Position numbers and translations under genes: made by a program. The notes beneath the pieces are model-generated. The model was not told the DNA's origin. It saw only the letters and a program-made list of their open reading frames with translations, and did not search any database. From positions 1 to 59,118 of the forward strand of contig BAYV01000028.1 in assembly GCA_000710935.1 (NCBI GenBank): a stretch of DNA of 59,118 nucleotides, written 5' to 3'. Shown piece after piece: positions 1-59,118 of this stretch. The first letter of the stretch is position 1; every line of letters begins with the position of its first letter. This DNA comes from Iodidimonas nitroreducens (GTDB taxonomy: Bacteria; Pseudomonadota; Alphaproteobacteria; Sphingomonadales; Rhodothalassiaceae).

Positions 1-235
1 GTCATGCGCTCGGCTGGAGATCTATCAATGTAGACCCCTCTACCGGCCTCACTCTCTAGTGTGGCGGCCCAAGTTTGCGCCTCTGCACGCGATAAGAAAG
101 TTTTTGCGGCCGAAACCCCGTTCTTCCGCACCTTCGCTCGGTACTGCCCCGGACCCCGCCGCTCTATCGTCGCCATTTGTTCCCCCACGGGACGGAGTGT
201 CCCAGATTTGTCCCAAAAACCCACAGATAAGGTCC

Positions 236-252
236 AAGGCTTCTGAAGCCTT
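236..252. other. Short perfect palindrome near left edge
   Basis: An 8-base arm, AAGGCTTC, is mirrored by GAAGCCTT around a single central T. It lies 33 bases beyond the 3' end of the leftward tRNA-Thr gene. As RNA it can form a six-pair stem with a five-base loop, but no U-run follows in the tRNA direction, so it is a weak terminator candidate. The remainder of positions 1-284 holds no gene I can support: the short open frames on both strands lack recognisable domains and ribosome binding sites. Confidence 0.35.
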
Positions 253-284
253 GTCCAAAAAATGTTTATTTTAAAGGGGGAAAA

Positions 285-359
<75 letters not shown>

Positions 360-456
360 ATCTGATTTCGTCAGCGGGCTTTTGCCACAGCCTGCGCCCC
401 GGCGCAACCCTATCGCTGCACTTGCGGTGATTTCTTTCTGCGCTTATTCTGCCCCC

Positions 457-657
457 ATGATCAAAACACCAAAAAATCCCCAAAAAAATCGCCAACAGCC
501 CTATGGGCCCGAGGCCATGGCTGCCGCGCAAAAAAGAGCGACGGAAAAGCAACAGCGTTTGGCACAGGCACTGAAGGCCAATCTGGCCCGGCGCAAGCAA
601 CAGGCCCGCGCCCGAGATGGGGAGAACCCCGGCCACGATGATCAGATCGGGGGTTAG
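457..657 (+). CDS. Small basic protein of unknown function
   Basis: A 66-residue protein rich in Lys, Arg, Gln and Ala. It begins MIKTPKNPQKN and ends in an acidic, glycine-containing tail. The central stretch with QRLAQALKANLARRKQQAR resembles a helical, strongly basic motif I have seen in small alphaproteobacterial proteins of unknown role, so it may bind nucleic acid; that is inference. I chose the internal ATG because the longer frame upstream runs through the tRNA-Thr gene. It diverges from the tRNA and converges on the response regulator, leaving ten bases between stops. Confidence 0.6.
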   Translation: MIKTPKNPQKNRQQPYGPEAMAAAQKRATEKQQRLAQALKANLARRKQQARARDGENPGHDDQIGG

Positions 658-667
658 GAGCAGCCCA

Positions 668-2143
668 TTAAGCCTTATTGTCCCAGCTTTGCAGCTTGCG
701 ATAAAGGGTTGAGGGGGATACTTCGAGCCTGCCCGCCGCCCGGGTGATATTGCCATCGCATAAAGCAATCGCCCGGCGAATCGCCCGCTCTTCCGTCATC
801 GCCAAAGGCTCGATCTCCACCGCGCCCTCGGCCTTGCCTGCGCCGCTTTGCGGGCTTGGTGGCTGATCCATGGCGATCATCGGGGCCATGTCATCCAATC
901 GGCCGGCATTTTCATTCTTTAATGTCTGTTCTTTTAAAGCCTGAGCCTTTTGCAGGGATTCCTGCAAGGAGCGCGACAGCATCGGCTGTTCCAGCACCAC
1001 CCCATCATAAAGCACCACGGCGGTATGGATCACATTGCGCAATTCCCGTACATTGCCCGGCCAATCATAGCCCAACATGCAGGTTTCGGCCTCTTCGGTG
1101 AAGCGCTCGAAGGATTTGCCTTCTTCCCGCGACAGTTCGTGCAGAAAGCTGCGGGCGAGGCCGATGATATCGGTGCCACGCTCGCGCAAGGGCGGCAGAT
1201 CAATGGGGATCACATGCAGGCGATAGAATAAATCCTCTCGCATCCGGCCTGCGGCCACTTCGCGCATGGGATCGCGATTGGTGGCGCAGATGATCCGCAC
1301 ATCCACCTTGCGGGTTTCATCCGAGCCCAAAGGCTGCACCACCCCGGTTTGCAAAAAGCGCAGGAGCTTGGCCTGCAAAGCCAGATCCATTTCGCAGATT
1401 TCATCGAGAAACAGCGTGCCCCCATGGGCTTTGACGGCGGCCCCTTCACGGTCGGCGGTGGCCCCGGTAAAAGCCCCTTTTTTATGGCCGAAAATTTCGC
1501 TTTCGATCAGATCATTTGGCAGGGCCGCCATATTGAGAACGATATAGGGGGCATGACGCCTCGGCGAATGGCGATGGAGCGCCATGGCGCACAGCTCTTT
1601 GCCGGTTCCCGATTCGCCGGAGATGAACACACTGGCCCGGGATGGCGCAGCGCTTTTGATCATCCGATAAACCGCCTGCATCGGCAGGCTTTTGCCCACA
1701 AAATCGCCAAAGCCCCGATCTTGAAAGCTTTCTTCATAGCGCTTCACCAGATTGGCCAAACGCCAGTTTTCAAGGGCATTGCGCATGGTAATAACAAGAC
1801 GTTCGGCATCAAAGGGCTTGACCAGAAAATCGGTCGCCCCGGCGCGCATCGCCTGCACCGCCACCGAAACCGAGCCATGGGCGGTGATCACCACCACCGG
1901 CGGTCGCGGCGCGCGTTCAGGCAATTCAGTTAAAAGAGACAGCCCATCGCCATCGGGTAAATTGAGATCGAGCAGGATCAGATCAGGCATGGCGCGCCCC
2001 AACGCCGCTTTGGCTTCGGCCAAAGATCCGGCGATCACCGTGCGCGCATCAAGGCGGCCCAGATAGGCCGCATAGGTTTGCGCCAGGCTCGGGCTATCTT
2101 CAACGATCAGAATATCAAGCGCTTCTGTTTCGATCATGGCCAT
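668..2143 (-). CDS. Sigma-54-dependent response regulator (NtrC/LuxO type)
   Basis: A three-domain transcription activator of about 491 residues. An N-terminal receiver domain (about residues 9-125) has the acidic pair in VEDS and phospho-acceptor Asp59 in LILLDLNLP. The AAA+ sigma-54 interaction domain shows Walker A GESGTGKE and the GAFTGA loop that contacts sigma-54. A C-terminal Fis-type helix-turn-helix carries GNITRAAGRLEVSPSTLYRK. The way the central domain opens resembles LuxO-like regulators. No cognate sensor kinase is adjacent, so it is an orphan in this window. The start is uncertain: codons at 2143 and 2137 are both plausible, and the longer frame to 2203 has a poorly conserved leader. 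Confidence 0.9.
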   Translation of the reverse strand: MAMIETEALDILIVEDSPSLAQTYAAYLGRLDARTVIAGSLAEAKAALGRAMPDLILLDLNLPDGDGLSLLTELPERAPRPPVVVITAHGSVSVAVQAMRAGATDFLVKPFDAERLVITMRNALENWRLANLVKRYEESFQDRGFGDFVGKSLPMQAVYRMIKSAAPSRASVFISGESGTGKELCAMALHRHSPRRHAPYIVLNMAALPNDLIESEIFGHKKGAFTGATADREGAAVKAHGGTLFLDEICEMDLALQAKLLRFLQTGVVQPLGSDETRKVDVRIICATNRDPMREVAAGRMREDLFYRLHVIPIDLPPLRERGTDIIGLARSFLHELSREEGKSFERFTEEAETCMLGYDWPGNVRELRNVIHTAVVLYDGVVLEQPMLSRSLQESLQKAQALKEQTLKNENAGRLDDMAPMIAMDQPPSPQSGAGKAEGAVEIEPLAMTEERAIRRAIALCDGNITRAAGRLEVSPSTLYRKLQSWDNKA

Positions 2144-2236
2144 CACGAATTCATTACAATTCTTTCTATTAACCGATCGCAAACCTGTTTGTCTCACCAT
2201 CATTCATCATAGTCACAATCAAGGGGCCTCAGTGCC

Positions 2237-2578
2237 ATGGCTGAGGAGATCACGACCAAGGACCGGCGCACCCATCCCCGCCGCTCTGTCATCTGGATGG
2301 GAACCCTCAAAGTCGGAGATTTCAGCTTCTCCTGCCGGGTTCTCGATCTGTCTTTGGCCGGCGCCCGCATCAAGCTGGCCTTACCCCTCAAACGCAATGC
2401 GGCGGTGACTTTATCCATCACCCGCTGCGGCGATCTGCCTGCCGAAATCAGTTGGCACAAGGATGACAGGCTGGGCCTTAATTTCACCATCCCGGCGGCC
2501 GAGGTCCGCAGGCTTTTAGGGCCATCGGCGGTCAGCAGTCTGGGGCTTGACGTCTCCCAACACAATGAGCAAAACTGA
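2237..2578 (+). CDS. PilZ domain protein, putative c-di-GMP binder
   Basis: A 113-residue single-domain protein. The PilZ signature is present as an Arg-rich RRTHPR segment near residue 13 followed by DLSLAGARI, matching the RxxxR and D/NxSxxG motifs that hold cyclic di-GMP. An AAGGGG ribosome binding site lies about ten bases before the ATG. It is transcribed divergently from the sigma-54 regulator, with about 93 bases between the starts, which suggests shared control or a functional link. What process it regulates cannot be read from sequence. Confidence 0.87.
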   Translation: MAEEITTKDRRTHPRRSVIWMGTLKVGDFSFSCRVLDLSLAGARIKLALPLKRNAAVTLSITRCGDLPAEISWHKDDRLGLNFTIPAAEVRRLLGPSAVSSLGLDVSQHNEQN

Positions 2579-2668
2579 AAATCCGCTGTGTCCTCCCCTC
2601 ATCCCGGCCTTCATTCCAGCCTGAGACACATCAGCTTGGCCGGGGGCGGTCTATGAAAGAGCCTGTTT

Positions 2669-3583
2669 TTGCCGCATCTTGCTTATGTTAATGGCCACTA
2701 TGCCCCACATCAAATGGCCAGCCTTTCGATCGAGGATCGGGCCACCCAGTTTTCCGATGGGGTTTATGAGGTTTGCCTTTATCTCAATGGCCATGGGGTG
2801 GATTTCACCGCCCATATGGACAGGCTGGATCGATCCCTTGCCGCTTTATCCATCCCCGCCCCCATGGGCCGCCGGGCCTTGGCTTTGGTGATGGATCGCC
2901 TGCTGATCCGCAATCGCCTGCGCACCGCCAGCCTTTATCTGCAAATCAGCCGGGGCGTGGCCCCCCGCGATCATGCTTTTCCCAAACCCGCGCCTGCACC
3001 ATCCCTGATCATGACCGCCAAGCGTTTTGATTGCGATGCCCTGAAACGTCAGCAGGCCAAAGGCATTGCGGTGATCAGCACACCCGATCTGCGCTGGAAA
3101 CGCTGCGATATCAAATCCGTTTCCCTGCTGGGCAATGTACTGGCAAAGCAGGCGGCCCGACAAAAAGGCGCGGGCGAAGGCTGGATGGTGGATGCCGATG
3201 GCCTGATTACCGAAGGTGCATCATCGAGCGCCTTCATCATCGATCAGGCGGGCTGCCTGCGCATCCGCACCCTCGCCGCCGATATTCTGCCCAGCATCAC
3301 CCGCCGGGCGGTGCTTGATATTGCCGCACAGCAAAAGATCACCATCGATCACCGCGCCTTCAGCCTTGATGAGGCGAAATCCGCCAAAGAAGCGTTCATC
3401 GCCTCAACCACCGCCGGGGTCACCCCGGTGATTTCGCTGGATGATCAGATGATCGGCCATGGCCAGCCGGGGCCGATCACCAAAGCCATCATCAGCCGCC
3501 ATTGGGATCATATGCAGGCGTTTTTCGATCAGCCTGCGCGGGCGCCTTCGGCGTCTAGAATGGCACAAAGACCGGCCCGATAA
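2669..3583 (+). CDS. Class IV aminotransferase, D-amino-acid transaminase-like
   Basis: A PLP-dependent fold-type IV transaminase of 304 residues. The N-terminal NGHYAPHQMASLSIEDRATQ and the internal VYEV segment are typical of D-alanine/D-amino-acid and branched-chain transaminases. The lysine in DIKSVSLLGN is the likely Schiff-base residue, and DGLITEGASSSAF is the cofactor phosphate-binding region. The start codon is TTG at 2669; an ATG at 2653 is out of frame. The last 55 bases overlap tail-to-tail with the SDR gene on the other strand. D-amino-acid transaminase (D-Ala/D-Glu supply for the wall) is the best assignment, but substrate range cannot be settled by eye. Confidence 0.86.
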   Translation: MPHLAYVNGHYAPHQMASLSIEDRATQFSDGVYEVCLYLNGHGVDFTAHMDRLDRSLAALSIPAPMGRRALALVMDRLLIRNRLRTASLYLQISRGVAPRDHAFPKPAPAPSLIMTAKRFDCDALKRQQAKGIAVISTPDLRWKRCDIKSVSLLGNVLAKQAARQKGAGEGWMVDADGLITEGASSSAFIIDQAGCLRIRTLAADILPSITRRAVLDIAAQQKITIDHRAFSLDEAKSAKEAFIASTTAGVTPVISLDDQMIGHGQPGPITKAIISRHWDHMQAFFDQPARAPSASRMAQRPAR

Positions 3584-4470
3584 TCGGGATAGGCGAGATC
3601 GACCCCCAATTCATCATGGATCAGCCGATTGGCCACCCGCTTATTATCGGCGTAAAAACTGCGTGCCATGGGCGAAAGCTGCGCCTGTTCAAAAGGAATT
3701 TCCGGGATCGGACCCAACCCCAGAAGATCAGCGGCAAAAGCCGTTACATCGCTGGAGGCTGCGGGCAGATCATCACACACATTATACACCGCCCCCGCCC
3801 GTGGCCGAGCCATGGAGGCCATCAGCACCTGCGCGATATCATCCACATGAATGCGGGAAAACACCTGCCCCGGCTTTGCAATTCTTTGGGCCCGCCCCGC
3901 CCGCAAGGCATCAAAAGGGCTGCGCCCGGGGCCATAGATCCCGGCCAGTCGAAACACATGAACGGGCAAGCCTTGGCCATCCGCAGCCCTGAGCCCAAGC
4001 CAGGCTTGTTCCGCCAGAACCCGGCGGCCCCCCCGATCCGTGGCGGGGGTTGGGGGCGTTGTTTCATCCACCCAGCCGCCCTGATGATCGCCATAAACCC
4101 CGGTGGTGGATAAATAGCCCAGCCAGCGCACAGCCCCTGAAGGGCAGGAGGCGAAATCAGCCAAATCCGCGCCATGATGGCGCAAAACAGGATCGTTCCC
4201 CCCGGCTTCCAGCCCATCATCAGGATCATCATTGAAGGGCGGCGCCGATGATAGCACGAAACCGGCGGCCATCAGGGCGGCCAGGCCCCGATCATCCATG
4301 GGCTTTGTGCCATCAAACAAATGCGCCTCATAGCCCATGGCGATAAGTTCAGCACAGCCCTCAATCGTGCGGGCCGTGCCGGCAATCGTCCAGCCCTGCC
4401 CCTTTAGCCGCGCCGCCAGCGCCCGGGCGCTATAGCCAAGCCCGAAACAAAAAAGCCTTTCATCCGCCAT
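3529..4470 (-). CDS. NAD(P)-binding SDR / NAD-dependent epimerase-like protein (YeeZ-like)
   Basis: A 313-residue extended-SDR protein. The N-terminal Rossmann strand carries FGLGYSARALA in place of the classical GxxGxxG. A segment YLSTTGVYGDHQGG contains the YGD signature of nucleotide-sugar epimerase relatives of the YeeZ type. RIHVDDIAQ and YNVCDD further downstream are conserved in that group. The canonical YxxxK pair is not obvious, so catalysis may be altered or lost. It overlaps the transaminase gene by 55 bases at the 3' ends and is separated from the divergent TPR gene by only about 23 bases. Exact substrate unknown. Confidence 0.8.
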   Translation of the reverse strand: MADERLFCFGLGYSARALAARLKGQGWTIAGTARTIEGCAELIAMGYEAHLFDGTKPMDDRGLAALMAAGFVLSSAPPFNDDPDDGLEAGGNDPVLRHHGADLADFASCPSGAVRWLGYLSTTGVYGDHQGGWVDETTPPTPATDRGGRRVLAEQAWLGLRAADGQGLPVHVFRLAGIYGPGRSPFDALRAGRAQRIAKPGQVFSRIHVDDIAQVLMASMARPRAGAVYNVCDDLPAASSDVTAFAADLLGLGPIPEIPFEQAQLSPMARSFYADNKRVANRLIHDELGVDLAYPDYRAGLCAILDAEGARAG

Positions 4471-4493
4471 ATCGACCTGCCATTTTATTGATC

Positions 4494-5558
4494 ATGATGA
4501 ACCACACCCCTTTTTTGGCACAGAACTGGCGCTTTTGCATCCTTGTGCCGCTGATTTTCATGTTGATTTTGCTGGCCCTGCTGGCAGGCGGCCTGATGAT
4601 CGGGCCTGCACAGGCCCAGCAGGATGGCAGGATCGATGAAATGCCCCTTGATCAGCGCTCCGGCAAATCCGTGCCCCGTGGCCCCCGCGCCCTTTCCAAT
4701 GATCCCATGATGGATGATCCCCTGGAGCCGCTTTTGATGCCGGATTATCAAAGCGTGACCGATGCCGAGACCAAAGCCCAGGCCAAACGCTATCATGATT
4801 GTATGCGCCAGGCCCTGAAAGCCCCTGATCAGGCCCGGATCGAGGCGATGGCGTGGCTATCGGATGGGGCGAGCATCCCGGCGCTCCATTGTCTTGCCAG
4901 TGCTTTGGTCACTCTGGGGGATTATGATGCGGCAGCGCAAAATTTCACCTCATTGGCCGATCAGATGCGCACCGGGCGCGGGGTGACCTATAATATCTTG
5001 GCGGCGGATGATCCCTATAGCCTTTTGGCCGGGATTTATGGCCAATTGGGCAATGCGCTGTTACTGGGCGATCATCCCGCCCGGGCCTATACCGCCTTTT
5101 CCCAAGGGCTTGCCGAAGCCCCGGAGCAAAGCACAAGGCTTATTTATCTGCTTTTGCTGGATCGCGCCCGATCTTTAGGCCTGCTGGAAGATTATGAAGC
5201 AGCCATCGCCGATCTGGAAAAGGCGCGAGACATCGCAGGCTGGCAGGCGGATATCGCCCTTTATCTGGCCAGTGCCCATCGCGCTTTGGGTGAGCTTGAG
5301 CCCGCGCTGGATGCCGCCCTTCAGGCTGTGGAAATGGACCCCGAAAACCCCACCGCCCGGCTGGAACGCGGCAATATCCAGATGCTGATGGGCAAGGAAA
5401 GCCTTGCCCGCAGCGATTGGAACGCGATCATCGAACGCTGGCCATCCAGCCCGGCGGCAGCGGCAGCCCGCGCCAATCTTGCGGCTTTGGGCGAACCGGA
5501 AGCCCTGTCACCTTATGATCCGGCAGTTGATGAGGTGGTGGGCGCCCCCCCCAAATAA
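4494..5558 (+). CDS. TPR-repeat protein with N-terminal signal/anchor
   Basis: About 354 residues. A hydrophobic segment (roughly residues 14-38) ending in GPAQAQQ looks like a signal peptide or membrane anchor, putting the rest in the periplasm. The C-terminal half contains tetratricopeptide-like helical pairs, for example ALYLASAHRALGELEPALDA followed by AVEMDPENPTARLERGNIQM. Such proteins scaffold protein-protein contacts; no enzyme motif is seen. The in-frame TTG at 4488 and ATGs at 4494 and 4497 are alternative starts. It precedes trpF by 76 bases that hold a hairpin, so it may not be part of the trp operon. Confidence 0.78.
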   Translation: MMNHTPFLAQNWRFCILVPLIFMLILLALLAGGLMIGPAQAQQDGRIDEMPLDQRSGKSVPRGPRALSNDPMMDDPLEPLLMPDYQSVTDAETKAQAKRYHDCMRQALKAPDQARIEAMAWLSDGASIPALHCLASALVTLGDYDAAAQNFTSLADQMRTGRGVTYNILAADDPYSLLAGIYGQLGNALLLGDHPARAYTAFSQGLAEAPEQSTRLIYLLLLDRARSLGLLEDYEAAIADLEKARDIAGWQADIALYLASAHRALGELEPALDAALQAVEMDPENPTARLERGNIQMLMGKESLARSDWNAIIERWPSSPAAAAARANLAALGEPEALSPYDPAVDEVVGAPPK

Positions 5559-5589
5559 CTGAAACAGATTGTGGATCATGCTTTGAAAA

Positions 5590-5614
5590 TCTGCGGCTTG
5601 CAGCAAGGCGCAGA
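5590..5614 (+). other. Hairpin between TPR gene and trpF
   Basis: TCTGCG and CGCAGA enclose a second stem CTTG/CAAG with a CAG loop, giving about ten base pairs interrupted by one G-G mismatch. No T-run follows, so it is not a textbook terminator. It could be a processing or weak attenuation structure in the leader of trpF. Confidence 0.35.
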
Positions 5615-5634
5615 GCAGGTTAAACCGCTCATCT

Positions 5635-6309
5635 ATGTCAGTCTTGGTCAAAATTTGTGGCGTATCATCCATTGCCGCCCTTGATGCTGCCGCTGAAGGC
5701 GGAGCGGCTTGGGTTGGTTTTGTATTTTTCCCCCCCTCGCCGCGCTATGTGGATGCCCGGCTGGCCCGGGATCTGGCCGATTATGCCCGGGGGAAGGGGC
5801 TGGAAACCGTCGGCGTTTATGTTGATCCCGATGATCATCTGCTGAAAGAAACCGCTGTCGCCGTTGATTGGGTGCAATTGCATGGCACCGAAAGCCCCGA
5901 ACGGGCGATGGCCATTGGCCGCACATTTGCCAGAAAAATCATCAAGGCCATCCCCATCCGTGCGGCAGACGATATCCGCTTGGCCAAAGCCTATGAACAG
6001 GCCGCCCAGATGATCCTGTTTGATGCAAAGCCCCCCCCTGGCCATAAATTACCCGGTGGCAATGGCCATTCTTTTGAATGGAGCCTTATGCGCGATTATC
6101 GATCATCCTTGCCCTGGATGCTTTCAGGCGGCCTTGATCGCGATAATCTGGAAGCGGCGGTGGCCGCCAGCGGGGCTTTGATCGCCGATGTATCCTCTGG
6201 CATTGAAACCGCGCCGGGGGTCAAAAGCGTTGAGAAAATCACTGACTTTTTAAGGCTCGCACGCCAATTAAACAGGCCCGAACACAGTTCAAAGGAGCAT
6301 TCCGCGTGA
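5635..6309 (+). CDS. trpF: Phosphoribosylanthranilate isomerase
   Basis: Third step of tryptophan synthesis from anthranilate: Amadori rearrangement of N-(5-phosphoribosyl)anthranilate to CdRP. The 224-residue TIM-barrel protein begins with the diagnostic VKICGV, with catalytic Cys8. [10 protein letters not shown] and [12 protein letters not shown] follow in order, and ADVSSGIE near the C-terminus holds the general-acid Asp. The stop overlaps the GTG start of trpB by four bases, indicating translational coupling. Size and order match alphaproteobacterial trpFBA clusters. trpC, trpD and trpE are not in the window. Confidence 0.97.
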
Positions 6310-7532
6310 CCCAGGACAGGGCCAATCGGCCCAACAGCTTTCGCACCGGGCCAGATGATGATGGCCATTTCGGGCGTTTTGGCGGCCGTTATGTTGCCGA
6401 AACATTGATGCCTTTGATTTTGGATGTTGAAAAAGCCTGGGCGGCGGCGCGCATCGATCCCAGTTTTCTCGAAGAGATGGATGATCTGCTGCGCCATTAT
6501 GTGGGCCGCCCCAGCCCGCTTTATTATGCCGAGCGGCTGACCGAGCATTTAGGCGGCGCCAAAATTTATATGAAGCGCGATGAGCTCAATCATACCGGCG
6601 CGCACAAGATCAATCATGCCATCGGCCAGATTCTGCTGGCCCGGCGCATGGGGAAAACACGCATCATCGCAGAAACCGGGGCCGGGCAGCATGGGGTGGC
6701 CACCGCCACCGTGGCGGCGCGCTTTGGGCTGCCCTGCACAGTGTTCATGGGGGCAAAGGATATCGAACGGCAAAAGCCCAATGTGTTTCGGATGCGGCTT
6801 TTGGGGGCCGAGGTGCGCCCCTGCCATTCCGGCTCTGCCACATTAAAGGATGCAATGAACGAAGCTCTGCGTGATTGGGTGGCGCATGTGGAGGATACTT
6901 TTTATGTGATCGGCACCGTGGCCGGGCCGCATCCTTATCCTGAAATGGTCCGCACTTTTCAATCGGTGATGGGCCATGAAGCCCGCGAGCAGATCCTTGA
7001 TCGCGAAGGCCGCCTGCCCGATAGCCTTGTGGCCTGCATCGGTGGCGGCTCCAATGCCATTGGCCTGTTTCATGCTTTTCTCGATGATCCCGATGTGGCC
7101 GCCTATGCCGTGGAAGCGGCGGGCAAGGGCCTTGAAACCGGCGAACATGCCGCCGCCATCGCCGGGGGCAAGCCCGGGGTTTTGCATGGCAATCGCACCT
7201 ATCTTTTGCAGGATGACGATGGCCAGATCACCGAAGCCCATTCGATTTCCGCCGGTCTCGATTATCCCGGTATCGGCCCCGAACATGCCTGGCTTTCAGA
7301 AAGCGGCCGGGTGAGCTATGTTTCGGCCACCGATCAAGAAGCCCTTGATGCCTTTCAGCTTTGCGCCCGGCTCGAAGGCATTTTGCCGGCTTTGGAGCCC
7401 AGCCATGCTTTGGCCCATGTGATCCGCATGGCCCCCGATCTGCCGAAAGATCATCTGATCATCATGAATATGTGCGGCCGGGGCGATAAGGATATTTTCA
7501 CCATCGCCGATGCTTTGGGAGTGGAGCTGTGA
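6306..7532 (+). CDS. trpB: Tryptophan synthase beta chain
   Basis: PLP enzyme that condenses indole and serine to tryptophan, working as an alpha2beta2 complex with TrpA. The 408-residue sequence shows [10 protein letters not shown] near the N-terminus, the PLP lysine Lys101 in HTGAHKIN, and the glycine-rich phosphate loop [14 protein letters not shown] start at 6306 is preceded by an AAGGAG ribosome binding site inside the end of trpF. The stop overlaps trpA by four bases (GTGA). All hallmarks of a functional TrpB of normal length are present. Confidence 0.98.
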
Positions 7533-8377
7533 AGAGCCGCCTTGATCAACGTTTCCAATCCTTCAAAGAACAAAAGCGCGGAGGTCTGATCACCTTTATC
7601 ACCGCCGGCGATCCCGATCCGGACACCAGCGCCCGGCTTTTGGCGCGGCTGCCCGCCGCCGGGGCCGATATCATTGAATTGGGGATGCCCTTCAGCGATC
7701 CCATGGCCGATGGCCCGGCGATCCAGGAATCAAGCCTGCGCGCCCTGAAAGCCGGGATGACCCTGCGTAAAACCCTTAAAATGGTCGAGGATTTCCGAAG
7801 AAACGATCAGGACACCCCAATCATTTTGATGGGATATTTCAACCCGATCATGGCTTTTGGGGTGGATGCTTTCATCGCAGAAGCCGCCCGGGTGGGTGTG
7901 GATGGCCTGATCCTTGTGGATCTGCCCCCCGAAGAAGATCGCGAAGTGCGGGAACCGGCCGCCGCCGCAGGCATGGCGCTGATCCGCCTTGCCACCCCCA
8001 CCACCGATGCCGGACGCCTGCCCCGGGTTCTGGAGAATGCGGCGGGGTTTATTTATTATGTCTCGATCGCCGGGATAACCGGCACCGCGCAGGCGAAACC
8101 CGAAATAATCGATGAGGCCCTTGCCGCCATTCGCGCCGCCATGCATAAAACGGGCAATCTGCCGTTGGCGGTGGGCTTTGGCATCAAAACCGCCGATGAT
8201 GTGCGCCGCTTCACCCAAAGCGCCGATGCCGCCGTGGTGGGTTCGGCCATCGTGCAGGAAATCAAGGCGCATCTTGATGAAGAAGGCCGGGCCAAAGCCA
8301 CATTGCTGGACGCCGTGACCGATTTTGTGCACAGTCTGGCCATGGGGACGCGCCCCCAAGCCGATGACCGATCCTGA
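7529..8377 (+). CDS. trpA: Tryptophan synthase alpha chain
   Basis: Cleaves indole-3-glycerol phosphate to indole and glyceraldehyde-3-phosphate, and channels indole to TrpB. The 282-residue TIM barrel has the catalytic pair Glu50 ([13 protein letters not shown]) and Asp61 (MADGPAIQ), and the later SIAGITGT and VGFGIK phosphate-binding loops. The GTG start overlaps the trpB stop. The short gap to accD (38 bases, no terminator seen) suggests co-transcription with the following genes. Confidence 0.97.
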
Positions 8378-8415
8378 ATACTGAAGCGATGCCGATCTTT
8401 TGGGCCGGGAGCTGA

Positions 8416-9297
8416 ATGATGAACTGGTTGACCGATTATGTGAAACCGCGCTTGTCGAAGGTGATCAGAAAAAGAGAATCACCCGATAATCTGTGGCACA
8501 AATGCAAATCCTGCGGTCAGATGATCTTTCATCGCGATTATGTGGCGGCGCTGAAGGTGTGCTCGAATTGCGATTTTCATGACCGCATCGGCCCCAAGGA
8601 TCGCTTTGATGCCCTGTTTGACGAAAGCCGCTATGAACTTTTGAAGCTGCCTGCGGTGAAAGACGATCCTCTTAAATTCCGCGATACAAGGCGCTATACG
8701 GATCGTTTGAAGGAAGCCCGCAATGCCTCGGGCGATCAGGATGCCGTGCAGCTTGCCAAGGGGTCATTGGGCGGCGTGACCTCGGTGATTTTTGTGCAGA
8801 ATTTCTTCTTCATGGGTGGCTCCATGGGGATGGCCGTGGGCGAAGCCATCGTCCGCGCTGCCGAAGAAGCGATTGCCAGCAAAGCCCCGCTCATTTTGTT
8901 TTCGGCAGCGGGCGGTGCCCGGATGCAGGAAGGGATTTTATCCCTGATGCAGATGCCCCGCACCACGGTGGCGGTGGATATGGTCAAAGAAGCGGGCCTG
9001 CCTTATATCGTCGTTCTTACCGATCCCACCACCGGCGGGGTGACGGCATCCTATGCCATGCTTGGGGATGTGCATATTGCCGAGCCCGGCGCCCTGATCG
9101 GTTTTGCCGGGCAAAGGGTGATCGAGCAAACCATCCGCGAGAAATTGCCCGAAGGCTTTCAGCGGGCGGAATATCTGCTGGATCATGGCATGGTGGATAT
9201 GGTGGTTCATCGCCACGAAATGCGCGCCACTTTGCGCAGGCTGGTTTCTTTGCTGATGGAAAAGCACCGCCCCGTTCTCAATGATGCCGTGCAATAA
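8416..9297 (+). CDS. accD: Acetyl-CoA carboxylase carboxyltransferase beta subunit
   Basis: Transfers the carboxyl group from carboxybiotin to acetyl-CoA, giving malonyl-CoA for fatty-acid synthesis, together with AccA. The 293-residue protein starts with the family's NWLTDYVKP region. Its four-cysteine zinc ribbon is Cys30/Cys33 and Cys49/Cys52. The crotonase-like core includes [12 protein letters not shown] and [12 protein letters not shown]. Its placement after trpFBA and before folC is the classical alphaproteobacterial arrangement. Confidence 0.97.
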
Positions 9298-9330
9298 TCC
9301 TCTGTGCCATAACAGCAGGGGAAAAACGGG

Positions 9331-10662
9331 GTGAGCCCATCACGACAATCGGTGGAACAGGCGCTGGGGCGCCTTGGTGCCCTGCATCCCAAGGTCATTG
9401 ATCTGTCTTTGGGGCGGATCATCGATCTGTTGGGAAAGCTGGGCAATCCCCATCTCAGCCTGCCGCCGGTTTTGCATGTGGCGGGCACCAATGGCAAGGG
9501 ATCGGTGGTGGCCACCTGCCGGGCCATGGCCGAAGCCGCAGGCTTGCGGGTGCATAGCTATATTTCGCCCCATCTGGTGCGCTTTAACGAACGCATCCGC
9601 ATTCAGGGCCGTCTCATTGATGATGAGGCTTTGGTGGCGTTGCTCGATGAGGTGGAACAGAGCAATGCGGGCGCCCCCATCACCTTTTTTGAAATCACCA
9701 CGGCGGCGGCTTTTCTGGCTTTTGCGCGGGTGCCCGCCGATCTGTGCCTTTTGGAAGTGGGCCTGGGCGGGCGGCTGGATGCCACCAATGTGATCGATCG
9801 CCCCGCCGCCATTGCCATCACCCCCATATCCCTTGATCACCAGTCTTTTCTGGGCAATCGTCTGGATCAGATCGCGGCGGAAAAGGCGGGGATCATCAAG
9901 CCCCATGTGCCCGCGATCTTTGGCCCGCAAACCGCGCAGGCGGCGGCTGTTTTGCAACAAACGGCCCAAAGCCTGTCGGCCCCTTATCAGATTTATGGGC
10001 GCGATTGGCGCGCAGCCCTGCATAAAGATAAAGCCGGGGTGATGAAGCTGCTTTATCAGGATCAAAAAGATCGGCTGGAATTGCCCGCGCCCATTTTGCA
10101 CGGCCCGCATCAGGCGGCCAATGCCGGGATCGCCATCGCCCTTTTGCGAGCACAACAGGCAGTGGATGTGCCCCTGGCCGCCCTGCGCGCGGGTTTGGGC
10201 TGGGTGCGCTGGCCGGGGCGGCTGCAAAAGCTGGAAGCCGGGCCTTTGGTGGATCGCCTGCCCCCCGGGGCCGATCTGTGGCTGGATGGGGGGCATAATC
10301 CCGCCGCCGCGCGCATCCTGCGGGCCGCCCTTTTGCAGATGGCCCCCGAAACCCGGCCGATCATCGCCATCATCGGGATGATGGGCAATCGCGATCCATC
10401 GAGCTTCATCAAGCCTTTACAGGGTTTGGTGCAAACGGTTTACGGGGTGCCCATCCCGTCTGCCGAGCATCCCTGTGCACCCTCTAAGATCGCCACCGCC
10501 GCCAGCCAATGCGGCCTGCGCGGGCTGGTCGCTTCTGGTGTGGCCGGTGCCCTTGATGCCATTGCCCATGAAGCATCCGCCGAGCCCCCTTTGGTGCTGA
10601 TCACCGGTTCGCTTTATCTGGCGGGCGAGGTTCTGGCGGAAAACGGCCATATCCCGGATTGA
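9331..10662 (+). CDS. folC: Folylpolyglutamate synthase / dihydrofolate synthase
   Basis: A Mur-ligase-type ATP-dependent enzyme that adds glutamate to dihydropteroate and to folates. The 443-residue protein has the P-loop VAGTNGKGSVVA near residue 50, YISPHLVRFNERI just after it, and the GLGGRLDATNV motif. The C-terminal domain contains LWLDGGHNPAAAR. GTG start with a purine-rich CAGGGGAAAAACGGGG upstream. It follows accD by 33 bases and probably ends the trp-acc-fol transcription unit. Confidence 0.95.
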   Translation: MSPSRQSVEQALGRLGALHPKVIDLSLGRIIDLLGKLGNPHLSLPPVLHVAGTNGKGSVVATCRAMAEAAGLRVHSYISPHLVRFNERIRIQGRLIDDEALVALLDEVEQSNAGAPITFFEITTAAAFLAFARVPADLCLLEVGLGGRLDATNVIDRPAAIAITPISLDHQSFLGNRLDQIAAEKAGIIKPHVPAIFGPQTAQAAAVLQQTAQSLSAPYQIYGRDWRAALHKDKAGVMKLLYQDQKDRLELPAPILHGPHQAANAGIAIALLRAQQAVDVPLAALRAGLGWVRWPGRLQKLEAGPLVDRLPPGADLWLDGGHNPAAARILRAALLQMAPETRPIIAIIGMMGNRDPSSFIKPLQGLVQTVYGVPIPSAEHPCAPSKIATAASQCGLRGLVASGVAGALDAIAHEASAEPPLVLITGSLYLAGEVLAENGHIPD

Positions 10663-10848
10663 ACGCTTTTCATGACCCTTTTTAGTCCGGCTTTTTGATC
10701 GCATCCCGGTGCCATTAAGACGACGTTGAGATTTGCCGTTTATGATGGGGGCAGAAGAAAAAACAGATCAGGCAAAACCCCGGATAAAGGCTTCAGGCGC
10801 GGCCTTTTCCACTGCCAGACCCTGAAACGACAATTGGATGTATAACCA

Positions 10849-11115
10849 ATGCAGCAGATCGATGTAACCGGCCTGAAAGCACCCCTCCCCATTTTGAAAA
10901 TTCGCCGGGCTTTATCCGCCATGGCGCATGATGATGTGCTGATGGTGGTGGCTGATGATCCCGATCTGGTGATGGTCCTTCCCGCTTTTTGCGAGCAGGC
11001 CGGGCACCGGCTGATCATGGCCCGGCAAAATGGTCCGTGCTTTTATTTCGAGCTGGCCCGGGGCGGTGCCACCCAAAAAAACACCCCACACGCCTTTTTG
11101 CAGCATGCAAGCTGA
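10849..11115 (+). CDS. TusA-fold protein lacking the catalytic CPxP cysteine
   Basis: An 88-residue protein with the sulfurtransferase TusA fold. IDVTGLKAPLPILKIRRAL aligns with the family's N-terminal LDxxGLxCPxPVL block, and PAFCEQAGH with the later conserved block. The active Cys of CPxP is replaced by Ala11 (codon GCA); the cysteine in PAFC is kept. Real TusA carries persulfide on the missing Cys for tRNA thiolation and sulfur trafficking, so this copy cannot do that chemistry in the usual way. It may be a regulatory or binding paralogue. It stands alone, 186 bases after folC. Confidence 0.8.
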   Translation: MQQIDVTGLKAPLPILKIRRALSAMAHDDVLMVVADDPDLVMVLPAFCEQAGHRLIMARQNGPCFYFELARGGATQKNTPHAFLQHAS

Positions 11116-11216
11116 CTTTCCCTTCTCTCCATGATAGATGAAAGCCTGATCATCAGACAGACCTGATGACTGGGGTCAGGTTTTCTGCCTTTCATGGGGA
11201 TGGGAATATTCATATC

Positions 11217-11894
11217 ATGACAATAGGGCTTTTTCGGAGCATTTTTCTGCCCCTGATCGCGGTCATCACTTTGTCTGCCTGCACATCGAACAGCCCTGCT
11301 GATCAGCGCCGCGCCCGCGATAATATGACCGAAAGGCTATCGCAGATCCCCACTGTGGATATTTCCTCGCGCCTTTATAGCCAGGCTATCGAGATGAAGC
11401 GCAATGGCAATTGCGATGGCGCAAACCCCTTGTTTTATCGGCTGGCCAATCGCGGGGGTGGCTTTGAACTGGCGCAATATCATCTGGCCGATTGCCTGCT
11501 GCGCATAGCCACGCCCAGCATCACCAATACCGATTGGCTTGAAGGACTGATCTGGCTGCGCCGTTCGGCGGAAGCCGGTGCCCCCGAAGCCCAGGGCCTT
11601 TTGGCGCATCTTTATGCCACCGGCCCCGGCGATATCGCCAATAAAACCGAAGCCGCGATGTGGTTCAGCCTTTATGAAAAAAACCCTGCCCGCAAAAAGC
11701 CCGGTTTTTCCTATGCGCTCACCCCTGCGCAACAAGCCGCGATCATAAAAGCTTTGGATGCCGAGACCCTTGCCAAAGGGGAGGCCCTTGCCAATCAATG
11801 GCAAAGCACAATCTGGCAGCCGCCCAGCGCGGGCAGGCTTGCCCCCGAAGCCCCGCGATCCGAAGGCGGGATCGATATGCTACAGCCGCAATAA
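11217..11894 (+). CDS. Sel1-repeat lipoprotein
   Basis: About 225 residues. The N-terminus has a hydrophobic core (GLFRSIFLPLIAVITLSAC) ending in a lipobox-like LSAC, so it is likely anchored to a membrane by a lipid. Sel1-like repeats follow, such as WLRRSAEAGAPEAQGLLAH and AQYHLADCLLR, suggesting a helical scaffold for protein contacts. I preferred the ATG at 11217 to the one at 11166 because it places the signal sequence at the very start. It converges on the TIGR02186 gene. Confidence 0.78.
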   Translation: MTIGLFRSIFLPLIAVITLSACTSNSPADQRRARDNMTERLSQIPTVDISSRLYSQAIEMKRNGNCDGANPLFYRLANRGGGFELAQYHLADCLLRIATPSITNTDWLEGLIWLRRSAEAGAPEAQGLLAHLYATGPGDIANKTEAAMWFSLYEKNPARKKPGFSYALTPAQQAAIIKALDAETLAKGEALANQWQSTIWQPPSAGRLAPEAPRSEGGIDMLQPQ

Positions 11895-11910
11895 AGGCGT
11901 AGAAAACCCA

Positions 11911-12705
11911 TCAACGGCGCGATAAAAATCCTGCCGCCCAGCCCGCCAATAAGGCAATCAGCACCGCCGAAAGGCCATAGATCGCCGGATCATTGCGGGC
12001 GACCTGATAGACCGCGCGTTCAAAGCCGGTTTTACCCACCGCAATATCGATCACATCTTCAGCGATCACCACCCCATCGGCAAACACCACCACCCGCGCA
12101 TCGAAAAGCCCTTCGGGCACATTGGAGGGCAGGCGCACCGCCGTGCGAAACAGCGTCTGGCCGATCAGGCTCACCCGATCTTCATCCAGCCGATAAAGCC
12201 CGGCTCTGACCATATTGCGAATGAAGCCTTCGCGGAAAGCCGTGCGTTCTGCTGATGGCGCCAGATCGATATCAAGGGGCAGATGATCCGCCCCCAAAGC
12301 CAGCCGGGATAAATTTTCCGACGAACTGATCTCATCAAGCGGCCTTGTGCTGCTCAGGGCATAATAGCCCGGGGCGGCGCGAATGATCGCCGCGCGGTTA
12401 TTGATCCACAGCCCGCTGATCTTTTCTTTTTTCCGCACCCGCATATCTTCGGTGGGACCGGAGATGCTGACGACAATATCGATCTGATCCGATAGCCCCC
12501 CCACATCCGACAAGGCACCAAACAACAGCAGATCCGCCCCCGCAAAATCATAGCGCAGATCAACAATATCCTTGCTGATATCGGTCACCAGCCCTTGCCC
12601 GCTGGCCGGGGGCACAAAATAAATCGATAAGCATGAAGCCGCCACCAGAAGCAGGCTGGCCAAGGATCGCCGTCCAAAGCCCTGCTTTGGGGGTCGGGCC
12701 ATCAT
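11911..12705 (-). CDS. TIGR02186 family membrane-anchored protein
   Basis: A 264-residue protein with an N-terminal signal peptide, a periplasmic part with GADLLLFGALSD and SGLWINNRA, and a single C-terminal membrane helix (ALIALLAGWAAGFLSRR). I recognise the TIGR02186 family, which is mostly alphaproteobacterial and usually sits beside a TauE/SafE permease. That is so here: it overlaps the permease gene by four bases. A role in helping a sulfur-oxyanion exporter is inferred from this context; no biochemical function is established to my knowledge. Confidence 0.85.
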   Translation of the reverse strand: MMARPPKQGFGRRSLASLLLVAASCLSIYFVPPASGQGLVTDISKDIVDLRYDFAGADLLLFGALSDVGGLSDQIDIVVSISGPTEDMRVRKKEKISGLWINNRAAIIRAAPGYYALSSTRPLDEISSSENLSRLALGADHLPLDIDLAPSAERTAFREGFIRNMVRAGLYRLDEDRVSLIGQTLFRTAVRLPSNVPEGLFDARVVVFADGVVIAEDVIDIAVGKTGFERAVYQVARNDPAIYGLSAVLIALLAGWAAGFLSRR

Positions 12706-13622
12706 GGCATCACCGCCATAATCGAATACAGATCATCGGGGGGCACGACCAATCCCCAGCCCATGCGGACCCCAACCCCCAGAACGATCAGCGCCAGCAA
12801 GGCCCGCAATTGCTCGCCCTTCAGCTTCATGCCGATGCGCGCCCCCAATTGCGCCCCGAAAACCGCCCCCACCAGAAGCAGCAGGCTCAAAATCACATCC
12901 ACGGTCTGGGTTTGTACGGCATGCAAAAAAGTGATGATCGCGGTGACAAAAATGATCTGATAGAGCGATGTGCCCACCACCACATTGGTGGGCATGCCCA
13001 AAATATAGATCATGGCAGGCACCATGATGAAACCGCCGCCAACCCCTAAGATGGCCGCCAGAAGCCCAACCAAAGCGCCAATCACCAAAGGCAGCAGCAC
13101 CGAAATATACAGCCGCGATTTGCGAAAGCGCATCTTGAAAGGCAGACGATGATGCCATGCCCGCCCCCCACGCTTACCGGGGCGACGCGCCGTGCCTTTG
13201 CGGCTGCGCAAAAGGGCCGCCACGCTTTCCCACAGCATCAGCCCGCCGATTGATCCCAAAAACAGCACATAGCTGAGCGAGATCATCAATTCCACCTGCC
13301 CAATGCGGCTGAGATAGGCAAAAAGCCATGTGCCCAGCAGCGACCCCACAGCGCCGCCCGCAATCAGAACGCTGCCGAGCTTTAAATCCACCCCGCCGCG
13401 CCGCCAATGGGTGATGGCCCCGGTCACCGATGAAGCGGTGATGAGATTGGCTCCGGTTGCCACCGAAACCGCTGGCGGCACACCCGAAAAAATCAGCAGG
13501 GGGGTCATCAAAAAACCGCCGCCCACACCAAACATGCCGGATAAAAATCCAACAGCCGCACCAAGGCCAATCACCAGGAAGATGTTAAGCGACATCTCTG
13601 CGATTGGCAGATAGAGGGGCAT
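12702..13622 (-). CDS. TauE/SafE family sulfite/organosulfonate exporter
   Basis: A 306-residue polytopic permease with about eight hydrophobic segments. The two internal repeats typical of the family are visible as GFLSGMFGVGGGFLMTPLL near the start and LLAAILGVGGGFIMVPAM in the second half. TauE/SafE proteins export sulfite, sulfonates or sulfoacetate-type anions. An AAAAGG ribosome binding site precedes the ATG at 13622. It is coupled to TIGR02186 downstream and preceded by a second TauE-like gene, so the three probably act together. Confidence 0.88.
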   Translation of the reverse strand: MPLYLPIAEMSLNIFLVIGLGAAVGFLSGMFGVGGGFLMTPLLIFSGVPPAVSVATGANLITASSVTGAITHWRRGGVDLKLGSVLIAGGAVGSLLGTWLFAYLSRIGQVELMISLSYVLFLGSIGGLMLWESVAALLRSRKGTARRPGKRGGRAWHHRLPFKMRFRKSRLYISVLLPLVIGALVGLLAAILGVGGGFIMVPAMIYILGMPTNVVVGTSLYQIIFVTAIITFLHAVQTQTVDVILSLLLLVGAVFGAQLGARIGMKLKGEQLRALLALIVLGVGVRMGWGLVVPPDDLYSIMAVMP

Positions 13623-13714
13623 GGTGCCTTTTAAACCTCAAAAAATATGGGATGAAACCATCTTAATTCAGTACTCCCTTAGCTGCGGCAGTGCAACAAA
13701 GGGCTGGCCGCGCA

Positions 13715-14476
13715 TCAGGAAAAAAAGATCAGTTTAATAACCAAAGCGATGATCGCCAGCATGAACACCCGCTTGATCAACACATCGCCAACCAAAACCG
13801 AAGACCGCACCCCAAGCCAGGCCCCCACAGCATGGCCCAAAGCCAAAGCCAGCCCGGCGCTCCACAAAACCTGCGATTGGCTGGCAAAAACCGCCAGTGC
13901 AGAGCAGGTATAAACCAAAACAATAAACACTTTGTGCATATTGACCCGCACAAGATCGATTCCCATCACCCGCGATAAAATCGGCATCAGCAAAAAGCCC
14001 ACGCCAATCTGGATAAAGCCCCCCCAGATGCCCGCCACAATCATCAGCAGGTGCCCCGCAACCAGATTGCGCGCCGGTGACGGCTGATCATCATCCTGCG
14101 CGGAGGCCTGGCCATTGCCGCCGGTGGCCATCAGGATCAGCACCAGGATCATCACAGCCCCCAGAACGCGATTGAACCACGGGCCGCTGAGATTGACCCC
14201 GATCATCGCCCCGCCAATCGCCCCCGCCGACGCCGCCATGGCCAGGCTGAACGACAAACGGAAATCGGAAAAGCCCCGCCGCCGGAAGCTGGTGACCGCG
14301 GTGATATTCTGAACCACGATGGCCACGCGAAAGGTGCCATTGGCCAAAGGCCCGGGAATCCCCAAAAACACCATCGTCAAAACGCTGATCATCGAGCCGC
14401 CGCCGGCCATCACATTCAGCCACCCGGCGGCAATTCCGGCCAGGCTTAGAAAGGGAAGGAGCCAAAGATCCATCAT
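13715..14476 (-). CDS. Second TauE/SafE family permease
   Basis: A 253-residue integral membrane protein with the family's glycine-rich opening AGIAAGWLNVMAGGGSMISV and a second half containing AGIWGGFIQIGVGFLL. It is shorter and clearly diverged from the neighbouring TauE, so the two are not a recent tandem duplication. Ninety-two bases separate it from the downstream permease. The upstream region (14477-14634) is AT-rich and shared with the divergent kinase gene. Substrate not predictable. Confidence 0.82.
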   Translation of the reverse strand: MMDLWLLPFLSLAGIAAGWLNVMAGGGSMISVLTMVFLGIPGPLANGTFRVAIVVQNITAVTSFRRRGFSDFRLSFSLAMAASAGAIGGAMIGVNLSGPWFNRVLGAVMILVLILMATGGNGQASAQDDDQPSPARNLVAGHLLMIVAGIWGGFIQIGVGFLLMPILSRVMGIDLVRVNMHKVFIVLVYTCSALAVFASQSQVLWSAGLALALGHAVGAWLGVRSSVLVGDVLIKRVFMLAIIALVIKLIFFS

Positions 14477-14634
14477 TCATCCAGACAATTGAGGGATTTA
14501 ACATGCATAGACAATTTTAGCTCCTTTACAAAATGAAACAATTTGACGCAAATGTGATAGATTATGACGCACGCCTTTTTATCATCCCATGGTATGTAGG
14601 CTACCGAAAGTTCTTCAATGTATAAGTGTGGTCC

Positions 14635-16167
14635 ATGATGATATTATCGGTGCGGGCGCGGTTGCTTTCGGTCGGATTGGCGATCATCGTCTTTACTTTG
14701 CTGGCCATGACCGCCACCCATCTGCAAAAAGATGGCGGTATCCTGCATCGATTAAGTTTTCAGCAGATTCGCGATATCAAACAATTGGATCATCTGGTCG
14801 AGACCAGACCGGAAAATGCCATCCTCCATGACAAAGCAAAAGATCTGGCGCAAAATATCCAGACATGGGGGGCGTCTTGTACCCTGACGATGACCCGCCC
14901 GGTGGGGTTGCCCTTACGTTTATTGGCGCCGAATGGTCTTGTTCAGGCTTGCCAGCAGAGCGTGCAAACCGCTGAGGCGATATTGCAGATCCTTGATCAT
15001 CAGGAACCTGATGGGGCGACAGGGCTTCCTTCAGATGCTGGCAAATCCTATAGCGATGCCGATCGCCTCGCCCCCCTGATTACCGATTTCAACCGCCAGA
15101 TCAACCAGATCGACAGCAGTGTGAATATCCTCAACAGCCGTTTGGTAATCGCCCTCACCAGCCTTTTATGGATGAGCGGCCTTGTGACCACGCTTTATTC
15201 AGCCTGGACTGCGCTTTTTATCGCCAATCGTGTGGGGCGGCTTCATGCCAGCGTGCAGGAACTGGCCCGGGGCGAGATCGATACCAGAATTTCCAGCCTT
15301 GATCGATCCGATGAATTTGGCGATTTTGCCCGTACGCTGGATCGTTTCCGCCAATCGGCCCAGCAGCTTAAAGCCGCCGAGATGGAAGCCTTATCGGCCA
15401 GCCGTTCGAAATCGCAATTTCTGGCGATGATGAGCCATGAATTGCGCACCCCCCTGAACGCGATCATCGGCTTTGCCGATCTGATCCGCGTGGCCAAGAA
15501 TAACACCGAGATCGAAACCCTGCGCAGCTATGCCGGCTTTATCCATGAAAGCGGGCTGAGCCTGCAGGAACTCATCGATAATCTGCTTGATATTTCAAAA
15601 ATCGAGGCCGGACGCTATCATCTGCGCGAAGAACGGCTCTATCCCGGCGACGTGATCCGCGATGTCATCTCCCTTCATCAAATGAAGGCAGATGCCAAAT
15701 CCTTGGCGATCATTGTGAAATTACCCCTCGAGGCTGTTTTTTTATGTGCGGAACGCCGGGCTTTGCGGGTGATTTTGTCCAATCTTTTGGATAATGCCAT
15801 CAAATTCTCGCCGGAAAAGGGCTCGATCACCATCAGCGCCCGATATAACGAGACGGGCTATCGTATCGATATCCGCGATCAGGGGGAAGGCATTCCCCAA
15901 CAGGCTCAGGATCTGGTGTTTGAGCCCTTCAAGCAACTGGATGATGATCTGGCCCGCAAGGCAGCGGGCACCGGCACCGGCCTGCCGCTGGTGCGCCGAT
16001 TGATGCATTTGCATGATGGCGAAGCCTGGCTCAGTTCTGAAACCGGTTCTGAAACCAGCCCCGGACTCAACCAAAGGGGGGGCACCATCGCCACTGTGCT
16101 CTTCCCCCCTCAGCGCCTTGAATTCGATCCTAAGACAACGTCACCATCAGCGGTGATGTCGTCCTGA
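14635..16167 (+). CDS. Membrane histidine kinase with HAMP domain
   Basis: About 510 residues. An N-terminal transmembrane segment, a periplasmic sensor region (about residues 25-175) and a second membrane segment (LTSLLWMSGLVTTLYSAW) are followed by a HAMP linker ending near DRSDEFGDFARTLDRF. The HisKA box SQFLAMMSHELRTPLN carries phospho-acceptor His268. The ATPase domain has the N-box NLLDNAIKFS, G1 box DQGEGIP and G2 box GTGLPLV. No receiver domain or response regulator is adjacent. The ATG at 14635 is preferred to a GTG at 14626. The stop abuts the lpdA stop with no gap. Confidence 0.9.
   Translation: MMILSVRARLLSVGLAIIVFTLLAMTATHLQKDGGILHRLSFQQIRDIKQLDHLVETRPENAILHDKAKDLAQNIQTWGASCTLTMTRPVGLPLRLLAPNGLVQACQQSVQTAEAILQILDHQEPDGATGLPSDAGKSYSDADRLAPLITDFNRQINQIDSSVNILNSRLVIALTSLLWMSGLVTTLYSAWTALFIANRVGRLHASVQELARGEIDTRISSLDRSDEFGDFARTLDRFRQSAQQLKAAEMEALSASRSKSQFLAMMSHELRTPLNAIIGFADLIRVAKNNTEIETLRSYAGFIHESGLSLQELIDNLLDISKIEAGRYHLREERLYPGDVIRDVISLHQMKADAKSLAIIVKLPLEAVFLCAERRALRVILSNLLDNAIKFSPEKGSITISARYNETGYRIDIRDQGEGIPQQAQDLVFEPFKQLDDDLARKAAGTGTGLPLVRRLMHLHDGEAWLSSETGSETSPGLNQRGGTIATVLFPPQRLEFDPKTTSPSAVMSS
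16134..16163. terminator. Hairpin at convergent ends of kinase gene and lpdA
   Basis: A 12-base arm, GACAACGTCACC, and its near-complement GGTGATGTCGTC flank the loop ATCAGC. The stem has one mismatch and one G-U pair. It lies inside the last codons of the kinase gene, whose stop directly touches the lpdA stop, so it may act as a two-way transcription block. No clear T-run is present. Confidence 0.4.
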
Positions 16168-17577
16168 TCACATATGAATGGCCCGCTGATGCACGGCCAA
16201 AGCCGCTTCTTTCACCGCTTCGGAATGGGTGGGATGGGCATGGCAGGTGAGGGCAATATCTTCCGAACTCGCCCCGAATTCCATCGCTAAAGCGGCTTCG
16301 GCGATCAAGGTTCCGGCCATGCTGCCGATGATATGCACGCCCAGCACGCGATCGGTTTCCTTATCCGCCAATATTTTCACGAAACCTTCGGTATCACCAT
16401 TGGTTTTGGCGCGCGAATTGGCCATGAAGGGAAATTTTCCAACGCTATAGGCGATGTCCGCCGCTTTCAGATCTTCTTCGGATTTCCCCACGCTGGCCAC
16501 TTCGGGCATGGTGTACATCACGCTGGGGATCACATCATGATTGACGATCCCGGTCAGCCCGGCAATATTTTCGGCGCAGGCAAGGCCTTCATCCTCGGCT
16601 TTATGGGCCAGCATCGGACCTTTCACCACATCGCCAATCGCCCAAATGCCGGGCACATGGGTTGAGAAATCATCATTGATATCGATCCGCCCGCGTTCAT
16701 CGGTTTCCAGCCCGGCTTTTTTAAGATCAAGGCTATCCGTGTGCGGCTTCCTGCCCACCGAAACCAGAACCACATCGGCATCGATCTGTTCGCTCTCCCC
16801 GCCCTTGGCTGGCTCCACCGTTACTTTGGCCTTGGTTTTCAGGGCTTCAACGCCTGTCACCTTCATTCCGGTGCGAATGGTCACGCCCTGTTTTTTGATG
16901 ATGCGCTCGAAAGCCTTTGCCAGTTCCTGATCCATGCCCGGCAAAATCCGATCCATATATTCGATCACCGTCACTTCAGACCCCAAACGCCGCCAGACCG
17001 AGCCAAGCTCAAGTCCGATATAGCCGCCGCCAATCACCAGCAGATGTTTGGGAACCGATGGCAAAGACAGCGCTTCGGTCGAGCCGATGATGCGATCCCC
17101 ATCCAGAGTGATATTGGGCAGGCTGGCAATATCCGAACCCGTGGCGATGATGATGTTCTTCGCCTTCAACTCGCGCTTGCCACCCTCGTTCGTCGATACC
17201 GCAATCGTTTGCTTATCCTTGAATTGAGCGCTGCCCTTCACCCATTCAACCTTGTTCTTTTTGAACAGGCCTTCAACGCCCTTGGTGAGGCCGGCCACGG
17301 ATTCATCCTTGGCTTTCAGCATCGCATCAAGATCAAGGCTGACCTTGCCAAGGCCGATCCCCCATTTTTTAAGGTGGCCACCTGCGGTTTCTTCATAAAG
17401 CTCAGACGCATGAAGCAGGGCTTTGGAGGGAATACAGCCAACATTAAGGCAGGTACCACCCAAGGTGCCGCGCTTTTCCACACAAGCGGTTTTCAGCCCC
17501 AATTGGGCTGCGCGGATGGCCGCAACATAGCCACCCGGGCCTGCACCAATCACGATAAGATCAAATTCATCTGCCAT
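16168..17577 (-). CDS. lpdA: Dihydrolipoyl dehydrogenase (E3)
   Basis: FAD-dependent E3 that reoxidises dihydrolipoamide with NAD+ in 2-oxo-acid dehydrogenase complexes. The 469-residue protein has the FAD motif VIGAGPGGYVAA, the redox disulfide Cys43-Cys48 in GGTCLNVGCIPSKA, the NAD motif VIGGGYIGLELG, and the C-terminal catalytic HAHPTHSEA. It is the last gene of the leftward odhA-odhB-lpdA block, 45 bases after odhB, which marks it as the E3 of the 2-oxoglutarate complex. Confidence 0.97.
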   Translation of the reverse strand: MADEFDLIVIGAGPGGYVAAIRAAQLGLKTACVEKRGTLGGTCLNVGCIPSKALLHASELYEETAGGHLKKWGIGLGKVSLDLDAMLKAKDESVAGLTKGVEGLFKKNKVEWVKGSAQFKDKQTIAVSTNEGGKRELKAKNIIIATGSDIASLPNITLDGDRIIGSTEALSLPSVPKHLLVIGGGYIGLELGSVWRRLGSEVTVIEYMDRILPGMDQELAKAFERIIKKQGVTIRTGMKVTGVEALKTKAKVTVEPAKGGESEQIDADVVLVSVGRKPHTDSLDLKKAGLETDERGRIDINDDFSTHVPGIWAIGDVVKGPMLAHKAEDEGLACAENIAGLTGIVNHDVIPSVMYTMPEVASVGKSEEDLKAADIAYSVGKFPFMANSRAKTNGDTEGFVKILADKETDRVLGVHIIGSMAGTLIAEAALAMEFGASSEDIALTCHAHPTHSEAVKEAALAVHQRAIHM

Positions 17578-17622
17578 AAAGTCTCTCCGTTTGAAGGGGG
17601 TCGCAGGCTTTGGGAAGCCCGA

Positions 17623-19275
17623 TTAAAGATCAAGCAAAAGACGGCTTGGATCCTCGATGGCATCTTTCATCCGCACAAGGAAGGTCACGGCTTCGCGTCC
17701 ATCGATCAGGCGATGATCATAAGACAAGGCCAGATACATCATCGGACGGATCACCACCTGACCCTTGATCGCCACCGGGCGTTCTTCGATCCGATGCATC
17801 CCCAAAATTGCCGATTGCGGGGCATTGAGGATGGGCGTGGATAAAAGCGAACCAAAAATCCCACCATTCGAGATGGTGAAGGTGCCGCCCGTCAGATCAT
17901 TCACCGCCAGCTTGCCATCGCGGGCCTTGCGGCCATACTCCACAATCGCTTTTTCGGTATCGGCAAAAGACAATTGATCCGCATTGCGCACCACCGGAAC
18001 CACAAGCCCGGTGGGGGCTGATACGGCAACGCCGATATTGTAGAAATTCTGATAAACGATCTCGTCGCCATCGATGCGGGCATTGACCCCGGGCACTTCG
18101 CGCAAAGCCAGAACCGCCGCATGAACAAAGAACGACATGAAGCCCAGCTTGATGCCATGCTTCTTTTCAAACAGATCCTTATACTGATTGCGCGAGGCCA
18201 TCACCGCCGACATATCCACATCATTGAATGTGGTGAGCATCGCCGCCGTATTCTGGGCATCCTTCAAACGCTCGGCAATCCGCTTGCGCATCCGGGTCAT
18301 CGGCACCCGCTCTTCGCGCGGGGCTTCCGGCGCTGTCTCGGCCGAAGCCTTTGCTGAAGACGCCTGGCCACCTGAGGCCGATTGGCTGCCCAAGGTGCGG
18401 GCCGAGCCATTTTCAATCGCCTTCAAAACATCGGCCTTGGTCAGCCGATCATCTTTGCCCGAACCCGTGATGGACGCCGGATCGAGATTATAATCCGCCA
18501 GCAAGCGCCGCACCGCCGGGGCCATAGGCTGATTGGCATCGGGTTTCGCATCCGATGTCTTGGATGAAGGCGCCGAGGCTTTTTCGCCCTTTTCAGCATC
18601 GGATTCTGAGGCCGCTTTGCTATCCTGTTTCGAGCCCGCCTTGGCGGCCGATTTGGAGGCACTGGCCCCCTTTTCGATGCGCCCGATCACATCACCGGGA
18701 TGCACTGTTGCCCCTTCTTCAGCCAAAAGCTCTACCAAAACGCCAGAGACCGGGGCATTCACCTCCATCGCCGCTTTATCGGTTTCAAGCTCGGCAATCG
18801 GCTCATCGGCTTTCACCGCATCGCCCTTTGCCTTCAACCAGCCACCCAAACCGGCTTCGGTCACCGATTCGCCTGCTTCCGGCACGATGATATCCACCAG
18901 TTCGCCGCTGGCTTCATCATCATCATCGGCATCATCGTCATCAGATGACCGGGATGGCGCGGCTTTGCTGGAGGCTGCCTTGCTGGACGATGCCTTGCTG
19001 GACGTTTCTTTTTTTGCGGCGGATTTTTCGGCCTTGGCGTCCGGGTCGATCTTGCCGATCAAGGCCCCCACCTCAACGCTCTCGCCTTCTTTCACAAGCT
19101 GTTCCGTCAAGACCCCCGCCACGGGTGCATTGACTTCCATCGACACTTTGTCGGTTTCCAACTCAACCACCGGCTCATCGGCTTCGACCGCTTCGCCCTC
19201 TGCCTTCAGCCACTTGGCGATGGTGGCTTCGGTGACGGATTCACCAAGGCTTGGAATGCGAATGTCCTCGGCCAT
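17623..19275 (-). CDS. odhB: 2-oxoglutarate dehydrogenase E2, dihydrolipoyl succinyltransferase with two lipoyl domains
   Basis: E2 core of the 2-oxoglutarate complex, moving succinyl groups to CoA. At 550 residues it is much longer than a typical E2o (about 400), because it has two lipoyl domains: residues 1-78 (lipoyl Lys43 in ETDKVSMEV) and about 125-202 (Lys167 in ETDKAAMEV). They are joined by linkers rich in Ser, Lys, Ala and Asp. A peripheral subunit-binding domain (about 250-288) and the catalytic domain ending with [13 protein letters not shown] follow. The AAGGAG ribosome binding site is good. Position between odhA and lpdA makes 2-oxoglutarate the likely substrate. Confidence 0.95.
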
Positions 19276-19347
19276 CTGTTCGTGCTCCTTGTTCTGTTCC
19301 TGATCGCCTTTTGGGGCGGCGTTTGATGCGACAATCTGTATGCGCTG

Positions 19348-22257
19348 TTAAAGGCTCAAGGCCTCATCCAGCAATTTTTCCTGCTGCGAGACATGACGTG
19401 AGGCCAGCCCCGTCGCCGTTGATGCGGTGGCATGACGACCGGCATAAAGCGGCCGATCCCGGGCGCCGCCGGCCTCTTTCATCGCCTGCTCGATAAAGGG
19501 TTCAATATAGGACCAAGCCCCCATATTCTTTGGCTCTTCCTGACACCAGATCACCCGCTCGACATTCTTATAGCGCTTCAATTCTTCCACCAATGTTTCA
19601 TGGGGGAAGGGATAAAGCTGCTCGATCCGCAAGATCACGCTATCATCCTGATTGCGGGATTCACGCGCTTCAAGCAGATCGAAATAAACCTTCCCCGAAC
19701 ACAGGATCACCCGCTTGATCTGGTCATCCTTTTTCAATTTCAGGGTCGAGCCGGGGATCATTTCGGCATCATCGCGCAAAATCCGGTGGAATTGCGTGGT
19801 GGGCCCCATATCCGCCAATTTGGATGTGGCGCGTTTATGACGCAGCAAGGATTTCGGCGTCATGATGATCAAAGGCTTGCGGAATTTGCGATGCATCTGG
19901 CGGCGCAGGATATGAAAATAATTGGCCGGTGTGGTGCAATTGGCCACCTGCATATTATCTTCGGCGCATAATTGCAGATACCGTTCAAGCCGCGCCGAGC
20001 TATGCTCGGGCCCCTGGCCTTCATAGCCATGGGGCAGCAGCATCACCAATCCCGACATGCGCAGCCACTTGGCTTCACCCGAGGCGATGAACTGATCGAT
20101 GATCACCTGCGCACCATTGGCGAAATCGCCAAATTGCGCTTCCCATAAAACCAGCGCCATCGGCTCGGCCAGCGTATAGCCATATTCAAAGCCCAGCACC
20201 CCGGCTTCAGACAGCGGGCTATCAAGCACCTCGAAATGCGCCCCCTTTTTCACCTGATCAAGGGGGATATAGCGCTTTTCAGAGCGCTGATCGACCCACA
20301 CGGAATGGCGCTGGGAAAAGGTGCCGCGCCCTGAATCCTGACCCGACAGGCGTACATGATAGCCTTCAGACAGCAAGGTGCCAAAGGCCAGCGCTTCTGC
20401 TGTTGCCCAATCGATGCCTTCGCCGGTTTCCAGCATCTGATCTTTCGCATCCAGAATCCGGCGCAAGGTGCGATGGATATGAAACCCATCCGGCACTTCG
20501 GTTAAAACCTTCCCAACCGCGTGCAGGGTGCCCTCGTCCACACCGGTATCGGCGCGGCGGGCCAGATTGGCGGCTTCGGGCTGGGCAAATCCGGTCCAGC
20601 GGCCTTCCAGCCAATCCGCTTTATTGGGCTTATGGGATTTTCCGGCCTCAAACTCATCTTCGAGCATGGCATGATATTCATCGACCCAGGCGTTGAATTC
20701 CTCATCGCTGAGGATGCCTTCCGCCTTCAACCGATCCGCATAAACCTGGGTGACCGAGACATGTTTCTTGATCGCCGCATACATCAATGGCTGGGTAAAG
20801 GCGGGCTCATCGGCTTCATTATGGCCAAAACGCCGATAGCAGAACATATCCACCACCACGTCTTTCTTGAATTCCTGCCGGAATTCGGTGGCCACCTTAC
20901 AAGCAAACACCACCGCTTCGGGATCATCGCCATTCACATGGAAAATCGGCGATTGCACCATTTTCGCAACATCGGATGGATAGGGCGAAGAGCGCGAATA
21001 AGACGGGGATGTGGTAAAGCCGATCTGATTATTGACGATGAAATGCACGGTGCCGCCGGTGCGATAGCCCCGCAGCCCCGAAAGCATCAAACATTCCGCC
21101 ACCAAACCCTGGCCGGCAAATGCCGCATCGCCATGCAAAAGCAGCGATAAAACCTCGCCCCGCTCTTTATCATTGCGCTGGGTTTGCTTGGCCCGCGCCT
21201 TGCCCAGCACCACCGGATCCACGGCTTCAAGATGGGATGGGTTGGGCGATAAAGACAGATGAACATTATTGCCATCAAAGGCACGATCCGATGATGTGCC
21301 CAGATGATATTTCACATCGCCCGAGCCTTCCACCTCTTCGGGGTTCACCGCACCGCCGCGAAATTCATGAAAAATCTGGCGATAGGGCTTTTGCATCACA
21401 TTGGCGAGAACATTCAAACGCCCGCGATGGGGCATCCCCAGAATGATTTCCTTCACCCCATTCTGGCCACCGGTTTTAATCACCCCCTCAAGGGCAGGCA
21501 CCATGGCTTCGGCACCATCAAGCCCGAAACGCTTGGTTCCGGTATATTTCTTGCCAAGGAATTTTTCATAATGTTCAGCCTCGATCAACTTGCGCAGGAT
21601 CGCCAGCTTGCCCCGGCGGCTGAACTGGATTTCCTTGTCCCGGCCTTCAATCCGATTTTGAATCCAGGCTTTTTCTTCCGGCTCGTTGATGTGCATGAAT
21701 TCCACACCAACATGCTGGCAATAGGTGCGCTCAACAATCGTGATGATCTCGCGCACGGTTGCCGTTTCAAGACCCAATACATGGCCGATATAGATCGGAC
21801 GATCCAGATCATCCTCACCAAAGCCATAGGTTTCCGGCATCAATTCGGCATGGCGAGGGCGATCTTCCAGGCCTAAGGGATCGAGCTTTGCCAAAAGATG
21901 GCCGCGCACCCGATAGGCGCGGATCATCATCAGGGCGCGGATGGAATCAAGGGTGGCCGCCCGCACATTTTCAGGCTCGACCTTGGCGGCTTTGGTCGCC
22001 GCCGGTTTTTCGGCAACGACCGAGCCGGGATCAAGGGCCGATGTCAGATCATCGACCGGCCCCCGAAGCGGCCAATCAGACCGCGCCCAGGATGGTTGCT
22101 GATGGGCGCTGGCCGCCCCTTTTTCCAGCTTGTCGAAATACGCACGCCAGCTTTCATCAACCGATTGCGGGTCCGCCGCATAGCGATCATAAAGTGATTC
22201 GATAAAAGCAGAGCTGGCACCGGAAAACAGATCCGGCAGTTCGTGATCCCGACCCAT
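19348..22257 (-). CDS. sucA: 2-oxoglutarate dehydrogenase E1 component
   Basis: Thiamine-diphosphate-dependent decarboxylase of the TCA cycle, 969 residues, normal for the family. The N-terminal segment LPDLFSGASSAFIESLYDRY is the E1o-specific arm that binds E2. ThDP-binding regions include MPHRGRLNVLAN and GDAAFAGQGLV with NNQIGFTT. The transketolase-like half has LPHGYEGQGPEHSSAR. I chose ATG 22257, not the TTG at 22260, because AAGGAGG lies seven bases upstream of the ATG. Also called odhA. Cotranscribed with odhB and lpdA. Confidence 0.97.
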   Translation of the reverse strand: MGRDHELPDLFSGASSAFIESLYDRYAADPQSVDESWRAYFDKLEKGAASAHQQPSWARSDWPLRGPVDDLTSALDPGSVVAEKPAATKAAKVEPENVRAATLDSIRALMMIRAYRVRGHLLAKLDPLGLEDRPRHAELMPETYGFGEDDLDRPIYIGHVLGLETATVREIITIVERTYCQHVGVEFMHINEPEEKAWIQNRIEGRDKEIQFSRRGKLAILRKLIEAEHYEKFLGKKYTGTKRFGLDGAEAMVPALEGVIKTGGQNGVKEIILGMPHRGRLNVLANVMQKPYRQIFHEFRGGAVNPEEVEGSGDVKYHLGTSSDRAFDGNNVHLSLSPNPSHLEAVDPVVLGKARAKQTQRNDKERGEVLSLLLHGDAAFAGQGLVAECLMLSGLRGYRTGGTVHFIVNNQIGFTTSPSYSRSSPYPSDVAKMVQSPIFHVNGDDPEAVVFACKVATEFRQEFKKDVVVDMFCYRRFGHNEADEPAFTQPLMYAAIKKHVSVTQVYADRLKAEGILSDEEFNAWVDEYHAMLEDEFEAGKSHKPNKADWLEGRWTGFAQPEAANLARRADTGVDEGTLHAVGKVLTEVPDGFHIHRTLRRILDAKDQMLETGEGIDWATAEALAFGTLLSEGYHVRLSGQDSGRGTFSQRHSVWVDQRSEKRYIPLDQVKKGAHFEVLDSPLSEAGVLGFEYGYTLAEPMALVLWEAQFGDFANGAQVIIDQFIASGEAKWLRMSGLVMLLPHGYEGQGPEHSSARLERYLQLCAEDNMQVANCTTPANYFHILRRQMHRKFRKPLIIMTPKSLLRHKRATSKLADMGPTTQFHRILRDDAEMIPGSTLKLKKDDQIKRVILCSGKVYFDLLEARESRNQDDSVILRIEQLYPFPHETLVEELKRYKNVERVIWCQEEPKNMGAWSYIEPFIEQAMKEAGGARDRPLYAGRHATASTATGLASRHVSQQEKLLDEALSL

Positions 22258-22281
22258 CAATGAGCCTCCTTAAGGCTGTGC

Positions 22282-23157
22282 TTAGCCCTTCAAAACATCC
22301 ACCAAAGTCGTCCCCAGCGAAGCCGGGCTATCGGCAACCACGATCCCGGCTGCCTTCATCGCCTCGATCTTATCTTCAGCACCGCCCTTGCCACCCGAAA
22401 CAATCGCCCCGGCATGGCCCATGGTGCGGCCCTTCGGTGCGGTTCTGCCCGCCACGAAACCAACGATCGGCTTCCTGATTTTCGCCCGCGCAAGGAAGTC
22501 TGCCGCTTCTTCTTCGGCAGAGCCACCAATTTCGCCGATCATGATGATCGATTGCGTTTCATCATCGGCCAAAAACATATCCAGCACATCGATGAAATTG
22601 GTGCCATTCACCGGATCGCCGCCAATCCCCACACAGGTGGATTGCCCCAAACCAGCGGCTGTGGTTTGCGCCACCGCTTCATAGGTGAGGGTGCCCGAAC
22701 GCGAGACGATGCCCACCGAACCCCGGCGATGGATATGGCCGGGCATGATGCCGATCTTGCAGGCATCGGGGGTGATCACACCGGGGCAATTGGGGCCCAC
22801 AAGGCGCGAGCCGGAATGGGCCAAAGCCCGCTTCACCCGCACCATATCCAGCACCGGAATGCCTTCGGTGATGGTCACGATCAATTCGATCCCGGCATCG
22901 ATGGCTTCTAAAATGGCATCCGCAGCAAAGGGCGGCGGCACATAAATGGCGCTGGCATTGGCCCCGGTTTTGGCCCGGGCATCATGTACCGTATCGAAAA
23001 CCGGCAGATCCAGATGCTTGCTGCCGCCTTTGCCCGGGGTAACACCGCCCACCATATGGGTGCCATAGGCAATCGCCTGTTCGGAATGAAAGGTCCCCTG
23101 GCTTCCGGTGAAGCCCTGGCAGATAACCTTGGTATTCTTGTCAACGAGGATAGCCAT
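22282..23157 (-). CDS. sucD: Succinyl-CoA synthetase alpha subunit
   Basis: CoA-binding and phosphohistidine-carrying subunit that, with SucC, makes ATP or GTP from succinyl-CoA. The 291-residue protein has the CoA-binding start [19 protein letters not shown] and the active-site histidine in [18 protein letters not shown]. Five bases separate it from sucC upstream, showing a tight operon. The downstream gap to the E1 gene is 24 bases. Confidence 0.97.
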
Positions 23158-23162
23158 TGGAC

Positions 23163-24332
23163 TTATGCCTCCCCTTTTGCAGCGGCGACCGCTTTCACGG
23201 CGGCATCATTAAGATCATCGGCGGCGGTAATCGCCAAACCGGATTCATTCAGCATCTGTTTGCCCAGTTCCACATTGGTCCCGGCAAGACGCACCACCAA
23301 AGGCACGGTCAGGTTCACTTCGCGCGCAGCGGTGATAATGCCTTCCGCGATGATATCGCAGCGCATGATGCCCCCGAAAATATTGACCAGAATGGCCTCG
23401 ACATTTTCATCGGACAAAATGATCTTGAAGGCTTCGGTCACCCGCTCCTTCGTCGCACCACCGCCCACATCAAGGAAATTGGCCGGCGAACCACCGCTGA
23501 GCTTGATGATATCCATGGTGGCCATGGCAAGGCCGGCGCCATTCACCATGCAGCCAATGCTGCCATCAAGGCGAATATAGTTCAGCTCATGCTTGGCGGC
23601 GCGCAATTCCATTTCGTCTTCTTCCGATTCATCGCGCAATTCGCGCACATCGGCATGACGAAACAATGAATTGCCATCGAATGACATTTTCGCATCCAGC
23701 ACCACCACATCATTGTCTTTGGTGACAACGAGCGGGTTCACTTCCAGAAGGCTCGCATCCAGATCGATGAAGGCCTGATAAAGGGATTTCACAACCTTCA
23801 TCGCCTTTTTGAGAACATCGCCTTCCAGCCCAAGGCTGAAGCCGATGCGGCGCTGATGAAAAGGCATCAGGCCCGTGGCCGGATCGATGGTGAGAGTGAG
23901 GATTTTTTCCGGCGTATTGGCCGCCACCTCCTCGATATCCATACCACCTTCGGTAGAGGCGATGATCGCCGGACGACCGCTCGCCCGGTCCACCAGAATC
24001 GAGAGATAGAGTTCTTTGGCGATGGCGCAGCCATCTTCGATATAAACCCGGCGCACTTCCTTGCCGTCCGGCCCGGTCTGATGGGTGATGAGCTGCATCC
24101 CCAGCATCTTGCGGGCGGCGTCTTCCACCTCATCGATGGATTTCACCACCTTCACACCGCCGCCCTTACCACGACCACCGGCATGGATCTGGGCCTTCAC
24201 AACCCACACCGGGCCGCCCAAAGCCTTGGCCGCATCAACGGCTTCCGCCGCCGTATAAGCAATGCCGCCGCCCAGAACAGGCGCGCCATATGTCTTTAAA
24301 AGGCTTTTCGCCTGATATTCATGAATATTCAT
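23163..24332 (-). CDS. sucC: Succinyl-CoA synthetase beta subunit
   Basis: ATP-grasp subunit that binds nucleotide and succinate. The 389-residue protein begins [12 protein letters not shown], the family's hallmark, and shows [18 protein letters not shown] and the C-terminal [12 protein letters not shown]. It sits between mdh and sucD in the TCA operon, 45 bases downstream of mdh. All expected features and length are present. Confidence 0.97.
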
Positions 24333-24377
24333 GCAGTCATTTCCCTGTCAGGAGCATGGATCGGATACCAAAGCCAC

Positions 24378-25642
<1,265 letters not shown>

Positions 25643-27175
25643 ATGACTGCGCAAAGCGCTCGAAGCGCCCCATCCTATCTGGATGATGCGCCAAATGCCG
25701 ATGCTTATCCTGATCAGGCAATCGCTCGAAATATCTTGAAGTGCCTGCCAGATCATAAAGACGGGGCGATCTCTTTGGGCATTTACGGGCCTTGGGGATC
25801 GGGCAAGAGCACGCTTTTGAAAGCGCTTTATGAGCAATGCAAACAACAAAAGCACCCGGTGCTGCTGTTTGAGCCCTGGCGTTATGAGCACACAGAAAGC
25901 CTGATCGTTCCTTTATTGGCGGAATTATCGGCAAGCTTTGTGCAGAAAGTTGAAAATTCGACCAGAGGCAAGCTGACCAAAACCAAGGATGCTGCCCTCA
26001 GCGCGATGAAAACATTATCAACCCGGCTCTTGGGGCGCGCCGCCCGGCTGGCCATGCGCACAGCGGCCGATAGTTTGCCCATCCCTTTCAGTGGCAAAAT
26101 CGCCGATGGCCTGGAAGATTTTGGCCGGGCGGTGGCGGCAGCCTATCAGGAACCAAGCCGGTTCAATTATCCGGCCAGTGAAATCGAGGGGTTCAAGCAG
26201 GATTTCAAGGCGTTGATAGACTGTGCCCAAAAGGCTGTGCGCGGCGATCCTAAAAAGCGGCTCACCATTTTTATCGACGATCTTGACCGTTGCGCCCCCA
26301 ATCAGGTGCGGCGATTGCTGGAATCCCTCAAAACCCTGCTTTGGGAAAATGGCGTGTGCTTTGTTTTCGCCCTTGATCGCCATCAGGTTGAACTGGCCAT
26401 CGCCGAATCCTATCTGATCTATTATCAAAGCGCCGATGATGGGCTGATGCAAGCGCAGGAAAAAGCCAATCGCTATCTGGAAAAATTTTTCCCCTTCAGC
26501 GTCGATCTATCCGGGCCGGATGGCCTGTTAGTAAACCATGGCTTGCTGATAAAGGCGCAAGAAACCTTCTGGCAGGAACTGAGCGATGCCTTTCCAAAGC
26601 ACGAACGCTTCATCAAAAATGCCCGGGATTTATACGGGATGGCCCCACATAATCTGAGGCAGATGAAGGCCGTGGTCCGTTGGCTGCATATGGATTTGAT
26701 CATCAATCCCGATAAAGAGGGCACGAAACGCGCATCGGCCTTTGCCACCTTTATCTTTGCCCAAAGCTATCCCCGCTTATGGATCGAATTTTTCGATCAG
26801 AGAGACCCTGAAATCAGCATAGGACTTTATGAAAATATTGCCCATGTTTCAGATGGACTCATAAAATCATTGAATGACACGGAAGAACACCCGTTTTTTC
26901 AGGTTCCATACATACGGGCGCATCTTGCAAGTCCAACGCCCATAGAAATCAACGAGACACAGGATGAAATGGGTTGGCGTGAAGCGCTTCTTGCAGGCCG
27001 ACTTCTTGCCAGCACGTCCCTTGCATCTTTGCTCATCCGGCTACATGATTTTAGGGCTTTTAAAGAGTTAGAGCGCCTTGAGATGTTATGCAGAGCGGCG
27101 GTTGCAGGCCTTAAATTAAAAGAAGACCCCCTCCCCCGCGTCACCCCGGCCCCCGAGCCGGGGTCCATCCCGTGA
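25643..27175 (+). CDS. KAP family P-loop NTPase
   Basis: A 510-residue ATPase. Walker A GPWGSGKST is at residues 49-57, the KAP-specific LLFEPWRYE follows, and Walker B TIFIDDLDRC is near residue 212, then VRRLLESLKTLL and CFVFALDRHQVE. The membrane segments often inserted in KAP proteins are not evident, so it is likely cytoplasmic. KAP proteins are sporadically distributed; some, like PifA, affect phages. The gene stands alone between the normally close mdh and zapE, suggesting acquisition. Its last dozen codons (PRVTPAPEPGSIP) are read from a palindromic repeat unit, so the C-terminus has been remodelled. Function here is unknown. Confidence 0.88.
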   Translation: MTAQSARSAPSYLDDAPNADAYPDQAIARNILKCLPDHKDGAISLGIYGPWGSGKSTLLKALYEQCKQQKHPVLLFEPWRYEHTESLIVPLLAELSASFVQKVENSTRGKLTKTKDAALSAMKTLSTRLLGRAARLAMRTAADSLPIPFSGKIADGLEDFGRAVAAAYQEPSRFNYPASEIEGFKQDFKALIDCAQKAVRGDPKKRLTIFIDDLDRCAPNQVRRLLESLKTLLWENGVCFVFALDRHQVELAIAESYLIYYQSADDGLMQAQEKANRYLEKFFPFSVDLSGPDGLLVNHGLLIKAQETFWQELSDAFPKHERFIKNARDLYGMAPHNLRQMKAVVRWLHMDLIINPDKEGTKRASAFATFIFAQSYPRLWIEFFDQRDPEISIGLYENIAHVSDGLIKSLNDTEEHPFFQVPYIRAHLASPTPIEINETQDEMGWREALLAGRLLASTSLASLLIRLHDFRAFKELERLEMLCRAAVAGLKLKEDPLPRVTPAPEPGSIP

Positions 27176-27225
27176 AGGACCGAGCGTGGGAAAGAGTGGA
27201 TCCCGGGTCTGCGCCCGGGATGACG
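27139..27225. repeat. Double-hairpin palindromic repeat, unit A
   Basis: An 87-base element bounded by CGTCA and TGACG. It holds two strong stems: CCCCGGC...GCCGGGG on the left and ATCCCGGG...CCCGGGAT on the right, joined by a spacer containing GTGAAGGACCGAGCGTGGG. The left part codes the C-terminal end of the KAP protein. Three more copies occur in this window (27253, 27476, 46372). This type of GC-rich mobile palindrome is common between genes in many proteobacteria. Confidence 0.85.
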
Positions 27226-27252
27226 AAAGTTGTGAGCACTTCATATAAATTT

Positions 27253-27338
27253 CGTCACCCCGGCACCCGAGCCGGGGTCCATCTCGTGAAGGACCGAGCG
27301 TGGGAAAGATGGATCCCGGGTCTCCGCCCGGGATGACG
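27253..27338. repeat. Double-hairpin palindromic repeat, unit B
   Basis: An 86-base copy with the same CGTCA/TGACG ends and the same two stems as unit A, differing by a few bases. The sequence just to its right (GGGGCGGGAATGACGATATT and beyond) is repeated almost exactly to the right of unit C, so B and C belong to a longer direct duplication of roughly 110-120 bases. The intervening 27376-27475 shows no gene. Confidence 0.85.
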
Positions 27339-27475
27339 AAAGGGGCGGGAATGACGATATTTGTGGCGCGGGATGACGCGGTTGAGAAGAAGAAGCCAGC
27401 GCGACTGAGCGCCGGCGCCGTTGCGCCGCCCCATCGGAGCCGTGAGCGCAGCGAACTGGCGCGAGATCAAAAAAC

Positions 27476-27560
27476 ATCACCCCGACCCCCGAGCCGGGGT
27501 CCATCCCGTGAAGGGCCGAGCGTGGGAAAGATGGATCCCGGGTCTCCGCCCGGGATGACG
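27476..27560. repeat. Double-hairpin palindromic repeat, unit C
   Basis: An 85-base copy with a slightly degenerate left end (ATCACCCCG in place of CGTCACCCCG). Together with its right flank to about 27588 it repeats the region around unit B. The whole 27176-27613 gap is therefore filled with repeats and has no gene. The strong stems could stop transcription arriving from both the KAP gene and the leftward genes. Confidence 0.83.
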
Positions 27561-27613
27561 AAAGGGGCGGGAATGACGATATTTGTAGCCCGAGATGACG
27601 TCTCACCCAGCCC

Positions 27614-27922
27614 TTAATCGGCAAAGCGTTCCAGAAAATCTTTCCGATGATCCACCGCTTTTTTGAAGGAATCAACGGCAAACTTTCCTTGCTGTTCGCG
27701 CATGGCTTTCAGGATTTCTTCCTGCTCAGCCTCGCTTTTGGCAAGAAAATTACGCACCTTCAAAATCCGCTGATAGCCAATGCCCGCAGCAGTGGCAATC
27801 GCCATGTCTTGGTCGGCGGGTGCTGCCGATTGGGTAACCTTCGCAGCCCCCAAACGGCGCGCGCGCTGCGCTTCCAAGACCTGCCGACGCATCGATGATT
27901 TTTTATCCGAAACTGCGGTCAT
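27614..27922 (-). CDS. Small helical protein of unknown function
   Basis: About 102 residues, predicted to be mainly alpha-helical and charged. The N-terminal part is basic (MRRQVLEAQRARRLGAAK), the centre contains IATAAGIGYQRILKVRNFLA, and the end is VDSFKKAVDHRKDFLERFAD. I do not recognise a family. The start at 27922 is supported by AAAGGATC upstream; the longer frame to 27982 is less likely. It follows zapE on the same strand by 75 bases, so it may be the last gene of that unit. Its 3' end abuts the repeat cluster. Confidence 0.62.
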   Translation of the reverse strand: MTAVSDKKSSMRRQVLEAQRARRLGAAKVTQSAAPADQDMAIATAAGIGYQRILKVRNFLAKSEAEQEEILKAMREQQGKFAVDSFKKAVDHRKDFLERFAD

Positions 27923-27997
27923 CGGAATGATCCTTTTAAGACGCGGCCATCCAGAGCCATCTTTTGCCCATAAGCTTAACATCTGATGCCCTGATTT

Positions 27998-29215
27998 TCA
28001 ATATGCTCGGCTTGCCTGAAGCGATCCATGCCCACGTTTCAGATAATCTTCAGATTGCATTTCCAGAAGGCGCGAGACCGTGCGTTCAAATTCAAAGGCG
28101 CCATCGCCAGCCACATAAAGCTTTTCGGGTGGTGCCTCGGCCGAGGCCAATAGCTTCACATTCTGCTCATATAAAATATCGATCAGGGTATTGAACCGCT
28201 TGGCCTCATTGCGCTTTGACGCCCCCATGATCGGAATGGCCACGATGATGAGGGTGTGAAAACTGCGGGCAATCGCCAGATAATCCGCCGCCCCCAAAGG
28301 CTTTTCACACAGGCGCTTGAAGGAAAAAACCGCCACGCCCTTGCAGGCTTTGGGCACGAAAATCTCGCGCCCCATCACCTCGACCGTGCCGGTGGGCACA
28401 TCCTGAGGATTATCCACATCGCGATCAGTCAAACGAAAAAATACGCGCCGCAAAGCCATGGTGCTCGCTTCATTCACCGGGCTGAGCCAGGTATCAAGGC
28501 CGCGCATCCGTTCCAGCCGATAATCGGTCGGGCCATTCAACCCCAAGACATCGAAGCGTTCCTTGAGCATGGCGATCACCGGCAGAAAAAGCTGACGATT
28601 GAGCCCATCCTTATAGAGATCATCAGGGGGGCGGTTCGATGTGGCAACGATCACCGTGCCTTCATCGAGCAGGGCCTTGAACAATCGCCCCAAAATCATC
28701 GCATCCGCCACATCTGTCACATGAAATTCATCAAAACACAAAACGCAAGCCTCGCACGCCAGAGCTTTGGCAACGGGCACAATAGGATCATCGGATTGAC
28801 CATCTGTGCCTTTGTCATAGCCTTGGGCCTTGCGCGCATCCGGGGTCATCTTGCGCCAGTCATCAAGACGCCGGTGCACATCTTGCATGAACTCATGAAA
28901 ATGCACCCGGCGCTTTTGCCTGACCGGCGCGGTGGCAAAAAACAGATCCATCAGCATGGATTTGCCGCGCCCCACACCACCCCACAGATAAAGCCCGCGC
29001 GGGGGGGCCTTTCGCCTGCGGCCAAACAGCCTGCTCAAGAATCCCCGGTCGGGAATGGCGCAATCAAAACCGATCAGCATCTTGTGCAAAGCATCGAGAT
29101 GCGCCACCACCTCGGCCTGGCCGGGATCGGGGCGCACCTCATTGCGGGCGCGCAAAGTGTCATACACATCCTGGGGGCCTTCGCCCAAGCCTTCAACCCA
29201 AGCCAGATCGTTCAC
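27998..29215 (-). CDS. zapE: Cell division protein ZapE (AFG1-like ATPase)
   Basis: AFG1/ZapE family ATPase, 405 residues. Walker A is LWGGVGRGKSMLMD, followed by RVHFHEFMQ, and the Walker B-like VLCFDEFHVTDVADAMIL. SNRPPDDLYKDGLNR is a conserved later motif. In E. coli ZapE acts at the division site, and mitochondrial AFG1 supports protein quality control. The GTG start overlaps the ftsY stop by four bases, so they are translationally coupled. Confidence 0.93.
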   Translation of the reverse strand: MNDLAWVEGLGEGPQDVYDTLRARNEVRPDPGQAEVVAHLDALHKMLIGFDCAIPDRGFLSRLFGRRRKAPPRGLYLWGGVGRGKSMLMDLFFATAPVRQKRRVHFHEFMQDVHRRLDDWRKMTPDARKAQGYDKGTDGQSDDPIVPVAKALACEACVLCFDEFHVTDVADAMILGRLFKALLDEGTVIVATSNRPPDDLYKDGLNRQLFLPVIAMLKERFDVLGLNGPTDYRLERMRGLDTWLSPVNEASTMALRRVFFRLTDRDVDNPQDVPTGTVEVMGREIFVPKACKGVAVFSFKRLCEKPLGAADYLAIARSFHTLIIVAIPIMGASKRNEAKRFNTLIDILYEQNVKLLASAEAPPEKLYVAGDGAFEFERTVSRLLEMQSEDYLKRGHGSLQASRAY

Positions 29216-30186
29216 GGCTTGGCCACCGGGATCATTTGATCGGCCTGATCGCTTTCATCCGATAAGCCCACCAGCGCGCGGGCAAAGCTATCGGCATCAA
29301 AGGGGCGCAGATCATCAACCGCTTCACCCACGCCCACAGCATGAATGGGCAGGCCAAAGCGTTCGGCCACAGCCACCAGAACCCCGCCCTTGGCCGAGCC
29401 ATCGAGCTTGGTCATGATCATGCCGCTGATATCGGCGACTTCGCTGAAAACCTGCACCTGATTGAGGGCATTCTGCCCGGTGCTGGCATCAAGCACGATC
29501 AGCGTATCATGGGGTGCGCTGGCATCTTTTTTTCGGATCACCCGCACGATTTTTGCCAGTTCATCCATCAGTTCCGTGCGATTTTGCAGCCGCCCTGCGG
29601 TATCGATAAGCAGAATATCCGCGCCTTCGGCTTCGGCCCGGCTCATCGCTTCAAAAGCCAGGCCCGCAGGATCGCCCCCCAGTTTGGTGGTCACCACCGG
29701 GCAGCCGGTGCGCTCCCCCCAGATCTGCAATTGTTCGATCGCCGCCGCGCGAAAGGTATCGCCCGCCGCCAGCATCACCGATTGGCCATTGTCGCGAAAT
29801 TGCCGGGCCAGCTTGCCGATGGTGGTGGTTTTCCCCGCGCCATTCACCCCCACCATCAAAATCACATGGGGCTTGTGCCCGCCTTCAAGGGATAAGGGCC
29901 TGGCCACGGGCTGCAAAATCTGCCTGATCCGCGCGGCCAGCGCTGCGCGCACCTCGGCGGCGGAGATATCCTTGCCAAAACGATCGCGGCGCAGATCATC
30001 CGCCACTTTCGCGGCCACGGAAACCCCCAGATCGGCGGTGATCAGCAGATCTTCCAATTCCTCAAGGGCGGCATCATCCAGCCGCCTTTTGGTGAAAATA
30101 TCCCCGATACCGCTGGAAATCGCCCCCGTAGAGCGCTTCAAGCCTGCGGTCAGCCTTTTGAGCCAGGATGTTTTGGCCTCGGTCAT
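29212..30186 (-). CDS. ftsY: Signal recognition particle receptor FtsY
   Basis: SRP-family GTPase that docks ribosome-SRP complexes at the inner membrane. The 324-residue protein has the short N domain (helical, about 1-110) and the G domain with G1 GVNGAGKTTTIGKLA, DTAGRLQNRTELMDEL, and KLDGSAKGG. The acidic A-domain is almost absent, as in many alphaproteobacteria. The start overlaps the mtaB stop and the end overlaps zapE. Its partner Ffh is encoded at 35.2 kb. Confidence 0.96.
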   Translation of the reverse strand: MTEAKTSWLKRLTAGLKRSTGAISSGIGDIFTKRRLDDAALEELEDLLITADLGVSVAAKVADDLRRDRFGKDISAAEVRAALAARIRQILQPVARPLSLEGGHKPHVILMVGVNGAGKTTTIGKLARQFRDNGQSVMLAAGDTFRAAAIEQLQIWGERTGCPVVTTKLGGDPAGLAFEAMSRAEAEGADILLIDTAGRLQNRTELMDELAKIVRVIRKKDASAPHDTLIVLDASTGQNALNQVQVFSEVADISGMIMTKLDGSAKGGVLVAVAERFGLPIHAVGVGEAVDDLRPFDADSFARALVGLSDESDQADQMIPVAKP

Positions 30187-31524
30187 TTAACCCCCATCAT
30201 CTGTTGAGCCGCCCCTATGCTCTGTTGGGCGCGGCCCTGAAGAACGCCATCCTCTTGTCCATCAATCACCACAGCCATGATCGCGCCCGCCGCATAATCC
30301 CCCTGCATCCGCACCGGGGCAAAGCCTTCGGAATGGCCCATGGCCCATGGCCCATCCGGGCCGGAGCCGGTTTTTTCCACCAGCACCATGTGGGTTTTCC
30401 CCACGCAATCAGCATAATAGCGATCAACCTGCGCTTCCCCCAGCGCCCGCAGGCGGGCCGCCCGTTCCTTCCGCACCGGCACATCCACCTGCGGCATCCG
30501 CGCCGCCGGGGTGCCAACCCGTTCGGAATAGGGAAACACATGCAGCCATGTGAGATCGCACGCTTCCACCAGCTTCAGGCTATTTTGGAACATCGCTTCG
30601 CTTTCGGTAGGAAAGCCGGTGATGATATCGGCCCCGAAAACAATCTCGGGCCGGTGGGCGCGCACGGATTGGCAAAAGGCGATGGCATCTTCCCGGCTAT
30701 GGCGGCGCTTCATCCGCTTTAAGATCATATTATCACCCGCCTGCAGGCTGAGATGCAGATGCGGCATCAAGCGGGGTTCCGAGATCATTGCCTCGAACAG
30801 GGGGGCATCCACCTCGATGGAATCGATGGATGAAATGCGCAAACGCGGCAGATCGGGCACATGCTTTAAAATCTGCTGCACCAGCCGCCCCAATGGGGGG
30901 GTGCCGGGCAGATCGCCGCCCCAGCTTGTGATATCCACACCCGATAAAACCACTTCGCCATAGCCATGATCCACCAGCCGCTTGATCTGTTCAACCACCT
31001 CACCGGCGGGAACCGAGCGGGAATTGCCCCGGCCATAGGGGATGATGCAAAAGGTGCAGCGATGATTGCAGCCATTCTGGATCTGCACGAAGGCCCGCGC
31101 CTTTTCACGGAAGCCATCAATCAGATGCCCCGCTGTTTCCCCGACCGAGAAAATATCATTGACCAAAAGCCGTTCCGCCGTGCCCATCGCCAGATCGACA
31201 AAGCTTCTAGGCCGCATTTTTTCGGCATTGCCCAGCACATGATCCACATCGGGCATATCGAGAAACATTTTTGGATCGATCTGCGCCCCGCAGCCGGTAA
31301 CGATCAAGCGGGCATCAGGCCGCGCCCTTTTGGCCCGGCGGATCGCCTGCCGCGCCTGCCGCATCGCCTCGGCGGGGGGGCGCCTCGGCGGTGACAGCGC
31401 AGCTATTGACAATCACCACATCCTCAAGCCCGGCGGCGATGGCATTATCGCGCATAACTTCGGATTCATAGGCATTGAGCCGACAGCCAAAGGTGATGAT
31501 TTCGGGTCCGGAATGATCAGTCAT
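30183..31524 (-). pseudogene. mtaB: tRNA t6A37 methylthiotransferase MtaB, interrupted by a frameshift in a G7 run
   Basis: A radical-SAM enzyme of the MiaB family that adds the methylthio group to t6A37 of ANN-decoding tRNAs. The N-terminal part (ITFGCRLNAYESEVMRDN, VNSCAVTAEA) is in one frame and the rest (TGCGAQIDP, the radical-SAM CNHRCTFCIIPYGRG) in another. They break at a run of seven Gs (31374-31380 on the plus strand). Removing one base restores a single frame of 446 residues through EAPPAEAMRQARQ. The start at 31524 overlaps the dapF stop by eight bases. This is either a true mutation or phase switch, or a sequencing/assembly indel. Confidence 0.88.
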
Positions 31525-32380
31525 GGGCCATATCCGCAAGATTGACAGTGCCCCGAAAGGCCGTGCGCACCGCCCCGGTCATCAGCACATGATCATCATC
31601 GGCCCAATGGATCTGCAAAGGCCCGCCGGGCATCTCCACCCGGGCCGCCCGGGCCGCAAAGCCCCGGCGATGCGCCCCCACAAGGCTGGCACAGGCCGCC
31701 GTGCCACAGGCCCGGGTGAGGCCCGCGCCCCGTTCCCATGTTCTGACCTTTAAATGATCAGGCGCGATGATGGTGACAAACGAGACATTGGTGCCTTCGG
31801 GAAAATCGGGGTGATGCTCGAGCCGGGCGCCGATCTCCGCCACATCCGGGGTGTTTTCATCCCATTTTTCAGGAGCCGGATTGAAAAACAGAAGATGCGG
31901 ATTGCCCATGGAAAGGGCTGAAGGCGGCAACAGATCGCCTTCAATGATCGGCAAAGCATCAAGATCAAGATCGCGGGCAAGGGGAATAGCGCGCCATGAA
32001 AGACCGGGCTGCCCCATATCAACGGTCACCGCATCCCCCGCCCGGCGGGCCAGCAGAAGACCGGCACGGGTTTCGATCATCGCCTCATCCCGCCCCAGTT
32101 CATCCATCAAAACCTGCCCCACACAGCGGGTGGCATTACCGCAGGCGGCCACATCCGAGCCATCGGCATTGCGGATTTCCATGAACAGATCGGCCTTATC
32201 CGATGGCCTTAATATGATCAGTTGATCGCAGCCAATGCCCTGATGGCGATCCGATAAAGCGCGCACGGTGGCGGGATCGAGCACCAGCGGGCTGTGCCGG
32301 GCATCGAACAGAATAAAATCATTGCCCAATCCGTGCATTTTCAGGAAAGGGCGATCATCGGGCTTTTGCTGGCTCATCAT
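31517..32380 (-). CDS. dapF: Diaminopimelate epimerase
   Basis: Converts LL- to meso-diaminopimelate for lysine and peptidoglycan. The 287-residue protein starts FLKMHGLGNDFILFD and has both catalytic cysteines, in ACGNATRCV and in RACGTAACA, one from each half of the pseudo-symmetric fold. Two adjacent ATGs (32380 and 32377) follow AAGGCGGC. The end overlaps mtaB. The set dapF-mtaB-ftsY is a familiar alphaproteobacterial cluster. Confidence 0.96.
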   Translation of the reverse strand: MMSQQKPDDRPFLKMHGLGNDFILFDARHSPLVLDPATVRALSDRHQGIGCDQLIILRPSDKADLFMEIRNADGSDVAACGNATRCVGQVLMDELGRDEAMIETRAGLLLARRAGDAVTVDMGQPGLSWRAIPLARDLDLDALPIIEGDLLPPSALSMGNPHLLFFNPAPEKWDENTPDVAEIGARLEHHPDFPEGTNVSFVTIIAPDHLKVRTWERGAGLTRACGTAACASLVGAHRRGFAARAARVEMPGGPLQIHWADDDHVLMTGAVRTAFRGTVNLADMAHD

Positions 32381-32456
32381 GCCGCCTTATATGGCCGCGA
32401 TGGGGCATGAGTCCAGCATCCAAAAGGCCATGGCCAAAGCAGGATCATAAAGCCGC

Positions 32457-33944
32457 TCAGCCAAAGAGGCGCGGCACGATCAGCCAGCAAATCCCCGTGA
32501 TGATCACTGTGCCCAGAAGATTGAGCCGGAACCCGGCCCGCACCATATCCGGGATTTTGATCTGGCCGCTGGCATAAACAATGGCATTGGGGGCGGTGGC
32601 CACCGGCAGCATGAAAGCGCTGGACCCGGCGAGGGCTGCGGGTGCGGCAAGCAGGATGGGGGCTAGCCCGCTGATATCGGCGATGGAGGCCAGCACCGGC
32701 ACCAAAGCCGCCACCACCGCCGTGTTGCTGGTGAGTTCGGTCAGGAAAATGATCAGCAGCACCACCGCGAAGATCAAAAACAGCACCGGATAAGATGCCA
32801 GAACCGAAAGCTGGCTCCCCAGATATTCCGCCAGCCCGGTCGAGCGGATGGCCGCCGCCAGGCTCAAGCCCCCGCCAAAGAGCAGGATCACCCCCCAGGG
32901 CAGGCGGTTGGCGCTGGGCCAATCCAGCAGGGCGGTGCCCCGCGCCGTCTTACCCCCGGCGGGGACGAGAAACATCGCCAAAGCCCCGATGATGGCAATC
33001 CCCATATCCGATAGATAATGAAACCCCGGCAGTTCATTGAGCAACAACCGCAGGGCCCAGGCCAAACCCACCAGCAGGAAAACCGCCGCTGTGCGCTTTT
33101 CCGCTTTGGTCATCGCCCCCAAGGCGGCCAATTGGTTTTCGACCACCGCCCGTCCGCCCCGCACATCTGCGGCATCAAAGCGAAAGCACAGCCGGGTCAA
33201 AACGAACCATGCACAAGGCAGCATCAAGGCCACCACCGGCAGCCCAAAGGCCATCCATGCGATGAAGGAAATCTCAAGCCCCTGTGCCTCGCGCACGAAA
33301 CCCACCACAAAAGCATTGGCCGGAGTGCCGATGATCGTGCCCAAACCGCCGATGGTCGCCCCCCAGGCAATGCCCAGCGCCAGCGCAATCGCAAAAGGAT
33401 GGTCGCCCGCGCGCGGCCCCAGAACGGTGCTGGCCACCATCAGCCCGATCGGCAGCATCATCAGGGTGGTGGCGGTATTGGATACCCACATCGACAACAC
33501 CGCCGCCGCCAGCATAAAGCCAAAAATAAGGGAGGCCGGATGCGAACCTGATCGCGCGACGATGCTGAGCGCGATGCGTTGATGCAGCCCCCAGCGCTGC
33601 ATCGCCATGGCCATGATGAAGCCGCCCAAAAGCAGATAGATCACTGGCTCGGAAAAAGGACGCGAGGCTTCGGCCAGCGTGGTGACCCCGAACAGCGGCA
33701 GAACCACCAGTGGCAAAAGCGATGTAGCGGGCACGGGGATGGCTTCGGTCGCCCACCATGAAGCCATCCACACCAGCAAAGCCACCACCACCCAGCCATC
33801 CGCCGAAAGGCCGGCGGGCGCGGGCAGCAGCAAAAGCAAAGCCGCCAGAAGGGGCCCCAAAACAAGCCCGATGCTTTGATAAAGGCGCCGCCCTCCGCTA
33901 TTTCCTGTATTTTCCGCCTCGTCTGCCTGTGGATTTTCGCTCAC
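32457..33944 (-). CDS. SLC13 (DASS) family anion/dicarboxylate permease
   Basis: About 495 residues with roughly 12 hydrophobic segments. The family's two SNT-type motifs are visible: MWVSNTATTLMMLPIGL in the first half and TELTSNTAVVAALVPVL in the second. DASS carriers import C4-dicarboxylates, citrate or sulfate with sodium. I prefer the GTG at 33944, which follows GGGGG, to a TTG further upstream. It diverges from the thioesterase-like gene and precedes dapF by 76 bases. Substrate not resolved. Confidence 0.88.
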   Translation of the reverse strand: MSENPQADEAENTGNSGGRRLYQSIGLVLGPLLAALLLLLPAPAGLSADGWVVVALLVWMASWWATEAIPVPATSLLPLVVLPLFGVTTLAEASRPFSEPVIYLLLGGFIMAMAMQRWGLHQRIALSIVARSGSHPASLIFGFMLAAAVLSMWVSNTATTLMMLPIGLMVASTVLGPRAGDHPFAIALALGIAWGATIGGLGTIIGTPANAFVVGFVREAQGLEISFIAWMAFGLPVVALMLPCAWFVLTRLCFRFDAADVRGGRAVVENQLAALGAMTKAEKRTAAVFLLVGLAWALRLLLNELPGFHYLSDMGIAIIGALAMFLVPAGGKTARGTALLDWPSANRLPWGVILLFGGGLSLAAAIRSTGLAEYLGSQLSVLASYPVLFLIFAVVLLIIFLTELTSNTAVVAALVPVLASIADISGLAPILLAAPAALAGSSAFMLPVATAPNAIVYASGQIKIPDMVRAGFRLNLLGTVIITGICWLIVPRLFG

Positions 33945-34125
33945 GACACCCCCAAAGATGTTCAGATATTTCAAAAACCTAACAGACCGGGCCAAAGGTG
34001 CAAGCCTGTGTCATCGGGCATTCATGAGGGCGCTTTGCAAAAACCCGCCAGATGCTGAGGATTGCGACCCTCACTTTTGGTGCGCCATAATGAGTCACCG
34101 CAAAAAAACGAAAAGGCTTCATCTT

Positions 34126-34929
34126 ATGATCGCACTATCCGCCCTTCTCGCCACAGCCACGGGGGCGATCTGCCCGGATGGGGTGATGCATCTGGATGCC
34201 CCGGATGATTGGCTGCAGGGCCGCACCCTTTATGGCGGGCTTTCCGCAGCGCTGAGCTATGCCACCGCGCGGCACAAGCTGGGGGATGATCTTCCTTTGC
34301 GTTCGGCACAGGTGGCGTTCATCGGCCCAGCGCAGGGGGCTCTCAGCCTCCGCCCACAAATCCTGCGGCGGGGGCGTTCGGTGAGCTTTTTATCCGTCGA
34401 TCTTTTGGGGGATCAGGGCTTGGCCACCCGCACCGCCTTTTGCTTTGGGGCCGCCCGCCCATCGGCCAAAGCGGTGGCCCTGCCGCCGATGCCCGATGTG
34501 CCCGCCCCCGAAAGCCTCGCCGCCGTGCCGCTGATCGAGGGGGCCCCCGCCTTCATCCGGCATTTTGATCTGCGCATGGCCAGGGGAAGCTTTGACAATC
34601 AGGCCGACATGCTGATCTGGTTGCGCCACAAGGATGAACGCCTGTGGGGCGATGATAGCGGGGTGGACCCGATCTTTTCCCTGCTCGCTTTGGCCGATGC
34701 CCTGCCCCCCGCGATCATCATGGGCAAGGGGCCGATGATCCCGGTCAGTTCCATGACATGGCAGATCAACCCATTGACGCCCGCACCCATCACCCGCGAT
34801 GGCTGGTTTTTGATGCGCTCATGGGCTGAAAATGCCGCCGATGGCTATTCCAGCCAGGGGATGATGACCTGGTCGCGCGATGGGGATGCTGTCCTTTCAG
34901 CCCAACAGAGCATTGCCATTTTCGGCTGA
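34126..34929 (+). CDS. Acyl-CoA thioesterase-like double-hotdog protein
   Basis: About 267 residues. DDWLQGRTLYGGLSAALSYA near residue 25 matches the first hotdog of TesB-like acyl-CoA thioesterases, and the second half contains ADALPPAIIMG and MTWQINP, as in the second hotdog. These enzymes hydrolyse acyl-CoAs to free acids. The ATG at 34126 aligns best with relatives, which begin just before SALL; the frame is open further upstream without conserved content. Divergent from the SLC13 gene, with about 180 bases between starts. Confidence 0.8.
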   Translation: MIALSALLATATGAICPDGVMHLDAPDDWLQGRTLYGGLSAALSYATARHKLGDDLPLRSAQVAFIGPAQGALSLRPQILRRGRSVSFLSVDLLGDQGLATRTAFCFGAARPSAKAVALPPMPDVPAPESLAAVPLIEGAPAFIRHFDLRMARGSFDNQADMLIWLRHKDERLWGDDSGVDPIFSLLALADALPPAIIMGKGPMIPVSSMTWQINPLTPAPITRDGWFLMRSWAENAADGYSSQGMMTWSRDGDAVLSAQQSIAIFG

Positions 34930-34943
34930 AGCCCGCCCCATTA

Positions 34944-34995
34944 CACATTGACTTCTCTGGGACTTTACTGGGACTTTACTGGGGCACATTGACTT
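34944..34995. repeat. Short direct repeats upstream of ffh
   Basis: An 11-mer, CACATTGACTT, occurs at 34944-34954 and again at 34985-34995. Between them a different 11-mer, GGGACTTTACT, is repeated twice in tandem (34959-34980). The second copy of the first repeat contains the -35-like hexamer described in the next entry, so the repeats may be protein-binding sites or duplicated promoter parts. Confidence 0.5.
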
Positions 34996-35017
34996 TGCAG
35001 GCGAAAGGGGCTAGTGA
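34989..35017 (+). promoter_or_regulatory. Candidate promoter for the ffh-rplS block with long leader
   Basis: TTGACT (34989-34994), a 17-base spacer and TAGTGA (35012-35017) resemble a housekeeping promoter. If used, the ffh transcript would have a leader of about 190 bases. In that leader a seven-pair stem, CACCAGT (35128-35134) with ACTGGTG (35151-35157), closes a 16-base loop. No 4.5S RNA signature is visible. The leader contains no supportable gene. Confidence 0.4.
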
Positions 35018-35211
35018 CCTCCCTGTTCGGCTCTTTTTTCACTGTGCTTCATGGTGGCGGCGGCGAACACACAGCTTTAAAACCCGGCTTAAACGCTGGG
35101 CCCTTTGGATGATTTATCCGGGGTCTCCACCAGTCAGCGAGGATTCGCCCACTGGTGTCGTCTCCTTTTGTGGATAAGCTCTGATGGGATGCAGGATGGA
35201 TATGTGGCACG

Positions 35212-36711
35212 ATGTTTGAGTCTTTAAGCGATCGCCTCTCCGGCGTTTTTGACAAGCTCAAAAAACGCGGCGCCCTGTCGGAGGCAGATATCTCGGCAGC
35301 GATGCGCGAAGTGCGCGTGGCGCTTTTGGAAGCCGATGTCGCCCTGCCGGTGGTCAAGGATTTCATTGCCAAGGTCAGCGAAAAATCCATCGGTCACGCC
35401 ATTCTGAAATCGGTTACGCCGGGCCAGCAGGTCATCAAAATCGTTCATGATGAATTGATCGCCATGCTCGGCAGTGGCGAGGATGAGGCCGATAGCCCCG
35501 GCGGCTTTGGCGGCCAGACCCTGCCGCTTTTGGGCGTGCCGCCGGTGCCGGTTCTGATGGTGGGGCTGCAAGGCTCGGGGAAAACCACGAGCACCGCCAA
35601 AATCGCCAAAAGGCTGAGCGAAAAAGATCATAAGCGCGTTCTGATGGCGTCTCTCGATACCCGCCGTCCGGCGGCGCAGGAACAATTACGAGTGCTGGGC
35701 GAACAGATCGGCATCAAAACCCTGCCCGTGATCGAAGGCCAGATGGCCGTTGATATCGCCCGCCGCGCCATGGAAGCGGCACGCCTTCAGGGCTTTGACG
35801 TGGTGATGCTCGATACCGCCGGGCGGATGCATGTGGATGATGATCTCATGCGCGAGGTGATCGCCGTGCGCGATCAGGTGAAGCCGGTGGAAACCCTGCT
35901 GGTCGCCGATGCCCTTACCGGTCAGGATGCCGTTTCGGTGGCCCGATCCTTTGATGAACGGCTGGGGATCACCGGCGTTGTGCTGTCGCGCATGGATGGC
36001 GATGGGCGCGGCGGGGCGGCGCTGTCGATGCGGGCGATCACCGGCAAGCCGATCCGCCTGATCGGCACCGGCGAAAAGCCCGATGCCCTTGAAGCCTTTC
36101 ACCCCTCCCGCATTGCCGGCCGGATTCTGGGCATGGGCGATGTGGTGTCATTGGTGGAACGGGCAGCGGAAACCATCGAAGCCGATGATGCCGAACGCAT
36201 GGCCGCCAAAATGCGCAAGGGCCAGTTCGATCTGGATGATCTGCGCAGCCAATTACGCCAGATGAAAAAAATGGGCGGCATGAAGGGTTTGATGTCGATG
36301 CTGCCGGGCATGGGCAAATTGACCAAAGGCGCGCCCAAGCTGGATGACAAGGTTCTGGGTCGGCAGGAAGCCATCATCTGCGCCATGACCCCAAAAGAAC
36401 GCCGCGATACGCGGGTGCTCAATGCCTCCAGGAAACGGCGGATCGCCGCCGGTGCCGGGGTGAGCGTTCAGGATGTCAACAAGCTGCTGAAAATGCATCA
36501 GCAGATGTCTGGCATGATGAAAAAAATGTCGAAAATGGGAAAAAAAGGCGGTCTGCCATCGCTCCCCGGAATGGGGAATGCCATGGGGGGTATGGGCAGC
36601 ATGGGCGGTGGTGCCCAAGGCCTTCCGCCCGGATTTTCCGATGCCCTGTCGGGTGGCAAGAGCGGCGGCTTACCGCCCGAGCTTGCGGCCCTTTTGAACA
36701 AGAAAAAATGA
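35212..36711 (+). CDS. ffh: Signal recognition particle protein Ffh
   Basis: SRP54 GTPase that binds signal sequences and the SRP RNA. The 499-residue protein has the helical N domain, the G domain (GLQGSGKTTSTAKIAKRL, LDTAGRMHVDD, SRMDGDGRGGAALS) and a methionine-rich M domain with MKKMGGMKGLMSMLPGMG. The C-terminal tail is extended by a Gly/Met/Pro-rich segment. It heads the ribosomal/tRNA-modification block with rpsP 27 bases downstream. Confidence 0.97.
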   Translation: MFESLSDRLSGVFDKLKKRGALSEADISAAMREVRVALLEADVALPVVKDFIAKVSEKSIGHAILKSVTPGQQVIKIVHDELIAMLGSGEDEADSPGGFGGQTLPLLGVPPVPVLMVGLQGSGKTTSTAKIAKRLSEKDHKRVLMASLDTRRPAAQEQLRVLGEQIGIKTLPVIEGQMAVDIARRAMEAARLQGFDVVMLDTAGRMHVDDDLMREVIAVRDQVKPVETLLVADALTGQDAVSVARSFDERLGITGVVLSRMDGDGRGGAALSMRAITGKPIRLIGTGEKPDALEAFHPSRIAGRILGMGDVVSLVERAAETIEADDAERMAAKMRKGQFDLDDLRSQLRQMKKMGGMKGLMSMLPGMGKLTKGAPKLDDKVLGRQEAIICAMTPKERRDTRVLNASRKRRIAAGAGVSVQDVNKLLKMHQQMSGMMKKMSKMGKKGGLPSLPGMGNAMGGMGSMGGGAQGLPPGFSDALSGGKSGGLPPELAALLNKKK

Positions 36712-36738
36712 TTATCATCTCAAGAAAGGACTGATCTT

Positions 36739-37167
36739 ATGTCACTTGCTATTCGTCTTGCCCGCAGCGGCGCCAAAAAACGGCCCTATTACCGTATCGT
36801 GATTGCCGATAGCCGCAGCCCCCGCGATGGCCGCTTCATCGAAAAGGTGGGCACCTACAATCCCCTGCTGCCCAAAGACGATAACAACCGCATCATCTTA
36901 CTTGAAGAACGCATCAAGCATTGGATCGGCGAAGGCGCGAAGCCAACCGATCGTGTGAGCCGTTTTCTGGAACAGGCGGGCATCACCGAGAAAAAAGGTG
37001 ATCGCAAGAACCTGAAAAAAGGCGCACCGGGCAAGAAAGCGGTGGAGCGGGTTGAAGAACGCAACAAGCGCGCCGCGGAAGCCGCTGCTGCTGCCACTGC
37101 CGCGTCTGAAGCTGCCGCCGCCCCAGTCCCTGCCGAAGACAGCGCAGCCGATACGGCTGAAGCCTGA
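36739..37167 (+). CDS. rpsP: 30S ribosomal protein bS16
   Basis: A 142-residue ribosomal protein. The N-terminal core [20 protein letters not shown] and [18 protein letters not shown] are unmistakable S16. The core of about 85 residues is followed by a long basic, then Ala/Glu-rich tail, as in several alphaproteobacteria. GAAAGGA lies before the ATG. It belongs to the ffh-rpsP-rimM-trmD-rplS operon. Confidence 0.98.
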
Positions 37168-37190
37168 GGCTTGAGAAAAGGCGATGGCGC

Positions 37191-37826
37191 ATGGCGACCC
37201 CGGATCATCCCCCATCACAGCGTATCTGCCTTGCCGCCCTTGCGGGCGCGCATGGCGTGCGCGGTGCGGTGCGGCTGAAATCCTTCACCGATGATCCGGC
37301 GGCGATCACGCGCTATGGCCCCCTTTATTTGGGGGATAGTGATCGCCAGATCGAATTGCGCCTGCTGTCTCCGGTGAAAGGGGGATGGACGGCCGCGATC
37401 ACGGGCATCCATGATCGCGATGCGGCTCAGGCTTTATCGGGTACCCGGCTTTATATTGATCGGGCGCTTTTAGATGCCGCAGCGGATGAACCCGACTCCT
37501 CAGCCGATACCAACGAATCGAGTGATGGCGAATCGAGTGATAGCGAATCGAGTGACAGCTATTTTCTGGTCGATCTGATCGGGCTGAAGGCGCGAGCGCC
37601 GGATGGCCGTGATCTGGGGATGGTGCGGGCAGTGCATGATTTTGGTGGCGGCGATCTTCTGGATATCAGCTTACACGAAGCCGCACCGGGGCTTGGCAAA
37701 TCCATTTTGATCCCCTTTGATCGCCAGTTCGTGCCGGAGGTTGCTTTAAAAGCGGGCTATCTCGTGCTTGATCTGGCGGCATGGCTGGCTTTGCAAAGCG
37801 ATCATGGCCCGGAAACTGACAGATGA
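37191..37826 (+). CDS. rimM: 16S rRNA processing protein RimM with Ser/Asp repeat linker
   Basis: Assists maturation of the 30S head by binding S19. The 211-residue protein has the N-terminal RimM barrel with [19 protein letters not shown] and the C-terminal PRC-barrel-like domain with [19 protein letters not shown]. Between them is a low-complexity linker of Ser, Asp and Glu (about residues 97-124) created partly by three tandem 15-base repeats, longer than the usual interdomain hinge. Position between rpsP and trmD confirms identity. Confidence 0.94.
37515..37559 (+). repeat. Three tandem 15-base repeats inside rimM
   Basis: The unit GAATCGAGTGATGGC occurs three times in a row with one or two base changes per copy (GATGGC, GATAGC, GACAGC endings). 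Being 15 bases long, each copy adds five residues ([15 protein letters not shown]) without shifting the frame. It lies in the linker between RimM domains. Such tracts can gain or lose copies by slippage. Confidence 0.9.
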
Positions 37827-37836
37827 GTTGGGGCCG

Positions 37837-38544
37837 ATGAGTTGGGTCGCGCAAATTCTGACGCTCTATCCGCAGATGTTTCCCGGGCCTTTGGGGCACA
37901 GTTTGGCCGGAAAAGCATTAGACGATGGGCTTTGGGCGATAGAAACACTGGACATTCGCGATTTTGCGAGTGATAAACACCGCTCTGTAGACGATACGCC
38001 CGCGGGCGGTGGTCCTGGAATGGTGCTTCGGCCCGATATTCTGGGGGCTGCCATCGATGCGGCGCGTTTGCATGCGGAACCGGATTGGCCATTGGTCTTT
38101 CTCAGCCCGCGCGGTCGGCCTTTTGATCAGGCCATGGCGCGGGAATGGGCGGGATGCGGTGGCATAACCATGCTGTGCGGCCGATTCGAAGGGGTTGACC
38201 AGCGGGTGATCGATCAACGAAAGCTGACGGAAATCAGCCTTGGCGACTTTATCCTTTCAGGTGGAGAGCCAGCGGCCATCGCCATGCTGGATGCGGTGGT
38301 CAGGTTGTTGCCGGGCGTGATGGGCAAGCACCAAAGCGCCGAAGATGAAAGTTTCGAGCGGGGACTTTTAGAGTACCCGCACTATACCCGCCCCCAGATA
38401 TGGGAGGGGCACGAGATACCGGCGGTGCTCAATTCCGGGCATCACGGGAAGATTGCCGAATGGCGACTTAAAAAAGCGGAAGACGTGACCCGCTTATGTC
38501 GGCCGGATCTCTGGTCGACCTATGAGCGACGTCATAAAACATGA
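37837..38544 (+). CDS. trmD: tRNA (guanine-37-N1)-methyltransferase
   Basis: SPOUT-class enzyme that makes m1G37 with S-adenosylmethionine and prevents +1 frameshifting. The 235-residue protein has [12 protein letters not shown] at the N-terminus, [13 protein letters not shown], the knot strand [14 protein letters not shown] and [16 protein letters not shown] chose ATG 37837, ten bases after the rimM stop, because it matches the family start; an ATG at 37804 would overlap rimM. Essential in most bacteria. Confidence 0.96.
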
Positions 38545-38557
38545 AAGGTCATGTAGA

Positions 38558-38986
38558 ATGAACGTCATCGAGAAACTTGAACTGGCTGAAATCGAAAAGC
38601 TGACAGCCGGCAAAACCATTCCCGATTTCCAGGCTGGCGACACCATCAAAGTGATGGTGAAGGTGGTCGAAGGCGAACGCGAACGCCTGCAGCCCTTTGA
38701 AGGTCTGTGCATTGCGCGCAATGGCGGGGGCATCAATGCCTCTTTCACCCTGCGCAAAATTTCCTTCGGTGAAGGGGTTGAGCGGATTTTCCCGCTTTAT
38801 TCCCCGATTCTGGATTCGATCACATTGCTGCGTCGTGGCCGTGTGCGTCGCGCCAAGCTTTATTATCTGCGTGGCCGGACCGGAAAATCCGCCCGGATCG
38901 CCGAACGTAAGGATTGGCGCCATAAACCCAAGGGCAAAGCGAAAGCGGCTGCGGCTGCCAGCGATGCACCAACGCAGGCAGAATGA
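38558..38986 (+). CDS. rplS: 50S ribosomal protein bL19
   Basis: A 142-residue ribosomal protein. The family sequence is clear: [49 protein letters not shown] and [19 protein letters not shown] short Ala-rich tail follows. The start at 38558 has GAAAGG upstream; an in-frame ATG at 38522 is inside trmD. It is the last gene of the operon, followed by a strong terminator. Confidence 0.97.
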
Positions 38987-39016
38987 TCCAACGGCCCTTG
39001 TGGCGGGTTGAAATGC

Positions 39017-39046
39017 GGGCGGTGCATTCGGTGCGCCGCCCTTTTT
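39017..39046 (+). terminator. Rho-independent terminator after rplS
   Basis: GGGCGGTGC pairs with GCGCCGCCC (nine pairs including one G-U) around a seven-base loop ATTCGGT, followed directly by five Ts. It sits 31 bases after the rplS stop and should end the ffh-rplS transcript. Confidence 0.85.
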
Positions 39047-39140
39047 CATTTGGCGCATTCATTGAGCGCGCCGAATGGAAAAATCACCAACGCATTGTGC
39101 ACCGCAAGGCTTGCGAATCTTTCAAGATCATGGGATAGGA

Positions 39141-39172
39141 GCGCCGCATCCATCTTTTTTGCGGTGCTTTTT
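39141..39172 (+). terminator. Second terminator-like hairpin, just before asd
   Basis: GCGCCGCA pairs with TGCGGTGC (eight pairs, one G-U) around a loop with a T-run, and five Ts follow. It ends 34 bases before the asd start codon. It may be a back-up terminator for the ribosomal operon. If the asd promoter lies upstream of it, which I cannot tell, it would act as an attenuator for asd. Confidence 0.65.
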
Positions 39173-39205
39173 AGAGCTAAAATTTCACAACAGGAGCAAA
39201 GCGCG

Positions 39206-40228
39206 ATGAGCTATCGCCTTGCCGTTATTGGCGCCACCGGCCTTGTGGGCCAGGAAATGCTGAATATCCTGGCAGAGCGGGATTTTCCCGCCTCAGAAAT
39301 CGTCCCTTTGGCATCACGCAAATCCTTAGGTCAGGATGTCATGTTCGGGGATCGAAAACTGAAGGTGAAGGCGCTCGATACGTTCGATTTCACCGGCATC
39401 GATATTGCGCTCTTTGCCGCCAGCGGCGACGTGGCTGCGGAATATGCCCCGAAAGCCGCCGCCGCCGGGGCCGTGGTGATCGATAACAGCTCGCATTTCA
39501 GGATGGATCCGGATGTGCCGCTGATCGTGCCGGAAGTGAATGCCGATGCCCTGGCTGGCTATAGGAAAAAGAACATCATCGCCAATCCCAATTGCTCCAC
39601 AGCCCAACTTGTCGTGGCTTTGAAGCCTTTGCATGATGCCGCCAAAATCAAGCGGGTGGTGGTGTCCACCTATCAATCGGTTTCAGGGGCGGGGAATGAA
39701 GCCTCAGACGAACTGTTCAGCCAGACCCGGGCCATTTTCGTCAATGATCCCATCGAACCGGTTAAATTTACCAAGCAGATCGCTTTCAATGTGATCCCCC
39801 ATATCGATCGCTTTTTGGAGGATGGCTCCACGAAAGAAGAGTGGAAAATGACGGTGGAGACGCAAAAAATTCTCGATCCCGCCATCGCGCTGATTGCCAC
39901 CTGCGTGCGGGTGCCGGTTTTCATCGGCCATTCCGAAGCCGTTTTCGTGGAATTTGAAAACGACATCACCCCCGGCACGGCGCGGAAAATCTTGCGCGAG
40001 GCGCCGGGCTGTCTGGTCATCGATAAGCGCGAGGATGGCGGCTATATCACCCCGGTGGAATGCGCCGGTGATTTTGCCACCTTCATTTCGAGGATTCGTC
40101 GCGATCCCACCGTGAAGCACGGCCTCAGCCTTTGGGTGGTCTCGGATAATCTGCGCAAGGGGGCGGCGCTCAATGCTGTTCAGATCGCAGAAAGCCTGAT
40201 CGCCCGGCATCTCAAAAAAGACGCCTGA
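39206..40228 (+). CDS. asd: Aspartate-semialdehyde dehydrogenase
   Basis: Reduces beta-aspartyl phosphate to aspartate semialdehyde, the branch point to lysine/DAP, threonine and methionine. The 340-residue protein has the NADP motif VIGATGLVGQEML, catalytic Cys130 in ANPNCSTAQL, and the substrate-binding HSEAVFVEFE segment. The ATG at 39206 follows CAGGAG with good spacing; the frame is open to 39008 but that part holds two hairpins and no conserved sequence. It supplies the same pathway as dapF at 31.5 kb. Confidence 0.97.
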   Translation: MSYRLAVIGATGLVGQEMLNILAERDFPASEIVPLASRKSLGQDVMFGDRKLKVKALDTFDFTGIDIALFAASGDVAAEYAPKAAAAGAVVIDNSSHFRMDPDVPLIVPEVNADALAGYRKKNIIANPNCSTAQLVVALKPLHDAAKIKRVVVSTYQSVSGAGNEASDELFSQTRAIFVNDPIEPVKFTKQIAFNVIPHIDRFLEDGSTKEEWKMTVETQKILDPAIALIATCVRVPVFIGHSEAVFVEFENDITPGTARKILREAPGCLVIDKREDGGYITPVECAGDFATFISRIRRDPTVKHGLSLWVVSDNLRKGAALNAVQIAESLIARHLKKDA

Positions 40229-40259
40229 TCAGGCTAAAACCATCATGAGGTGCGGATCA

Positions 40260-40418
40260 TCAGCGGCGGGCGATGATCCACACCGCATGAATGATCCCGG
40301 GGATATAGCCAAACAGGGTGAGGATGATATTCAGCCAGAAATGCATCCCCAGCCCCACTTGCAAAAACACCCCCACAGGGGGCAAGAGAATCGCGAAGAT
40401 CAGCCGGACGATATCCAT
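40260..40418 (-). CDS. YqaE/Pmp3 family small membrane peptide
   Basis: A 52-residue peptide with two hydrophobic helices, MDIVRLIFAILLPPVGVFLQ and LNIILTLFGYIPGIIHAVWI, separated by a short loop. This is the complete UPF0057/Pmp3 pattern, a family linked to membrane potential and stress in yeast and plants. The start at 40418 follows GGAGCAAGGCACATC. It converges on asd and diverges from bfd. Confidence 0.9.
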   Translation of the reverse strand: MDIVRLIFAILLPPVGVFLQVGLGMHFWLNIILTLFGYIPGIIHAVWIIARR

Positions 40419-40550
40419 GATGTGCCTTGCTCCTAATCGGATCAATTTTTCTCAAATAAATTTTTGATCGGCCCCCCGCCCCAATGGCGCGGATTAACCC
40501 CCAAAGATATTTGGTTTTTTCATTTTTTTACAAGCCATCCTTTTTTAATC

Positions 40551-40578
40551 TTGACAATCATTCGCAATCGCATAAACA
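40551..40578 (+). promoter_or_regulatory. bfd promoter with overlapping iron-box-like motif
   Basis: TTGACA (40551-40556) and TAAACA (40573-40578) with a 16-base spacer form a good sigma-70 type promoter. Lying over it is TGACAATCATTCGCA (40552-40566), whose complement TGCGAATGATTGTCA is close to the Fur/Mur-type palindrome TGCAAATNATTTGCA. Repressor binding there would block the -35 region. The same motif recurs before bfr. Confidence 0.6.
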
Positions 40579-40603
40579 AGAGGGAGTTCATGAGGTGCGA
40601 TTG

Positions 40604-40852
40604 ATGTATGTTTGCATTTGCAATGGTCTGACTGAAAAGCGCGTGCTGGCGGCTGCCCGTGAAACCGGGGAGCGGCGTTCGGTGGGTGCCCTTTACAAAA
40701 AAATGGGCTGTAAGCCGCAGTGCGGCATGTGCCTTACCCATGCCAAAACAATCATCAAGCAAGATGATTATGCCGCCAAAATCAGGGACAAGGCAGAGGA
40801 TTGCGTGGAAGCGGCCATGGGCTTTGGCCATGGTGCCCCCGTCAGCCTTTGA
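40604..40852 (+). CDS. bfd: Bacterioferritin-associated ferredoxin-like protein (BFD, [2Fe-2S])
   Basis: An 82-residue protein. The BFD-like [2Fe-2S] fold is marked by CICNGLTEKRV at the N-terminus and MGCKPQCGMCL in the middle, giving the CxC and CxxC ligand pairs. In Pseudomonas, Bfd donates electrons to bacterioferritin to release stored iron. The start at 40604 (GAGG upstream) gives the family N-terminus MYVCICNG. It is followed on the same strand by bfr, and both have an iron-box-like site upstream. Confidence 0.9.
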   Translation: MYVCICNGLTEKRVLAAARETGERRSVGALYKKMGCKPQCGMCLTHAKTIIKQDDYAAKIRDKAEDCVEAAMGFGHGAPVSL

Positions 40853-40871
40853 AGATAGCTGATGCTGGCTC

Positions 40872-40886
40872 TGAATATCATTCGCA
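40872..40886 (+). promoter_or_regulatory. Second iron-box-like motif, upstream of bfr
   Basis: TGAATATCATTCGCA matches the motif at the bfd promoter in 13 of 15 positions and includes the identical core ATCATTCGCA. It is about 145 bases before the bfr start. The pairing suggests that one iron-responsive regulator controls both genes, though which one (Fur, Mur or another) is not shown by sequence alone. Confidence 0.5.
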
Positions 40887-41029
40887 AGTAGCTGATTTTC
40901 AATAGAAAACTTGAAATACCCCAGACTTTTGGTGCACAGTGCATCAAAGGTCACTTCGCCCCTGTTCAACAGATGGGGCGGGCCACAGCACGATTATATC
41001 GCGATGATATTATGAGCAGGAGAGCCGAG

Positions 41030-41509
41030 ATGAAGGGCGATAAAAAGGTCATTGAGCATCTCAATGTCATTCTGAAAAATGAACTCACGGCGATCAATCA
41101 GTATTTCCTGCATTCCCGGATTTTGAAAGATCGCGGTCTGCACAAGCTGGGCGATTATGAATATCACGAATCCATCGATGAGATGAAACACGCCGATCGC
41201 CTGATCGAGCGCATCCTGTTTCTCGAAGGCCTGCCCAATCTGCAACAGCTCAATCGCTTGCGCATCGGCGAAAATGTGCCGGAAATCCTGCAGGGCGATC
41301 TGGATCTGGAAATGGATGGCCATAAAGACCTGAAAGCCGCCATCGGCCATTGTGAAAAGGTCGAAGATTATGCTTCGCGCCAGCTTTTGCGCGAAATCCT
41401 CACGTCTGAAGAAGAGCATATCGATTGGCTGGAAACCCAGCTTCAATTGATCGAGGATACGGGCCTGCCCAATTATCTGCAAAGCCAGATGGGCGATCAC
41501 GCCGATTGA
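41030..41509 (+). CDS. bfr: Bacterioferritin
   Basis: Iron-storage 24-mer subunit of 159 residues. All ferroxidase ligands fall at the canonical numbers when the ATG at 41030 is used: Glu18, Glu51 and His54, with later Glu residues in [10 protein letters not shown] and [11 protein letters not shown]. The haem-binding Met52 is present (DEMKH). A GAGCAGGAGAG ribosome binding site precedes this start. Functional partner of the neighbouring Bfd. Confidence 0.97.
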
Positions 41510-41588
41510 TCTGGCGGAAAGTCAAAAAAATCGAGCTGCCTTCGTTCTTCATATGTTCATGATGCGCGTGGTCGGTTAGAGTGCCGCC

Positions 41589-44432
41589 ATGCATGATGAT
41601 GTCGCCAGCTTTCCTTCGCCTGATGTGATCCTTCCCGGCCTTCCCGCCATGGTGGTGGGAAGCCGTATGGCCTTGCGTTCCGATGGTAAAGGGGGGCAGC
41701 AAAGTCTGAGCTTTGAAGACGCGGGCCGCGCCCTTCTGGAAAGCCCGCATCTTTTATGCAATCTGCCCCTGATCGCCCGGCGTTTGCGGCTGCGCCAGAT
41801 GCCCCCCCGGGCTGATCTTCAGGCTTATGATCTGCTTGAGCTTTTTGCCTTTGTCCGGCCCGCGCGCTTTACCCTGCCCACTTTATCCGGGCTGGCCCAA
41901 AGCCTGTCTTTGCCGCACAGCGATCATCAGATCGCCATCCCCAATGGCGGACGGCTGGAGCTCGACATCGCCCTGATCGCCCCCATTGCCCAGCGCCTGA
42001 TGGCCGATCTGGGGGCCGATACCTATCGCTGGAATAAAAGCGTGGGTGCCACCGCCCTCACCTTAGCCCGTGCCGGATGGCCATGGGGACCGATGATTTT
42101 GGGGGCTTTAAGCCGCAATAAAGCCGCGAATTCTGGGGGCCAAACAGGCGTGGCGGTGTGGCAAAATCTGGCGGAATGGGCGGATGGGCCGCCGCCGCCG
42201 GCCCCTGCCGATCATGCGGTGAGCGCCGATGAAGCGGAACAGCAACTGGCCCGTATCATCCAGCATAATCTGGGCGCAGGATCAGAACCACGGCCCCAGC
42301 AGGTGGCCTATAGCCGGGCCATCAGCCATGCCTTTCACCCGCCCGAAGCAGAGAATGCCCCAAACATGACCCTGGCGGAAGCAGGCACCGGCACCGGCAA
42401 AACCCTGGGCTATATTGCCCCGGCCAGCCTGTGGGCGCAAAAAAATGCCGGGCCGGTATGGATTTCGACCTATACCAAGGCGCTGCAACGCCAGATCGAT
42501 CAGGAATTAAGCCGCCTTTATCCCGATCCCAAGGAACGCAACAGCCGCACGGTGATTCGCAAGGGCCGCGAGAATTATGCCTGCCTTTTGAATATCGAGG
42601 ATGCCGCCCGTATTTCCTTTTCGGGGGCGGCCACCGCGCGGGATTCGGTTTTGATGGGGCTGGTGCTGCGCTGGCTGGCCTATAGCCGCGATGGCGATAT
42701 GATCGGCGGTGATTTTCCCAGTTGGCTCGGGGGGCATTTCGGTCAGGCCCGGCTCAGTGCGCTCACCGATCATCGGGGCGAATGTCTTTATTCCGCCTGC
42801 AGCCATTATCGCCGCTGCTTCATTGAACGGGCGGTGCGAAAATCCCGCCGAGCCGATCTGGTCATTGCCAATCATGCTCTGGTGATGACCCAGGCCGCCG
42901 CCCGGAATGGCGATCCCGATCTGCCCCGCCGCCTTGTTTTCGATGAAGGCCATCATGTGTTCGATGCCGCCGACAATGCCTTTTGTGCGCATCTTTCAGG
43001 GGCCGAAGGGGCTGATCTGCGGCGCTGGCTGCGCGGCCGGGAAACCGCCCATAAAGGCCGGGCGCGGGGGCTGATCACGCGCATCGAAGATCTGATCGGC
43101 GATGATCTGCTGGCCCGCAATCATCTGGATGCGATTATTGAGGCGGCCCGTGCCCTGCCCGGACCCGGCTGGCTGCAAAGGCTATCCGGGGCGGCCCCGC
43201 GCGGCCCTTATGAACAGTTTCTGATGCATCTGCGGGCCCAGATTCTGCGCCGCAGCCATGATCGCCATGGCCCCCATGGGCTTGAATGCGGCACCGAAGA
43301 CAGCCCTGCCGAATTGCTGGCCGCTGGCAATCTTCTGGCCCGCGCCCTTGAGGCCATGATGCTGCCGATGAAAGCACTGGCCGCCCGGCTTTTGGCCCTG
43401 CTGGATGAACAGGCGGCCAGCCTTGATAGCGCCAGCCGGGGACGGCTCGATGCCTCGGCCCGCTCGATCAGCTTGCGGGCGGAAAAGCTGGCGGCCTGGT
43501 CGCAGATGCTTCTTGATCTGCAAAAACCCGCCGATCCGGCTTTTGTCGATTGGCTGGCGCTGGATCGTTCGGAGGGCCAGGAACGCGATGTGGGGCTTTA
43601 TCGTCATTGGCTCGATCCCTCCAAACCCTTTGCCAAAACGGTTCTGGAACCGGCCCATGGAGTTTTGATCACCTCGGCCACCCTGCGCGATCAGCAAACC
43701 GCCGCCGAGGACGGGGATTGGCAGCGGGCGGAAATGCGGGTGGGGGCATCGCATCTGGTTTTGCCGGCCCGGCGCTTTTCCACTGCATCGCCCTTTGATT
43801 ATCAAAAACAGACACGGGTTTTGATCGTCAATGATCTGCAAAAAGGCGATCTGGGGCATCTGGCCACCGCCTATCGCGCCCTGTTTTTGGCCGCCCAAGG
43901 CGGAGCGCTGGGCCTGTTCACCGCCATTGCAAGGCTGCGCGCCGTTCATGATCGCATTCAGCCGGCGCTCGAATCCCATGGCCTGCCGCTTTATGCCCAG
44001 CATATCGATCCCATGGATACCGGCACTTTGGTCGATCTGTTTCGGGCTGAAGAAGATGCCTGCCTTTTGGGCACCGATGCCGTGCGCGATGGGGTGGATG
44101 TGCCCGGCCATGCCCTGCGGCTGATCGTGTTTGATCGGGTGCCCTGGCCGCGCCCCACTCGCCTGCATAAAGCCCGGCGGGCGGCTTTTGGCGGCAGTCT
44201 TTATGATGATATGCTCACCCGGCTGAAGCTGTCTCAGGCTTTTGGCCGGCTGGTGCGGCGTGGTGATGATCGCGGCCTGTTCATCCTGCTCGATGCCCAA
44301 ACCCCGAGCCGCCTGCTCACCGCTTTTCCCCCGGGGCTTGAGGTCGCGCGCGTGGGGCTGGCCGAAGCCATTCGGATCACAACAGATTTCTTCCCACGCC
44401 ACGCCGCTCAAAAGCCCGATCAGGTGCCCTAA
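41589..44432 (+). CDS. DinG/XPD-like ATP-dependent DNA helicase with Fe-S cysteines
   Basis: A 947-residue superfamily 2 helicase. Walker A AEAGTGTGKTLGY is near residues 264-272, and the DEAH-type box FDEGHH is near 452-456. Four cysteines spaced as in XPD/DinG iron-sulfur clusters are Cys332, Cys399, Cys404 and Cys410 (CLLNIEDA; CLYSACSHYRRC). Motif VI-like KLSQAFGRLVRRGDD is near the C-terminus. The N-terminal 230 residues are specific to an alphaproteobacterial subgroup. Likely role: unwinding damaged or structured DNA or R-loops. It stands alone. Confidence 0.9.
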   Translation: MHDDVASFPSPDVILPGLPAMVVGSRMALRSDGKGGQQSLSFEDAGRALLESPHLLCNLPLIARRLRLRQMPPRADLQAYDLLELFAFVRPARFTLPTLSGLAQSLSLPHSDHQIAIPNGGRLELDIALIAPIAQRLMADLGADTYRWNKSVGATALTLARAGWPWGPMILGALSRNKAANSGGQTGVAVWQNLAEWADGPPPPAPADHAVSADEAEQQLARIIQHNLGAGSEPRPQQVAYSRAISHAFHPPEAENAPNMTLAEAGTGTGKTLGYIAPASLWAQKNAGPVWISTYTKALQRQIDQELSRLYPDPKERNSRTVIRKGRENYACLLNIEDAARISFSGAATARDSVLMGLVLRWLAYSRDGDMIGGDFPSWLGGHFGQARLSALTDHRGECLYSACSHYRRCFIERAVRKSRRADLVIANHALVMTQAAARNGDPDLPRRLVFDEGHHVFDAADNAFCAHLSGAEGADLRRWLRGRETAHKGRARGLITRIEDLIGDDLLARNHLDAIIEAARALPGPGWLQRLSGAAPRGPYEQFLMHLRAQILRRSHDRHGPHGLECGTEDSPAELLAAGNLLARALEAMMLPMKALAARLLALLDEQAASLDSASRGRLDASARSISLRAEKLAAWSQMLLDLQKPADPAFVDWLALDRSEGQERDVGLYRHWLDPSKPFAKTVLEPAHGVLITSATLRDQQTAAEDGDWQRAEMRVGASHLVLPARRFSTASPFDYQKQTRVLIVNDLQKGDLGHLATAYRALFLAAQGGALGLFTAIARLRAVHDRIQPALESHGLPLYAQHIDPMDTGTLVDLFRAEEDACLLGTDAVRDGVDVPGHALRLIVFDRVPWPRPTRLHKARRAAFGGSLYDDMLTRLKLSQAFGRLVRRGDDRGLFILLDAQTPSRLLTAFPPGLEVARVGLAEAIRITTDFFPRHAAQKPDQVP

Positions 44433-44580
44433 AACCCGCCGCCCGCCTTTCCATCAAAAGCGGCTCTTGCCTTGGCCTGCCACAGTTTCTAAGCTGCCCG
44501 CCGATTGCCCTTACGAACCCCTTTATCGCGTCCATGCTCCTGATCCTTGCTTGCTCTTCTTCATATCAAAAGGAAACTTC

Positions 44581-45003
44581 ATGTCCACCATCAGCCCGCA
44601 AACTGCCCTCGTCTATGCCATGGTGCTGGTCTCGGCCTCTGATCGTCAGATGACCGATAGCGAATTGCGCCGGATCGGGGATCTGGTGCGCGCCCTGCCC
44701 GCCTTTGATGGCTATGATGAAAACAGCCTGGTGGATGATGCCAAAAGCTGTGCTGAAATCCTTGATGATGATGAAGGGCTCGATGCCGTTTTCGGCTTGA
44801 TCGCCGAAGCCATTCCGGCCAGCCACAGCGATCTGATCTATGCCCTTGGCTGTGAGATTGCCGCTGCCGATGGTGCCCTGACCCAGGAAGAACTGCGTTT
44901 GCTGGAAATGCTCCGGCATCGCTTTGCGGTGGATCGGCTGACCGCCGCTGCCATCGAACGGGGCGTGGCTGCCCGGCGCAAAAGCTTTGAGATCAAGGGC
45001 TGA
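44581..45003 (+). CDS. TerB-fold protein
   Basis: A 140-residue helical protein. ALVYAMVLVSASDRQMTDSE and DLIYALGCEIAAADGALTQE form the two internal TerB-like repeats, with Asp/Glu placements typical of the tellurite-resistance TerB fold. Many such proteins are unrelated to tellurite. An AAAAGGAAAC ribosome binding site precedes ATG 44581. The 148 bases between the helicase and this gene hold no other gene. Confidence 0.85.
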   Translation: MSTISPQTALVYAMVLVSASDRQMTDSELRRIGDLVRALPAFDGYDENSLVDDAKSCAEILDDDEGLDAVFGLIAEAIPASHSDLIYALGCEIAAADGALTQEELRLLEMLRHRFAVDRLTAAAIERGVAARRKSFEIKG

Positions 45004-45070
45004 ATTTCTTCTGAACAATCTCCTAATCCCCGGCGTTTATGATCGGTGTGGGATAACAGGAGGCAAAGAT

Positions 45071-45289
45071 ATGATCCATAAATTCGCGATGACAGCCATT
45101 CTACTGGCATCAGCCGCTCTGTTGGCGGGCTGCGATGCCGTGCCCGGCACAGATGCCTGGTGTGAAAAACTGACCAATACAGCAAAATCCGACTGGTCTG
45201 CCGAAGATGCCAAAATCTATGCCGAAGAATGCGTGGTGAAACCGGCCAAGGATGCCGTGGATGATACCATCGACGATGTGACCAACTAA
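45071..45289 (+). CDS. DUF3012 family lipoprotein
   Basis: A 72-residue small lipoprotein. Signal sequence with lipobox LLAGC, then DAVPGTDAWCEKLTNTAKSD and DAKIYAEECV, matching DUF3012, whose two conserved cysteines may pair. AGGAGG lies just before ATG 45071. Function unknown. It ends 20 bases before a hairpin that separates it from the convergent ADH-PAS gene. Confidence 0.82.
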   Translation: MIHKFAMTAILLASAALLAGCDAVPGTDAWCEKLTNTAKSDWSAEDAKIYAEECVVKPAKDAVDDTIDDVTN

Positions 45290-45309
45290 TCCAATATGAA
45301 CTCTGATGC

Positions 45310-45333
45310 GGCCCGGCTTTTATAATCCGGGCC
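45310..45333. terminator. Hairpin between convergent genes
   Basis: GGCCCGG and CCGGGCC form a perfect seven-pair stem around a ten-base A/T-rich loop. It lies between the stops of the DUF3012 gene and the ADH-PAS gene. No long T-run is present on either side, so termination strength is uncertain. Confidence 0.5.
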
Positions 45334-45335
45334 CT

Positions 45336-46244
45336 TCATAATCCGCGCGTGGTGAAAAGCGGGGCCTCGAAATCATATAGGCTTAGCACATAAGGGGTTT
45401 CATCAGGCGCGGGCATCAGGGGAAAATCAAGGGATGCGATGGCAATCTTGCGGTCATTCACCAAGTTCAGTTCGCCTTTCGAAATGGCAATGGATGGAAT
45501 AAGGGTGATTTTTGCCAGATGCTGTCTTTGGGCTTCGCTATCCACATCGATCAGATCTCGCAGCCGGGTGCCTTTGGTGAAATCGAGATGACGATCATTG
45601 ACCACGCTTTTGAACAGGGCTTTCACATCTTCGCCCACGATATGCGCCACCATATCGCTGCCATCTTCAAGCACATGGCATAAAGTAAGCCGGGCGTGCC
45701 AACCGACCAGATCCTGAAAACGCAGATCCTTGCGGGTGGGCCGGGGATTTTGGCTCAAAAGCCGGTTCCACCATTCAATATAGGGATTGAGTGGCCCCAG
45801 ATCGGGAATGGGGGCAAGATTGGCCATAGCATCAGGCACCAGCAGATAATCAGCCTGCGCCCCATCCTGCGTATTGCCAATCCGCCAGCCACCCAACGCT
45901 TTCCAGCCATGGGCCGTACCCGCGCCGCATTGGGAATGAAATCCGTAAAGCGAGGCATTGGAATGGCCCGATGGCATGATCGCCCCGGCAATCACCCTTT
46001 GGCCTTCCTCATAGCCCTTCACCATCGATCCCAATTTTTCGATCACCCCCACCGGCTCATGGCCGATGGTGAGGCCCGGCTCCACGGGATATTCCCCCTT
46101 CATGATATGAATATCCGTGCCGCAAATGGTGGTGGTGGTGATCCGGATCAGGGCATCGAGGGGGCCAATTTCGGGGATCGGCTTTTCATCGAGCACGATC
46201 CGTCCGGGTTCGACGAAAATGGCGGCTCTCATTTTGGCGGGCAT
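45336..46244 (-). CDS. Chimeric protein: N-terminal zinc alcohol dehydrogenase half fused to PAS_5 domain
   Basis: About 302 residues. Residues 5-148 are the GroES-like catalytic half of a medium-chain zinc ADH: TTTICGTDIHIMKGEYPVEP (Cys41), TIGHEPVGVIEKLG (His62-Glu63), and the Thermoanaerobacter-like isopropanol-dehydrogenase run GGWRIGNTQDG. Just where the Rossmann NAD domain should begin (around residue 149-153) it switches to a PAS_5-type domain, with NPYIEWWNRLLSQN, RPTRKDLRFQDLVG, MVAHIVGEDV and SLDFPLMPAPDE. The NAD domain is missing, so dehydrogenase activity is unlikely. It could be a deletion fusion of two genes, a real chimera or a misassembly. GGAAAGGACG precedes ATG 46244. Confidence 0.8.
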   Translation of the reverse strand: MPAKMRAAIFVEPGRIVLDEKPIPEIGPLDALIRITTTTICGTDIHIMKGEYPVEPGLTIGHEPVGVIEKLGSMVKGYEEGQRVIAGAIMPSGHSNASLYGFHSQCGAGTAHGWKALGGWRIGNTQDGAQADYLLVPDAMANLAPIPDLGPLNPYIEWWNRLLSQNPRPTRKDLRFQDLVGWHARLTLCHVLEDGSDMVAHIVGEDVKALFKSVVNDRHLDFTKGTRLRDLIDVDSEAQRQHLAKITLIPSIAISKGELNLVNDRKIAIASLDFPLMPAPDETPYVLSLYDFEAPLFTTRGL

Positions 46245-46282
46245 GGTGCGTCCTTTCCTCATCGGTCCTATGGCATCATTAC

Positions 46283-46327
46283 GCTATACTCTTGTGAAAT
46301 GCGCTCTCATGCCTTGACCAAGATCAA
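46283..46327 (-). promoter_or_regulatory. FNR/FixK-type box and promoter of the ADH-PAS gene
   Basis: TTGACCAAGATCAA (46314-46327, plus strand) differs from the FNR/FixK consensus TTGATNNNNATCAA at one position. Read leftward, a -10-like TATAGC (46283-46288) lies at the spacing of a class II activator site, about 42-45 bases from the box centre to the expected start. This suggests low-oxygen activation of the ADH-PAS gene. Confidence 0.6.
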
Positions 46328-46371
46328 ATCCGCGATGAATGATTCCGCCTGTCGTCATTCTGGATTCTTTT

Positions 46372-46457
46372 CGTCATTCCGCACCCCGAGCCGGATCCAT
46401 CTCGTGAAGGGCTGAGGATGGGAAAGAGTGGACCCCGGGTCTCCGCCCGGGGTGACG
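46372..46457. repeat. Double-hairpin palindromic repeat, unit D
   Basis: A fourth copy, 86 bases, of the repeat found at 27.1-27.6 kb, more diverged on the left (CGTCATTCCGCACCCCGAGC) but keeping the GTGAAGGGC spacer, the right stem GACCCCGGG/CCCGGGG and TGACG. A run of eight Gs follows (46463-46470). It lies between the ADH-PAS gene and the ALDH gene on the same strand and may separate their transcripts. Confidence 0.78.
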
Positions 46458-46506
46458 AAAGAGGGGGGGGCCGGGATGACGATTAAAGATCAGGCCCCTA
46501 AACGCT

Positions 46507-47970
46507 TCATAAGCGCGTGCAGATATTGCGGATTTCCGAATAGAAATGAAGCGATGCGGCCCCGCCCTCGCGCCCGATGCCCGAAGCTTTCATCCCCCCA
46601 AAGGGCGTGCGCAGATCGCGGATCATCCAGCTATTCACCCACAAAGCCCCCACCCGGCGCCGGGATGCCACATGATGGGCGCGGCTCATATCCTTTGTCC
46701 AGATCGTACCCGCAAGGCCATAGGGGCTATCATTGGCCAGCGCGATGGCTTCATCGGCATCATCAAAAGGCATGATATGGGTGACCGGGCCGAAGACTTC
46801 TTCCTGCACGGGCACGCTTTTTTGCGCAAGACCGGTCCAGACCGTGGGCTCCACCCATGCCCCCCCATCAAAGGGGGCGGGCATATCCGGGATCACCCCG
46901 CCGGCATGGACCTCGGCCCCGGCATCGCGCGCCGCCTTGAAATAGCCCAGCACCTTGTCGCGATGGCCATGGCTGCTCAAGGGCCCTAAGCGGGTGGCTT
47001 TATCCATGGGATCACCCGGGGCGAAGCTTTTGGCGGCTTTGGTCATCGCCTCCACCGTGCGATCATAAATCGCCCGCTCCACATAAAGCCGTTCATTGCC
47101 CAGACAAATCTGCCCACAATTGAAAAAGGCGGCCATGGCTTCAGTGCGGATAGCGGCTTCAAAATCGCAATCGGCAAAGAGGATTCCGGCGTTCTTCCCC
47201 CCCAATTCAAGGGAAATATCCCGGATACCCACGGCGGCCGCCTTCATGATCGCTTCGCCGGTGCGGGTTTCGCCGGTGAAGGTGATGGCATCCACATCGG
47301 GATGGGCGGTGAGAAAGGCCCCCGCCGATCCCGGCCCAAAGCCATGCACCACATTATAAACCCCTTTGGGGATGCCTGCCGCCTTCATCACCTCACCCAA
47401 AAGGGCAGCGGTGGCAGGCGTTTCTTCCGAGGGCTTCACCACCACCGCATTGCCGCAGATCAGCGCCGGGGCGACTTTCCAGGTCATCAGGATGAAGGGC
47501 AAATTCCACGGACAAATCGCCGCCACCACCCCTTTCGGGGTGCGCTCGGCCACATTCATCGCCCGCCCGCCATCGGGGAGGCGGGTTTCAAAGCTTTCCA
47601 AAGGGGTCATCCGCCCCACTTCGGCAAAGGTTCGGAATTGTTCGGCAGCGCGGGGGATTTCCCCCATTTTCGTGGGCATCAGGGGCTTGCCGGTATCGGC
47701 CATTTCGGCGGCAACGAAATCATCGAGCCGGGCGATGACCCCATCTGCGACCTTATGCAAAAGGGCGGCCCTGTCTTCAACCGTACTATCGCCCCAGGGC
47801 CCGTTCATGGCGGCCCGCGCTGCGGCCACGGCATCGGCAACATCGGCTTCACCGGCTTCGCTGACGATCGCCACCTTTTCCCCGGTGGCGGGGTTGATAT
47901 CATCGAAATGGCGGGCGCTATCGCGATAATCGCCATCGATAAAATTCAAAATCCTGCGCAGATCGCTCAT
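46507..47970 (-). CDS. Aldehyde dehydrogenase (2-hydroxymuconic semialdehyde dehydrogenase-like)
   Basis: A 487-residue NAD(P)-dependent ALDH. The catalytic Cys is in FFNCGQICLGNERLYVE and the general-base Glu in ISLELGGKNA. The sequence GQICLGNERLYVE is like that of 2-hydroxymuconic semialdehyde dehydrogenases of aromatic meta-cleavage, but substrate is not proven. GAGGAG precedes ATG 47970. It is the last gene of the TonB-TRAP operon, 18 bases after the TRAP permease, so it may oxidise an aldehyde formed from the imported substrate. Confidence 0.9.
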   Translation of the reverse strand: MSDLRRILNFIDGDYRDSARHFDDINPATGEKVAIVSEAGEADVADAVAAARAAMNGPWGDSTVEDRAALLHKVADGVIARLDDFVAAEMADTGKPLMPTKMGEIPRAAEQFRTFAEVGRMTPLESFETRLPDGGRAMNVAERTPKGVVAAICPWNLPFILMTWKVAPALICGNAVVVKPSEETPATAALLGEVMKAAGIPKGVYNVVHGFGPGSAGAFLTAHPDVDAITFTGETRTGEAIMKAAAVGIRDISLELGGKNAGILFADCDFEAAIRTEAMAAFFNCGQICLGNERLYVERAIYDRTVEAMTKAAKSFAPGDPMDKATRLGPLSSHGHRDKVLGYFKAARDAGAEVHAGGVIPDMPAPFDGGAWVEPTVWTGLAQKSVPVQEEVFGPVTHIMPFDDADEAIALANDSPYGLAGTIWTKDMSRAHHVASRRRVGALWVNSWMIRDLRTPFGGMKASGIGREGGAASLHFYSEIRNICTRL

Positions 47971-47988
47971 CGGATATCTCCTCAAAAA

Positions 47989-49296
47989 TCACATCAGGCC
48001 CATCTGCCTTGGCAGCCATGTCACCAGAAACGGCAGGAAGGTGAGCAAAAGGATGCGCGCCAGATCGGCGATCAGAAAGGGGACAACGCCCCGGAAAATC
48101 AGTGGGATGGGCAGATTGGGCGCCATCCCGTGCAAAACGAAGATATTCATCCCGATGGGCGGGGTGATCATGCCAAGGCCCGAGACCATCACCAGCATCA
48201 CCCCCCACCAGATGGGATCATAACCCAAAAGATCGATCACCGGCAAAACGAAGGGCAAGGTGACCACCATCGCCGCCACCGATTCAAAGACCGCGCCCAA
48301 AGCGATATACATCAGATACAGCGCTAAAATAATCAGGATCGGGGCCACATCCAGCCCGCCGATCCACTGCACCACAATTTCCGGCAGGCCCGAGAGCGCC
48401 AGAAAATAGCTGAAGGAAAAAGCGCCGATGATCACCAGATAGATCATGCCGGAATTGATCGCGGTTTCCCGCGCCACCTGCACGATCACCGCCCGATCAA
48501 GGCTGCCGCGCACGAGACTGAGGATAAAGGCGGAGACCGCCCCCAAAGCCGCCGCTTCGGTCACGGTGACGATGCCGCCATAAATGCCCAAAGTCACCAA
48601 AAGCCCAAGCAGGATCACCGCGCGCGCCTGCTTCACCGCTGCCCAGCGTTCGCCCCATGAACTGCGACCCTGTGCGGGCACCTGATCAGGATAAAGGCGG
48701 GCATAAACCCCGATGGCGAGCAACTGAAACAAAACCGCTAAAATACCCGGCACAACAGCCGCCGCAAACATCGCCAGCACGAATTGTTCCGATAAAACCG
48801 CATAAATCACAATGATCAGGGAGGGGGGAATGATGATCCCCAAGGTACCCCCGGCAGCAATCGACCCCGCCGCAAAAGCCGGACGATAGCCATGCGCCAG
48901 CATCTGTGGCAGGGCCACGCGGGTCATGGTGGCCACCGTGGCGATGGATGATCCGCACACCGCACCAAAAGCCCCGCAGCCGCCAATGGTGGCGACCGCA
49001 AGCCCACCCTTTTTATGACCGATAAAAGCATTGACCAGATTATATAAATCCGCCGAAAGCCCGGAGATGGCGGCCAGACTGCCCATCAGCAAAAAAAGCG
49101 GGATGATCGCCAGATCAAGGCTTTTGAAGGCGCTGACGGCCTCGATACCGGGAATGGCCAAAGCCGGATCGATCCCCGCCAAAAGCGCAAATCCAACCAC
49201 CCCGGCAATGCCCATGGCCGGGCCGATGGGTACATGTAGGGCGATGAGCACAAACAGCAAAATCACCCCGAACAGGGCAATCAACAAAGGGGTCAT
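47989..49296 (-). CDS. dctM: TRAP transporter large permease (DctM)
   Basis: Membrane subunit of a sodium-dependent tripartite ATP-independent periplasmic transporter. The 435-residue protein has about twelve hydrophobic segments and the family sequences SLDLAIIPLFLLMG, GCGAFGAVCGSS, and GTLGIIIPPSLIIVIYAVLS. The start overlaps the small permease stop by four bases. The usual length of DctM is about 430, so it is complete. Confidence 0.95.
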   Translation of the reverse strand: MTPLLIALFGVILLFVLIALHVPIGPAMGIAGVVGFALLAGIDPALAIPGIEAVSAFKSLDLAIIPLFLLMGSLAAISGLSADLYNLVNAFIGHKKGGLAVATIGGCGAFGAVCGSSIATVATMTRVALPQMLAHGYRPAFAAGSIAAGGTLGIIIPPSLIIVIYAVLSEQFVLAMFAAAVVPGILAVLFQLLAIGVYARLYPDQVPAQGRSSWGERWAAVKQARAVILLGLLVTLGIYGGIVTVTEAAALGAVSAFILSLVRGSLDRAVIVQVARETAINSGMIYLVIIGAFSFSYFLALSGLPEIVVQWIGGLDVAPILIILALYLMYIALGAVFESVAAMVVTLPFVLPVIDLLGYDPIWWGVMLVMVSGLGMITPPIGMNIFVLHGMAPNLPIPLIFRGVVPFLIADLARILLLTFLPFLVTWLPRQMGLM

Positions 49297-49817
49297 GGCT
49301 GCGCCTTTTCGGGGTGGATCGCCTGTCCGATGCTGGCCAGACAACTGATGATCTGCACGATCAGGGTGATACCCAAAAGCCCGGTGGCCACAAAGGCCGA
49401 AGGCTGGCGGGGGATTTCCACGATGGGGCTGTATTGCACCCCCAGATCAAGGGCATAAAGCCCATAATGCCATGTGACCACGAAAACAAAGCCGGTGAGC
49501 ATGATCTGGCCAAAAGCATCAAACCATAAGGCAAAAGAGGGGCCAAGGCTTTGGCCCAAAAGGCGGATGGTGATATTCCCCCGGCGGGCCATCAGCAAGG
49601 GCATGAAACAGGTGAGGGTTACAGCGATCAACAGGCCATTCAGATCTTCAAGGCCATGAATGGGGGCACGCAAAAGCCAGCGCGACAAGGCATCGCCAGT
49701 GATCGCAAAGCCCTGCACCAGCAAAAGAACCAGCCCGATGATGGCCAAACCATCGGCACCGGTCTTTGCCGCCATTTCAGCCTTTTTAACCCAGCCCTGC
49801 ATGCGATCCAGCCTCAT
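49293..49817 (-). CDS. dctQ: TRAP transporter small permease (DctQ)
   Basis: A 174-residue four-helix membrane protein. The DctQ pattern is seen in GDALSRWLLRAPIHGLEDLN, LTCFMPLLMARRGNITI and the long last helix GLLGITLIVQIISCLASIG. It works with DctM to move substrate delivered by DctP. It overlaps both neighbours by four bases, showing tight coupling. Confidence 0.92.
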   Translation of the reverse strand: MRLDRMQGWVKKAEMAAKTGADGLAIIGLVLLLVQGFAITGDALSRWLLRAPIHGLEDLNGLLIAVTLTCFMPLLMARRGNITIRLLGQSLGPSFALWFDAFGQIMLTGFVFVVTWHYGLYALDLGVQYSPIVEIPRQPSAFVATGLLGITLIVQIISCLASIGQAIHPEKAQP

Positions 49818-50920
49818 AAAGGGGCCTTTTCAGCAGCCATGTCTTCAAGAATGCGGCTTAAGGCGCGCAGCAGATCGCGGCGATCCTGATCCGTGCCCTG
49901 CCATTGCTCTGCCATGGCCGTAAAGGCCGCCATCAGATGCGCACTTTCCGACGGGGATGGGCGATAAAATTGATGATCGGGGCTTTCTTTCACCCGGGCG
50001 ATGGCTTTATCGGCTTCCGCCATCATCGAAGCGGTCAGCGCCAGAGAAAAAGCCTCGCCGCTTTCCGACAGGATCGCCTCTTTCACCTTTGGCGGGAGGT
50101 CGCGAAATCGATCTTTGTTCATCACCACCGCCGATGGGGTAAAGCCCAATGCCTGGGTCATGTGGCTGCGGGTGGTCAATTCGATCCCAGTGGCTTTGGT
50201 ACCGTGCCAGGAAAATAAAACGCCATCGATCATCTTTCGGCTCAGGCTTTCCGCCACCTGTGTGGCGGTGATGCCGCCCACTGCCGTCGCCCCCATGGCT
50301 TCAACGATGCGGGCCTGCGCCGCATTGGCCACCCGGATCTTGCGATTGCTCAAGCCGCTCAGACCATCGAAATCATCCGCCATATGAAGATAATTGGCAG
50401 GCGAAACCGAAAGCCCCAAAACCGTTACATCATCGAGTCCGGGGAAAAAGCCGCGTTCATGAAGGCGCCAGAAGGCCCGGGTGAGGGCCATGGGATCATC
50501 GGATAAAAGGGGAATTTCCAAAAGCGATATCTCAGGAAAGCGCCCCGCCACATAGCCAAAGGGAAACCAGGTGATATCGGTGACCCCAGCCATCAGCAAG
50601 CGCAATTGCATCTCGCCATCATGGCCCAGCGCCCCCCCTGAAAAAAGCTGGATCTCGTATCCCATGGGCCCGATTTTTTCATTCACCCGCATCAACCATG
50701 GCACCATCGCATGACGCACATGCACCACCCGATCCGGCACGAAAATACCCAGCCGCAAAATTGTAGGCACGGCTTTTGACGGCTGTTCCTCGCTCCCACG
50801 ATCATCGAGCAGAGCGGCCGCCACAACAGGAGGCGACATGAAGAGGCGGGGGCTCATCACAAGGATGGCCCCAAACCCAAAAAGGGCAAGACAGATGAGG
50901 ACGCCTTTCAAAAAGCCCAT
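49814..50920 (-). CDS. dctP: TRAP transporter solute-binding protein (DctP family)
   Basis: A 368-residue periplasmic binding protein. An N-terminal hydrophobic segment (VLICLALFGFGAILVMS) serves as signal or anchor. The core has LRLGIFVPDRVVHVRHAMVP, GYEIQLFSGGALGHDGEMQL, SNRKIRVANAAQARIVEAMG and DGVLFSWHGTKAT. The conserved substrate-carboxylate Arg is likely the one in RKIRVAN. Similarity suggests binding of an organic acid or aromatic acid; the substrate cannot be named. Confidence 0.92.
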   Translation of the reverse strand: MGFLKGVLICLALFGFGAILVMSPRLFMSPPVVAAALLDDRGSEEQPSKAVPTILRLGIFVPDRVVHVRHAMVPWLMRVNEKIGPMGYEIQLFSGGALGHDGEMQLRLLMAGVTDITWFPFGYVAGRFPEISLLEIPLLSDDPMALTRAFWRLHERGFFPGLDDVTVLGLSVSPANYLHMADDFDGLSGLSNRKIRVANAAQARIVEAMGATAVGGITATQVAESLSRKMIDGVLFSWHGTKATGIELTTRSHMTQALGFTPSAVVMNKDRFRDLPPKVKEAILSESGEAFSLALTASMMAEADKAIARVKESPDHQFYRPSPSESAHLMAAFTAMAEQWQGTDQDRRDLLRALSRILEDMAAEKAPL

Positions 50921-50967
50921 CTCATGCCCCCAAATCCATCAAGCCCAAACCCATCAAGAACCGCCCA

Positions 50968-52194
50968 TCAGGCCGCACCCTGTGTGCGATCGGGCACATC
51001 ATAAATCGCCGTGCCGGGATGAAAATCAGACCAGACATACCAGAAAATCTTGTTGTAATGGGGAATGGGGGTCAAGGCTTTCCCGCGCAATTCGCCAGAC
51101 AAACAAACCCCATGCAAAGCCCAAAGGCTGCCGGTCTCGGCATCGGTCATCTGATCATTGGGGGCCAGCTTAAACGAGAGCACCCGGCCATCCACCTCGC
51201 GATCAAAAACTTGCGTGAAATCACCGCGATCATCTGAGACCACAAGCAGGGAGACATCGCCCAAGCGATCTTCGATCAGCTTTTCGCTTTTGCACAGATC
51301 AAGGGGATAGCTTTTGCTCACGCCCCCGGCTTCCACCCCTAAAACCATGGCTTTAAGGGGCAGGCGCTCATCTTTGTCATGCTGCAGGGGATAGACCATC
51401 ACCGGGCTTTTCGGATCGATCACATCGGCGCGGGCCAAAAGCTTCAGATAAAAAATATCGCGCCAGGCAATCGGCCGCATCCAGATCGGGCTATCGGGAT
51501 AGCGATCTTTCCAGGCTTTGAGGCTCATGGCCTGAGTGGTAATGGTTTTCAGCGGCAGGCTGCCATTAAGCGATCCATTCTGGATCTGGATCACCGAACA
51601 CTGGTTTGATTTATCATAAAACACCATATTATTGGCCAAAGCCGCGGTGATGGTGATATCGGGCTGCCGAAAGCGATCCGCCATCGCATACGACATCGAG
51701 CTATGCGCCAGAATGCAATGGGTCATGATGAAGGGATGATCCCCTTCGGGCTGATAAACGATATGAGGCCGCCGCGCCAATCGGGCGATGAAGCCCCAGG
51801 GCTTGCCGCCCTCATCGATCACCCCCACCACCTCTTCATTGGGGCCAAAACGCTTCAAAGCCTCATCCACCGAAATGAAGGTGGGTTTGCGAATAGGCCG
51901 GAACATCAGCTTGGTGTGCATGAAAAAGCCAAACACCAAAATGCCCGCATAAACCACAGCCGCCCCGATAAGGATGGGCGATAAAGCACCGCCATCCAAA
52001 GCCCCGAACAGGGCATAAAGCAAAAGCGCCGCCGAAAGCAAAAGCACCCAGAAGGATTTGCCGTAAATATAGCGCGCCCCGGATTCCGAAACGGCGATCT
52101 TGTTGGTGAGCATCAAAATGCCCAATGTTCCCGGCAAAATCGCCGCCGCGCATAAGATAACCGCCAATACGGCCAGCCCATCAGCCATTGTCAT
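50968..52194 (-). CDS. DUF3179 domain membrane protein
   Basis: A 408-residue protein. N-terminal hydrophobic segments at about 5-30, 48-66 and 72-92 place it in the inner membrane. The rest is the DUF3179 region, seen in HKDERLPLKAMVLGVEAGG and DFTQVFDREVDGRVLSF. A usual DUF3179 cysteine motif reads HCILAHSSMSY here. Start at ATG 52194 with GAGGACAC upstream. Function of DUF3179 is unknown; its place between a TonB receptor and a TRAP binding protein hints at a role in uptake or processing of the same compound. Confidence 0.85.
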   Translation of the reverse strand: MTMADGLAVLAVILCAAAILPGTLGILMLTNKIAVSESGARYIYGKSFWVLLLSAALLLYALFGALDGGALSPILIGAAVVYAGILVFGFFMHTKLMFRPIRKPTFISVDEALKRFGPNEEVVGVIDEGGKPWGFIARLARRPHIVYQPEGDHPFIMTHCILAHSSMSYAMADRFRQPDITITAALANNMVFYDKSNQCSVIQIQNGSLNGSLPLKTITTQAMSLKAWKDRYPDSPIWMRPIAWRDIFYLKLLARADVIDPKSPVMVYPLQHDKDERLPLKAMVLGVEAGGVSKSYPLDLCKSEKLIEDRLGDVSLLVVSDDRGDFTQVFDREVDGRVLSFKLAPNDQMTDAETGSLWALHGVCLSGELRGKALTPIPHYNKIFWYVWSDFHPGTAIYDVPDRTQGAA

Positions 52195-52240
52195 GATGTG
52201 TCCTCGTTTTTTTTATAATACCGATCAAAGATGCGAAGGG

Positions 52241-55192
52241 TCAGCCTTCAAATTTCAGGCGCACATAAAGCATCCGCTGTCTGGGATCATGAAGCTTTGA
52301 ATCAAAGCGGAAGGTTTCCCCCGGGATCACCGGCACTTCATTATCAAAGACATTCACCGCACCCACGGTGAGGGTGATGGCATCTTCGGCACTCAAAAGC
52401 CCATCGAGACGATATTGATATTGCACATCAAAAGTGGTTTCCGCATCGACCTGCACCAAAGACTGATCATCAAACACGCCATCAACGATCCGCGCCGTGA
52501 TATTCAGATTATGGTTCTTGTAAAACCAGTTGACCGGGAAATTCGCCCGCCATTCCGGGACCGAGCGGAAAGGATTGGTGCGATTGCGCGAACCGACGCC
52601 ATCAATCACCTCGCCCGAGCCAAAAGCCCCCAGATCGATATCGAAACTATTGATCCAGCTTACCACCGCCGAGGCATTGAGATCGCCAAAACGGCCCATT
52701 GCCAGATCATAGCTGACATTGAGATCCACCCCATCGGTTTCCAAAGACGCGCCATTGAAAAAGGCCCGCGAGACATCGATGATCGTGCCGCTGGCGGTTC
52801 TGGTGATGCGCGGATCATTGGCGATGCCATCATCAAGGCAATCATTGAAGGCAATCGCCTGATTATCTTCGAGCAGGATCACATCATCAACGTCATAATT
52901 CCAATAATCGACCGAAATGCGCACATTGCTGCGCGGCGGTTCGATCACGAAGCCGACATTGAAATTGGTCGATTCTTCGGGTGTGAGATCGGGATTGCCC
53001 ACCTTGCCAAAAGCGGTGTTGATCGGGCGGGTTTCTCCCCCCGCCACATTGATGGCATTATCGTTATTGGCATCACAGCTCAAGCCGCCGGGACCGGGCA
53101 GGAACGGATCATTCAGCCTTTGGGTGCCCGTCTCGAAAATAGCGGTTTGCGATACATTGGGAGCCCGAAATGAGGTGCCGAATGAGGCACGAAGCGCGGC
53201 CCAATCGGTGGCCTGCCAGCGGGCCGAAATCTTGGGATCGATGGTATCGCCGATCGCGCTGCCATAATCTTCATAGCGCACCGCCGCCGAAAGCTCGATC
53301 CGCGATGTCACCGGCAGGGAAATTTCGCCAAAAAAGCCATAAACATCGATATCCCCCGATCCATCAGGCGATGGCGGCTGGAAAAAACTGTCGCCGATTT
53401 CGAGCAGGCCATCATTATCAAGCAGGAATGTATTCTTGCGATAGCTGCCGCCAAAGGCCACCCCCACCGAACCACCGGGCAATTGCAGGCTTTCGATGGT
53501 GCCTGAAACAAAACCCTCGACCGTGGTCTGCTCGGCTTTGGTAAAGCGTTCGGAGGTGCGCATCACCGCATCTTCCAATGCCTGATCGGTTGGCCGATCA
53601 AAGATTTCGCTGGCAAAAGGATTGAGAAACTGCCCTTCAAAGCCGCGCAGGGTGCCGGCCAAAGCATCTTCGGTGAAACTGAACACCGTGGCGGCATTAT
53701 CGGTGAAGCTGACTTCATTCTCGCTTCGCTGATAATGCACTTCGCCAAACCAGTTATCGCTGAGATCAAAACGCAGCCCGGCCATCGCCCGCCATGTTTC
53801 GGAATCCACCTGCATCTGACCCGAACCATCGATCAGATTTTTCACCCGAAATTGGGCAAAAACCGCACGCGGGCTGCCATCGGGATTATGGAACACCGGA
53901 TTGATGCCCCCCAATTCCTCAACCGTGGGGATGAAGGGATTATTGGCAGGCACCAAAATGGCTTCAAACTGATTGGGCAAGGACGGCGAGGCATCCACCG
54001 TGGACCGATTATCGGCATAGTTGAATTCGGCGAAAAGCTCCAACCTGTCATTCAGCTTGTGCCGCGCTTCGGTGAAAAACAAAACGCGCCGCTCATCAGG
54101 AACGATGGAGAAATTTTCGGCAAAATTAAAGGCGCAAAAGCCCCGCACATCCGGACCCAGAACACCGACATTTGCGCCCACACCAATGCCTGCACGGGTA
54201 TCCGCTCCGGGGCCGATGATCTTCAGGCCCGAGGCATCGGGAAGCCCGGTTTGATCAAGACAGCGCGGATCAGGCACGGGGCCGGTGCCGGTTTGCCGAG
54301 AGGGCGGCGGCACCGCCAGCGATCCCGCAGGCTGACCGGGGGCGCCGGGGGCCTGAATGAAGCCGCCATTGCCATCGGAAATCGCCGGGAAAAAGGTGCC
54401 GGGCATCCCCTGGCCGGTATCGGTTTCAGGCGATAAGCGATTGGGGAAGAAATCGCGATCGATGCCGCGCAGATCCGTGCGATCGAAATAGGTGAAAAAA
54501 GCCGAGATATGGCTGCGATCATTCCCCGCCCCGAAGGCGGCATTGAGATTGATATCTTCCTGGCTGTTTTCGGTGGTGGTTTGATAGCGGCCTTCCAGTT
54601 CGAAGCCTTCAAAATTGCTGCGGGTGATGATATTCACCACCCCGGCCACGGCATCGGTGCCATAAAGGGCCGATGCGCCATCCTTCAGAATTTCCATGCG
54701 TTCGATCATATTCATCGGCAGGGAATTCACATCGACAAATTGCGAGCCATCATTGGCCACCGCCGCCGACCGGGTGATCCGCCGCCCATTGATCAGGGTC
54801 AGGGTAGAGCCAAGGCCAAGACCGCGCAGATTGAACTGCGCCGTGCCGAAGGTGAAATTCTGATTGGTGCGGTCGAAATTGAATTCTGAACCGGTATTCA
54901 CCGCCACATTCTTCACGATATCGGTGATATTGGTGGCCCCCTGCGCCCCCATATCCGACCGATCAATCACTTCCAGCGGTGAAGGGTTATTATAGCCTTC
55001 CCGGCGGATGAACGAGCCGGTGACCATGATTTCCTCAAGCTGGATGGCCTGATCATCCGTGCCCGTTGCGGGCGCTTGTGCTGCTGATTGGGATTGGGCA
55101 TAGGCCCGTTCGGTGGGGGCCATCAAACCTGCGGCCAAAGCCGCCGGTGCTGCCGCCATGAACAACCATGCCGTTGCTGATAACCGCTTCAT
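52241..55192 (-). CDS. TonB-dependent outer-membrane receptor
   Basis: A 983-residue outer-membrane receptor. A signal peptide (residues 1-33, ending near ERAYAQ) and a TonB-box-like EEIMVTGSF are followed by the plug with INGRRITR and LPMNMIERMEILKDGASALY. A long beta-barrel ends in LYVRLKFEG, close to the typical terminal aromatic/hydrophobic pattern. The barrel is rich in Asn/Gln, resembling CarO/OAR-type nutrient receptors of proteobacteria, not siderophore receptors. GGGGAGG precedes the start. It is the first gene of the operon leading to TRAP transporter and ALDH. Confidence 0.93.
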   Translation of the reverse strand: MKRLSATAWLFMAAAPAALAAGLMAPTERAYAQSQSAAQAPATGTDDQAIQLEEIMVTGSFIRREGYNNPSPLEVIDRSDMGAQGATNITDIVKNVAVNTGSEFNFDRTNQNFTFGTAQFNLRGLGLGSTLTLINGRRITRSAAVANDGSQFVDVNSLPMNMIERMEILKDGASALYGTDAVAGVVNIITRSNFEGFELEGRYQTTTENSQEDINLNAAFGAGNDRSHISAFFTYFDRTDLRGIDRDFFPNRLSPETDTGQGMPGTFFPAISDGNGGFIQAPGAPGQPAGSLAVPPPSRQTGTGPVPDPRCLDQTGLPDASGLKIIGPGADTRAGIGVGANVGVLGPDVRGFCAFNFAENFSIVPDERRVLFFTEARHKLNDRLELFAEFNYADNRSTVDASPSLPNQFEAILVPANNPFIPTVEELGGINPVFHNPDGSPRAVFAQFRVKNLIDGSGQMQVDSETWRAMAGLRFDLSDNWFGEVHYQRSENEVSFTDNAATVFSFTEDALAGTLRGFEGQFLNPFASEIFDRPTDQALEDAVMRTSERFTKAEQTTVEGFVSGTIESLQLPGGSVGVAFGGSYRKNTFLLDNDGLLEIGDSFFQPPSPDGSGDIDVYGFFGEISLPVTSRIELSAAVRYEDYGSAIGDTIDPKISARWQATDWAALRASFGTSFRAPNVSQTAIFETGTQRLNDPFLPGPGGLSCDANNDNAINVAGGETRPINTAFGKVGNPDLTPEESTNFNVGFVIEPPRSNVRISVDYWNYDVDDVILLEDNQAIAFNDCLDDGIANDPRITRTASGTIIDVSRAFFNGASLETDGVDLNVSYDLAMGRFGDLNASAVVSWINSFDIDLGAFGSGEVIDGVGSRNRTNPFRSVPEWRANFPVNWFYKNHNLNITARIVDGVFDDQSLVQVDAETTFDVQYQYRLDGLLSAEDAITLTVGAVNVFDNEVPVIPGETFRFDSKLHDPRQRMLYVRLKFEG

Positions 55193-55252
55193 CTCATTCC
55201 TCCCCTGATCGCCGCCCCTAATGTTTTTCTATTATGAGAGCGGAAAGCCACA

Positions 55253-55278
55253 TTGATAGTTGCACATTCAACGATAAA
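55253..55278. promoter_or_regulatory. Candidate MarR operator
   Basis: TTGATAGTTG and CAACGATAAA are inverted copies around CACATT, with GTTG/CAAC perfect and eight of ten positions matching. It is 60-85 bases upstream of the TonB receptor start. Sites of this shape are typical for MarR dimers controlling catabolic genes, so the adjacent MarR is the natural candidate binder. Confidence 0.5.
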
Positions 55279-55361
55279 CCCTACGCCAGAATTGTCAATT
55301 GCCCATTGTTGATTAGGTGCCCTTATCCTTAAAAAACTTTAATCTTCTATAAATAAACAGT

Positions 55362-55386
55362 ATTTTTCACACGGACTGTGAAAAAT
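55362..55386. promoter_or_regulatory. Perfect ten-base inverted repeat
   Basis: ATTTTTCACA and TGTGAAAAAT are perfect inverted copies separated by CGGAC. As it lies upstream of both divergent genes, an operator role is more likely than termination, although the T-rich arms could also form a hairpin. No specific regulator is implied by sequence alone. Confidence 0.55.
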
Positions 55387-55533
55387 CATGGAATTCTCAA
55401 CTGCCGGATAAAATTTTTCAGATAAACTGTTGCATCTGAAACGCACCAATCATTAAATTGAACATGATATTTTGGATAAAGCAGCTCTTGGCCCTTCTCT
55501 GGTCCGGGGCTTTGCACCTTCAATCCGGTTTAG

Positions 55534-56115
55534 ATGATGAACAATAAAAAACACCCGCCCCTCCCAGAAAACAGCCCGGCACAAAAGCCGGGCGTGGCTG
55601 CGCATCCGGTGCCCCGGAAAGATGGCTTTCCCCAAGTGTCGGAAAAAACCAATCTGCCCGATCACATGCCCTATCAGCTTGTGCATGTCTCGGCCTTGCT
55701 CTCATTAGGGGTCAGCCGATTGTTTTTATCGCGCTTTGATCTGGGGATCAGGGAATGGCGGGTGATTGCCATTCTGGGCCATTATGGGCCATCGAGCGCA
55801 TCCGATCTTGTGGGCCGCGCCGCTTTTGACAAGGCAACCGTCAGCCGGGCCATCAAGCAACTGGAGCGCAATGGCATGGTGGGCCGCTGCGCGCATCCCA
55901 CAGATGCCCGGCGGCAGCTTATTTATCTCACCGAAAAAGGCGTTGAACTGCATGATCGGGTGGCCCCGGTCTCGATCATGCGCAAGCGGATCGTTGAATC
56001 CGCCTTATCGGAAAAAGAACGCGAAAGCCTTCGGATCATCCTGGAAAAACTGCGCGGCCAGCTTGAATGGCTCAATCAGGAAGAGGCATTGGACAATCGC
56101 GAGACGGACGACTGA
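55534..56115 (+). CDS. MarR family transcriptional regulator
   Basis: A 193-residue winged-helix regulator. An extended proline-rich N-terminus (about 45 residues) precedes the MarR core, with helix LGIREWRVIAILGHYGPSSA, the recognition helix DKATVSRAIKQLERNG, and the wing DARRQLIYLTEKG. It is divergent from the TonB operon and converges on the MaiA operon, so it is placed to control either or both. Ligand unknown; family members often sense aromatic acids. Start codon uncertain (55534 or 55537). Confidence 0.9.
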   Translation: MMNNKKHPPLPENSPAQKPGVAAHPVPRKDGFPQVSEKTNLPDHMPYQLVHVSALLSLGVSRLFLSRFDLGIREWRVIAILGHYGPSSASDLVGRAAFDKATVSRAIKQLERNGMVGRCAHPTDARRQLIYLTEKGVELHDRVAPVSIMRKRIVESALSEKERESLRIILEKLRGQLEWLNQEEALDNRETDD

Positions 56116-56133
56116 TCGACAGGCGGTCGGGAT

Positions 56134-56772
56134 TCAAAAAGCATCCGGCTGGCCTTCGGGTGCGGCGGCGGCAAAAGCGGGCAGTTTTTGCAGATGCGCA
56201 TCGATGGCCAAAAGCGTGGGGCAGCTTTCCAGATTGGCAGCAAAGCGCCGGGCATTCCACATCTGCGGCACCAGACAGATATCCGCCAAACCCGGTTCGC
56301 CCCCGAAACAATGCTTGCCATCGCTGTAATCTTTCACCATGACCTCAAGAGCCTGAAGCCCTTCAACCACCCAATGGCGATACCAGTCATCCACTGTCGC
56401 CTGATCATGGCCCAGCGGATTTTTGAGATATTTCAAAACCCGCAAATTGTTCAAAGGATGCACATCACAAGCAATCAACTGCGCCATTGCCCGCACTTTG
56501 GCCCGATCAAGGGCAGAGGATGGCAGCAAGGCGGGGGTTGGGTGCGTTTCCTCAAGATATTCGATGATCGCCAGGGATTGGGTCAGCACCCCGCCCTCAT
56601 CGGTGGTGAGAGCCGGCAGCAATCCCTGGGGATTGATCCCCAGATAATCCGCATCGCGCTGCTCGCCTTTGGGCAGATTCACATAATCCGGTTCCCATGA
56701 AAGCCCTTTAAGGCCCAAAGCGATGCGCACCCGATAAGAAGCGGAGCTGCGGAAATAGGTGGATAATTTCAT
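56134..56772 (-). CDS. maiA: Maleylacetoacetate/maleylpyruvate isomerase (zeta-class GST)
   Basis: Glutathione-dependent cis-trans isomerase of aromatic-ring degradation. The 212-residue protein has the zeta GST start LSTYFRSSASYRVRIAL, with the SSxSxxVR active-site serines, and NPQGLLPAL, LTQSLAIIEYLEETHP, and HPLNNLRVL. AAAGGATC lies before ATG 56772. Operon with an acyl-CoA synthetase subunit and a fumarylpyruvate-hydrolase-like gene suggests maleylpyruvate (gentisate route) rather than maleylacetoacetate as substrate. Confidence 0.92.
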   Translation of the reverse strand: MKLSTYFRSSASYRVRIALGLKGLSWEPDYVNLPKGEQRDADYLGINPQGLLPALTTDEGGVLTQSLAIIEYLEETHPTPALLPSSALDRAKVRAMAQLIACDVHPLNNLRVLKYLKNPLGHDQATVDDWYRHWVVEGLQALEVMVKDYSDGKHCFGGEPGLADICLVPQMWNARRFAANLESCPTLLAIDAHLQKLPAFAAAAPEGQPDAF

Positions 56773-56796
56773 CGAGATCGATCCTTTCAACTCAGC

Positions 56797-58191
56797 TCAG
56801 TGATCGCGAACGCTATAACATTGGGCTAGAATCCCCGCCGTGCGGGCCATATCCTCGCTATTGGAAAACATCGGCACGCCCGCCTGTTCCATGTTGGCAA
56901 ACCAGCGATCGCGCTGTTCCAAAGTGCCCATCATGCTGTGCATCAGGGGCAGATCACAGGCTGCGGCCTTTTCAGCAAGGCGGGCAATCACCGGATCGGC
57001 ATCCACCATGAAGGGCACCACATGGATCATCAAAATGACATCGAAAGCCGCTCTGTGCGCCATGGCGATGGCCAGAGTTTCGCCAAAGCGATCTTCCCGG
57101 GCATCGGCCAGCAGATCAAGGGGATTGCGCACCGAAGCTTCTTTGGGCAGGGCATCTTTCAAGGCCGCCGCCATGGGGGCGGGCAGATCCACAAGGTCAA
57201 GCCCCGAAAGGGTGGCTTCATCGGTGGTCAGCACCCCCGGCCCGCCGGAATTTGATAAGATCAGCGCCCGTTTGCCAAAGCCCTTGGGGAAAAAGCCCAA
57301 GCCCCGGGCCGCCAATTGCAGATCGCGCAGGGATTTCACCCGCACGATCCCCGCATCCCGGCACAGGGCATCGATGGCGGCATCAGATGATGCGCTGGCC
57401 CCGGTATGGGCCTTGGCGGCATCCAGCCCCTTTTGGGTGCGACCGGGGATGAGAGCGACAATCGGTTTGCTGCATGAAACGCTCCGCGCCGTGGCCGCCA
57501 AAGAGGCCATATCGCGCGCAGATTCAAGATAGAGCAGGATCGCCCCGGTTTCGGGATCATCCCCCAGATGGCGCAGATGATCTTCCACCCCCAGATGCAT
57601 GGAATTGCCGACTGATACCACGCGCCCCAAGGGCACCCGGCAGGCCACCGCATGGGCGATCATCTCTTCGGCCAGCGCCCCGGATTGGGAAATGAAGGCA
57701 ATCGGCCCGCCGGGAGGCAGATCGCGAAAAAAGGTGGCGGCCAGCCGGGTTTGATCGCCCAGGCTGATGATCCCGCCGCAATTGGGCCCGGCGATGATCA
57801 GATCGTGTTTTTCGGCCAAAGCATCAAGGGCGGCCTGTCTTTCGGCCCCCTCATCACCGGCTTCGGCAAAGCCGCCGGGCAGGATCAGGATGGCCTTATG
57901 CCCGGTATCGGCAGCTTCGGTCACGGCATCCAAAATGAAATCCGGGCGAATGGCGATCACCACCAGATCCACGGGGCTGGGCAGCGCCCGCAGATCGGGC
58001 AGAGCCTGCCGCCCGTACATCTCACCCCCTTTGGGATTGATGGGATAAAGCGCACCGGCAAAGCCCGCCTCCTCCATCATATGCAGGATCGCCCCGCCCG
58101 AGCTTGTGGGGCGTGCGCTTGCCCCCACGATGGCGACCGAACGCGGCGCGAAAAAAGCCGATAAATCGCGCCCGGCTTGTGCTGTGCTCAT
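56797..58191 (-). CDS. NDP-forming acyl-CoA synthetase, alpha-type subunit
   Basis: A 464-residue protein. The N-terminal CoA-binding domain has SVAIVGASARPTSSGGAI and YPINPKG, and the following ligase domains contain GPNCGGII, FISQSGALAEEM and a phosphohistidine-type AKAHTGAS. The ATP-grasp domain of the beta part is missing and no beta gene is in the window. It could form acyl-CoA with a partner encoded elsewhere. AGGGGG precedes ATG 58191. Between FAH-like and MaiA genes on one strand. Confidence 0.88.
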   Translation of the reverse strand: MSTAQAGRDLSAFFAPRSVAIVGASARPTSSGGAILHMMEEAGFAGALYPINPKGGEMYGRQALPDLRALPSPVDLVVIAIRPDFILDAVTEAADTGHKAILILPGGFAEAGDEGAERQAALDALAEKHDLIIAGPNCGGIISLGDQTRLAATFFRDLPPGGPIAFISQSGALAEEMIAHAVACRVPLGRVVSVGNSMHLGVEDHLRHLGDDPETGAILLYLESARDMASLAATARSVSCSKPIVALIPGRTQKGLDAAKAHTGASASSDAAIDALCRDAGIVRVKSLRDLQLAARGLGFFPKGFGKRALILSNSGGPGVLTTDEATLSGLDLVDLPAPMAAALKDALPKEASVRNPLDLLADAREDRFGETLAIAMAHRAAFDVILMIHVVPFMVDADPVIARLAEKAAACDLPLMHSMMGTLEQRDRWFANMEQAGVPMFSNSEDMARTAGILAQCYSVRDH

Positions 58192-58202
58192 GCGTCGCCC
58201 CC

Positions 58203-58889
58203 TCAAAGAATGCGGGTCGAAAGCTCGCCCACACCGTCAACACCGCCGGTCATCACATCGCCGCGCTCCACCGGGCCAACCCCCGCGGGGGTGCCGGTGA
58301 AGATGAGATCGCCGGGCTGCAATTTGAACAGGCCTGAGAGGATCGAGACGATTTCAGTCACCGACCAGATCAATTCCGAAAGATCGCCATCCTGCTTGAT
58401 CTGATCATTCACGGAAATCCAGATCCGGCCTTTTTCGGGATGGCCAATATCGCTGGCCCGGCGAATGGCGGTGATCGGCGCGGATTGATCAAAGCCTTTG
58501 CCGGTATCCCATGGCCGCCCTTTATCGCGGGCTTCAAGCTGCAGATCGCGACGGGTGAGATCATTACCCACGGCATAGCCAAAGATATGCTCATGCGCTT
58601 TTTCGCGCGGGATATTCTGGCCCCCTTTGCCAATCGCCACCACCAGTTCGATTTCATGATGGAGATTGGATGTTTCCGGCGGATAAGCCACCGAAGCGCC
58701 ATTCGGCACGATGGTATCATTGGGCTTTGAGAAAAAGAACGGCGGATCGCGCTCGGGGTCCTTGCCCATCTCGCGGGCATGGGCGGCATAATTGCGCCCT
58801 ACGCAATAAATCCGATGCACGGGAAAGCGCTCCAGCGTGCCGGACACTTCAACACTGGGAATGGCGGGTGGTGTGAAAACGTAAGTCAT
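58203..58889 (-). CDS. Fumarylacetoacetate hydrolase family protein (fumarylpyruvate hydrolase-like)
   Basis: A 228-residue single-domain FAH hydrolase. IYCVGRNYAAHAREMGKDPE, PFFFSKPND, HHEIELVVAIGKGG (metal-binding glutamates), GYAVGNDLTRRDLQ and FTGTPAGVGPV match the small FAH enzymes such as NagK, which cleaves fumarylpyruvate to fumarate and pyruvate. Full-size fumarylacetoacetases are almost twice as long. With MaiA it would make the last two steps of gentisate breakdown. GGAAGGGAC precedes the ATG. Confidence 0.9.
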   Translation of the reverse strand: MTYVFTPPAIPSVEVSGTLERFPVHRIYCVGRNYAAHAREMGKDPERDPPFFFSKPNDTIVPNGASVAYPPETSNLHHEIELVVAIGKGGQNIPREKAHEHIFGYAVGNDLTRRDLQLEARDKGRPWDTGKGFDQSAPITAIRRASDIGHPEKGRIWISVNDQIKQDGDLSELIWSVTEIVSILSGLFKLQPGDLIFTGTPAGVGPVERGDVMTGGVDGVGELSTRIL

Positions 58890-58910
58890 GAAGTCCCTTC
58901 CGTCTCTGTC

Positions 58911-59118
58911 TTAAAAAATGTGGAATGTGTTTGCGGCAATGGTCAGCGGCCAACGCCCCGCCTCGAACAATCTGAATTTACTCACGAAAGGATGATCCTG
59001 CCCATCCTGTTTAGCATGAGGCGCCAGGGCATATAAGGCCATCTGATAACAGCTTTGCGCCGCCGATCCCGCCGCCGCCCGGATGATCCCGGCATCGGCA
59101 TGACCGGATCGCGCCGCC
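58911..59118 (-). CDS. C-terminal part of an unidentified gene cut by the window edge
   Basis: An open frame enters from the right edge and runs 68-69 codons to a TAA at 58911-58913. It ends with HPFVSKFRLFEAGRWPLTIA and ANTFHIF; its upstream part includes AAAGSAAQSCYQMALYALAP. The codon use (GCC, GAT, CAT, CTG) resembles that of the neighbours, and its stop is 21 bases before the FAH-like gene on the same strand, so it is probably the preceding gene in that operon. I do not recognise the family with confidence. Confidence 0.65.
   Translation of the reverse strand, partial: AARSGHADAGIIRAAAGSAAQSCYQMALYALAPHAKQDGQDHPFVSKFRLFEAGRWPLTIAANTFHIF

Follow-up and report, generated by a model that had tools for sequence, protein, structure and literature searches.

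A lineage-specific in-frame fusion of a truncated zinc alcohol dehydrogenase with a PAS_5-like protein in Iodidimonas nitroreducens, probably formed by local deletion

The DNA analysed here, called the window, is a stretch of 59,118 nucleotides from Iodidimonas nitroreducens (contig BAYV01000028.1). Its minus strand carries, at 45336-46244, an uninterrupted frame of 302 residues, in which the first half of a zinc alcohol dehydrogenase (the front half) is followed by a sequence resembling PAS_5 domains (the C-half). Six other genomes of the family were compared with it, two of them congeneric (G001 and G002). The following features make up the locus:

44987-45289, plus strand: small gene, presumably lipoprotein-like, downstream flank; its orthologue adjoins the C-half gene in G001 and G002
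45336-46244, minus strand: fusion gene, 302 aa; open frame with an ATG start and the ribosome-binding-like stretch AGGAAAGG directly upstream
45336-45806, minus strand: PAS_5-like part, residues 147-302 plus stop; orthologues in G001, G002, G006 and G057, and a PAS_5 profile match
45798-45809, minus strand: junction, codons 146-149, I-P-D-L; located by codon comparison with 26 in-register dehydrogenases and four C-half orthologues
45801-46244, minus strand: dehydrogenase-derived part, residues 1-148, the GroES-like half of a zinc secondary-alcohol dehydrogenase; recognised by Pfam ADH_N and orthologues
46429-46452, minus strand: one copy of a palindrome-like element that occurs dispersed in the genome, within the 262 bases separating the fusion start (46244) from the aldehyde dehydrogenase gene
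46507-47985, minus strand: gene taken to be an aldehyde dehydrogenase, upstream flank; G001 has an 85% identical orthologue that flanks the C-half gene on the corresponding side

The names aldehyde dehydrogenase and lipoprotein-like are provisional readings of the sequence, as are those of the flanking helicase, TerB-like and transporter genes mentioned below. The lipoprotein-like gene contains a C-D-A-V-P-G motif, which is also present in G001.

The first-pass annotation had described the frame as an in-frame chimera, and this description held: the frame is single and open, and its two parents have separate orthologues in other genomes. An alternative in-frame ATG lies upstream at 46262 and would lead to a product of 308 aa. 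Another ATG, at residue 140 (45825-45827, minus strand), seven codons ahead of Pro147, might start translation of the PAS-like part alone; the sequence inspected upstream of it contains no clear ribosome-binding stretch. When the region 45250-46600 was scanned for sigma-70-like promoters, none was found on the minus strand upstream of the fusion; the scan returned two sites, both on the plus strand, against 1.3 expected, and these counts are near chance. At third codon positions, G+C amounts to 0.67 in the dehydrogenase part against 0.57 in the C-half; three other window genes have 0.66, 0.69 and 0.70.

The origin of the front half is evident from its relatives. The match to ADH_N (PF08240) covers residues 28-148 (E 1.3e-20) and is stretched by the orthologues to residues 1-148. 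In the order-wide search (396 genomes drawn, own genome included; matches listed down to E 4.1e-13) a dehydrogenase 70-86% identical to the fusion front was present, among the matches listed, in at least 24 genomes. The match to these 24 dehydrogenases (L064-L087) ends at residue 148 in 23 cases and at residue 149 in one, and their full length, read from the position aligned to residue 1, is 358 aa in 23 cases and 352 in one. Past residue 148 Pfam gave no match at E 1, thus the Rossmann NAD(P)-binding domain is absent from the fusion. Residues 4-147 also matched PDB 5yln (E 2.4e-22), and the full-length relative P0002 matched NADP-dependent isopropanol dehydrogenases over residues 5-353 of its 358 (best E 2.1e-68).

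The zinc residues of TpADH are Cys37, His59, Glu60 and Asp150 according to the available part of PMC11194214; the zinc ligands are not given in the available part of PMC5123277. The window keeps Cys41, His62 and Glu63. The zinc Asp (Asp150 in TpADH, Asp160 in P0002) is missing; in P0002 it lies 12 residues past residue 148. The earlier claim of a zinc alcohol dehydrogenase half complete with its ligands was thus borne out for the ADH_N match and for Cys, His and Glu, and failed for the Asp. The C-terminal sequence of the dehydrogenase completes the catalytic fold. Lacking the Rossmann fold and having an incomplete zinc site, the fusion should, judged from sequence, be dead as a dehydrogenase.

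Conservation of the front half was assessed on 69 columns invariant in 26 dehydrogenases, from which the two most distant dehydrogenase rows (L025 and L087) had been left out before counting. The window breaks one of these columns (position 126, Ile to Gln), and the 26 relatives, when tested alike, break 0 to 4. A single broken column fits a recent truncation and equally a half still in use, so that either the truncation would be recent or the dehydrogenase half would still be constrained. The mean pN/pS of the window is 0.21, the relatives ranging from 0.14 to 0.29, and its tip branch in the dehydrogenase-half tree (0.145) is the sixth longest of 29. The tree places the window among sequences from family f6, Roseobacter and others, the two adjoining splits being weakly supported (29 and 79). 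In G099 a piece of this dehydrogenase, 62% identical (contig C30, 177654-177842; residues 21-83), contains an internal TAG, a hint that this dehydrogenase may be decaying elsewhere too; a 79% identical copy is found on a different contig of that genome.

Free-standing orthologues of the C-half are about 180 aa long (179 aa in G001), and at least five of the 396 genomes have, among the matches listed, such a C-half without the front. Identity is 56% in G001, 48% in G002, 45% in G006, 42% in G057 and 36% in G092, the E values of the first four being, in turn, 3.8e-53, 1.4e-43, 2.5e-39 and 1.8e-32; on these scores the resemblance is beyond chance. The match begins at residue 144 in G001 and G002, at 134 in G006, at 146 in G057 and at 155 in G092. 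A profile built from the window and four orthologues matched 12 of the 396 genomes at E 1e-6: its own five source genomes, as is to be expected, at E 1.1e-66 or below, followed by G092 (E 2.2e-32) and six weaker ones. In another family, G078 has three matches to this profile lying near one another (contig C37, 13209-18061; L104, L108 and L110), one of them with an internal TGA, possibly a local expansion. Among 385 genomes drawn class-wide the window itself was the only match to the C-half; G001, G002, G006 and G057 gave no row and seem to be absent from that draw. Viral contigs yielded no relative.

The first-pass annotation had labelled this half PAS_5 and had proposed searching the two parts separately against PF08240 and PF07310. 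The former was matched by the front, as described above; the C-half alone had no Pfam match even at E 10, PF07310 included, and when PF07310 was searched at E 10 in seven genomes of the family, the place in the window and the G001, G002 and G006 orthologues were all unlisted. What remains of the label comes from weaker signals. PAS_5 was matched weakly by two of the five members of the orthologue set (best E 0.046), below the Pfam cut-off, and hhalign aligned the C-half with PAS_5 sequences (11 of 15 PF07310 loci from the same bacterial family) at 77.7% probability (E 1.9e-5, 128 columns), which is moderate and not decisive. Residues 155-209 also weakly match another place in the own genome (E 0.034), which itself reaches 21.4 of the 22 bits of the PAS_5 cut-off. 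PAS_5-like is the safer name for the C-half. An NCBIfam thioesterase match (residues 213-272, E 0.026) was weak and was taken as chance.

AlphaFold2 modelled the front with confidence, with block means of 75-95 up to residue 90, 39-49 at residues 91-120 and 72-89 at 121-150; its model of the C-half, for which the alignment included no relatives, is unreliable, with values of 55-61 at residues 151-170 and mostly below 50 thereafter. The C-half breaks five of 29 columns invariant in four relatives, and these relatives, when tested alike, break 3 of 27, 11 of 35, 10 of 34 and 12 of 36. As the count for the window falls within the spread of its relatives, the C-half is, by this measure, not decaying and keeps its PAS-like core.

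The point at which one parent gives way to the other could be located by codon comparison, from which L025 and L087, shifted by indels, were left out. Ile146 is found in 15 of the 26 dehydrogenases and in one of the four C-half orthologues, Pro147 in all 26 and in three of four, and Asp148 in 23 of 26 and in three of four. Leu149 occurs in none of the dehydrogenases and in all four C-half orthologues, and from this residue on the PAS-like parent is followed. These counts place the crossover at I-P-D-L, with P-D common to both parents. The dehydrogenases typically read A-P-I-P-D-G-L here, and the free-standing C-half genes read G-A-L-P-D-L-G (G001) and G-E-I-P-D-L-G (G002). Over the nine bases coding for I-P-D the window agrees with dehydrogenase L072 in full and with G002 at seven of nine, which suggests DNA microhomology at the junction; the shared motif is short, and it is at the protein level that it appears clearly. 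In G001, G006 and G057 an in-frame ATG lies 16 residues ahead of the position of Pro147. The matches listed for microhomology in the open-licence literature concerned yeast and plant mitochondria only.

The order-wide search returned two separate populations, dehydrogenases and C-half proteins. Among the matches listed from the 396 genomes both halves occurred in one row in the window only, save for four dehydrogenase rows of low identity. These rows, which run past residue 152 (G095, 16-185; G081, 16-248; G048, 16-245; G286, 3-270), were considered as members of a conserved family of this architecture and rejected: they look ordinary, with frames of 346-383 aa, and the C-half profile at E 1e-6 found nothing in G081, G095 and G286 and lay on a different contig in G048. 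In genome contigs, where the records nearest to the window genome may be missing, the matches of all 23 relatives are confined to residues 1-174 and so to the dehydrogenase half, and none of the 23 has the fusion architecture. The open-licence literature contained no paper joining gene fusion, alcohol dehydrogenase, PAS domain and GroES-like. The first-pass annotation had named no known family with this architecture, and no other genome searched had it. To judge from this distribution, the fusion looks like a one-off in a single lineage, real but accidental, and not like a conserved sensor family.

A distribution of this kind bears on the idea, raised already in the first-pass annotation next to that of a deletion joining two genes, that the protein is a sensor built from a substrate-binding dehydrogenase half. 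Worked out further, it would be a regulator in which the GroES-like half with its Cys, His and Glu would bind zinc, an alcohol or a partner and pass a signal on to the PAS-like domain, perhaps one for metal or alcohol. Both halves are open and well conserved, a ribosome-binding-like stretch stands ahead of the start and the junction falls between domains, all of which would suit such a protein. However, the fusion occurs in one genome only among those searched, the zinc Asp is absent, the catalytic fold has lost the C-terminal sequence needed to complete it, and Pfam recognised no linker or effector domain, ADH_N being its sole match in the fusion protein. No positive evidence came to light for the sensor, whose binding site is incomplete, and we regard it as very improbable; the deletion gained support, as set out below.

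Comparison of the surroundings showed that both congeners have a C-half gene at the same chromosomal place. In G001 the order on one side is helicase, TerB-like gene, small lipoprotein gene and C-half gene, and on the other side lie the aldehyde dehydrogenase and transporter genes; the outer flanks are as in the window, and two genes, which we take to be a phosphatase-like gene and a P-type ATPase, stand between the aldehyde dehydrogenase and the C-half gene. This pair is absent at the place in the window, and the best relative of the G001 P-type ATPase in the window's own genome is on another contig and 56% identical. In G002 the C-half gene is beside the lipoprotein, TerB-like and helicase genes, and no aldehyde dehydrogenase was found in the 16 kb inspected there. 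According to the first-pass annotation, two separate full genes in close relatives would point to an assembly join or a recent deletion and not to a conserved protein. One part of this was found, a C-half gene without the front in both congeners; the dehydrogenase half was unmatched in both at E 0.001, and the best dehydrogenase matches in the remaining four family genomes have identities of 25-43%.

These data also bear on a local misassembly, in which the assembler would have skipped the DNA separating two complete genes, one for the dehydrogenase and one for the PAS-like protein. The assembly is a draft of 108 contigs, which leaves room for such an error, but it is 98.7% complete, the join is exactly in frame and the outer flanks are neighbours in G001 too. 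Moreover, when the full length of P0002 was compared with the own genome, identity was 77% at this place and 30-36% at other dehydrogenases, with no leftover C-half; since no remnant of the missing dehydrogenase part was detected, a false join is improbable. The 111-base sequence spanning the junction occurs once in the assembly, the best other match being 29 bases at 90%. A false join of distant regions is made unlikely by the synteny and a repeat-driven join by the uniqueness of the junction. Taken together, there is little to recommend misassembly, and the fusion is very probably real.

With up to 3 mismatches allowed, the palindrome-like element CCCCGGGCGGAGACCCGGGGTCCA was matched 17 times in the own genome and not at all in the six relatives, two of them congeneric. 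Four copies are in the window, the one at 46429-46452 and three clustered at 27197-27555 (27.2-27.6 kb). As a cause of the join this genome-specific repeat was rejected, for it is located away from the junction.

A real fusion could also have arisen without a full dehydrogenase gene ever having been at this place, if a partial gene with its start had been horizontally transferred and had joined the PAS-like gene by illegitimate recombination. A close dehydrogenase orthologue is missing from all six of the other family genomes, as noted above, the closest dehydrogenases among the matches listed (86%) belong to a different family of the order, and a genome-specific repeat lies just upstream of the fusion. 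Against this, the dehydrogenase part has a G+C content at third positions (0.67) akin to that of three other window genes and below that of five of the six donor-family relatives compared (0.78-0.88; the sixth has 0.67), and the synonymous difference from the relatives is high (mean pS 0.68). Both values suggest a gene that had long been resident and complete when it was truncated; the dehydrogenase probably persisted undamaged in this lineage for a long time, and insertion of a partial gene appears unlikely.

The explanation that we consider probable is a lineage-specific in-frame fusion, brought about by a local deletion, as a result of which the PAS-like protein is translated from the dehydrogenase start and the front half is passive. 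A full dehydrogenase gene would formerly have stood just upstream of the resident PAS_5-like gene on the same strand, and the deletion would have taken about 210 last codons of the dehydrogenase, the intervening DNA and about 16 first codons of the PAS gene; this route is presumed, whereas the position of the junction is read directly from the codons. The short P-D-coding stretch in both genes perhaps helped the deletion. Translation would now begin at the dehydrogenase start or at the internal ATG at residue 140, the PAS-like domain would most likely keep its free-standing role, and the dehydrogenase half would probably be ballast. Fusion is supported by the separate occurrence of the parents in relatives and by the C-half orthologue being in place in both congeners. 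Against it, in no genome examined did the two complete genes lie next to each other, as the intermediate would have them. In G001, moreover, the presumed phosphatase-like and P-type ATPase genes separate the flanks, which makes the ancestral gene order assumed here tentative.

The locus offers a clean case in which a local rearrangement would have given rise to a new in-frame two-domain protein, and it cautions that a striking pairing of domains known from one instance may be a lineage-specific accident. Should the protein prove to be retained and functional, it would add a new instance in which half of an enzyme has come to serve as a sensor module.

With the secondary-alcohol (isopropanol) dehydrogenases (Thermoanaerobacter PDB 1bxz, 1ykf and 7ux4; 5yln) the fusion has the Cys, His and Glu zinc residues in common, but it is without the Rossmann fold, the zinc Asp and the C-terminal part that these enzymes have. 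In NCBIfam the front half is nearest to L-threonine 3-dehydrogenase, far under the model cut-off (66.8 of 380 bits). For the C-half, the matches listed from the open-licence literature included no usable paper on PAS_5, DUF1457 or PF07310. Single-domain PAS_5 proteins resemble it by a profile match along the domain, the sequence relation being remote. One of them is MopJ of Caulobacter crescentus, which according to the available part of PMC4432633 consists of a single domain and regulates motility and the cell cycle; it is 165 aa long, with PAS_5 (pfam07310) at residues 15-147. By this description MopJ is similar in size to the free-standing relative in G001 (165 and 179 aa), whereas the window copy, unlike the single-domain MopJ, has a dehydrogenase half in front.
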